From positions 1 to 33,258 of the IMG/VR virus record IMGVR_UViG_3300025648_000053: a stretch of 33,258 nucleotides of DNA. One strand, given 5' to 3'. This DNA comes from a virus. The position numbers were made by a program, and so were the translations under genes. This document shows positions 1 to 33,258 of the stretch, piece by piece. The stretch's first letter is position 1, and each line of letters begins with the position of its first letter. The notes beneath the pieces were generated by a model. The model saw only the letters and a program-made list of their open reading frames with translations. It ran no database searches and was not told the DNA's origin.

Positions 1-297
1 GCCTACAACAACGGCATCTCAACGCTCCAGCAGGGTACGGCAGGGCCGTCCGTTGCGGCGACTGGCAATACGCTTTTGGACAACACCGTCTACAAAACCG
101 CATCCACATGGACGGTGGGCAATCAGTCTCTATGCGTCAGCGCAGGGACTGTTTACTCGGTGGCTAACGCATCACTCCCGGCGGCAACGCAGTTGTATTT
201 GGGGCAGTTTGACAACCCGTTGAACGGTCACATCCGCTCCTTTGCGTACTACAAGACCGCTTTCACCAACGCCCAACTACAGAGCGTCACGACATGA
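1..297 (+). CDS. Tail fibre/appendage protein, C-terminal fragment (5' cut by window edge)
   Basis: An open frame runs in from base 1 and stops with TGA at 295-297, giving the last 98 residues of a larger protein. The end (GHIRSFAYYKTAFTNAQLQS) looks like the last strands of a LamG/concanavalin-like carbohydrate-binding domain, common at the ends of phage tail proteins and cell-wall hydrolases. The preceding stretch is rich in T, S, N, G and V, as beta-structured fibres are. The next gene starts at 294 with an ATGA overlap. It is probably the 3' end of the gene whose 5' part fills 32930-33258, if the map is circular. Fold assignment is by pattern only. Confidence 0.6.
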   Translation, partial: AYNNGISTLQQGTAGPSVAATGNTLLDNTVYKTASTWTVGNQSLCVSAGTVYSVANASLPAATQLYLGQFDNPLNGHIRSFAYYKTAFTNAQLQSVTT

Positions 298-557
298 TTG
301 AATCTCTACTGACGGCCTTCTTCTTTGAGGGCGGCGGCGTTATGGAACTCAGCCGACCGGATCAGTTGGCGGATCACCGCACTCACATGATCTGGGAACC
401 GCGATACGTCGTGGGCGCTGGGTTTGATGCCCAGTTGTCCAAGCACGTCACCATTGAAGGCGGGTGGCACATTCAGGATCTGAACTACAAGGGTGACACC
501 GACGACTATGTTCGGCAGGTGTTCATCACCATCAAGTACCACCCGTTCGCGCACTAA
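294..557 (+). CDS. Hypothetical protein, beta-barrel-like C-terminus
   Basis: The 87-residue frame starts in an ATGA overlap with the tail gene and ends directly before the gp10-like gene (TAA at 555-557, ATG at 558), so it is embedded in the virion operon. I do not recognise a family. Residues about 40-85 alternate polar and hydrophobic positions (VVGAGFDAQLSKHVTIEGGW, then QVFITIKYHPF), which resembles two or three antiparallel strands of an outer-membrane-type beta barrel. No signal peptide is visible. A second in-frame ATG at 342 gives a 71-residue alternative. It could be a small structural protein or a remnant of a larger beta protein. Confidence 0.5.
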   Translation: MIESLLTAFFFEGGGVMELSRPDQLADHRTHMIWEPRYVVGAGFDAQLSKHVTIEGGWHIQDLNYKGDTDDYVRQVFITIKYHPFAH

Positions 558-2555
558 ATGTCATTCAAAGGTTCTGACTTTGGCTTCGTCGGCGGTGCAT
601 ACGAAGCCCCGGTTACCCTTCAGGACGCCCAGCGGCTCATCAACTGGTACGTTGAGATTGACCCCAGCACCAACGCCAAGGAGCCTCTGGCCCTGCGTGG
701 ATGCCCGGGCTTGAATTCGATCCTGTCCACGATGTCTGGCCCCGTGCGGGGTATGTGGGTGCTACCCGGGAATACCTCGGCTTTGGTGGTGACCGGGAAC
801 ACCCTGTTCCTCGTCACCCAGACGGTGGCGGCGACCACGACCAGCCTCCCGCAGTTCAGCGTCTCAACCGTGGGTACGCTGCTGACCAGTTCTGGCCCGG
901 TGTCCATTGCCGACAACGGCGTCTTGTTCGGCGGCTTGGGCGGGTATGCGGTCATCGTGGATGGGACGTATGGCTACCTGTACCGCCTCTCGGGGACGGC
1001 AGGGTCAACGACGATCTCGGTCACCATGACCAACGGTCAGTCCACGATCGCGTACAACGCTGTCAACTATCAGGTGATTGCCGGGGCGACCGTCTGGGAC
1101 GGTTCGTGGCTGAGCGTATACCGTCCGTTCGCTATCCCGTATGGCACGACGGTCACCTCGGTCAACTACAACGCAGCCACCCTGACGCTCTCAAACCCCG
1201 TAGCAGGGTCTACGAGCGCCGCTACGACGGGCGCAAGCGGTACGGGTGCAGTTGCCACCATCACGTTCCCCGTCCAGTCCTACGCCCCCACAGTCGGTCA
1301 GACGGTATCCATCTCAGGCGTCACCCCGACGGGGTATAACGGCAACTGGGTGGTGACGGCCTCAACCACGTCATCGGTCTCGTTTGCCTCCACCACGACG
1401 GGCGCACAGACGGTGGCGGGGACCATTCTGCTACCGCTGAACAATTACGTTGAGACGATCAACGTCAACCTTCCGGTGTTTCAGCAGATTGTTGACCCGG
1501 CATTCCTCGGGGCTGACCGGGTGGTGTTCAACGAAGGTTGGCTGATCTTCAACCAGCCCGGTACGCGCACCTTTTACACGACCGCGCCTGTCCCCTACAC
1601 CGTGTCTTTCGCGGGGGCGTTTTACGCCCTGAAGGACTCCAGCACGGACAACCTCGTCACCCATGCGGTCAACACCCGTGAGTTGTGGCTGATCGGTGAG
1701 CGCACGTCCGAGGTCTGGGTCAATGGCGGCGGGGCGAACTTTGCCTATCAGCGCCTTCCGGGCGTGGCCCCCCAGATTGGGTGTGCGGCAAAGCACTCCA
1801 TCATTCGCGTGGGGACTAACCTGATTTGGCTGGCTCGGAACGAGCAGGGCGACAATTTGGTGGTGACCAACGAGCAATACTCGTGGGAGCGCATCAGCAC
1901 CCATGCCATTGAGGTCGCCATCTCGGGCTACACCACGGTGGCAGACGCCTTCGCGTATGGTTACGAAGAGGATGGTCACTTCTTCTACGTCCTGACGTTC
2001 CCGACCGCCGACACGACGTGGGTTTATGACCTGTCGTCCAAACTCTGGCATCAGCGAGCGTCGTGGGATAGTGCGGCGGCGATCTATCACCGTCACCGCA
2101 GCAACGCCTTTATGAATTTGGCGGGTATCCGCATGGTTGGCGATTACCAGACGGGGCAGATCTACCAGATGGGTCGTCAGTACTTCACGGACAATGGGAA
2201 CGTCTTGAGATGCCAGCGCCGCACCCCCCACGTCTGGTCACCGCAGAATCGACAGAGGGTGTTCCAGAGCGCGATTCAGGTGGAGTTCACGCCCGGAGTT
2301 GGTCTGCAAACCGGGCAGGGTTCCGACCCGCAAGCCATGATGCGCTGGTCCAACGATGGCGGGTTCACTTGGTCAAACGAACATTGGTCGTCGATTGGTC
2401 AAGTCGGGCAGACAAGGAATCGCGCTACTTGGCGGCGACTTGGACGCGCCAGAGACCGGATTTATGAACTGAACTTCAGCGACCCGACCGCCCGAGACAT
2501 CGTGGGCGCGACGCTATGGGCCGAGACCGAATCCGACGACCCCGAGGCGGCATGA
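558..2555 (+). CDS. P22 gp10-like tail accessory / packaged-DNA stabilisation protein
   Basis: This 665-residue protein has the N-terminal signature of the P22 gp10 family (FVGGAYEAP, then DAQRLINWYVEIDP and ALRGCPGL) and a C-terminal half with the family's beta-propeller-like repeats (NTRELWLIGERTSEVW, WVYDLSSKLWHQRASW, GGFTWSNEHW). In P22, gp10 sits below gp4 and the portal and helps close the head after packaging. The protein is about 190 residues longer than P22 gp10 (472). The surplus is largely a T/S/G-rich Ig-like insert at about residues 150-290 (for example SISGVTPTGYNGNWVVTAS). The frame starts one base after the previous stop and ends in an ATGA overlap with the next gene. Family assignment is strong; the role of the insert is unknown. 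Confidence 0.88.
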   Translation: MSFKGSDFGFVGGAYEAPVTLQDAQRLINWYVEIDPSTNAKEPLALRGCPGLNSILSTMSGPVRGMWVLPGNTSALVVTGNTLFLVTQTVAATTTSLPQFSVSTVGTLLTSSGPVSIADNGVLFGGLGGYAVIVDGTYGYLYRLSGTAGSTTISVTMTNGQSTIAYNAVNYQVIAGATVWDGSWLSVYRPFAIPYGTTVTSVNYNAATLTLSNPVAGSTSAATTGASGTGAVATITFPVQSYAPTVGQTVSISGVTPTGYNGNWVVTASTTSSVSFASTTTGAQTVAGTILLPLNNYVETINVNLPVFQQIVDPAFLGADRVVFNEGWLIFNQPGTRTFYTTAPVPYTVSFAGAFYALKDSSTDNLVTHAVNTRELWLIGERTSEVWVNGGGANFAYQRLPGVAPQIGCAAKHSIIRVGTNLIWLARNEQGDNLVVTNEQYSWERISTHAIEVAISGYTTVADAFAYGYEEDGHFFYVLTFPTADTTWVYDLSSKLWHQRASWDSAAAIYHRHRSNAFMNLAGIRMVGDYQTGQIYQMGRQYFTDNGNVLRCQRRTPHVWSPQNRQRVFQSAIQVEFTPGVGLQTGQGSDPQAMMRWSNDGGFTWSNEHWSSIGQVGQTRNRATWRRLGRARDRIYELNFSDPTARDIVGATLWAETESDDPEAA

Positions 2556-2890
2556 GTACCTACACGACAATCCCGGCGTTTGAGACTGCGCTCTCGGTCA
2601 ATAAGCAGACTAACAAAGTCTGGTATTTCTTCTGGAAATCCTTGGTGCAGGGCCAGCCCCCGGCTGCGGAATACTCGGTCACGCTGACCAGTTCCCCGTT
2701 CTCTTTCGTGGCTTCCCAGCGGGGCTTCGTGATCGTAGACGGTGGCGCGGTGGTATTGATCCAGTTCAGCCGCAACGGGACGACCAACTACACCACAGGG
2801 CAGACGCAGGGCGTGTTTCCGGTCTCGGCAGGAGATACCCTGATCATCCGCTACACGACGGCTCCGACCGTCACCTTTGTACCGCAATGA
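2552..2890 (+). CDS. Small virion-associated hypothetical protein
   Basis: The start chosen is ATG 2552, inside an ATGA overlap with the gp10-like gene, giving 112 residues (MSTYTTIPAFETAL...). An upstream GTG in the same frame would extend it into gp10 and is less likely. The protein is beta-rich with no membrane segment. Residues about 45-110 (YSVTLTSSPFSFVASQRGFV, then TLIIRYTTAPTVTFVPQ) look like a small beta-sandwich. It is cotranscribed with tail accessory genes, so a head-tail or fibre-attachment role is possible, but no family was recognised. Confidence 0.6.
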   Translation: MSTYTTIPAFETALSVNKQTNKVWYFFWKSLVQGQPPAAEYSVTLTSSPFSFVASQRGFVIVDGGAVVLIQFSRNGTTNYTTGQTQGVFPVSAGDTLIIRYTTAPTVTFVPQ

Positions 2891-2898
2891 GGCTCTAA

Positions 2899-3246
2899 AT
2901 GGCTGCTATCACCTACAAATTCACGACGGGCGCGTCCACCAATCTTCAGGTGGTTCGCGCAGGGCAGACGGCGAACATCAAAGGCTATGCCTACGTCGTG
3001 TCAGCGGCGTACCCGGTTTTCGTCAAGTTCTACTGGACGAACGCAGCGCCGACCGTTGGCACGACGATTCCCAACCTGACGATCCAATGCCCCACCGTAT
3101 CCACGGCGGGTAACGGCGTTCAGAGCATCCCTGATGGCATAACCGGAAACGGCGACCTCTGGGTGGCGATTACGAAGAACGCTGGCGACTCAGACGCTAC
3201 TGCGGTCGCTTCGGGAGACCTGATCCTGACGCTGTTCCTTGAATGA
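2899..3246 (+). CDS. Small virion-associated hypothetical protein
   Basis: This 115-residue beta-rich protein (MAAITYKFTTGASTNLQVV...) has a GAGG ribosome-binding site just upstream. Its end overlaps the next start (ATGA). It has no membrane segment or cysteine cluster. The pattern TYKFTTGASTNLQV, then WVAITKNAG and SGDLILTLFLE suggests an all-beta fold like small decoration or fibre-base proteins. It forms a pair with the 112-residue protein before it. No function is claimed. Confidence 0.6.
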   Translation: MAAITYKFTTGASTNLQVVRAGQTANIKGYAYVVSAAYPVFVKFYWTNAAPTVGTTIPNLTIQCPTVSTAGNGVQSIPDGITGNGDLWVAITKNAGDSDATAVASGDLILTLFLE

Positions 3247-3755
3247 TTGACTTCATGGTCATTGCCGCTCCACGCTCGGGAACGGGCTGGATCTCCAACT
3301 GGCTGACCACGGATTCCACGTTGTGCTACCACGGTCTGTCGGCTCGCAAGCCAATGGACGAGTGGGAGACGATCCAGAGCCATCGGATGCTCGGGACGGC
3401 AGAGACGGCGCTCTGGTGGGCGGCAAAGAAACTGAATCGGTCTCCCGCGAGGAAAGTGATTCTTCACCGAGATCCGGTGGAGATTTGCGACTCGATGGGT
3501 ATGCCCGAGATGCTAGCCAACGTTGAAAAGATGCAAGAGTCGCTCGGTTCAATTGACGGTATGCACATTCCTTGGGACAAGATCTTTGATGACCCCAAGG
3601 ATGCCTATGAATACTTGTTGCAGCGCCCCTACGGAACCGCAGAAGCCGAAAGGCATGAAGAACTGATCCGACTCCAAGTGACGTGTATGCCCAAGCGGGT
3701 CACGTTTGACCGTCAGGCATTTCTGAAAATGAAGCAGGAAATGCTATGGAATTAG
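3243..3755 (+). CDS. Sulfotransferase-like P-loop protein
   Basis: The 170-residue protein opens with a strand followed by APRSGTGWISNWL (residues 8-20). This matches the 5'-phosphosulfate-binding loop of PAPS-dependent sulfotransferases (PRSGTTWL type). Residues about 76-90 (KVILHRDPVEICDSM) match the 3'-phosphate-binding motif (R-D-P...S). Members of the family move sulfate from PAPS to sugars, alcohols or amines. At 170 residues it is shorter than usual (250-300), so it is a compact version or lacks acceptor-binding parts. It lies between virion genes and overlaps the cupin-like gene by 10 bases. The substrate is unknown: a virion or host-surface glycan is possible, and loss of activity is also possible. 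Confidence 0.72.
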   Translation: MIDFMVIAAPRSGTGWISNWLTTDSTLCYHGLSARKPMDEWETIQSHRMLGTAETALWWAAKKLNRSPARKVILHRDPVEICDSMGMPEMLANVEKMQESLGSIDGMHIPWDKIFDDPKDAYEYLLQRPYGTAEAERHEELIRLQVTCMPKRVTFDRQAFLKMKQEMLWN

Positions 3756-4195
3756 TTCCATTACCTTTGATCCCTACCCGGGAACAGATTGAGAAGTTGC
3801 AGATCGCAGGGTCTGTATTCCCTCAGTTTGAACCCGTCACGGAGCATTACTTTTCGGGCGGTATGTACATCCGAAAAGCCAAACTTCCCGCCAACCTACT
3901 GGTGGTCGGCAAGGTACACAAACACGCGCACTTTTTCGTTCTCTGCGAAGGTGAGATGAGCGTTTGGACGGAAGAGGGGATGAAAATCATCAAATCCGGT
4001 GATGTCATCTGCTCTGATCCGGGGACGAAGAGAGCGTTGTACTGCCTCACCGATTGCGTGGCGATGAATGTTCACAAGACCGATAACACGGATCTTGTCG
4101 AAATTGAGCGCGAATTAGTTGAAGAAGATGACAGCGCATTATTTGATGCAGTCAATTTTCTAAAGGATAGGTCGTTACCATGTTTTTCGCGATAG
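3746..4195 (+). CDS. Cupin-fold protein
   Basis: The 149-residue protein contains a cupin core. Residues about 55-75 read KVHKHAHFFVLCEGEMSVW, matching cupin motif 1 (H-x-H, then E and G). About 25 residues later, SGDVICSDPGTK matches the G-D...P-G part of motif 2, but the usual motif-2 histidine is not visible, so metal binding may be altered. A beta run precedes the core and an acidic helix (VEIERELVEEDDSALFDAV) follows. It overlaps the sulfotransferase-like gene upstream by 10 bases and the ejection-protein gene downstream by 16, so translation is probably coupled. It may be a sugar-modifying enzyme, a binding domain or a structural protein. Confidence 0.7.
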   Translation: MELVPLPLIPTREQIEKLQIAGSVFPQFEPVTEHYFSGGMYIRKAKLPANLLVVGKVHKHAHFFVLCEGEMSVWTEEGMKIIKSGDVICSDPGTKRALYCLTDCVAMNVHKTDNTDLVEIERELVEEDDSALFDAVNFLKDRSLPCFSR

Positions 4196-5073
4196 CAGTC
4201 CTTGGCTCTTCCATTCTCGGGGGAATCAGTGCAAACGCAGCGGCGAGCACTCAGGCATCGGCTTCGGAGGCGGCAACTTCTGCCCAGCAGCAGATGTTCA
4301 ATCAGGAGTATGCGAATCAACAGCCATACGTCAATGAAGGCTATCAAGCCTCCAACCTGATGAACTACCTGCTCGGGATCGGACCAAATCCCAACGCGCA
4401 GCCTGTCAGTCAGAACGGCGGGAATGGCAGCGGCATTGCGGGATCTGGTGGCAACGATTACAGCAGCAACAACCCGTATGCTCGAGGCGGCAGACAGAAC
4501 GGTGGCTTAGATTCTAGTGGAACGAATAACACAACCACGAACACGTCTGCGCCCATTAGCACCCCAGCGGGAGGTTATGGGTCGCTGCTGACGCCGTTCA
4601 CCGCTGACATGATGAAGCAGTACAGCCCCGCCTATCAGTTTCAATTGCAGCAGGGCCAGCAGGGCGTCCTGAACGGCGACGAAGGGTCGGTGGGCGCGCT
4701 CTCGGGTGCGGCTCAGAAAGACCTGATGTCGTACAACCAGAACGCAGCCAACACGGCCTTTAACAACGCCTTCAACCAGTACCAGACACAGACCGGAAAC
4801 ATCTATCAACGTCTGGGTTCGCTGATGAATTTGGGTCAGTCGGCGGCATCAAACTCGTCTACGGGCGCGTCCAACTTTGCGAACGGCATCGGTCAGTCGA
4901 TGACCAACACCGGAACCGCATTGGCAAGCGCATACACCGGAACGGCGAATGCTGTTAACAACGGCCTTTCCAACTATATGCTTGGCAGTCAGTTGAGCAA
5001 TGGTGGTGGTGTGGGCTTTGACATGAGCAGCAACCCCAACGCTCCCGCGCCGCAATACTCGCCAACGAATTAA
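4180..5073 (+). CDS. Ejection / DNA-transfer internal virion protein (P22 gp7-position)
   Basis: The 297-residue protein starts with a hydrophobic Ala/Gly-rich helix (residues 1-22) followed by an A/S/Q-rich helix and QEYANQQPYVNEGYQASNLM. The pattern is typical of phage 'DNA transfer protein' families ejected with the genome. A Gly/Asn/Ser-rich linker at about 65-135 separates it from a conserved-looking helical part (TPFTADMMKQYSPAYQFQLQ, then GALSGAAQKDLMSYNQNAAN). The C-terminus is rich in S, A, N and G. Position after the tail accessory genes and before two longer Q/A-rich helical proteins matches P22 gp7-gp20-gp16. The call rests on composition, N-terminal pattern and order. Confidence 0.72.
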   Translation: MFFAIAVLGSSILGGISANAAASTQASASEAATSAQQQMFNQEYANQQPYVNEGYQASNLMNYLLGIGPNPNAQPVSQNGGNGSGIAGSGGNDYSSNNPYARGGRQNGGLDSSGTNNTTTNTSAPISTPAGGYGSLLTPFTADMMKQYSPAYQFQLQQGQQGVLNGDEGSVGALSGAAQKDLMSYNQNAANTAFNNAFNQYQTQTGNIYQRLGSLMNLGQSAASNSSTGASNFANGIGQSMTNTGTALASAYTGTANAVNNGLSNYMLGSQLSNGGGVGFDMSSNPNAPAPQYSPTN

Positions 5074-5106
5074 TGGCGTGGCCATCAATAAATTTAAGGG
5101 TCTGAC

Positions 5107-6771
5107 ATGGATTCATTAACTCCAGTCGCAAATCAAGTTCAATATCCGGACTTTCTGAAGAGTTATCAGAACGTCTTGGGCATCCAGCAAGCGAAGCAGA
5201 ACCTTGCTGCGGGTCAGTTGGGCTTACAGAAAGCGCAGCAAGACATTGATACGGGTTCATTGATTCAGCAGCAGGAAAGGCAAAGGGCTACTGCTGCTCA
5301 ACAGACCCAAGCGGAGCAGCAATTACTGGTCAAGGCTTTGTCTGAGAACAAAGACCCAGACGGCAATCCGCTTAAGGATGAAAACGGCGAAACGCTGATT
5401 CCCAATTTCAGTCGATTCGCAAACAAATATTTGCCGCTGACGGGTCAGAAACTGACTCAGGATGCGGTCAGAACGCATTCAGACAAAGTGGGTTTAGCGA
5501 AATCCGCTTTGGAATTGGACAGCGGAATTCGCAATTCCGCTGGTGGCATATCAGGCGCATATATCGGAAATTACGAAGCGTCCAACAAAGACATTCACAA
5601 CGCCTATGACCAATGGGCTGCGGATCATCAAGAGCGAATTGGGGTCGCTCATTACGCCACCAATTTAATAGACGGCTTTGCTCCACCCGGTCCAACTCGT
5701 GACAAACAATTGGATCGTCTTAGGAACCTTTTGACCGATCCCGGTAAATTGTTTGAATCGCAACAGCCGCATATTCAGGAGTACACCACTCCGAAGCAGA
5801 CGGTCGGCTTCTATAACGACAACCCAAGATCTGCGACGGGCGTTGGCGCACTCGGCCCTGAGGTGCAAGTGGGTCTTCCCAAGAACGCAACTGGGGAAGA
5901 AGCCGTTCTTGATCCGCAAACGAATACCTACGTTTACGTCAAGAAAGACCCAAACGGCAACATTATCTCCACGCGCAGGGCATACGAGCAACCGTCTCCG
6001 CAAGGCGGGTCGCCAACGCAGCCCACCGCTGGATCTGGTGGTGGCCCGAAGGTTCCAAATACGATGCGTCCTCCCGCATTCTCAGCCCCGGGCGAAGGCG
6101 AGATCAGGACGAATGCAATTCATCATATTGCAGACGTTCGCGCTCAAGGCAACACCGTCCCGAACAATCGTTCCAACTTCGATAAGGTTCTTGACCTGTC
6201 CTACAACACGAAGACGGGTACGGGCGCGGATTGGTTGCAAGCGACTGGCGGCGTACTTGGAACGGTGACGGGTACAGACACCAACTCCAACTACCAGACG
6301 ATCAACGCATTCCTTGACCGAGTGGCTGCGGATCAACGCAAGTCGCTTGGATTGCCCGAAACGAACAGCGGCATGGCAGACGCAAAGTCGTCTTCCCCGT
6401 CGGTGGCGATGAGTCCGGTCGCTCTGCGTAACAAGGTCCGCTATATGTCGGGCCTCAACGCAGCCACCGAAGCCTATCGAAACGGATTGGATTCGTTGGT
6501 CGGCAGCGGCGTCAATCCTGACGTGAGTCAGGTGACGAACTTCCAGAACTCATGGGCGAGAAACTATGACCCCATGATCTTTGAAGCCCAAGAAGCGTTA
6601 CGCCGTCAGGCGACGGCAAAGAAGGGAAGCCCGGCTTACATTGAAGAAACTCAGATTCTTAACGAGTTCCACCGTCAGTTGCAGTCCTTGCCGAAGGCGC
6701 AAAGAGAAGCCATCCAGCGCAAGGAACAGAACCTTGAATTGCTGTCTCATGGCAAACTTCCCAACGGATAA
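5107..6771 (+). CDS. Ejection-type internal virion protein (P22 gp20-position)
   Basis: This 554-residue protein starts at ATG 5107 after an AAGG ribosome-binding site. Residues 8-85 form a Q/A-rich coiled coil (YPDFLKSYQNVLGIQQAKQN, then GLQKAQQDI), common in phage proteins passed into the cell with DNA. The central part contains several polar and Pro-rich linkers (about 295-330). The C-terminal 120 residues are helical (SPVALRNKVRYMSGLNAATE, AYIEETQILNEFHRQLQSLP). No enzymatic motif is visible. Its base composition is lower in G+C than the tail and head genes around it. The role is inferred from order. Confidence 0.65.
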   Translation: MDSLTPVANQVQYPDFLKSYQNVLGIQQAKQNLAAGQLGLQKAQQDIDTGSLIQQQERQRATAAQQTQAEQQLLVKALSENKDPDGNPLKDENGETLIPNFSRFANKYLPLTGQKLTQDAVRTHSDKVGLAKSALELDSGIRNSAGGISGAYIGNYEASNKDIHNAYDQWAADHQERIGVAHYATNLIDGFAPPGPTRDKQLDRLRNLLTDPGKLFESQQPHIQEYTTPKQTVGFYNDNPRSATGVGALGPEVQVGLPKNATGEEAVLDPQTNTYVYVKKDPNGNIISTRRAYEQPSPQGGSPTQPTAGSGGGPKVPNTMRPPAFSAPGEGEIRTNAIHHIADVRAQGNTVPNNRSNFDKVLDLSYNTKTGTGADWLQATGGVLGTVTGTDTNSNYQTINAFLDRVAADQRKSLGLPETNSGMADAKSSSPSVAMSPVALRNKVRYMSGLNAATEAYRNGLDSLVGSGVNPDVSQVTNFQNSWARNYDPMIFEAQEALRRQATAKKGSPAYIEETQILNEFHRQLQSLPKAQREAIQRKEQNLELLSHGKLPNG

Positions 6772-6774
6772 AAA

Positions 6775-9024
6775 ATGGCAACTGCACGTTCGCAATTTTT
6801 CGGCAATGCAGATCCTGCATCCGCTGATGATGGCGGTTGGGATAGCCCCAATGGCTTCATTTGGGATTCGTCTGTAGACGACAAGCCGATTGTTTCTCGC
6901 TCAGATCTGTTCAAGGGCAATTACAAGCCTGACAAATCTGTTGAAGACACGGACACGCCCCTGCTAAAGAGCGGCAAGTTCATCCTGAACAACCTGTATG
7001 GCGGCGTTGAGACGCTGGGCTATGAGGCGGCTCATGCGGTTACAGGCATGGCTGGCGGCTTGGTGGACACCGTTACCGGACTGAACCGTACCCCCGATGA
7101 CGTGGAGCGAGAGAAAGCAGGGAAGCCGCCCAAGAAATGGTCAGCAGACTGGTGGCACGACAAGGCGCACGACGTTTTGGATGAGAGCCTGAAGGGTTAC
7201 GAACCGGAAACTCCCGCAGGACAGGCGCAAGCCCAAGCGGTTGATACCGGACTGGGATACCTGTCTTGGCCCTTCCAAAAGTTGGCGCAAGGGTCAACGT
7301 GGTTCGCTGGCGGCACTCCGCGAGATGAAGCCAACCTCACGTCCATGTTCGGGATGGCTCTTGCTAAAGGTGCGCCTGAAGTCCGTGCTGCGGCTGCGGC
7401 AACGGGAGCAAGGGCAGGGGAGGCGGCAGCAGCCGTTGCGGAGCATCCTGCGGAGGTTACATCGGGCGGCAATGCCAGCGTCGGCGCTGCGGAAGCCCCA
7501 CCCGACTTGACGGGTGTTAGTCCGGATGTGGCGAAAGCCATACGCAGAGCGCACGAAGATGGGACGGTCAACCGTGAGATTCGGGACCGTCACATTGATG
7601 CGGAACAGTTGTTGCGCCCGGATGATCCGAATGCGCCGAAGTTCACGCTATCGGAGGGTGAAGCCTCGGGCGATGCCCAGCAGTTGTCAGATGAGCGGAA
7701 TTTCCGCACCGACAAAGACACGCAAGACCCGGAAGGCAACCTTCGTCTTGTTAAGCATCAACAAGACAACGCAACGGCCCTCGCCAATTCGATCACGGAA
7801 TTGCGTCGGGAGACCAACCCGGGTGGAGTCCAGTATTCAACGGCAGAGCATGAGAACTCTGCCATTCATGCCATCAAGGAATCGGACAACGGTCTATTGA
7901 CTGGAATTCGACAAGCCTACGATGACATGGAGAAGTCCAACAACGGCCTTATCGTTGACGAACCTGCATTCAAAGATTGGCACGATAAGGTTGTTGATCA
8001 ATTGACGCGAGAGCGCAAACTCAACACGAGCGAAGCCCAGACGGTTGTCAAATACATTGAAGACGAAATGAAGTCCAATCCGACGCTAGATAGCGTTGGG
8101 CATGAAGGCATAAGAACGCAACTGGCTGAGTGGGCAAGGAAGGGTGGATCTCTGGGTCATGCAGCAGGGGTCGCTTACGATCATTTAATGGAGGCTCCAG
8201 TCGCGTCCGCTGAAGGCGGCGTCGCGCGAGATCTGGCGACCAAGGCAAGAGACCTTTACAAGAAACGTCAGAAGATCATTGAGCAGAATCCTGCCTATAA
8301 AGCCGTCGTCAATGATGGTGTAGAAAAGGTCAATGGCTTGCATGACCTGACCGAAGATTCACCACTCGCCAATGACAAGAATGGATTCTTTGACAAATAC
8401 TTCATCGGCAACAAAACGATGGCGACGCCAGAATTTGTTCGTCGCATGACATCCATGTTCAAGAATAACCCGCAGTTTATGGACAGCCTTCGCAGCGGCG
8501 TATTGAATCGTTTGCGCGATGCTGCGGGTATTGATGCGGAATCTAACCAACTCAAGAATGGATTTAATGCTGCGACGTTTGACTCAACGGTTACGGGATT
8601 GCGATCCAAGTTCAAGTCGATCTTTGATGCGCCTACCCAAGAACACATTGAGCGCACTCGTCGCAACGCCAATCTCGCTAACGCATCCCCAAGCGGCGAA
8701 TACATCAACCGTTCTGCGACGGCCTTGGCGCAAGAGCGCGCAGGGTCAATTGAAACCGGACAGGCGCAGCCCGGTGCTGGCGCAATTACGGTCGGAAAGA
8801 TGGTTGATGCGGGAACCAATACGCTATTGAGCAGAACGCATCCCGCAATCGGCGTTGCCAAAAATATTTATGACACGTTTCGAGGCGCAAAAAACGCTGA
8901 AAACGAAGCGGCACAGGCGGCGGCGGCAGAACAAGCCCACGCAAATCGCATCAGCGCAATCAAGCGGAAGTTTGTAGATGACGCGCTCGCTCCAGCCGCT
9001 GGCGTAAACACTCCTTCAAGGTGA
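6775..9024 (+). CDS. Large ejection-type internal virion protein (P22 gp16-position)
   Basis: The 749-residue protein starts three bases after the previous stop. It has an N-terminal region with two Gly/Ala hydrophobic stretches (about 70-105, GGVETLGYEAAHAVTGMAGG) that could insert in a membrane. An Ala-rich segment follows (about 195-225, ALAKGAPEVRAAAAATGARA), then long charged helices to the end. It is the last and largest of the three putative ejection proteins, as gp16 is in P22. I see no lysozyme or transglycosylase motif. Base composition again is lower in G+C than the fibre gene that follows. Confidence 0.62.
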   Translation: MATARSQFFGNADPASADDGGWDSPNGFIWDSSVDDKPIVSRSDLFKGNYKPDKSVEDTDTPLLKSGKFILNNLYGGVETLGYEAAHAVTGMAGGLVDTVTGLNRTPDDVEREKAGKPPKKWSADWWHDKAHDVLDESLKGYEPETPAGQAQAQAVDTGLGYLSWPFQKLAQGSTWFAGGTPRDEANLTSMFGMALAKGAPEVRAAAAATGARAGEAAAAVAEHPAEVTSGGNASVGAAEAPPDLTGVSPDVAKAIRRAHEDGTVNREIRDRHIDAEQLLRPDDPNAPKFTLSEGEASGDAQQLSDERNFRTDKDTQDPEGNLRLVKHQQDNATALANSITELRRETNPGGVQYSTAEHENSAIHAIKESDNGLLTGIRQAYDDMEKSNNGLIVDEPAFKDWHDKVVDQLTRERKLNTSEAQTVVKYIEDEMKSNPTLDSVGHEGIRTQLAEWARKGGSLGHAAGVAYDHLMEAPVASAEGGVARDLATKARDLYKKRQKIIEQNPAYKAVVNDGVEKVNGLHDLTEDSPLANDKNGFFDKYFIGNKTMATPEFVRRMTSMFKNNPQFMDSLRSGVLNRLRDAAGIDAESNQLKNGFNAATFDSTVTGLRSKFKSIFDAPTQEHIERTRRNANLANASPSGEYINRSATALAQERAGSIETGQAQPGAGAITVGKMVDAGTNTLLSRTHPAIGVAKNIYDTFRGAKNAENEAAQAAAAEQAHANRISAIKRKFVDDALAPAAGVNTPSR

Positions 9025-9029
9025 CCTGA

Positions 9030-9992
9030 ATGACAGTCTTAGCCCCCGCCCTTTACTACCGCGACTTTGACAACAGCGGCAACCCGTTGGCTTATGGCTC
9101 GGTCTACACCTACGCTGCGGGAACCACCACACCGCTGGCGACCTACACCGACTCAACGGGTAGTACGCCCAACACCAACCCCATCATCCTGAATGCCCGG
9201 GGCGAAGCGTCCATCTGGATTCCGTTCAACACGGGCTACAAGTTCGTGGTGAAGGACTCGCTAGGCAACACCATCCGCACCGTGGATCAGGTGATCAACG
9301 TCCAGCAGACGAGCGGCTACGGTGGAACGGACACGGGTACGGCGACGGCTTACGTCCTCACCTATGCGGCGTCCTTCACCAGCTACGCCAATGGCGTGAC
9401 GGTCACGTTCCTTCCAGCAAACACAAACACCGGGGCGGCGACGATTAACATCAACGGGATCGGGGCGGTTTCCATCACCAACTCGGACGGATCGGCCCTA
9501 CAGGCGGGTCAGATCGTCTCGGGGCAGTTGGTCAGCCTCGTCTATCAGGGCACGTCCTTCCACTTGCAGTTGACGGGTACGAACCCGCTCGTGCTGCCGT
9601 TCCTCAATACCTTGATTGCGGCGACCACCATTTCGGATGGCGCAGCCAGTCCCACCCAGTTTCCGGTCGGCTTTCGACAGATCCCGCAGAACATCCAGAA
9701 TGCGGCGTACTCAACCGTGCTGGCTGACGATGGGAAGCACATTTACCACTCGGACGGCTCGGCCTACACGTACACCATCAACAACGCGCTAGCGTACAAC
9801 ATCGGGGCGACGCTTAACTTCGTGAACGATGCGTCGGCGGCGGTCAACATCACGATCGCCCTGTCGTCTGGAACGCTGCGTTGGTCGCCTTCGGGTGGCA
9901 CGGGTAACCGGACGTTGGCGCAATACGGCAAAGCGACCGCCCAGAAGGTGGCGGCGACGGTCTGGTACATCACGGGCGTGGGTCTGACGTGA
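9030..9992 (+). CDS. Tail fibre with tailspike-like head-binding domain
   Basis: The 320-residue protein has an N-terminal domain of the type that joins podovirus fibres or spikes to the tail: YYRDFDNSGNPLAYGSVYTY, then ATYTDSTGSTPNTNPIILN and ARGEASIWI (residues about 9-75). The middle is a short T/G/N-rich beta region. The last about 95 residues form a beta domain ending GNRTLAQYGKATAQKV...GVGLT, which is closely like the end of the protein at 32556-32933. It lacks a long beta-helix or enzyme domain, so it is probably an adaptor with the receptor-binding part supplied by the next gene, whose GTG start overlaps its stop. An AGGTGA ribosome-binding site lies in the previous gene's end. Confidence 0.8.
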   Translation: MTVLAPALYYRDFDNSGNPLAYGSVYTYAAGTTTPLATYTDSTGSTPNTNPIILNARGEASIWIPFNTGYKFVVKDSLGNTIRTVDQVINVQQTSGYGGTDTGTATAYVLTYAASFTSYANGVTVTFLPANTNTGAATININGIGAVSITNSDGSALQAGQIVSGQLVSLVYQGTSFHLQLTGTNPLVLPFLNTLIAATTISDGAASPTQFPVGFRQIPQNIQNAAYSTVLADDGKHIYHSDGSAYTYTINNALAYNIGATLNFVNDASAAVNITIALSSGTLRWSPSGGTGNRTLAQYGKATAQKVAATVWYITGVGLT

Positions 9993-10597
9993 GCGGCGTT
10001 TTATCAATCATCGGTACGGACATCGGCGGCGGGTCGTTTAACCCCATCATCAGCCAGTATGTAAACAACGGAACCTATACGGAGACCATCCCCACAGGCG
10101 CCTCTAACGTCACCATTGAACTTTGGGGCAACACGGGATTCGGTGGTCACGGTAATACCTCGGTCGGCTCACAGGGCGGCGGCGGTGGTTCTGGTGGCTA
10201 CGCCCGGTCCACCTACACCGTGGGTTCGCTTGGCGGCGTCGGCAAGACCTTTACGATCGTCGTTCAGGCGGGAGCCAGCGGCGCGAACTCAACCATCTCG
10301 GCGGGTACGGTCACCGGATTCACCGCAATGGCAGCGCCTTCAGGCGGTAACGGCGGCGTTGGTACGACGGGAACGGACGGCGCAGGTGGTTCCGCAGGTG
10401 CGATCGGCACGGGCGGCACGGCTTCCAACCAGACGGGTAACGCAGGTCAGATGGGCGGCGGTCTGGGCGGCGGGTCGGGGTCAGGAGGCGCTGGCGTCGT
10501 CGGCGTCAACGGTACGGGCAATGCTGGCCCGAATGGTACGTTTACCTTAGCGAATGCTCCGGGTTTGAACGGTTTAGCGATTTTCTCATACACCTAA
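9989..10597 (+). CDS. Glycine-rich tail tip / adhesin
   Basis: The 202-residue protein starts at GTG 9989 in a GTGA overlap with the fibre gene. After a short beta N-terminus (YVNNGTYTETIPTGASNVTI, ELWGNTGFGG) it has dense glycine blocks at about 50-70 and 110-190 (GGGGGSGGYARSTYTV, GGSGSGGAGVVGVNG). It ends in a strand (GLAIFSYT). Such layouts are known from T-even gp38-type adhesins and other phage glycine-rich tip proteins, where poly-Gly helices carry variable receptor-binding loops. The coupled start suggests tight stoichiometry with the preceding fibre. Confidence 0.7.
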   Translation: MSGVLSIIGTDIGGGSFNPIISQYVNNGTYTETIPTGASNVTIELWGNTGFGGHGNTSVGSQGGGGGSGGYARSTYTVGSLGGVGKTFTIVVQAGASGANSTISAGTVTGFTAMAAPSGGNGGVGTTGTDGAGGSAGAIGTGGTASNQTGNAGQMGGGLGGGSGSGGAGVVGVNGTGNAGPNGTFTLANAPGLNGLAIFSYT

Positions 10598-10608
10598 AGG
10601 GGATTCCC

Positions 10609-10788
10609 ATGTTGAATGCAGCAATTGGCCTCACGGTCGGCTTGGTCGCGGGTGCGTGGATCGCGTACACCTATTCCTCAAAATTGATTGCCGACGCGCA
10701 AAACTCGAAGGCGCGAGTGGAAAACGAACTGGCGGCGCTCAAGGCGGCGGCTACGGCGGTGAAGACCGACGTGGAGAAAGCGGTCTGA
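10609..10788 (+). CDS. Small one-pass membrane protein of the lysis region
   Basis: This 59-residue gene starts at ATG 10609 behind AAGGGG with good spacing. It encodes one N-terminal membrane segment (residues about 4-24, AAIGLTVGLVAGAWIAYTY) followed by a charged helix of about 35 residues (KLIADAQNSKARVENELAAL). Its stop overlaps the lysozyme start (ATGA at 10787-10790 region). Position directly before the endolysin suggests a lysis accessory function, but it is short for an i-spanin and no outer-membrane partner was found. Confidence 0.65.
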   Translation: MLNAAIGLTVGLVAGAWIAYTYSSKLIADAQNSKARVENELAALKAAATAVKTDVEKAV

Positions 10789-11273
10789 TGGACATCATCC
10801 CGGGTCATCACATGGACCCGGACCTGTTCACCCAGATGATTCGTCACGACGAAGGTGTCAGAAACCTCGTTTATGACGACGCTACGGGGCAGACGATTGG
10901 TCCGGGGTACACGGTCAAGGGTAACCCCACGATCGGCGCAGGGCGCAACGTAGGGCCGTCTGGGCCGGGTCTGCGGGATGGCGAGATTGATTCCATGCTG
11001 ACCAATGACCTGAATTGGTATGAGGATCAGGCGGCGACCTTCCCGTGGTACGCCAACCTTGATCCCGTCCGGGCGACTGTTGTCTGCTCGATGGTCTTTA
11101 ACTTGGGTCTGCGGTCGTTCAGCCAGTTCCACGACACGATTTCGTGCATTGAGAAGGGCGACTGGGAAGGCGCGGCGTCCAACATGATGGCGTCTCGGTG
11201 GGCGCAGCAGGTGGGTTCACGGGCCGAACGGCTGTCCGAAATGATGCGGCTTGGCGTACCCATTCAGAGGTGA
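10788..11273 (+). CDS. Endolysin, GH24 lysozyme
   Basis: The 161-residue enzyme is read from ATG 10788, which overlaps the previous stop; the longer frame upstream belongs to another gene's shadow. The lysozyme catalytic pattern is present: E22 (HDEGVRNLVYDD), D31 and T48 in NPTIGAGRN, matching T4 lysozyme E11, D20 and T26 with a longer loop before the threonine. C-terminal VFNLGLRSFSQFHDT and SRWAQQVGSRAERLSEMM are typical of the family. It cleaves the peptidoglycan glycan backbone. There is no signal peptide or SAR helix, so release should depend on the holin encoded next. Confidence 0.92.
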   Translation: MDIIPGHHMDPDLFTQMIRHDEGVRNLVYDDATGQTIGPGYTVKGNPTIGAGRNVGPSGPGLRDGEIDSMLTNDLNWYEDQAATFPWYANLDPVRATVVCSMVFNLGLRSFSQFHDTISCIEKGDWEGAASNMMASRWAQQVGSRAERLSEMMRLGVPIQR

Positions 11274-11276
11274 TTT

Positions 11277-11708
11277 ATGGCTCTTGATCTCACGACCCCG
11301 TGGGGTGCGGTCATCAATGCGGCGGTGGGCATCATTGACAAAGTGATTCCCGACCCGGCGCAGAAGGCGGCGGCGCAACTCCAGATCCTGCAACTTCAGC
11401 AGAACGGTGAACTGGAACAACTCAAAGCGCAGACCTCTTTGGCATTGTCCCAGACCGACATAGATAAAACGGAGGCGGCATCACCGTCCTTCTTCGTTCA
11501 CGGTTGGCGACCCTTCGTGGGGTGGATATGCGGCATCGGCTTAAGCGTCCAGTTCTTGATAGCGCCCATTGGTGTTTGGGCGGCCGCCTTGATGGGCCAT
11601 CCCACCACGTTCCCGACTCTAGACCTCGGTACGTTGATGACTCTGCTCTTCGGTATGCTGGGGCTGGGGGCCATGCACAGTTACGACAAGGTGCAGGGGA
11701 CGGCGTAA
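11277..11708 (+). CDS. Holin, GTA-type three-TM family
   Basis: The 143-residue protein starts after AGGTG. It has an amphipathic N-terminal half (AVINAAVGIIDKVIPDPAQK, then AAAQLQILQLQQNGELEQLK) and two clear C-terminal membrane segments: WRPFVGWICGIGLSVQFLIA, and LGTLMTLLFGMLGLGAMHSY at the end. The W-R-P-F-V-G-W motif is characteristic of the GTA_holin_3TM family (with a short third segment, about PIGVWAAALMG). It forms the membrane lesion that frees the endolysin. Its TAA overlaps the next ATG. Confidence 0.85.
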   Translation: MALDLTTPWGAVINAAVGIIDKVIPDPAQKAAAQLQILQLQQNGELEQLKAQTSLALSQTDIDKTEAASPSFFVHGWRPFVGWICGIGLSVQFLIAPIGVWAAALMGHPTTFPTLDLGTLMTLLFGMLGLGAMHSYDKVQGTA

Positions 11709-12151
11709 TGGCATTTGAGGACACCATCAAAATGGTCAAGTACACCCGGCGGCGGGATGACCGGATGGTGGATGCGATCAAGCAGTTCTTGTTTCTGGCC
11801 CCGAATGTCCTGTTCCTGAAGGACTACACGGACGAAGCGGAGGCGGGGCGGTACGTTCTCGTTTCTCGGGAATGGGAGCGCACCTTTGATCTGAAGTCAG
11901 ATTCGGTCGTTGGGAAATCGGACCATGACCTCTTTCCCAAGCCGATCGCGGACGACCTGCGCCGCGATGACATCCACACGCTCCAATTCGGGCGGGTGGT
12001 GACGAAGGTCAACACGGGCGGCAGTCGGTACAACGGCTGGAAGCCCACCCGAATGGCGCTAATCCCGCTCAAAGTCTTGGGTGAGGATCGGTACACCTTT
12101 CTGGCGGGATTTGCTCTGCCACCGTTTGCGGCGTGGACGGAAGCAGAATGA
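11708..12151 (+). CDS. Free-standing PAS-domain protein
   Basis: Start is ATG 11708, overlapping the holin stop (TAATG), giving 147 residues. After a basic N-terminus (KMVKYTRRRDDRMVDAIKQF) the protein reads as one PAS fold: FLAPNVLFLKDYTDEAEAGR, YVLVSREWERTF, VVGKSDHDLFPKPIADDLRR, DDIHTLQFGRVV, then MALIPLKVLGEDRYTFLAGF. The G-K-[TS]-D...LFP...A..[IL]R..D series is the PAS_4 signature. PAS domains sense small ligands, redox or light, or join proteins. No kinase, cyclase or DNA-binding part is attached. It lies between the holin and another membrane protein with coupled starts, so control of lysis timing is a reasonable guess, not shown. Confidence 0.78.
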   Translation: MAFEDTIKMVKYTRRRDDRMVDAIKQFLFLAPNVLFLKDYTDEAEAGRYVLVSREWERTFDLKSDSVVGKSDHDLFPKPIADDLRRDDIHTLQFGRVVTKVNTGGSRYNGWKPTRMALIPLKVLGEDRYTFLAGFALPPFAAWTEAE

Positions 12152-12396
12152 GCGTTGAGATGAACGGCAACCAGTCCTTTCGGGATCTGGTCATCATGGG
12201 ACTGGAGCAGGTGAACGACGAACTGCGCGAACTGAAACGAGGGCAAGCCATCATTGAACGGGAGAGCCGAGAGGCGATCTCGGAACTCCGTGTCATCGTC
12301 GCCCGGTTAGAGACCAAGATTGCGATCTACTCGTCTCTGGGCGCTTTGGTAGGGTCGGCGCTGATGACGTGGGTCGTGGAAACCTTCAAACACTGA
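12148..12396 (+). CDS. Tail-anchored coiled-coil membrane protein (XhlA-like)
   Basis: ATG 12148 overlaps the PAS gene stop. The 82-residue protein has an amphipathic coiled coil (residues about 8-55, LVIMGLEQVNDELRELKRGQ then SRVIVARLE-type heptads) and one C-terminal membrane segment (KIAIYSSLGALVGSALMTWV). The plan matches XhlA/haemolysin-like phage lysis proteins and other C-tail-anchored phage proteins. It ends the rightward late operon 18 bases before the convergent leftward operon. A role in lysis is likely from position. Confidence 0.65.
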   Translation: MSVEMNGNQSFRDLVIMGLEQVNDELRELKRGQAIIERESREAISELRVIVARLETKIAIYSSLGALVGSALMTWVVETFKH

Positions 12397-12414
12397 AGCC
12401 GTGCTAAATTTTTG

Positions 12415-12843
12415 TTAAGCCGTCGCCAACTCATTCAGCACGGCATCCCGCAGGGCGGTGGCTTCAATTCCTCCCGCCATCTCGCACAGGACGCCCAGAC
12501 ACCGCTCGTAGAACCCCTCAAACTGGGCTTCGTCCATGTTGTGGAAGGCGATGCTGCCGGGGACGGTTACGACCTCCCCAGTTGACCGTAGGGCGATCTG
12601 CTGCACCAGCCCAACCCTAAACTTCAGTTCAATCAGGAGTTCCTCTGTCGAACTCCACAGCCCCGTGGCGTCCATGACCACAGAGAGAAGGGCGAAGAAC
12701 TTGCGGTGATGACGAATGTTCCTTGGCTTCCAGATCTCCACGCGCACCATCGTGTTTTGAGCCACCCGGCGCAGGAAGGTGGCTCCGTCATCGTCTGCCG
12801 CGATTAGCCCTGACGGTGACCGCTTCATCCACAGTTCAGCCAT
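12415..12843 (-). CDS. DUF1367-like phage protein
   Basis: This 142-residue protein begins MAELWMKRSPSGLIAADDDG and continues with VRVEIWKPRNIRHHRKFFAL and ELLIELKFRVG. These are the signatures of DUF1367, a family found in lambdoid recombination/nin regions and of unknown function. The C-terminal part (AFHNMDEAQFEGFYERCLGV) also fits. It is the last gene of the leftward early operon. The ribosome-binding site is weak. Confidence 0.8.
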   Translation of the reverse strand: MAELWMKRSPSGLIAADDDGATFLRRVAQNTMVRVEIWKPRNIRHHRKFFALLSVVMDATGLWSSTEELLIELKFRVGLVQQIALRSTGEVVTVPGSIAFHNMDEAQFEGFYERCLGVLCEMAGGIEATALRDAVLNELATA

Positions 12844-12876
12844 TACGATCGCGTCCCGTCGTATATTCCTTGCGGT

Positions 12877-13080
12877 TCATTCCTGCCCCCGCGCACGGAT
12901 CCGAGCGGCAAATATCTCACCGCCCTTAACCGCTGACTTTTGCTCACACACCTTTGCACACGCCTCGCGCTCCTCGGCCCTTGCCCGAGCATCGACTTTC
13001 GCCATAAGCGCGTGAAGCGCGTCGTAGAACGTTTGATGCAACTCGGCAAACGCATATCTGGCTGCTTCATCGCGGGTCAT
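12877..13080 (-). CDS. Small hypothetical protein, MTRD start
   Basis: The 67-residue protein starts at 13080 behind a near-perfect AGGAGG. It is helical and charged (ALMAKVDARARAEEREACAK, VCEQKSAVKGGEIFAARIRA). The EREACAKVCE...GG...AA.IRARG layout is common in short phage proteins of unknown role. The start overlaps the end of the 49-residue membrane protein by 14 bases within a 16-bp repeat that occurs again at the end of csrA. Confidence 0.7.
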   Translation of the reverse strand: MTRDEAARYAFAELHQTFYDALHALMAKVDARARAEEREACAKVCEQKSAVKGGEIFAARIRARGQE

Positions 13081-13082
13081 GG
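13067..13082. repeat. 16-bp direct repeat copy 1 at a gene junction
   Basis: The + strand reads TCATCGCGGGTCATGG here and at 13262-13277, exactly 195 bp away. On the minus strand it encodes both the end (HDPR, stop) of the upstream gene and the start (MTRD) of the downstream gene. Confidence 0.85.
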
Positions 13083-13216
13083 GTTGTCCTCCTCGCAGCG
13101 TTGAGTGACCGCCGAGACTCGAGCCGATTGACGAGCATCCAGATCAAGATCGTGGCAGCGATTCTGAAGACCACGATGAAAGCGAGGGCGCAGAACGCCA
13201 GTTTTATGATGGTCAT
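13067..13216 (-). CDS. 49-residue one-pass membrane protein
   Basis: ATG at 13216 is preceded by AAGGTGA at proper spacing. The product is 49 residues with one long membrane segment (residues about 5-28, KLAFCALAFIVVFRIAATIL) and a basic tail (NRLESRRSLNAARRTTHDPR). It overlaps the 20-residue ORF upstream (ATGA) and the 67-residue gene downstream (14 bases). Function unknown. Confidence 0.6.
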   Translation of the reverse strand: MTIIKLAFCALAFIVVFRIAATILIWMLVNRLESRRSLNAARRTTHDPR

Positions 13217-13275
13217 GCCGTCACCTTCGTAAACAAAACTTCACGCGCCATCCGAATGATGTCATCGCGGGTCAT
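13213..13275 (-). CDS. 20-residue micro-ORF (MTRDD start)
   Basis: ATG at 13275 follows AGGA with about 8 bases of spacing and gives MTRDDIIRMAREVLFTKVTA. The start lies inside the last 14 bases of csrA; the stop overlaps the next ATG. MTRDDIIRMARE is a frequent N-terminus of short phage proteins whose later part carries EREACAKVCE, as in the 67-residue neighbour. It may therefore be a truncated copy kept as a coupling leader, or a real micro-protein. Confidence 0.4.
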   Translation of the reverse strand: MTRDDIIRMAREVLFTKVTA

Positions 13276-13277
13276 GG
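13262..13277. repeat. 16-bp direct repeat copy 2 at the csrA 3' end
   Basis: Identical to 13067-13082. It encodes the last residues of CsrA (HDPR, stop) and, in another frame, MTRD of the 20-residue ORF. Confidence 0.85.
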
Positions 13278-13435
13278 TCTTGATCCTCTTCGACTAGTTC
13301 ACCGCGCAGGATCTTCACGTCCCGGGGCGCATCAATCCCAATTCGCATCTGGTTCCCGCGATTGTCCAGAAAGTAGACCTTCACATCGTCACCGATCTGG
13401 AACCAGTCCCCGGGCTTCCGTGTAAGGACGAGCAT
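13262..13435 (-). CDS. csrA: Phage-encoded CsrA/RsmA translational regulator
   Basis: Start is ATG 13435 (TGATG overlap with the methyltransferase C-terminal ORF), with AGGAAA upstream. The 57-residue product begins MLVLTRKPGDWFQIGDDVKV and continues GNQMRIGIDAPRDVKILRGE, matching CsrA along its length (usual length about 61). The RNA-contact residues L4 and R44 are both present; H43 and E45 of E. coli CsrA are L and G here. CsrA dimers bind GGA motifs in hairpin loops, often over ribosome-binding sites, and repress or stabilise mRNAs. It is in the early operon, so it could reset host carbon storage, motility or biofilm control, or act on the phage's own mRNAs (see the hairpin at 28263-28280). 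Confidence 0.93.
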   Translation of the reverse strand: MLVLTRKPGDWFQIGDDVKVYFLDNRGNQMRIGIDAPRDVKILRGELVEEDQDHDPR

Positions 13436-13827
13436 CAGTTGTTTCCTTTGCCAGCAATCGTGCTGACCATTTGGATGCGTTGACCGATCCAGCGCATGAC
13501 TGGAACTGCCATAGAGTTGCCCAACGCCTTGTATCGAGGGCCGTCCGATGCTAACTTGTTGCGGTAAGGGATTAACGTGTAATCGTCTGGAAAGCCCTGT
13601 AGACGCTCGCACTCGCGCGGCGTCAGGCGGCGAACTTGCATAGCACTGGCAACGCCCTGCAACCCCGTCGTGTCCAACGTGTACATCGTGCCATCGTCTT
13701 TCCAGCCAGCGCCGTTCTGGGTTTTGTCGCGGCTTGAAATATCAGCCAACGCGATCGGCTGGGTAACTGCCACGGACTGCGGCACCGGCTGCGCTATTGC
13801 CAGCGTCTGATTCTTAGTTAGCGGCAT
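13435..13827 (-). CDS. DNA cytosine-5 methyltransferase, C-terminal part (separate ORF)
   Basis: The open frame reaches ATG 13893, but ATG 13827 (MPLTKNQTLAIAQ) has the better GAGGAA ribosome-binding site and is chosen here (130 residues; 152 from 13893). It contains C5-methyltransferase motif IX (VRRLTPRECERLQGFPD) and motif X (GPRYKALGNSMAVPVMRWIG), needed for target recognition and folding. The preceding part (PIALADISSRDKTQNGAGWK) looks like the variable target-recognition region. These parts complete the enzyme whose catalytic half is encoded by 13883-14719. The stop overlaps csrA. Confidence 0.8.
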   Translation of the reverse strand: MPLTKNQTLAIAQPVPQSVAVTQPIALADISSRDKTQNGAGWKDDGTMYTLDTTGLQGVASAMQVRRLTPRECERLQGFPDDYTLIPYRNKLASDGPRYKALGNSMAVPVMRWIGQRIQMVSTIAGKGNN

Positions 13828-13857
13828 CGTGTGTTCCTCACAAAGACCTCCATGCTG

Positions 13858-13866
13858 CCCCCCCCC
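13858..13866. repeat. C9 (G9 on the coding strand) homopolymer
   Basis: Nine consecutive C on the + strand, between the end of the catalytic methyltransferase ORF and the better ribosome-binding site of the C-terminal ORF. Such runs slip in replication, so length variants are expected. Confidence 0.9.
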
Positions 13867-13882
13867 TTGCTGCCACGGGAAA

Positions 13883-14719
13883 CTAATGGTCATGCGTCAC
13901 CACAAAGGTTTCTGTCTCCGAATCCAACCGCATTCCTTTGCCCGTCAAGCACCGGGATAATGCGTCCTGAGTAGGCGTCTTGTCCGTTAAGCCCCCCCCC
14001 ATGTGCGCGCCGTCTGTTAGCGCACCCACGGTGACGGGTATCATTTTGGCGGAGTTTCGGCTGAGTCCATCGGTGCTTGGGTCTTTGTAGTCCCGGGCGT
14101 TGAGTGGGCCACAAAGTTCAACGCCTCCTTCAGCATCAACGGCAATTCCTTCCCGCGACGTTCGGCGCGGCGCAGGATTCCCGCACAGGCTTTCGCGCTC
14201 AAATAAAACCGCTGCGGCACGTTGCCAACTTCGAGCGTTTGCGACAACGAACACACGGCGGCGTCTTTGGGCCACTCCGAAGTACTGAGCGTCAAGAATT
14301 CGGTAGGCGAACCCATACCCGAGTTTTGCCAACCCTCCAAGCAAGGCTCCAAAGTCCCTTCCACCGTTGGACGACAAGACACCGGGGACGTTCTCCCAAA
14401 CCAGCCACTCGGGGCGGTACTTGTCAGCAATTGCAAGGAAAGTGAGCATGAGGTTGCCACGCGGATCAGCCAGTCCTTTTCTAAGTCCTGCGAGTGAGAA
14501 TGATTGGCAGGGTGTTCCTCCCACAAGAACGTCGATTGATTCATCGGGCCATTCCTTGAATTTGGTCATGTCGCCCCAGTTGGGGACGTTGGGGTAATAA
14601 TGCGCCAGTACGGCTGAAGGGAATTTTTCGATCTCGCTGAACGCAACTGGCGTCCATCCGAGTTCGTGCCAAGCCACGGACGCAGCCTCAATGCCAGAAC
14701 ACACGCTCAGGTATCTCAC
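13883..14719 (-). CDS. DNA cytosine-5 methyltransferase, N-terminal catalytic part
   Basis: Starts at GTG 14719 (GTGA overlap with the gene before) and encodes 278 residues. C5-methyltransferase motifs are clear: I (LSVCSGIEAASVAWHELGW, SAM binding), IV (GGTPCQSFS, nucleophile C71), VI (WENVPG, 108-113) and VIII (QRRRRVFVVA, 151-160). It stops with TAG at 13883-13885, after RLDSETETFVVTHDH, just where single-chain homologues run on into the recognition region and motifs IX-X. Those are in the next ORF, so the enzyme is split. It could protect phage DNA against host restriction. Two-subunit C5-methyltransferases such as M.AquI are known; frameshift or decay is the alternative. Confidence 0.88.
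   Translation of the reverse strand: MRYLSVCSGIEAASVAWHELGWTPVAFSEIEKFPSAVLAHYYPNVPNWGDMTKFKEWPDESIDVLVGGTPCQSFSLAGLRKGLADPRGNLMLTFLAIADKYRPEWLVWENVPGVLSSNGGRDFGALLGGLAKLGYGFAYRILDAQYFGVAQRRRRVFVVANARSWQRAAAVLFERESLCGNPAPRRTSREGIAVDAEGGVELCGPLNARDYKDPSTDGLSRNSAKMIPVTVGALTDGAHMGGGLTDKTPTQDALSRCLTGKGMRLDSETETFVVTHDH
13992..14000. repeat. C9 (G9 on the coding strand) homopolymer inside the methyltransferase catalytic ORF
   Basis: Nine consecutive C on the + strand. A one-base change would move translation into a frame that ends at 13890. It is the second such run within 140 bp. Confidence 0.9.
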
Positions 14720-14862
14720 CGTCGTTCCTCCGCTGCCAGTTCCCTCAGGTAGCGGATTTCCTTAGGTGGACGCCCGGTTCGCTCCCAAGATTCCTTTCTT
14801 AACGCCACGCGACGTTCCCGGGTTCTCCAATAGTAGTCGCGGAAGTAATCCGTTCGTTTCAT
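14716..14862 (-). CDS. Small basic hypothetical protein
   Basis: Start ATG 14862 overlaps the stop of the membrane protein upstream (ATGA). The product is 48 residues, strongly charged and helical (MKRTDYFRDYYWRTRERRVA, KEIRYLRELAAEERR). An in-frame GTG-type extension to 14955 would run through the upstream gene and is rejected. Its stop overlaps the methyltransferase GTG. A nucleic-acid-binding or methyltransferase-associated role is possible but not shown. Confidence 0.5.
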   Translation of the reverse strand: MKRTDYFRDYYWRTRERRVALRKESWERTGRPPKEIRYLRELAAEERR

Positions 14863-15005
14863 CCCCAACACCATGTCAAAAATAGCCATGCAAATTTGAT
14901 CAGTTTGACCACGACCCAGACGGCGAGCGCAAAGAACGCAACGCCCCAGATCCAATTGAAAGTCTCTTCATAGCGGTCTTCCCGCCGACGCTGCCAGTCA
15001 GACAT
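14859..15005 (-). CDS. 48-residue membrane protein
   Basis: ATG 15005 is preceded by GGAGG. The 48-residue product has a charged N-terminus (MSDWQRRREDRYEETFNWIW) and one or two hydrophobic segments (GVAFFALAVWVVVKLIKFAW) ending LFLTWCWG. It overlaps the winged-helix gene by 8 bases and the 48-residue basic gene by 4. Function unknown. Confidence 0.6.
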   Translation of the reverse strand: MSDWQRRREDRYEETFNWIWGVAFFALAVWVVVKLIKFAWLFLTWCWG

Positions 15006-15291
15006 TGAGCCTCCAAAGCATCATGGATCGGCCCCGGGAGTTGGTCTTGGTCCCGCACGGGATCAAGAACCGCTTGGCGCACAGATCCGTTCTGCGTTTG
15101 CGGACGGTTGAATTGCCGAAGCCCTCAAACTCTGGGAGCCGCTCCAGTTCCTCGTCGGTCATAGGACCGTGCAGAAGGAACGCTCCTAGCACCCGCACCT
15201 GTAGGTCGGACAGATGCGGTTGGACGGCTTCAGCAGCCTGTACGCTTGTTACCCAATCGTTCTGACGAACTAATCCTTGTAATCCGTTCAT
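14998..15291 (-). CDS. Winged-helix DNA-binding protein
   Basis: ATG 15291 overlaps the PP-loop gene stop (ATGA) and gives 97 residues. The segment SDLQVRVLGAFLLHGPMTDE, ELERLPEFEGFGNSTVRKRR, TDLCAKRFLIPCGTKTNSRG has the winged-helix order helix, helix, recognition helix, beta wing. It ends with the wing strand SMMLWRLNV. Similar proteins are common in phage early operons and are taken as transcription or replication accessory factors. Specific target unknown. Confidence 0.7.
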   Translation of the reverse strand: MNGLQGLVRQNDWVTSVQAAEAVQPHLSDLQVRVLGAFLLHGPMTDEELERLPEFEGFGNSTVRKRRTDLCAKRFLIPCGTKTNSRGRSMMLWRLNV

Positions 15292-16055
15292 ACGCCACAC
15301 ATCCCTTCGCATTCGTTGCCAAATAAGTCAAATAAGTCAATTTGCGCCTTGTTCACAAATTCAACTTCGTCTATCGGTTTGCACGATCTGTGCATGAATT
15401 GTTGGTTTTCAAACTTCGGCATATTTCTGATTGCCTTATCGACAAACACCACATCTGCCCATTCCTCTGGTGGGCCGTCTTTGATTTCTTGCCATTGTTT
15501 GTCCGAGTGGAACGGGCATCCCAAGCAACTTGATTTGGGTGGCTGCGGGTATCCGTTACGTTCCATCCACCGCAGACAATCGCTTCGAGTCATGCGGAGA
15601 TCAATGAGCGGCCAAGTGTGGATCTGCCATTTGTTCGGTGATGGCTTCATCCGCTGGACTTCATCAAGGCTGATGCCGATCAGGACTTCAACTTGACCCT
15701 TTTTGCCGAGGAGTTCTCTCGCTTTCCGTCGAACGGGCATGATTTTGTATTCTCTTGTGCATTGCCTCATGCCCATGGCTCCCGGCATGAACCACGGAAT
15801 GGAGGCATAGCGAACGCGAGGTTCGCTTTGCTTCAAACCCCTGACTGCTGAATCACGAATGTTTCCAGCCGTGACGCGATGAACGGGGTAGGGCAGTTTC
15901 GTTTCAAGCCAGTCCAGCCAGTCGTAGACCGCTTTCGGCTCCCATTGGGTGTCGGCAAAAATTGCGCAATCCACCATTGGAACCTCACCGTGGGCAATCA
16001 TCAGCGCGAGGGTGCTGGACTGAACGCCAGCACCTAATGACAGGATTCGTTTCAT
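15288..16055 (-). CDS. PAPS-reductase-like PP-loop (adenine nucleotide alpha-hydrolase) protein
   Basis: Start is ATG 16055, overlapping the exonuclease stop (ATGA), giving 255 residues. The N-terminal MKRILSLGAGVQSSTLALMI is a modified PP-loop as in PAPS reductase/DndC-like proteins. Then come FADTQWEPKAVYDWLDWLE, the REYKIMPVRRKARELLG region, and a CLGCPFHSDKQW cysteine motif; the C-terminus is CEGMCGV. Proteins of this group activate substrates with ATP or use PAPS, and in phages are often near DNA-modification genes. The methyltransferase two genes downstream fits that. True sulfate reduction is unlikely without partners. Confidence 0.78.
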   Translation of the reverse strand: MKRILSLGAGVQSSTLALMIAHGEVPMVDCAIFADTQWEPKAVYDWLDWLETKLPYPVHRVTAGNIRDSAVRGLKQSEPRVRYASIPWFMPGAMGMRQCTREYKIMPVRRKARELLGKKGQVEVLIGISLDEVQRMKPSPNKWQIHTWPLIDLRMTRSDCLRWMERNGYPQPPKSSCLGCPFHSDKQWQEIKDGPPEEWADVVFVDKAIRNMPKFENQQFMHRSCKPIDEVEFVNKAQIDLFDLFGNECEGMCGV

Positions 16056-16729
16056 CCGACGATCCTTTTGTAGATCTCGCGCACCAGACGAATGTCCTCT
16101 CGGCAATGCGCGACCACATCCTTAATGCGACCCTCTTGCAAGGCTTGGTGTACGTCTGCGCCACCGTTCTCTAGCGGGTCGTTGCGCTCCAGACCGAAGG
16201 CGAGTTCCAGATCCCGCTGCTTCACCCGGTTGCCCCAGCCAGCCCATTCCACCATCGTGTCAAAGCGACGAGCGGCGTACTGACGTTCAACGGGAAGGGA
16301 GATGCTGAACTGCGCCCCCACGATTCGGGCGCGTTGCCAGATGTACCGAAGGTCAAAGCCTTCAATGTTGTGACCCACCCAGAGGGCGCGATGCTCCCAA
16401 CCCAAGCCGTGGGGGCCGAGTTCCGACTCCACTTCGGCGCGGAGCATCATTTCAAAACCTTCAATCAGACTGGCTTCGTCGTTTGCGGTCACGACGTGCG
16501 GTTCACCGTCATTCAGGGCGAACCCGATCGCCACGATATGGCCCCACAGACCCGACAGGGCCGTCTTGGAGATGGCTTCGGTCTTGGCGATCTCGCCGTG
16601 CGAAGCCCACCACTCCTTGATGGACTCTTCCTTTTTGTAGTTCGCGGGTGGTCGGATGTCGGCAGTCACCCGGGCGATAATGTCTTCTCGGGTGGTGGCG
16701 GCAGTTTCAATGTCCAAATAGATGTTCAT
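16052..16729 (-). CDS. DEDD-family 3'-5' exonuclease
   Basis: The 225-residue protein starts MNIYLDIETA: D6 and E8 are the first metal ligands. GHNIEGFDLRYIWQRA supplies D126 and HCREDIRLVREIY supplies D212 with its preceding H, the usual DEDD set. RFDTMVEWAGWGNRVKQRDLE is like PolB-type proofreading domains. No DNA polymerase domain is attached and none is visible in the window, so it probably acts with the host polymerase or in recombination. It lies 9 bases after the SSB-like gene. Confidence 0.82.
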   Translation of the reverse strand: MNIYLDIETAATTREDIIARVTADIRPPANYKKEESIKEWWASHGEIAKTEAISKTALSGLWGHIVAIGFALNDGEPHVVTANDEASLIEGFEMMLRAEVESELGPHGLGWEHRALWVGHNIEGFDLRYIWQRARIVGAQFSISLPVERQYAARRFDTMVEWAGWGNRVKQRDLELAFGLERNDPLENGGADVHQALQEGRIKDVVAHCREDIRLVREIYKRIVG

Positions 16730-16738
16730 GGTCCTTCC

Positions 16739-17365
16739 TTAGAACGGGATGTCGTCGTCGTCAAAATCAACGGCAGAGGCTGGCGCAGGTGCGGACTCAG
16801 CCGGGTCCAATCGCGCCATGATCTTGTCGCGCAACCATTGAGGGATCTGGGCGTAAACCTCGTCCGACCAGTCATCAATGCTGAACACCAGCGGCTTCTG
16901 CTCAAGGGCAGCGGTACGGGCGCGTTCGCGCTGGTCACGGCTGATGGACATCACGCCCTTCACGTTGGCGTAGATCTTCCCGCCCGACTCGTTGTGGACA
17001 ACCATCAACTGACAGGCTTTGCCGACGAGGTTGGCAATGTCGAACCCGGCCAGTTCCTGTTCGGTGAACGCCTTGCCCCGCCAGTTCTCAAGGTCGGCAC
17101 GGAGGGCGGCTTTCTCAGACAGAGAGAGCGTGTACATTCGACCAATGGACATCGGCCCTTCAATTGACTGGCCGTCCTTGGTGTACGCGACACGTTCGTC
17201 GGGAACCTCCCAGCGCAGGTAAACTTTGTGCTGCGGTCGTGCGCCCTGATACCCGGGCTGAAGCCCAAGGTCGATCACGGCATTGCAGAGGGCAAAATGC
17301 GCCCCCGGCGGCAATGCTTTAAAGTCGTTTCCGGTTGATGCGTTTTTCGCAATGATTCGTGCCAT
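16739..17365 (-). CDS. Single-stranded DNA-binding-type protein with acidic tip
   Basis: The 208-residue protein ends VDFDDDDIPF, the acidic tip by which SSB proteins bind replication partners. The body is beta-rich (GAHFALCNAVIDLGLQPGYQ, HKVYLRWEVPDE, KACQLMVVHNESGGKIYANV), consistent with an OB-fold phage SSB. It should coat single strands during replication and recombination, next to the exonuclease. Start ATG 17365 is one base after the upstream stop. Confidence 0.8.
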   Translation of the reverse strand: MARIIAKNASTGNDFKALPPGAHFALCNAVIDLGLQPGYQGARPQHKVYLRWEVPDERVAYTKDGQSIEGPMSIGRMYTLSLSEKAALRADLENWRGKAFTEQELAGFDIANLVGKACQLMVVHNESGGKIYANVKGVMSISRDQRERARTAALEQKPLVFSIDDWSDEVYAQIPQWLRDKIMARLDPAESAPAPASAVDFDDDDIPF

Positions 17366-17366
17366 T

Positions 17367-17531
17367 TCACAGATCCTTCAGGTCAACATTGACCCACTTG
17401 CCAAAGACCACCCGCCGCTTGCGCGACGGGCGTAAAACGAAACGGATGGCGGCTTCAATGGCTGCGCCAACAAGCAACAAAGCCAACAGGAGGGCCATGT
17501 AGAAGCCGAGGAGCAGGAGGTCATTAGTCAT
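17367..17531 (-). CDS. 54-residue one-pass membrane protein
   Basis: ATG 17531 overlaps the upstream stop; the longer in-frame extension is a shadow of the upstream gene. It has one hydrophobic segment (residues about 4-28, DLLLLGFYMALLLALLLVGA) and a basic tail (RPSRKRRVVFGKWVNVDLKD). Function unknown. Confidence 0.6.
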   Translation of the reverse strand: MTNDLLLLGFYMALLLALLLVGAAIEAAIRFVLRPSRKRRVVFGKWVNVDLKDL

Positions 17532-17736
17532 GGCTGACTGCCTCCACGAAGGCCGCAAACGCCTCCATAGCGCGTTTAACAGCGGCTTCTGCTTCCCACA
17601 AATCACGTTCAATTTGCTCAAACGGTGACAGTTCAGGGCTGCGGGTAGCATCAGCGACGCCCGTCCAATAGGCGTCGTGGGCGTCCGTGTTGGAAAGGTC
17701 AGGGTGTTCAGCCACCCAATCTTTCATGCGGCTCAT
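17524..17736 (-). CDS. Small acidic hypothetical protein
   Basis: The 70-residue protein (MSRMKDWVAEHPDLSNTDAH...) is acidic and helical, with FEQIERDLWEAEAAVKRAME as a likely amphipathic helix. It overlaps both neighbours by a few bases (4 with upstream, 8 with downstream). No family recognised. Confidence 0.6.
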   Translation of the reverse strand: MSRMKDWVAEHPDLSNTDAHDAYWTGVADATRSPELSPFEQIERDLWEAEAAVKRAMEAFAAFVEAVSHD

Positions 17737-17972
17737 GGCGCGACCTCCTGCTGAAGGGCGGCGAGTTCCTTCTGGAGATTCTCAAGCCGCTTGCGCTTGA
17801 CGCCCGTGCGGTCAAATTCAATTTCGTCGGCGGCGCGGGGCGGCAGTTCAACGTCCACCCATTCGCTGATACGCACCCAGTCGTGGCTTGATGGCGCACG
17901 ATCCCAGACGGACTGGAAACTGGCTGTTCCGTCTCTGTGGTAGTGCTGGAATAAAGCAACCTGATATTTCAT
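17733..17972 (-). CDS. First gene of the leftward operon, hypothetical
   Basis: The 79-residue protein starts at ATG 17972, about 55 bases downstream of the predicted leftward promoter. The first half is beta-like (YQVALFQHYHRDGTASFQSV, WVRISEWVDVEL) and the last 30 residues form a coiled coil (KRKRLENLQKELAALQQEVA). As the first early gene it may be expressed at once after entry. No function is assigned. Confidence 0.65.
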   Translation of the reverse strand: MKYQVALFQHYHRDGTASFQSVWDRAPSSHDWVRISEWVDVELPPRAADEIEFDRTGVKRKRLENLQKELAALQQEVAP

Positions 17973-18027
17973 AGCATTCCCTTGTTCGTTTGATTCGTTG
18001 ATGCCCCAGTACCGTGGGGCGAATGCG

Positions 18028-18056
18028 ATTAGAATCCATTAACGGAATTTTTGCAA
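18028..18056 (-). promoter_or_regulatory. Predicted leftward early promoter
   Basis: On the minus strand TTGCAA (18056-18051), 17 bases, TCTAAT (18033-18028). The operator 18035-18046 fills the spacer, one base before the -10. It drives the operon that starts at 17972. Confidence 0.65.
18035..18046. promoter_or_regulatory. Operator site 1 (TCCATTAACGGA)
   Basis: Near-palindromic site inside the leftward promoter spacer. Shares the consensus TCCATTAAYGGA with sites at 18058 and 18105. Confidence 0.75.
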
Positions 18057-18057
18057 T

Positions 18058-18069
18058 ACCATTAACGGA
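18058..18069. promoter_or_regulatory. Operator site 2 (ACCATTAACGGA)
   Basis: Second copy, 23 bp from site 1, directly upstream of the leftward -35. The first base departs from consensus, so it may be a weaker site. Confidence 0.7.
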
Positions 18070-18094
18070 ATTTTTTAGTTATGGCTTCCGTCTC

Positions 18095-18123
18095 TTGCCG
18101 AAGTTCCATTAATGGAGTCTAAT
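18095..18123 (+). promoter_or_regulatory. Predicted rightward early promoter
   Basis: TTGCCG (18095-18100), 17 bases, TCTAAT (18118-18123). Same -10, spacing and operator placement as the leftward promoter. The transcription start should fall near 18129-18131, giving an almost leaderless mRNA for the gene at 18132. Confidence 0.65.
18105..18116. promoter_or_regulatory. Operator site 3 (perfect palindrome TCCATTAATGGA)
   Basis: Perfect 12-bp palindrome 47 bp from site 2, inside the rightward promoter spacer and one base before its -10. Confidence 0.78.
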
Positions 18124-18131
18124 CCTAACTT

Positions 18132-18371
18132 ATGGAAATACCAATTCTTGCCGACGTGCGGCGGCATCTATCCGCAACAAAACGACACTGGCCTGAAGTT
18201 GCACAAAGAAGCGGGGTTCCGAGGACCACCATCCATAGGGTCGCGCACGGCTACGGGAATCCAACCGTGAGAACCGTTGGGAAACTCTACGCTTTTTTTC
18301 AATCCTCGGACTATCAACGCTTTAGAACCGTGATTGAGTCAAAGAAAGCGGCTCAGAAGGGGGATGAATGA
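18132..18371 (+). CDS. Cro-like helix-turn-helix regulator
   Basis: The 79-residue protein has a helix-turn-helix of the XRE/Cro type: LADVRRHLSATKRHWPEVAQ, RSGVPRTTIHRVAHGYGNPT, VRTVGKLYAFFQ. It has no dimerisation or cleavage domain like CI. It is the first gene of the O-P-RuvC-Q-like operon, as cro is in lambda. The most likely targets are the three TCCATTAAYGGA sites just upstream. No ribosome-binding site lies at usual distance (GGAG is 14 bases away), so it is probably translated from a leaderless or near-leaderless mRNA. Confidence 0.8.
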   Translation: MEIPILADVRRHLSATKRHWPEVAQRSGVPRTTIHRVAHGYGNPTVRTVGKLYAFFQSSDYQRFRTVIESKKAAQKGDE

Positions 18372-19180
18372 GCATTCGGCTGATGGCTGAAGTCTGGGAA
18401 TTGGGGGGTCTAGATCCGTCCCAGAAGTTGGTTTTGCTGTCTTTGGCAGACAACTCCAACGACGCCGGGGTGTGCTGGCCTTCGATTGCCAACATGGTTC
18501 GGAAGACAGGCCTATCAGAGCGGATGGTTCAGTACGCCTTGGCGGCGCTGGTTGAGCAGGGGCATCTGAGCAGGAACGATCGTCCGGGGAGAAGCACGGT
18601 CTACACCGTGCACCCCCGCAACCATTGCACCCCTGCCACGGTGACACCCCCGCAATGGTTGCACCCCACCCCCGCAATGGTTGCACCCCACCCCCGCAAC
18701 CATTGCACCCAGAACCATCAAGTAACCATCATTGAACCGTCAAAGAAGAAGTCGGCTGCGCCTCCGACTCCCGCCAAGAAGGGTTTGGCAAAGGTAGAGA
18801 ACCTACCAGCCGTTGTGCCAAACCTTGACGCCGAGGCGTGGGACAGGTGGCTGGAGTTCCGCAAGGAGATCCGCAAGCCCGTGAAGGCGGCTTCGCTAGC
18901 GGCTTTGGCGAAAAAATTGGCGGCGTTTGGTGATGAACAAAAAGCGGTGGTGGAGCAATCCATTGCCTTCGGCTGGGTCGGACTATTTCCATTGAAGGAG
19001 AACGAGAATGGGCGACGAACGATGGGCAGAGCGACAACAACCTACGAAATCCACGCGCAGCGGCTCGAAAATTGGGCAAGGGATAACGGCGTTCTGGGGC
19101 GCGATGATCCAGATGTACGGGACGAGGTGGTCGCAGACTTTCTCAACGGAACCCCTCGCCGCTTGGCGGGAAGCGTTTGA
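18368..19180 (+). CDS. Replication initiator, lambda O-like
   Basis: The 270-residue protein begins (ATGA overlap) with a winged-helix initiator domain (residues about 15-80: SQKLVLLSLADNSNDAGVCW, PSIANMVRKTGLSERMVQYA, LAALVEQGHLSR, then a beta wing). A Pro/His-rich linker (82-135) follows. The C-terminal domain LDAEAWDRWLEFRKEIRKPV, IAFGWVGLFPLKEN is of the type found in phage O-like proteins that contact the helicase loader. The linker is encoded by iteron-like DNA repeats (18611-18710), as in lambda where ori lies in O. The last 173 bases overlap the P-like gene. Confidence 0.82.
   Translation: MSIRLMAEVWELGGLDPSQKLVLLSLADNSNDAGVCWPSIANMVRKTGLSERMVQYALAALVEQGHLSRNDRPGRSTVYTVHPRNHCTPATVTPPQWLHPTPAMVAPHPRNHCTQNHQVTIIEPSKKKSAAPPTPAKKGLAKVENLPAVVPNLDAEAWDRWLEFRKEIRKPVKAASLAALAKKLAAFGDEQKAVVEQSIAFGWVGLFPLKENENGRRTMGRATTTYEIHAQRLENWARDNGVLGRDDPDVRDEVVADFLNGTPRRLAGSV
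18611..18710 (+). repeat. Putative replication origin: four iterons inside the initiator gene
   Basis: Four copies of about 22 bp: CACCCCCGCA, a 4-base middle, then TTGCACCC or its mirror (A 18611-18633, B 18645-18667, C 18667-18689, D 18689-18710). Cores are GCAACCATTGCA in A and D and GCAATGGTTGCA in B and C, reverse complements of each other apart from the edge bases. B-C-D are spaced at exactly 22 bp (two helical turns) and A is 34 bp before B. Less G+C-rich DNA follows (18711-18760). Arrangement is like the lambda ori in gene O; function is inferred. Confidence 0.75.
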
Positions 19181-19658
19181 GAGCCTGAACAACGACGAAG
19201 TTCGGTATGCCATTCGCATTATTGCGAAGTCGGGCAACCCGCACCCTCCGTCGCTGCCCGAAGTGGTGGCGATGGCGAAGAACCAGATCCGCGCCCACCC
19301 GCCCAAGATTGAGGTTACGGAGGGCAACTGCACCCCGGCAGAGATCATGTCGAATCGTTGGTTTATGTCCCGGGCCATGAAGTCCCGCTTTGTGGGCCTA
19401 GACAGCCCTGATTTTGATTTTCGAGTGGGGATTAGGGCCGGGATTGAACGACCGACGCTGACCGAAATACGGCGTCGTGCCGTGGAAACCTGCGAGTTCC
19501 ACCGGATGCTCCAGCAGGAAAACGATCCAGAAGCCACCCCAGACCGTCTCTGGCGGCTTTTGGATGACATGGCTGAGTCGCTATACCCCAAAGAAGTTGC
19601 GGCGGTCTGGCGGGTTGATTCAAAGCCGAACTTTGTGTCGGCGGGGGTTATTTCGTGA
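19008..19658 (+). CDS. Helicase loader, lambda P-like
   Basis: ATG 19008 lies behind AAGGAG with 7-base spacing, inside the O-like gene in another frame. The 216-residue product has the P-like pattern GITAFWGAMIQMYGTRWSQT, PLAAWREAFESLNNDEVRYA, GNPHPPSLPEVVAMAK (compare W..aL..L...I..GL...PPSLPEF in P proteins). The family loads the host replicative helicase at the origin. Overlap with the O-like gene is 173 bases, and both ends look like genuine protein. Confidence 0.75.
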   Translation: MGDERWAERQQPTKSTRSGSKIGQGITAFWGAMIQMYGTRWSQTFSTEPLAAWREAFESLNNDEVRYAIRIIAKSGNPHPPSLPEVVAMAKNQIRAHPPKIEVTEGNCTPAEIMSNRWFMSRAMKSRFVGLDSPDFDFRVGIRAGIERPTLTEIRRRAVETCEFHRMLQQENDPEATPDRLWRLLDDMAESLYPKEVAAVWRVDSKPNFVSAGVIS

Positions 19659-20131
19659 TTTTAGGCATCGACCCGGGGCTGACGGGCGCGTGGGCGCTCT
19701 TGGACTCCGAAGGTCGTTACATAGCAGCCGATGACCTTCCGGTGATCCGTGACCAATCCACGGCGTGGATAGACGGTCCCGAGTTCCATGCCCAAGTCTG
19801 GGGCCGAGCGATCGTGGGCAAGTCCATCCATGCGGTGGTGGAGCGGGTGCATTCCATGCCGAAGCAGGGAGTGGCTTCCAGTTTCACCTTCGGGTCCGGG
19901 TTCGGGTCGGTGTTGGCGGCGGTGCAATTGCTCCCGGCGTCCATTGAACTGGTCACCCCATCGGTTTGGAAACGTGACCTTGGGCTGGGTAAAGACAAGA
20001 GCGCCAGTCTGGATAAGGCGCGGTTGCTTTATCCGCAAGCGAGCCTGAAACGGTCCCGGGATGACGGTCGGGCAGAAGCCCTGCTGATCGCACGGTGGGC
20101 TTATTGGAAACGCTTCAACCGGAGACCGTGA
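19655..20131 (+). CDS. RuvC-like Holliday junction resolvase
   Basis: Starts at GTG 19655 (GTGA overlap). The 158-residue product reads MILGIDPGLTGAWALLD (D6), VVERVHSMPKQG (E63) and RDDGRAEALLIARWAYWK (D136/D137, E141), the metal ligands of RuvC-type nucleases. It should resolve branched replication and recombination intermediates before packaging. Place in the operon equals the nin-region resolvases of lambdoid phages. Confidence 0.9.
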   Translation: MILGIDPGLTGAWALLDSEGRYIAADDLPVIRDQSTAWIDGPEFHAQVWGRAIVGKSIHAVVERVHSMPKQGVASSFTFGSGFGSVLAAVQLLPASIELVTPSVWKRDLGLGKDKSASLDKARLLYPQASLKRSRDDGRAEALLIARWAYWKRFNRRP

Positions 20132-20133
20132 GA

Positions 20134-20529
20134 ATGGAGGAGCCGTCAAGACGATCCTTAAGCCATATGGCTCCGGACGTAAAGATCGTTCACTTCCGTC
20201 TGGAGATCTGGGGGCGTTGGGCGAAAGATCACGTCCCGGGCGACTGGCCCGAGCGCACGGTCATCGGGCGTCTGATGGAGGAGGGGCCGGGAGCGGGGCA
20301 GACGACGGCTCGGGTGATGGAAATCCCCGAGGGCATTGCCGAGACCGACTCAGCCGTGGCGCACCTCGCCGCGGACGAACGGAAGGTGGTCGTTCGGTTC
20401 TACACCCATTGGGAACCGCGCCCGGTCATGGCCCGATCGCTACGCCTGAAGCCCAGAAAGTTTGACGCAATTCTCAACCGCGCACGATGGCGACTGGTCG
20501 GATGGTTCTCGCGCCCAACAAATATTTGA
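20134..20529 (+). CDS. Antitermination/late-activator Q-like protein
   Basis: The start chosen is ATG 20134, three bases after the ruvC stop (131 residues); ATG 20167 (MAPDVKIVHFRLEIW) is an alternative. The C-terminal half has a sigma-region-4-like helix-turn-helix (LAADERKVVVRFYTHWEPRP, VMARSLRLKPRKFDAILNRA, RWRLVGWFS), as in Q-type and RinA-like phage late regulators. It is the last early gene and is followed by a promoter-like region and all late genes. Function inferred from fold and position. Confidence 0.65.
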   Translation: MEEPSRRSLSHMAPDVKIVHFRLEIWGRWAKDHVPGDWPERTVIGRLMEEGPGAGQTTARVMEIPEGIAETDSAVAHLAADERKVVVRFYTHWEPRPVMARSLRLKPRKFDAILNRARWRLVGWFSRPTNI

Positions 20530-20554
20530 TTGCGTAATCAATTACAGATAAAAC
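20526..20554 (+). promoter_or_regulatory. Predicted late promoter with overlapping dyad
   Basis: TTGATT (20526-20531), 17 bases, TAAAAC (20549-20554) resembles a sigma70 promoter. TTGATT and AATCAA (20536-20541) form a perfect 6-bp inverted repeat around GCGT that covers the -35, a likely protein-binding site. It precedes the late genes after the Q-like gene. Confidence 0.5.
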
Positions 20555-20595
20555 AAAACCATTCACACCTATCGCCAGAAACAGGAGATCCGATC

Positions 20596-20955
20596 ATGGC
20601 GGTTGATAAGCATCCTTCGCGGCATCCTTCCCCGCCGCGCGTCCCGCCGAAGTCACACACGACGGCTGGCACGATTAACAAGATCCCGGCCCACGACGGC
20701 AAGATGCAGGGCGGCGGCACCTACGGGTTCCGTCACGAAGTCGAGGTCCACCCGGACGCGACCACTAGCACGATGGCGCATCACTTCCACGACATGGGCG
20801 CTAAAAAGCCGCACAAGTGGTCGGCAGACAAGGGCTACGCCACGATGCACGAAGGTCGTCGGGCGGGCAAAGAAGAACCGAATGAACCCGCTGGTCACCA
20901 TATGCCCAAGGCTTCGCGCCCGGGCGATGAAAAGCACGACGACGAGCCGGGTTGA
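20596..20955 (+). CDS. Small His-rich hypothetical protein
   Basis: ATG 20596 follows CAGGAG and gives 119 residues. The protein is hydrophilic and rich in H, K, P and G (MAVDKHPSRHPSPPRVPPKS, TSTMAHHFHDMGAKKPHKWS, KPHKW, EPAGHHMPKASRPGDEKHDD). A MAHHFxD motif recurs in the next protein. No fold recognised. First gene of the late operon. Confidence 0.65.
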   Translation: MAVDKHPSRHPSPPRVPPKSHTTAGTINKIPAHDGKMQGGGTYGFRHEVEVHPDATTSTMAHHFHDMGAKKPHKWSADKGYATMHEGRRAGKEEPNEPAGHHMPKASRPGDEKHDDEPG

Positions 20956-20961
20956 TTTCCA

Positions 20962-21207
20962 ATGAAACACCGTCGCGACCGGGGTGAAGAACACGGCATG
21001 AAGCGGTACGCCCGTGGATTGCGTGACGAAGAGGCTCAATACAAAGCCCATCGAGAACACGCCAAATCGGAAGCGCACCGATTGGCAAAGGCGGCGGGTG
21101 GCACGTTCTACGAAAACGTTGAGCCGCCCCCGGTCGGCGGCAGAAGCCTTCAGGTTGTGAACCCAGCCGCTAGCGAAATGGCGCACCACTTTGAGGACGC
21201 AGAGTGA
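20962..21207 (+). CDS. Small charged hypothetical protein
   Basis: The 81-residue protein is charged and helical (MKHRRDRGEEHGMKRYARGL, AHREHAKSEAHRLAKAAGGT). It ends ASEMAHHFEDAE, repeating the MAHHFxD motif of its upstream neighbour. The stop overlaps the next start. No family recognised. Confidence 0.6.
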   Translation: MKHRRDRGEEHGMKRYARGLRDEEAQYKAHREHAKSEAHRLAKAAGGTFYENVEPPPVGGRSLQVVNPAASEMAHHFEDAE

Positions 21208-21554
21208 AAGCCGAAAAGAAAGGCTACGCCGAAGTCCTCGGTGAGGCTGAAAAGCACGAAGAGAAAGAGAACAACGCTCTGGAACACGCCGAGAAGGCGC
21301 TAGAGGCGTTGGAATCGGGTCAGCATGAGTTTGGTCACACCCTGACCAAAGCGGCCCACTCGGTCTCTAAACACGCCCAAGAAGCCCACAAGTCCCCGCA
21401 TCCCCACGAAGCCGTCCAATGTCACAAGATGGGACACAAGTGTCACGGAATGGCTCGGGACTATCATGCGACCCACAACCAGTTTGAGGTGTCCCACCAC
21501 CACCATCTAGCGGCGATGGCTCACCACGCCCATGCTCACGGGAGCGCCCGGTAA
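21204..21554 (+). CDS. Extremely histidine-rich protein
   Basis: The 116-residue protein contains 22 histidines (about 19 per cent), almost all after residue 45: HEFGHTLTKAAHSVSKHAQE, AHKSPHPHEAVQCHKMGHKC, HGMARDYHATHNQFEVSHHH, HHAHAHGSAR. Two cysteines sit in QCHKMGHKCH. The N-terminal third is an E/K/A-rich helix (YAEVLGEAEKHEEKENNALE). The composition suggests metal binding or pH-dependent charge change. It overlaps neighbours by 4 and 1 bases. No family recognised. Confidence 0.65.
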   Translation: MKAEKKGYAEVLGEAEKHEEKENNALEHAEKALEALESGQHEFGHTLTKAAHSVSKHAQEAHKSPHPHEAVQCHKMGHKCHGMARDYHATHNQFEVSHHHHLAAMAHHAHAHGSAR

Positions 21555-21829
21555 TGGCGTTCTCCATCGTGCAGGGCGAACCGACAACTGGGATATCGAA
21601 CCCGGCCACGTTGGCTCAACCCGGCCCCACACGTCAGTCTGACGCCATGATCGGGTCGCCTAAGCCAGCAGCCCCGCAAGAAGGTGGCGGTACGCCGATC
21701 TTCGGCTATGGCGGTCTTGCAGGAACCCCGGGTGCGAACCCGACCGCCAACTACCGTCGTTTTGACATGGACGGCGGTGAAGGGTCGATGGGTCATCATT
21801 GGGCAGGTGTGGAGCGCGGTCAGGAATGA
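21554..21829 (+). CDS. Small Pro/Gly-rich hypothetical protein
   Basis: The 91-residue protein (MAFSIVQGEPTTGISNPATL...) is rich in P, G, T and A and probably disordered. It ends SMGHHWAGVERGQE. It starts on the last base of the His-rich gene and overlaps the GroES-like gene (ATGA at 21826). No family recognised. Confidence 0.55.
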   Translation: MAFSIVQGEPTTGISNPATLAQPGPTRQSDAMIGSPKPAAPQEGGGTPIFGYGGLAGTPGANPTANYRRFDMDGGEGSMGHHWAGVERGQE

Positions 21830-22245
21830 TTGCTGCGCCTCGGAACCTTCCCGTCAAGAAAGAAGGCTTAGACCTTACCGAGAGCAAAATTGACATTTTG
21901 TACGGTCGGCTACGGATGCTGGGTGACCGCATCCTCGTCCGTCCAATGGATCCCAAACTGTCAGACGTGATCGTCGCCTTTTGGCACGGCAAGCCCGTGC
22001 GAGGCGAGGTGGTTGAAGTCGGCCCGGGTGAGTACCCCAATCGGTACAACCGCGACCGCTCCAAAGTTTGGAAGTCCAAAGTATTTCGGCCCACCGAAGT
22101 CCGCAAGGGCGATCTGGTGGAACTGGGTGGGTTTGACATCAGAGGGTACGCCTTCCCTCGCATTGTTCTGAATGGTGTCGAGCATTTGATCGCTTCGGAA
22201 AAAGATGTCTGCGGATACACACGACCCGGAGAGTCCGTCTGCTGA
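21826..22245 (+). CDS. GroES-like co-chaperonin
   Basis: Start is ATG 21826, overlapping the previous stop; 139 residues. The body follows the Cpn10 pattern: LGDRILVRPMDPKLSDVIVA, KPVRGEVVEVGPGEYPNRYN, TEVRKGDLVELGGFD, LNGVEHLIASEKDVCGY (compare GroES L.DRV.VK...RGEV.AVG.G.....VK.GD.V......I....EVLIM.E.DI). The 25 residues about SDVIVAFWHGKP fall where GroES has its mobile loop. It may pair with host GroEL to fold the coat protein, as T4 gp31 does. It is larger than GroES (about 97), through an N-terminal extension and a longer centre. Confidence 0.8.
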   Translation: MIAAPRNLPVKKEGLDLTESKIDILYGRLRMLGDRILVRPMDPKLSDVIVAFWHGKPVRGEVVEVGPGEYPNRYNRDRSKVWKSKVFRPTEVRKGDLVELGGFDIRGYAFPRIVLNGVEHLIASEKDVCGYTRPGESVC

Positions 22246-22639
22246 TTCAACAGCAGATAAACAGCAACCTGAGAGGGTGATCGGGCGACCGTTCAAGCCC
22301 GGTCAGTCGGGTAACCCCGCCGGGCGCAAGAAAGGCTCCCGAAACCTGTTCGCTGAAGACTTTCTGGCTGACTTCCACAACGCATGGGTGGCACACGGGC
22401 AGAACGCCCTGCTGATCATGGCTGCTGAGAAGCCAGCCGAGTTCGTGAACGCCGCAGTCAAGATCCTTCCGAAGGTGGTGGAAGTCCATGACCCAGTTGG
22501 CGAACTCGATCGCGCCATTACCGCAGAACTTCTTGAACTTGTCCGCAGACGAGTTGATGAAGTACGCGAGCCAACTCGAAGCCCATCTAGAGTCCCTGAA
22601 AGCCATCACGAGGCTTCAGGACTACGCCCCTTACAGTAA
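22205..22639 (+). CDS. Small terminase-like protein (DUF5681-type N-terminus)
   Basis: The 144-residue protein has RPFKPGQSGNPAGRKKGSRN at about residues 28-47, the DNA-binding-like motif typical of phage proteins encoded just before large terminases. LMAAEKPAEFVNAAVKILPK follows. The start overlaps the GroES-like gene by 41 bases and the end overlaps the large terminase by 152. It should recognise the packaging start site (pac). The last about 40 residues overlap the terminase coding sequence and may be less important. Confidence 0.72.
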   Translation: MSADTHDPESPSADSTADKQQPERVIGRPFKPGQSGNPAGRKKGSRNLFAEDFLADFHNAWVAHGQNALLIMAAEKPAEFVNAAVKILPKVVEVHDPVGELDRAITAELLELVRRRVDEVREPTRSPSRVPESHHEASGLRPLQ

Positions 22640-23948
22640 ACAGAGAGCCTTCCACGCAGCGGGTCAGACGGCCCGAGAACGGCTCCTGATGGCTGCTAAC
22701 CAAGTCGGCAAGACTTGGAGCGCTGGAATGGAAATGGCGATGCACCTCACGGGGTTGTACCCCGACTGGTGGGAGGGCAGACGCTGGGACAGACCGATCG
22801 TCGCGTGGTGTGCGGGTGTGACGGGTGAATCCACCCGGGATAACGTCCAGCGCATCCTCATGGGTCGCCCTACGGCATTTGGGACGGGAGCGATCCCCAA
22901 AGCCCACATCAGCGACTACAGCACCGGGCGGGGCATTGCAGACCTGCTGGATACCGTACAGGTGAAGCACGTCTCCGGTGGAGTCAGCACCATAGCGTTC
23001 AAATCCTACGGGACTGGCCGCGAGAAGTGGCAGGGCGAGACGCTGGATGCCGTGTGGTTTGATGAGGAGCCGCCCAACGACATCTACATTGAAGGGTTGA
23101 CCCGCACGAACGCCACAGGCGGGATCGTCCTGATGACCTTTACGCCCCTCTTGGGAATGTCCGAGACGGTGCGACGCTTCTTAATGGAGAAGCCACCCGG
23201 CACGTCGGTCACGTCCATGACCATTGACGATGCCGAGCATTACACGGCTGAGCAGCGCGAGGCGATCATAGCCTCATACCCAGCGCACGAGCGAGACGCC
23301 CGTACCAAGGGCATTCCCAGCATGGGTAGCGGTCGCGTGTTCCCGCTGGGACGGGAGTCGATACAGGTTCAGTCGTTCCCGATCCCAGACCATTGGCCCC
23401 AAATCTGCGGCATTGACTTCGGTTGGGATCATCCCTCCGCAGCGGTGCGGATGGCTTGGGACAGAGACGCAGACTGCATCTACGTCATGTCCAGTCACCG
23501 CGCCCGGGAGCAGACGCCAGCGATGTTTGCCGCAGCGGTACGACCGTGGGGCGACTGGCTACCGTGGTCATGGCCGCATGACGGTCTGGCGCACGACAAA
23601 GGCTCTGGAGACCAACTGAAGGCGTTATATGCCGCGCAGGGTCTCAAGATGCTGCCCACCCGGGCAACCTTCACGGACGGCACGTCAGGCGTGGAGGCGG
23701 GTATCGCTGACCTGCTCGACCGGATGCAGACGGGTCGGTTCAAGGTGTTTATGCACCTGAACGACTGGTTTGAAGAGTTCGGCCTCTACCACCGCAAAGA
23801 CGGTCTGATCGTCAAAGAGAACGACGACCTGATGTCTGCGACCCGGTACGCCCTGATGATGATTCGATTTGCCCAAGTGAAGGGCTTCAAGCGGCAACAG
23901 ACTGTTCCGCAATTCAACACGCGCCAGTCGCACGGCTGGATGGGTTAA
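22488..23948 (+). CDS. Terminase large subunit (P22-type)
   Basis: The 486-residue protein has Walker A AANQVGKTW (69-77), Walker B VWFDEEP (189-195) and a C-terminal nuclease with GIDFGWDHP (D310) and a late DDLMSATRY. It cuts concatemeric DNA and drives it into the head through the portal. Length matches P22 gp2 (499). Start 22488 is inside the small terminase gene. Helix LSADELMKYASQLEAHLESL before YAPYSKQRAFHAAG is usual for the family, supporting the long overlap. Confidence 0.93.
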   Translation: MTQLANSIAPLPQNFLNLSADELMKYASQLEAHLESLKAITRLQDYAPYSKQRAFHAAGQTARERLLMAANQVGKTWSAGMEMAMHLTGLYPDWWEGRRWDRPIVAWCAGVTGESTRDNVQRILMGRPTAFGTGAIPKAHISDYSTGRGIADLLDTVQVKHVSGGVSTIAFKSYGTGREKWQGETLDAVWFDEEPPNDIYIEGLTRTNATGGIVLMTFTPLLGMSETVRRFLMEKPPGTSVTSMTIDDAEHYTAEQREAIIASYPAHERDARTKGIPSMGSGRVFPLGRESIQVQSFPIPDHWPQICGIDFGWDHPSAAVRMAWDRDADCIYVMSSHRAREQTPAMFAAAVRPWGDWLPWSWPHDGLAHDKGSGDQLKALYAAQGLKMLPTRATFTDGTSGVEAGIADLLDRMQTGRFKVFMHLNDWFEEFGLYHRKDGLIVKENDDLMSATRYALMMIRFAQVKGFKRQQTVPQFNTRQSHGWMG

Positions 23949-23951
23949 CGA

Positions 23952-26213
23952 GTGGCTTACGATTTAGACGAGTCTGCCAAGACTGAACAAGACATTATTG
24001 TCGAGTGTCAGGAGCGATTCCGTCTCGCGGTTGCCGCTGAGACCGAGAACCGCAAGGCGGCTCTGGAAGACATTCGGTTCGCTAACGGCGAACAATGGCC
24101 CGACGAGATCCTGAACGGTCGCATGGCAGACGAGCGTCCGTGCCTGACCATCAACATCACGGATGCGATGCGACGCCGGGTCACCAACGCTTTGCGCGAG
24201 AACCGCCCCCGCATCAAGTATCACCCGGTCGGCAACGGCGCCGACGTACAGACGGCCCGAGTTCGTACCGGGCTGGTACGCCACATTGAAGAGCGGTCAA
24301 ACGCCGAGTACGCCTATGACTGCGCCGTGGAGTCTGCGGTCACGGGCGGTTGGGGCTACCTGCGGGTGGGTACGGAATACGTTGATGAGCGATCCTTTGA
24401 TCAGGATCTGATGATCGAATCCATCCGCAACCCCTTCACGGTCTACTTGGATCCGGCGTCACGGATGCCCGATGGCTCTGACGCCTCATGGGCGGTCGTG
24501 TCGGACATGATCCGCAGGGACGAATACCGTCAGAAGTACGGTCACGTTGACGGTGACGGTTGGCGGCAGATGGGCGACGGCGACAGCAACGCCGACTGGG
24601 CGAACAAGGAAGAACTGCGCCTCGCGGAATACTGGCGCATCGTGCGCCGTGAAGAGACCCTGTACCTGCTCTCAGACGGATCTGCAAAGTTCGCTGATGA
24701 GATGCCAAAAAAGGACGTGATGGAGGCTGTTGGCCTTCAGATCGTCCGTGAGCGTTCCGTCCTGCGCAAGCGGGTGGAGTGGCATCTCCTGAGCGCAACC
24801 CGAATTCTTGATAGCCGCGATTGGCCCGGGAAGTGGATCCCGATCATCCCGGTCTACGGGCGCGAGTGCGACATCAACGGCAAGGTTGTCCGCAAGGGCA
24901 TGATCCGCGACCTGCGCGATCCCGCCCGGATGTACAATTACGCCCAGACCGCCAAGACGGAAGCCTACGCCCTCCAGCCCAAAGCCCCGTGGCTCATGGT
25001 GGCGGGTCAGATGGAAGGGCATGAGGCAGCGTGGCGTGACGCCAACCGCAAGCCGATCGTGGCCCTTCCGTACACCCCGGTCCAACTGCCCGACGGCAGC
25101 ATTGCCCCGCCCCCAGAGCGCCAGATGCCCCCGCAGCCCAACTCAGGGTTCGCGGAGTGGGGCGAGAGCACGAAATCAGACTTTCTGGCCGTGGCTGGAA
25201 TGGTGGGCGAACCGGATCAGGACGCCCAAGGCGAAGTGGTCTCTGGCGTCGCTCTGAAGCGTCGTCAGGGTATGACCGACGTGGCGCACTTCGACTATGC
25301 CGACAACCTGTCGCGGTCGCTGAAGCACCTTGGGAACGTCCTGTCGGACCTGATCCCGCACATCTACGACGTACCTCGGATGCAGCGCATCATCGGTGAC
25401 GACGGAGTGCCGTCCATGTCGCAGATCAATCAAAAGGTCGTTGACCCCATGACCCAAGCGGTCATCAAGGTTAAGAACGACATGACGGGCGGGGCGTACG
25501 ACACGGTGGTGGACACGGGGCCGGGCTACCAGACCAAGCGCGAGGAAGCCGCAGACGCAATGCTGCAACTCCTCTCAACCCCGCTGGGCGAGTCGGTGGC
25601 GGCGAATGCTGGCGACGTGGTCATCCGGTCTCTGGACTTCCCAGAGAGCGAGACGATTGCCGACCGTATTGCAGCGACCATCCCGGCGGCGAACATCGAC
25701 AAGGACAGCGACATCCCGCCGAAGGCGCAGATGATGATCAAGTCCTTGCAGGGCCAATTGCAGCAGATGCAGCAGCAGTCAATGGCGCTGGAATTGGAAC
25801 TCAAGGCGAAGCACGGTCTGGAGCAAATGCGCCAGCAGGGCGAGACGCAGCGTCTTCTGATCAAGGAGCGTTCGGCAAACGACCGCAAGGACAAGGAACT
25901 CCAAGTCCGACGCGAGGACGTGATGACCAAGGCGCATACCGCGATGCACGACACTCACATCAAGGCGGTTACTGCCCACGACGTGGCAGAGATCAACCAG
26001 ACGGGCAAGATTCTGGATACCCATATCGCCCAACGATACAACGAAAGCGCGACCAAGGAAGCCTTGGAAGACGCCGATCGTGCGGCTCATATGCCCGAGG
26101 AACCGGATGAATACCATTCGGCCTTGATCAAGGACTCGCTGACTCGGCACGGCTTTGAAGCCACACCGGAAGCGATTAGGCACATCTACAGAACTCATCA
26201 CGGGCTTGCATGA
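23952..26213 (+). CDS. Portal protein (P22 gp1 family)
   Basis: The 753-residue protein starts at GTG 23952 three bases after the terminase stop. Family features are the N-terminal helix ERFRLAVAAETENRKAALED, IRFANGEQWPDEI, CLTINITDAMRRRVTNALRE, VESAVTGGWGYLRVGTEY and the P22-type YLDPASRMPDGSDASWAVVS. The end is a long Q/K-rich helix (QGQLQQMQQQSMALELELKA) like the P22 barrel. It forms the dodecameric DNA channel. Length compares with 725 in P22. Confidence 0.92.
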   Translation: MAYDLDESAKTEQDIIVECQERFRLAVAAETENRKAALEDIRFANGEQWPDEILNGRMADERPCLTINITDAMRRRVTNALRENRPRIKYHPVGNGADVQTARVRTGLVRHIEERSNAEYAYDCAVESAVTGGWGYLRVGTEYVDERSFDQDLMIESIRNPFTVYLDPASRMPDGSDASWAVVSDMIRRDEYRQKYGHVDGDGWRQMGDGDSNADWANKEELRLAEYWRIVRREETLYLLSDGSAKFADEMPKKDVMEAVGLQIVRERSVLRKRVEWHLLSATRILDSRDWPGKWIPIIPVYGRECDINGKVVRKGMIRDLRDPARMYNYAQTAKTEAYALQPKAPWLMVAGQMEGHEAAWRDANRKPIVALPYTPVQLPDGSIAPPPERQMPPQPNSGFAEWGESTKSDFLAVAGMVGEPDQDAQGEVVSGVALKRRQGMTDVAHFDYADNLSRSLKHLGNVLSDLIPHIYDVPRMQRIIGDDGVPSMSQINQKVVDPMTQAVIKVKNDMTGGAYDTVVDTGPGYQTKREEAADAMLQLLSTPLGESVAANAGDVVIRSLDFPESETIADRIAATIPAANIDKDSDIPPKAQMMIKSLQGQLQQMQQQSMALELELKAKHGLEQMRQQGETQRLLIKERSANDRKDKELQVRREDVMTKAHTAMHDTHIKAVTAHDVAEINQTGKILDTHIAQRYNESATKEALEDADRAAHMPEEPDEYHSALIKDSLTRHGFEATPEAIRHIYRTHHGLA

Positions 26214-27244
26214 ACCCGTATGACCAGACGCTGCAAAATGTAGCCTCTGAGAACCCATACGACGCGACCGTTAGAAAGGTCTACCACGGGACGCCACATC
26301 GGTTTGCGCCGACTGCCAACAACCCGTTGGGTGAATTTGATCACTCCAAGATGGGTACTGGAGAGGGGGCGCAAGCGTATGGGTGGGGAACCTATTTGGC
26401 AGAGAACAAAAAGGTTGCCGACACTTATCGCAAAGACCTTTCCAATTACGAACAGCCGTTCATCCAGTTTGGGAAAACCAAGATTGCTGGAAACGCTTTA
26501 AGCGATGTTGATCTGCGAGCGTTTAAGCATCTTGAGTCAGGCCAGAAAATGGCTGGGCAGTTCAAACACAACACTCACTATTACGCAAAGAAATCTGCGG
26601 AACGTGATGAAGAGGCGTTAAAGCGGCTAGAGGAATTCGGAAGAGACGTGAAGTTTGGACACGAAATCAATCGTGGACACACTTATCACGTTGAGATTCC
26701 AGAGCGACACGTCAAGAGAATGCTTGATTGGGACGCCTCTTTAGACGATCAGCATGAAGCGGTGAAAAAGGCGATTAATCACGTCGGAGTGAATCCGCAA
26801 TCAATCGGAAGACTAGCCGCTAGCAAAATCAAGTTGCTTGCCGAATCGCCGGGTCTGGCAGATTGGGCAAAACGCGATCTATTGAAAGACGCAAGCAATT
26901 TGGAAAGCCCACACGTTTCAATGCAATACATATCGGGTACGTTGAAGCGAATGCCGTTGGAATATGGGATTAGCGAAAGTCACGGCCCATTCCAGTCTCA
27001 TGCAAAAGATTTTCTGAAATTGGTTAAGGCGTCTGATTACGTTCCAAACATGAATACAGGCGGCGGTGCTTACGGGCTGTTGTCGGCATTCTTGGGTGGC
27101 GACAGAGAAGCCAGCGAACACTTGCTGTCATTCGGTAGCCCGGGCATCAAGTACAAAGACGCAGCGAGTCGAGGCGCGGAGGAGGGAACCCGCAACTTCG
27201 TGTTGATTGATCCGTCCATAGCCAAAATTGTGGAGCGGGAATGA
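26210..27244 (+). CDS. ADP-ribosyltransferase-like protein (YHGTPH type)
   Basis: The 344-residue protein starts in an ATGA overlap with portal. VYHGTPHRF (about 24-32), FDHSKMGTGEGAQAYGWGTY, LAENKKVADTY and the end EEGTRNFVLIDPSIAKIVER form the conserved core of a phage/polyvalent-protein ART-like family (H...G.GTY.AE...N.V..D). The middle (about 115-300) is helical. Catalytic activity is not proved. Base composition is lower in G+C than portal and coat. It may be an injected effector or act on host RNA polymerase or translation proteins, as T4 Alt and Mod do. Confidence 0.72.
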   Translation: MNPYDQTLQNVASENPYDATVRKVYHGTPHRFAPTANNPLGEFDHSKMGTGEGAQAYGWGTYLAENKKVADTYRKDLSNYEQPFIQFGKTKIAGNALSDVDLRAFKHLESGQKMAGQFKHNTHYYAKKSAERDEEALKRLEEFGRDVKFGHEINRGHTYHVEIPERHVKRMLDWDASLDDQHEAVKKAINHVGVNPQSIGRLAASKIKLLAESPGLADWAKRDLLKDASNLESPHVSMQYISGTLKRMPLEYGISESHGPFQSHAKDFLKLVKASDYVPNMNTGGGAYGLLSAFLGGDREASEHLLSFGSPGIKYKDAASRGAEEGTRNFVLIDPSIAKIVERE

Positions 27245-27678
27245 TGTCGTATCAGGACGTTTTGAACTATCAAGGTTCGCACCGTCCTGCGGGTAAGGAT
27301 CATGGCGCACCGTTGCATGATTTGACGCGCGTGTACCCAGATGATGTGTATGGGTCAAGGGCGGCGCAATATTACGGGCATTACGGCAACAACCATCAAA
27401 GTGATCGTGAATCTTTTGAAACTGCCAAGCGGTATCGCAATCAGCCAGACAAACTGATTCGCATCCACAGGGCAGTTTCAAAAGATGAACACAAAGCGAC
27501 TGAGATCAACCCGGGCGACTGGGTGACGATCAGTCATCGGTATGCAAAAGAACACGGTGAAGGGCCATTGAAAGGCGACTACAAAATCCTTTCTAAGGTT
27601 GTTCCAGCAAAACACATTTACACTAGCGGCGATAGCATCCATGAATGGGGCTATCACCCTGATGAAAAGCACGAATGA
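27241..27678 (+). CDS. Second ADP-ribosyltransferase-like protein (R-S-E type pattern)
   Basis: The 145-residue protein starts ATGATG in an overlap with the first ART. KLIRIHRAVS (R74/R77), INPGDWVTISHRYAKEHGEG (S98) and SIHEWGYHP (E135) give the R, S and E of R-S-E ARTs in order. KILSKVVPAKHIYTSGDS is also usual in phage-borne members. DDVYGSRAAQYYG opens the domain. Its pairing with the first ART suggests two effectors or one system. Confidence 0.7.
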   Translation: MMSYQDVLNYQGSHRPAGKDHGAPLHDLTRVYPDDVYGSRAAQYYGHYGNNHQSDRESFETAKRYRNQPDKLIRIHRAVSKDEHKATEINPGDWVTISHRYAKEHGEGPLKGDYKILSKVVPAKHIYTSGDSIHEWGYHPDEKHE

Positions 27679-28112
27679 CAACTAAACAGGGTGGGTATGC
27701 TGGCGTTCTTGGAATGCCGAAACACGCAACATCATTTGAGCCAATTGATCCAGAACACGATCTAGGGCCGTATAAAGCGGGACACGAAATCCACAACACG
27801 GGATCAATTTCAGCGTCACTTGAGGACGGCTATGTAGTTGAGCCGGGAATTCAGAAAGTCCCTTTAAAACACTTTTATGGCGGCGAACGTCCAAAGTTGG
27901 CGGGGTCAAGTGACGATGTTCGCAGGACGAAACACCTTGCCGAACAAATCAAAAAATCAAAACGCTTAGATCCTTTGATCGTAGCGATTGACGAGGAAGG
28001 GCCATACGTTTTAGAAGGTGGGCATCGGTTGGACGCTTCGTATTTGCTGAATGGAACTCATATCCCGGCAATGGTTGTGCGTCACGCTGGTGTTCCATTG
28101 TTCAAGAAATAA
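27675..28112 (+). CDS. ParB/Srx-like domain protein
   Basis: The 145-residue protein has KHLAEQIKKSKRLDPLIVAI, DEEGPYVLEGGHRLDASYLL, NGTHIPAMVVRHAG (about 87-138), the ParB N-terminal/sulfiredoxin pattern with EGGHR at 114-118. No helix-turn-helix follows, so it is not a plasmid-type ParB. Some stand-alone ParB-like domains act as CTPases or nucleases. The start MTTKQGGYAGVLGMPKHA resembles KKGYAEVLGEAEKH of the His-rich protein. It is coupled to the second ART and ends the cassette before a hairpin-rich spacer. Confidence 0.7.
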   Translation: MTTKQGGYAGVLGMPKHATSFEPIDPEHDLGPYKAGHEIHNTGSISASLEDGYVVEPGIQKVPLKHFYGGERPKLAGSSDDVRRTKHLAEQIKKSKRLDPLIVAIDEEGPYVLEGGHRLDASYLLNGTHIPAMVVRHAGVPLFKK

Positions 28113-28238
28113 GCCAGCCGCTTTTCCATCCCCCTAGCGGCCTTTGACTGGCTCGGCAGTCTCTGGCGAATAACCGAGCATCTATTTTCGACCCTGAGGT
28201 CTGGCAGACCACGGGGAACGGTATGTCTTTGCCCTGAA
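28113..28238 (+). ncRNA. Hairpin-rich intergenic region before the scaffold gene
   Basis: Three stems follow one another: nested GCCAG/CTGGC with CCGCT/AGCGG (28113-28152), GCTCGG/CCGAGC with a 17-base loop (28151-28179), and GGTCT-GGC-AGACC (28198-28210). A GGA occurs at 28215-28217. It is the longest non-coding stretch of the late region (165 bases with the terminator and leader). It may be a regulatory leader or small RNA; no known family recognised. Confidence 0.45.
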
Positions 28239-28262
28239 CTCAGCAGCATCTGAGGGTTTTTT
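28239..28262 (+). terminator. Probable intrinsic terminator
   Basis: CTCAG-CAGCAT-CTGAG followed by GG and six T (28257-28262). The stem is short (5 bp), so termination may be partial and let late transcription continue into scaffold and coat. Confidence 0.55.
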
Positions 28263-28280
28263 CGTGAGTGGAGACTCATG
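28263..28280 (+). promoter_or_regulatory. Hairpin with GGAG loop over the scaffold start
   Basis: CGTGAGT pairs with ACTCATG (7 bp with one G-U) around the loop GGAG (28270-28273). The loop is the ribosome-binding site and the 3' arm holds the ATG. Displaying GGA in a loop is the usual CsrA target layout, and the phage encodes a CsrA. Confidence 0.55.
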
Positions 28281-29246
28281 GCAATTAAATCTGTTACAGC
28301 CGATACGCTGGTGGAACTGGCTGCGAACCAGCCCAACCCTGCCGAAATTCAGAATGCTGACCAGATGGTCGCTCAAGCCATCACGGTCAACGAACTGAAT
28401 AACCCGATCGTGGGATCTGGAGAGGAACGCTCTTCAGACGCACCACCGGAGCCGCAGAGCGGGTCAAAGCAGTCAGCCAAGAAGTCCTCAAAGCATGAGG
28501 TTCAGGGCCGCATAGACGAACTTACGCGCCTTCGTAAAGAAGCCGAAGAGTTTGCCGAATCGGAGTGGAACTCGCGCCAAGAGGCAGAGCGGCGTGTGGC
28601 TGAACTTGAAGCACAGATTAAGGCTCTGGATGCAACCCGAGTACCAGAAGCCCCTAAGCAGGACGAACTCAGGGAACCGCAGGAAGCCGATTTTAAGGAC
28701 ATCTCGTCCTTCACCAAGGCGTGGAGCGAGTACACCCTCAAATTGGCTGAGAAACGGGCTACGGAAGCCCGGGAGCAGGAGCGTAATCGCCTTCTAATGG
28801 AGGTAGAGAACGAGCGCCTGAAGACCCGGATTGACGCAGCCAAGGCACAGTTGAGTGACTTCGATGAGGTCATTCAGGCTGCACCCCGGGACCGCACGAT
28901 TCCCGCCCACATTGAACGGGCGATTCGTGAGTCCGACTTCGGCCCCCATCTGGCCTATCACCTCGCCAAGAATGGCGAGGAGGAAGCCCGGATCTTCTCC
29001 ATGTCCGCTGCTAAGGCACTTCTGGAACTCGGGAAGATTGAAGACAAATACGCGAGTCGGGTGAAGGTGGAATCAACCACCGACCCGAAGCCTCGCACCA
29101 CCACTCTTGAAACAACCCGCGCCCCCGCGCCAGTTTCGAGCATCAAAGCCGACTCAGGAACGGTCACGACAACTTCGTCGCAAGCGACAAGTTTCGCAGA
29201 GTACCGTCGCCTGAGAATGGAAGAGATGCGCCGCAACCGACGCTAA
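28278..29246 (+). CDS. Scaffolding protein
   Basis: The 322-residue protein is charged and mostly helical with a coiled coil (EVQGRIDELTRLRKEAEEFA, SRQEAERRVAELEAQIKALD). The C-terminus SFAEYRRLRMEEMRRNRR is basic and helical, as in P22 gp8 where it binds coat. Order portal-scaffold-coat and length (P22 gp8 is 303) agree. It guides procapsid assembly and leaves before packaging. Only four bases lie between GGAG and ATG. Confidence 0.85.
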   Translation: MAIKSVTADTLVELAANQPNPAEIQNADQMVAQAITVNELNNPIVGSGEERSSDAPPEPQSGSKQSAKKSSKHEVQGRIDELTRLRKEAEEFAESEWNSRQEAERRVAELEAQIKALDATRVPEAPKQDELREPQEADFKDISSFTKAWSEYTLKLAEKRATEAREQERNRLLMEVENERLKTRIDAAKAQLSDFDEVIQAAPRDRTIPAHIERAIRESDFGPHLAYHLAKNGEEEARIFSMSAAKALLELGKIEDKYASRVKVESTTDPKPRTTTLETTRAPAPVSSIKADSGTVTTTSSQATSFAEYRRLRMEEMRRNRR

Positions 29247-29270
29247 AGCGCTCTATTGGAGCATTGATTC

Positions 29271-30578
29271 ATGGCTAATAACCTTCTGACTATCAGCCAG
29301 ATCACGAACGAGGGCCTGATGGTCCTTGAGAACGATCTGGTATTCGCTGACCACTGCAATCGGCAGTACGCATCACAGTTCGCTCTCAGCGGGGCGAAAG
29401 TGGGCTATACCGTGTCCGTCCGCAAGCCCCCGCGCTACATCGGCACGACTGGTCCTGCGCTCAACGTGGAAGACACAGTTGAGTCGTATGTGCCCGTGAC
29501 GCTTTCAACCCAATTCCACGTTGACGTGCAATTCACGACCGCCGATTTGGCGACCAGCGTGGATCTGTTCAAAGAGCGTGTGATCAACCCGGCTGTTGCT
29601 GCGGTTGCCAACAAGATCGACCGCGACGGTCTGACCTACGCCTACCAGAACGCGCCGAATGCCGTGGGTACGCCGGGGACGCCTCCTGCGTCGTTCCTGT
29701 CGTTCACCCTCGCGGGTGCGATTTTGGACGGTGAAGCCGCGCCCCGTGACGGTTCGCGTGTCGTCATCCTTGATCCGTTCAGCATGGCTTACGCGCAGGA
29801 CAGCGTGAAGGGTCTCTTCAACCCACAGGCGCAGGTCGCTGAGCAGATTGAAAAGGGTCTCGTTGCGAAGCAGTTCGCTGGCTTTGACTGGTACATGGAC
29901 CAGAACGTCGTGTCGTACACCGTTGGCGCTCAGGGCGGTACGCCGACCCTCGCCAACAACACGTCGTCCTGCTGGTTGGCTTCGGGTACGGCGCTCAACG
30001 GTCTTGTGCAGTCCACGGGCTGGACGGCGGCTGCGGCTGCGCGCCTCACGGTCGGTGACATCATCACCGTTTCAGGCGTGTACGCTGCCAACCCGCAAAA
30101 CCGTGGCGCATACGGTTCTAACCGTCAGCGTCAGTTCGTCGTGATCCCGCCACAGGCGACGATCTCAAACGGTTCGTACAACTCAACCACGGGCGTCTAC
30201 TCGTCGTCGTCGGGTGGCTTGTTGGACTTCTACGTCCGCAACGTCGGCATCTACGGCGGTCAGTTCCAGAACATCACGGCGCAGCCAGCGAGCAATGCCG
30301 CGATTCAGGTCTGGGGCAGCGCGTCGGGCGCGTCGGCTGGTGTCGTCACTCCGCAGAATATTGCCATGCACCGCGACGCCTTCGCGCTCGCGTTTGCTGA
30401 CCTTGATCTGCCGGGCGGCGTTGACATGGCGGCTCGCGCCGTTGACGAGGAGGCTGGCATCAACTTCCGTGTTGTGCGCCAGTACACGATAAACAACGAC
30501 TCGTTGCCGACTCGTTTTGACGTGTTGTACGGCTATGCGGGTCTGTACCCGGAACTTGCCGTGCGAATCGCTGGCTAA
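29271..30578 (+). CDS. Major capsid protein (P22 coat family)
   Basis: The 435-residue protein has P22 coat-family marks: LMVLENDLVFADHCNRQYAS, VGYTVSVRKPPRYIG, HVDVQFTTADLATSVDLFKE, RVINPAVAAVANKIDRDGLT, and the late MHRDAFALAFADLDLP. Length equals P22 gp5 (430). The region SCWLASGTALNGLVQSTGWT to GAYGSNRQRQF includes the insertion-domain position. A ribosome-binding GGAG (29259-29262) lies in a short stem GCTC/GAGC. The product builds the icosahedral head. Confidence 0.93.
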   Translation: MANNLLTISQITNEGLMVLENDLVFADHCNRQYASQFALSGAKVGYTVSVRKPPRYIGTTGPALNVEDTVESYVPVTLSTQFHVDVQFTTADLATSVDLFKERVINPAVAAVANKIDRDGLTYAYQNAPNAVGTPGTPPASFLSFTLAGAILDGEAAPRDGSRVVILDPFSMAYAQDSVKGLFNPQAQVAEQIEKGLVAKQFAGFDWYMDQNVVSYTVGAQGGTPTLANNTSSCWLASGTALNGLVQSTGWTAAAAARLTVGDIITVSGVYAANPQNRGAYGSNRQRQFVVIPPQATISNGSYNSTTGVYSSSSGGLLDFYVRNVGIYGGQFQNITAQPASNAAIQVWGSASGASAGVVTPQNIAMHRDAFALAFADLDLPGGVDMAARAVDEEAGINFRVVRQYTINNDSLPTRFDVLYGYAGLYPELAVRIAG

Positions 30579-30584
30579 TCATTT

Positions 30585-30604
30585 GGGGCGTGTAACAGCG
30601 CCCC
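30585..30604 (+). terminator. Intergenic hairpin 1 after coat gene
   Basis: GGGGCG-TGTAACAG-CGCCCC, followed by TTCCTATTT. 6-bp G+C stem; shares the loop part GTAACAG with hairpin 2. Possible partial terminator or 3'-end stabiliser for coat mRNA. Confidence 0.6.
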
Positions 30605-30628
30605 TTCCTATTTCTGAGGTAATTCAAA

Positions 30629-31126
30629 ATGGCTAATCCGGGTCCGGCTTCGGTCACCACTTCCAACACTCAGTTGGTCGCCACGAACCAGACGTATACG
30701 GCATCTCCGACTCTTCCGGTGGGCGCTAACCTGCTCCGCTTGTTGGGTTCGGCGCGTGGCGTGAGCGTCGGTGCGACGGGCGATGCGGCTGTCATCCCCA
30801 TGAACCTCGTCGGTACGTTCAGCGTGTATCAGGTCATCGTGACCAACGCGCAGTTGGCTGGCGTATCGGGTTCGATCGCCACCTCGGCGTTCGGCGTTTT
30901 CACGGCGTCTGGCGCTGGTGGTACTGCCATCGTCGCCAACGCTGCGAACACGACCAACACGTCTAACAACGTCGTCAACCAGCGCACGGTCGCTGCGACC
31001 ACGGCGTTCTCTACGACGGGTCTGGCTCCGTTCACGGCGGCGACTCCTAACCTGTACTTGAACGTCGGCACGGCGGTTTCGACCGGAACGTGTGACGTAT
31101 TCATTTACGGTTACGACCTGACGTAA
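30629..31126 (+). CDS. Putative head decoration / structural protein
   Basis: The 165-residue protein follows GAGGTAA. It is an all-beta, A/T/N/G-rich protein (ANLLRLLGSARGVSVGATGD, VYQVIVTNAQLAG, TPNLYLNVGTAVSTGTCDVF) with no membrane part. It lies directly after coat, where decoration or head-fibre genes often are. No family recognised. Confidence 0.6.
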   Translation: MANPGPASVTTSNTQLVATNQTYTASPTLPVGANLLRLLGSARGVSVGATGDAAVIPMNLVGTFSVYQVIVTNAQLAGVSGSIATSAFGVFTASGAGGTAIVANAANTTNTSNNVVNQRTVAATTAFSTTGLAPFTAATPNLYLNVGTAVSTGTCDVFIYGYDLT

Positions 31127-31131
31127 TCCAC

Positions 31132-31153
31132 AGGGCCGGGTAACAGCGGCCCT
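31132..31153 (+). terminator. Intergenic hairpin 2
   Basis: AGGGCCG-GGTAACAG-CGGCCCT followed by TCTTT. 7-bp stem; loop GTAACAG as in hairpin 1. Lies directly upstream of the AAGGAG of the next gene. Confidence 0.62.
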
Positions 31154-31170
31154 TCTTTAAGGAGAAACTT

Positions 31171-31536
31171 ATGCCGGGTGGTACTACCGTCCAAACGGGC
31201 AATGTGAAACTTCAGACCATGCTGGGATGGGCGGCGAATACGTTCGCGTATCCTGCTGTTGGTGCAAATACGACTGCGATCCAGACGTACAGCGTTCCGG
31301 GTCTTCTTCCGAATGATCTTGTTGACGTTCAGTTGCAGGGTCATCAGGCGGGTCTTTCGGTGTCAAGCGCATGGTGCGCGGCTGCGGGTACTTTGACTGT
31401 CCAATGGGTCAACAGCACGGCAACTCCGGTGACGGCGAGTAACTTCCCGGCGTCCATCGTGTTGATCGTGTCTCGCTTTGAAGATGCCAACATCGGTCTC
31501 CCGGGATCACCCCCGTGGTTACAGGCAATCGTCTGA
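31171..31536 (+). CDS. Small virion-type hypothetical protein
   Basis: The 121-residue protein has a strong AAGGAG site. It is beta-rich (AIQTYSVPGLLPNDLVDVQL, GTLTVQWVNSTATPVTASNF, ASIVLIVSRFED). It lies between coat-linked and gp4-like genes, each separated by a hairpin. Head decoration or head-tail role is possible. No family recognised. Confidence 0.6.
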   Translation: MPGGTTVQTGNVKLQTMLGWAANTFAYPAVGANTTAIQTYSVPGLLPNDLVDVQLQGHQAGLSVSSAWCAAAGTLTVQWVNSTATPVTASNFPASIVLIVSRFEDANIGLPGSPPWLQAIV

Positions 31537-31542
31537 ACTTGT

Positions 31543-31562
31543 CCCCCGGGTCACACCGGGGG
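31543..31562 (+). terminator. Intergenic hairpin 3
   Basis: CCCCCGG-GTCACA-CCGGGGG followed by TCTTTCT. 7-bp G+C stem between the small virion gene and the gp4-like gene. Confidence 0.62.
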
Positions 31563-31580
31563 TCTTTCTAGGGGCTTTAG

Positions 31581-32540
31581 ATGGCTGCTACGACGACATC
31601 GGCGCTAGACCTGATTACGGGTGCGCTGCGGAACATCAACGCTCTGGAAGCCGGGGAAACGCCTTCCGCGCAGGATTCCGCTGATGCCCTGATGGTCCTA
31701 AACGACCTGATCGAAGCATGGTCAATGGACAAGTTGATCGTGTTCTCGTCGGTGGAGAACGTGCTGACGTTCGTCCCGGGTCAGAATCAGTACACGGTCG
31801 GCAACCCCGTCGGCGGCACGTTCACGGGTACGCTCGTGAGCGGATCTCCGACCATTTCGGGTGTGACCCCACCGTCCAACCTCGTCGTGGGCGGTACGCT
31901 GACGGACGTGCAGTCGGCAATCCCGTCTGGCACGACGATCGTCTCCATTGGCACGACGACCATCACGATGAGCGCAAACGCTCTCCAGACGGTCTCAACG
32001 CCCGAGACCATCACCTATACCACCCCGGGCAATTTTGCCATTGCGCGACCTCTGCGGATCACCAACGCCTATACCCGCATCACCTCGTCGGGTACGAGCC
32101 AGTTGGACTACACGATGGAGATCGGCAACCGGGACAAATATGCGTCGTTCGGTCTCAAGAACCTTCCGGGGCCGTGGCCGACGTTTGTCTATTACGACCC
32201 GACGTTCCCCATCGGCAACCTGTACTTCTATCCTGCGCCGTCTCAGGCGGGTCAGTTGCACCTTTGGACGGACACGATCCTGACGGACTTCAGCAACCTC
32301 AACCAATCGGTTAACCTTCCGCAGGGCTACGCCCGGGCGTTGAAGAAGAACTTGGCGTTGGAGTTGGCTCCCGAGTATGGGAAAGCCCCCGGGGCGCTGC
32401 TCGTCAAACAGGCGGCAGAGAGCAAAATGGCGATCAGGAATCTCAACATGGAACCCGTAGTTACGGCGTTCTTTGATAACGACATCGTGCGATCAAAGCG
32501 GCGTGATGCTGGCTGGATTATGCACGGTGGCTTCCGCTAA
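31581..32540 (+). CDS. P22 gp4-like head-completion / tail accessory protein
   Basis: The 319-residue protein opens LDLITGALRNINALEAGETP, SAQDSADALMVLNDLIEAWS, FVPGQNQYTVG, the signature of the gp4 family that binds below the portal. The second half (RPLRITNAYTRI, YTMEIGNRDKYASF, PTFVYYDPTFPIGNLYFYPA, LELAPEYGKAPG) also fits. P22 gp4 has 166 residues; the excess is partly an inserted beta segment at about 75-150 (GSPTISGVTPPSNLVVGGTL). Order coat to gp4 agrees with P22. Confidence 0.87.
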   Translation: MAATTTSALDLITGALRNINALEAGETPSAQDSADALMVLNDLIEAWSMDKLIVFSSVENVLTFVPGQNQYTVGNPVGGTFTGTLVSGSPTISGVTPPSNLVVGGTLTDVQSAIPSGTTIVSIGTTTITMSANALQTVSTPETITYTTPGNFAIARPLRITNAYTRITSSGTSQLDYTMEIGNRDKYASFGLKNLPGPWPTFVYYDPTFPIGNLYFYPAPSQAGQLHLWTDTILTDFSNLNQSVNLPQGYARALKKNLALELAPEYGKAPGALLVKQAAESKMAIRNLNMEPVVTAFFDNDIVRSKRRDAGWIMHGGFR

Positions 32541-32555
32541 TTAGGAGCGTTTGAA

Positions 32556-32933
32556 ATGTCGTATAACCAAGGGCCGGGACCGTCAGTCAGTCAGACCGCA
32601 AATGACCCGGTAGCCACGCAGTCCTACGTCAACAACCTGACGATGAACTCGGTCACCTTCCCGTACACCACGGTGGCGACCGACATCGGGACGTGCATCT
32701 ACTCGGGATCTGGCACAAACACGGTGACGATCGGCTCGGGCTACGCGACCAACGCGATGCTCTCGTTCGTCAATATGTCCGCGAATGCCATGACGATCGC
32801 CAGCGCATCGGACACGGTGTATCTGGCGGGTCTGGGTAGCACGGGCAACCGCACGTTGGGTCAGTATGGCGTGGCGACTGCGGTGAAGATGCCGAGCGGC
32901 GCGTGGATCATCAGCGGAGTTAACCTGACGTGA
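32556..32933 (+). CDS. Fibre-base protein with conserved C-terminal beta domain
   Basis: The 125-residue protein follows AGGAG. After a short N-terminus (MSYNQGPGPSVSQTANDPVA) it is almost only the beta domain that ends the fibre at 9030-9992: GSTGNRTLGQYGVATAVKMP...GVNLT against GGTGNRTLAQYGKATAQKVA...GVGLT. Its TGA overlaps a GTG start of the next tail gene, just as in the other locus. It probably caps or connects tail appendages. Confidence 0.65.
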   Translation: MSYNQGPGPSVSQTANDPVATQSYVNNLTMNSVTFPYTTVATDIGTCIYSGSGTNTVTIGSGYATNAMLSFVNMSANAMTIASASDTVYLAGLGSTGNRTLGQYGVATAVKMPSGAWIISGVNLT

Positions 32934-33258
32934 GGCCGATTAGTCGCCTCATGGCATCGGGTGGCGGCGGTGCAGCGTTCTCAGCGAACTTTGTCAGCAA
33001 CCCTACGTTGCCACAGGGCGCTACGTTCTCCCGTGGCACGGTTGCGACCCAGTACAACTCGTCTGGGCTGTTGCAGTATGCGCCGTCGAACTTGTTGTTG
33101 CAGAGTCAGGCGTTAAACCTAAGTCCTTGGATAACGCAACCAAATGTCACGCTGACTTCAACAAATACAGGCGTGGCTCCTGACGGTACGTTAACAGCAA
33201 GTTTGTGGACGTTTTCTGGTACGTCTAACAATAGCATTTATCAAAGTTATAACACCGC
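32930..33258 (+). CDS. Tail fibre/appendage protein, N-terminal fragment (3' cut by window edge)
   Basis: Starts at GTG 32930 in a GTGA overlap and is open to the window end (109 residues). The sequence FSANFVSNPTLPQGATFSRG, then LLQYAPSNLLLQSQALNLSP, WITQPNVTLTSTNTGVAPDG is typical of phage and virion proteins that go on to carbohydrate-binding beta-sandwich and LamG domains. With the fragment at 1-297 it would form one tail gene on a circular map. The last base pair is two bases into a codon. Confidence 0.65.
   Translation, partial: MRPISRLMASGGGGAAFSANFVSNPTLPQGATFSRGTVATQYNSSGLLQYAPSNLLLQSQALNLSPWITQPNVTLTSTNTGVAPDGTLTASLWTFSGTSNNSIYQSYNT

Follow-up and report, generated by a model that had tools for sequence, protein, structure and literature searches.

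The scaffold gene of the phage recorded as IMG/VR virus IMGVR_UViG_3300025648_000053 begins inside an RNA hairpin, and the same phage encodes CsrA. An earlier note on this DNA linked the two, suggesting that CsrA binds the hairpin and holds back scaffold translation. We ask what RNA element the hairpin belongs to, which gene it controls and whether CsrA takes part. The window, that is, the whole stretch of DNA analysed, is 33,258 nucleotides long (positions 1 to 33,258 of the record).

Results

The start hairpin of the scaffold gene

The gene at 28278 had been taken for the scaffold gene, and this identification holds: its product matches phrog_8865 and the next gene encodes a P22-type coat protein (Table 1). 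Three genes lie between the portal and scaffold genes (26210-28112). One has a YHGTPH motif resembling ADP-ribosyltransferases, one matches a phrog annotated as ParB C-terminal domain, and one encodes a ParB-like protein.

Direct reading of the sequence and folding both bear out the 7-bp hairpin with one G.U pair and the loop GGAG. The pairs are C28263-G28280, G28264.U28279, U28265-A28278, G28266-C28277, A28267-U28276, G28268-C28275 and U28269-A28274. The ribosome-binding site is in the loop and the ATG (28278-28280) is within the 3' arm, as the earlier note had said. The hairpin alone has an energy of -7.5 kcal/mol (z -3.67), and both the minimum-energy fold and the centroid fold of the surrounding region contain it. 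Of 5000 dinucleotide shuffles of the window leader, 96 gave a start-codon hairpin of at least this strength, and 3 gave one that also had GGA in its loop. Among the 43 gene starts of the window, its strength is tied only by the start at 21204. The latter hairpin (21185-21206, CACUUUG-AGGACG-CAGAGUG) has GGA in the loop, contains the GTG start of ORF 21204 and has a score equal to that of the scaffold hairpin.

The pseudoknot

Directly upstream of the start hairpin there is an H-type pseudoknot (28234-28254), the half of the element that the earlier note had missed. The hairpin at 28239-28254 is its stem 2, and the CUG located 2-3 nt upstream pairs with the first three loop bases, CAG. We read the predicted element at 28234-28280, made of the 21-nt pseudoknot, an 8-nt linker and the start hairpin, as a conserved RNA leader that acts in cis on the scaffold gene. 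A further hairpin lies upstream; of the relatives, only the nearest ones (L008, L014, L090) share its core GGUCUGGCAGACC.

Table 1. Positions of the leader elements and of the genes discussed in the text (window coordinates).
Feature	Position	Strand	Remarks
csrA	13262-13435	-	57 aa; PF02599, E = 1.5e-21
Upstream hairpin, CCCUG-A-GGUCU-GGC-AGACC-A-CGGGG	28192-28216	+	contains G's of the second GGA
Pseudoknot stem 1, 5' arm, CUG	28234-28236	+	pairs with 28244-28246; covariation
Pseudoknot loop 1, AA	28237-28238	+	UA or CA in most relatives
Pseudoknot stem 2, 5' arm, CUCAG	28239-28243	+	pairs with 28250-28254
Pseudoknot stem 1, 3' arm, CAG	28244-28246	+	covariation
Pseudoknot loop 3, CAU	28247-28249	+	
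Pseudoknot stem 2, 3' arm, CUGAG	28250-28254	+	folding, covariation
Linker, GGUUUUUU	28255-28262	+	8 nt, between pseudoknot and start hairpin
Start hairpin, CGUGAGU-GGAG-ACUCAUG	28263-28280	+	7-bp stem; Shine-Dalgarno box is the loop GGAG, 28270-28273
Scaffold gene	28278-29246	+	322 aa; phrog_8865, E = 5.5e-32; candidate controlled gene and proposed repressor
Major coat protein gene, P22 gp5 type	29271-30578	+	PF11651, phrog_283

Conservation and covariation

Relatives were collected by coat-protein and scaffold scans of viral contigs, one genome scan and GenBank phages, which yielded several hundred loci (L numbers below). Those with the leader were sampled through four coat-protein scans and one scaffold scan. 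We used a covariance-model and hand-anchored alignment; MAFFT on the first mixed set mis-registered the 5- and 6-nt loops. Dozens of P22-like phages, cultured ones included, have the pseudoknot and the start hairpin directly before the scaffold gene.

The nearest distinct relative, L090, has 58% scaffold identity and the hairpin CGUGAGU-GGG-ACUCAUG. Near relatives have CGUGG-GUAGA-CCAUG (L008), CGUGG-GAUGA-CCAUG (L014), CGUGGG-UAA-CCCAUG (L028) and CGUGAG-GAGA-CUCAUG (L124); farther ones have UGAG-GAAA-CUCA-UG, UAGG-GAAA-CCUA-UG, UGGA-GUAU-UCCA-UG and CGUU-GGGA-AACG-U-AUG. Double changes from G-C to A-U are seen repeatedly in the stem. Judged by these variants, the start hairpin is ancient, its loop is not.

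Stem 1 of the pseudoknot varies as CCG/CGG, CAG/CUG, CGG/CCG, CCU/AGG, GCU/AGC, AUC/GAU, ACC/GGU, ACG/CGU, GCC/GGC, GCG/CGC and ACU/AGU. When the geometry is kept rigid, complete Watson-Crick pairing is seen in 12 of the 23 distinct combinations of arms versus 1.2 expected, and none of 20,000 permutations was as good. In an ungapped alignment of 30 sequences, 99.3% of the pseudoknot cells are paired, two-sided changes occur at 8 of 9 pairs, and covariation is 0.650 versus 0.167 in shuffled alignments. When the pairing partners are slid by one column, only 42-54% of the pseudoknot cells are paired. In 30 full leaders of distant phages, the paired cells amount to 100% in stem 1, 100% in stem 2 and 97.4% in the start hairpin, with covariation of 0.649 versus 0.227 shuffled, and the start hairpin has two-sided changes at 3 of 4 pairs. 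Overall, pairing is 99.2-99.3% of cells across the two alignments, and the slide controls do not exceed 54%. The slide control and the test on distinct combinations carry the weight here, since related sequences inflate covariation shuffles; the alignment and its register were partly chosen by structure, and stem 1 is outside both covariance models.

A test for canonical pseudoknot geometry replaced a permissive scan that had a 38% false rate in GC-rich shuffles. Canonical pseudoknots were found in 21 of 25 nonredundant leaders of the window's clade versus 6% of shuffles, and in 68 of 102 nonredundant leaders of the wider set versus 3% of shuffles. None was found in the 31 leaders of a third, deeper clade, although the scaffolds are homologous. 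The G.U pairs fall in the start hairpin in the window's clade and in CCU/GGG of L220, L223 and L247, which indicates structure in the mRNA sense. Single-sequence folding z-scores are about 0 for most leaders, so that their stability is not unusual, and thus the case for structure rests on covariation.

Two structural variants were observed. In L017, an additional hairpin UUCGGUG...CACCGAA (1937-1972) separates the pseudoknot and the start hairpin. In the deeper clade without the pseudoknot, a start-codon hairpin CGUAGGG-AAU-CCCUAUG follows a GCGC-type hairpin (L064:1969-1987, L074:908-922); this is possibly another version of the same control.

Placement and distribution

The covariance model R1, built for the window's clade, matches the window at 28227-28283 (E = 9e-7) and the relatives at scaffold starts, with one match per record. 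Of 36 whole records, 26 gave a match to the scaffold leader at E < 1e-3 with the model R2, which was built for the distant set and leaves stem 1 unmodelled; second matches within a record are weak (E of 0.01 or worse). One confident match per record, at the scaffold start, points to an element with one target.

By eye, the leader was identified in cultured Vibrio phages VvAW1, 1.211, 1.183, 1.184, 41E34.2, D478 and FGH, and in Shewanella phage X14, Thalassomonas phage BA3 and Pseudomonas phage PAE2. The pseudoknot of VvAW1 is [AGC]UA(CCCAUG)[GCU]U(CAUGGG); stem 1 is [GGC]..[GCC] in X14 and [CCG]..[CGG] in BA3. The hosts of the leader are very different, from MAGs labelled Proteobacteria and Fibrobacteres to those of Vibrio, Shewanella and Pseudomonas phages. 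Xanthomonas phage PBR31 and its kin have the same start hairpin, preceded by what by eye is an apparently different, larger pseudoknot, with arms such as CCCAGAU/AUCUGGG (L183) and UCCCCAA/UUGGGGA (L181).

In Vibrio phages 1.211, 41E34.2, 1.184 and D478 (L427, L430, L432, L433), the GenBank scaffold start is an ATG inside the pseudoknot (ATGGCTACCAGTGG...), and the conserved scaffold start is 54 nt downstream of it. The leader can thus be used to correct annotated scaffold start codons.

Some relatives have unusual features near these genes. L030 contains a group I intron (2230-2954, RF00028, E = 2.3e-14) just 5' of the coat-gene match, and the first 48 codons of the coat gene are unmatched there. 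An extra ORF, HNH-like by eye, lies between scaffold and coat in L015 (2481-2990) and also in L065 and L070. In L177 (MW202674, 2227-3612) the coat gene is annotated as two pieces, and the roughly 220 nt that separate them hold a small ORF, possibly an intron or an insertion. A tRNA gene (RF00005) is located just 5' of the scaffold leader in L016 (1833-1905).

The CsrA hypothesis

The phage csrA gene is real and intact: the product matches PF02599, and the residues L4 and R44 are kept, as had been stated, and R6 as well. As in known CsrA targets, GGA is exposed in the loop of a hairpin that overlaps the Shine-Dalgarno box. However, the consensus of CsrA binding is A(N)GGA (PMC4066749), and the window site, GUGGA, does not match it. 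A(N)GGA occurs near 14 of the 43 gene starts of the window, that of csrA included. The start of the latter gene and the stop of the gene before it overlap in ATGA (minus strand, 13435-13450), and the Shine-Dalgarno box of csrA is AAAGGAAA. Since this sequence fits A(N)GGA, csrA itself would be a better sequence match than the scaffold gene if the phage CsrA represses any gene here.

The loop as a CsrA target does not hold up among the relatives. GGA is fully within the loop in 16 of 96 leaders. It is lost in the nearest relative, where the loop is GGG (L090), and in most others: GUAGA (L008), GUACAGA (L026), UAA (L028), and GAAA or GNNA in many. Conversely, loop GGA occurs in phages without csrA (BA3, 41E34.2, 1.183), since the Shine-Dalgarno box itself supplies GGA. 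A confident covariance-model match at the scaffold start was obtained in 33 distinct records (18-42 kb), and csrA was found in only two of them, this phage and VvAW1; the contigs may be fragments, which makes single absences of csrA weak, not the overall pattern. Nor was csrA found in ten further cultured phages carrying the leader. A csrA match is present in 86 phage records, and a P22-type coat gene is present in none of the 21 viral contigs whose csrA genes are the nearest.

A second GGA had been suggested to allow bridging by the CsrA dimer. It is indeed at 28215-28217, but its two G's are in, or adjoin the end of, the 3' arm of the hairpin 28192-28216, and being paired they are not readily accessible. 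The expectation that relatives keep the loop and csrA together gave a mixed outcome. It is borne out in VvAW1, which has csrA, the pseudoknot and the start hairpin with GGA in the loop (ACAGGAGAGAG). Three relatives of the deep clade have csrA (L064, L082, L038): the distant L064 lacks the pseudoknot and has a start hairpin with the loop AAU, in L082 nothing comparable to the hairpin precedes the scaffold gene, and L038 ends before the scaffold start.

Weighing the explanations

The earlier proposal thus stands in one part: a strongly selected hairpin hides the ribosome-binding site of the scaffold gene. The evidence goes against CsrA as the agent. We consider it very unlikely that CsrA of the phage or the host represses scaffold translation by binding the loop GGA and bridging it to the second GGA. 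The intact csrA gene, the GGAG loop over the start codon and the loop GGA in VvAW1, the only other pseudoknot-bearing phage with csrA, speak for it. As the main reading it was rejected on the tests of the loop, the consensus, the co-occurrence and the second site, with VvAW1 as an exception, and it leaves the pseudoknot unexplained. Against the background of 16/96, loop GGA in both carriers of csrA has a coincidence probability of about 3%, so CsrA may be an added layer in this phage and VvAW1. The leader looks like a scaffold-specific translation switch and not a CsrA target, since the fold recurs with or without csrA. The sequence comparisons establish the two RNA elements and the covariation within them, as well as their position in a single copy before the scaffold gene and their independence of csrA.

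Even less probable is that stem 2 and the U-run (28239-28262) act as an intrinsic terminator or attenuator separating the scaffold gene from the genes upstream. The window site scored as terminator-like, and the U-run is present in L090 too. However, the window has 7 terminator-like sites versus 14 expected by chance, and the U-run makes stem 2 terminator-like only in these two phages; nearly all other relatives lack it and have UUAAUU-like linkers, GGUUAAUU-like in most. This candidate was rejected. The main rival to feedback control is a ligand-free translational rheostat, in which the pseudoknot and the hairpin fix a low initiation rate, or time initiation, to set the scaffold/coat ratio. 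The same anatomy explains the covariation, an attenuator without a ligand would produce an identical signature in the sequences, and in distant phages 4-7 bp of the hairpin still cover the start. On the other hand, a plain hairpin would suffice to lower translation, and the exact geometry of the pseudoknot and the near-constant UA/CA of loop 1 suggest specific recognition; we regard the rheostat as unlikely, although less so than the other alternatives. Control of the scaffold by some other factor bound to the leader (coat, portal or another phage protein, a host protein, a small molecule) seems rather more doubtful still. Pseudoknots commonly serve as ligand sites, but such a factor would have to be available to every carrier, however diverse the hosts, and to act on the scaffold alone, and the leader has no Rfam riboswitch match.

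Discussion

A candidate translational operator

The scaffold gene is very probably regulated or restrained in translation, as suggested by the start hairpin with 97.4% of its cells paired and two-sided changes at 3 of 4 pairs, and it is likely that the leader elements lower its translation. The best overall explanation, held here with about equal belief and doubt, is that the leader is a conserved translational operator of the scaffold gene with autogenous feedback. The closed start hairpin would hide the Shine-Dalgarno box and the start codon and so hold back translation. Scaffold protein outside procapsids would bind the pseudoknot, and either stabilise the closed hairpin or block the 30S subunit. 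When assembly stalls, scaffold synthesis would be switched off, and when scaffold is consumed, it would come back on.

Because the hosts of the leader differ so widely, a ligand encoded by all carrier phages is favoured. The P22 scaffold is reportedly autoregulated (Wyckoff and Casjens 1985, as cited in PMC5744158), and T4 gp32 represses its own mRNA through a leader pseudoknot; by this analogy the scaffold protein comes first among the candidates, and we tentatively suggest it as the ligand. What argues against feedback is the deeper clade, whose homologous scaffolds have no pseudoknot before them. If the proposal is true, scaffold synthesis would be coupled to procapsid assembly in a large group of P22-like podoviruses. 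The claim that this is a previously undescribed RNA family, serving as the operator by which free scaffold represses its own translation throughout that group, is one for which our doubt slightly outweighs our belief.

Comparison with known systems

The scaffold leader resembles CsrA/RsmA targets (PMC4066749) in the loop GGA over the ribosome-binding site of a phage that encodes csrA, and differs from them in the missing A(N)GGA, the varying loop and the carriers nearly all devoid of csrA. Alleles of csrA are known on phages (PMC7366521), and that of the window is one more. In Rfam 15 there was no leader match in the window and 20 relatives; the matches elsewhere were sub-threshold chance ones, the group I intron and the tRNA. 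Nothing on this leader was found in the open literature (open-licence papers, exact-word matching).

The closest analogue is the operator of gene 32 in T4 and RB69, a leader pseudoknot of about 28 nt through which the product of the gene has been proved to repress its own translation (PMC535899). The scaffold leader likewise has a small H-type pseudoknot, of 21 nt, placed just ahead of where translation of a phage gene is initiated. However, the gene and the sequence are unrelated, and here the operator is predicted and the repressor is inferred. The gene 32 pseudoknot is followed by unstructured UUAAA/UAAA, whereas that of the scaffold leader is followed by a short linker and the start-codon hairpin. 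The controlled gene is the scaffold, and nothing homologous to gp32 or its operator was seen. A phage pseudoknot operator is thus of a known kind; this family and its link to the scaffold appear to be new.

Autoregulation of the P22 scaffolding gene 8 is said to have been described by Wyckoff and Casjens in 1985. This regulation is post-transcriptional and tied to assembly, and to our knowledge its RNA target was never defined. The phages considered here share with P22 a homologous head module, with P22-type coat and portal, and the scaffold as the regulated gene. However, the precedent concerns a phage without the pseudoknot leader, since gene 8 begins 13 nt past the portal gene. Forty years after that report, a compact covarying RNA element is seen at the same gene in relatives of P22, and its cultured carriers (VvAW1, BA3, X14, Vibrio 1.183) make sensing of capsid assembly and adjustment of scaffold synthesis testable.
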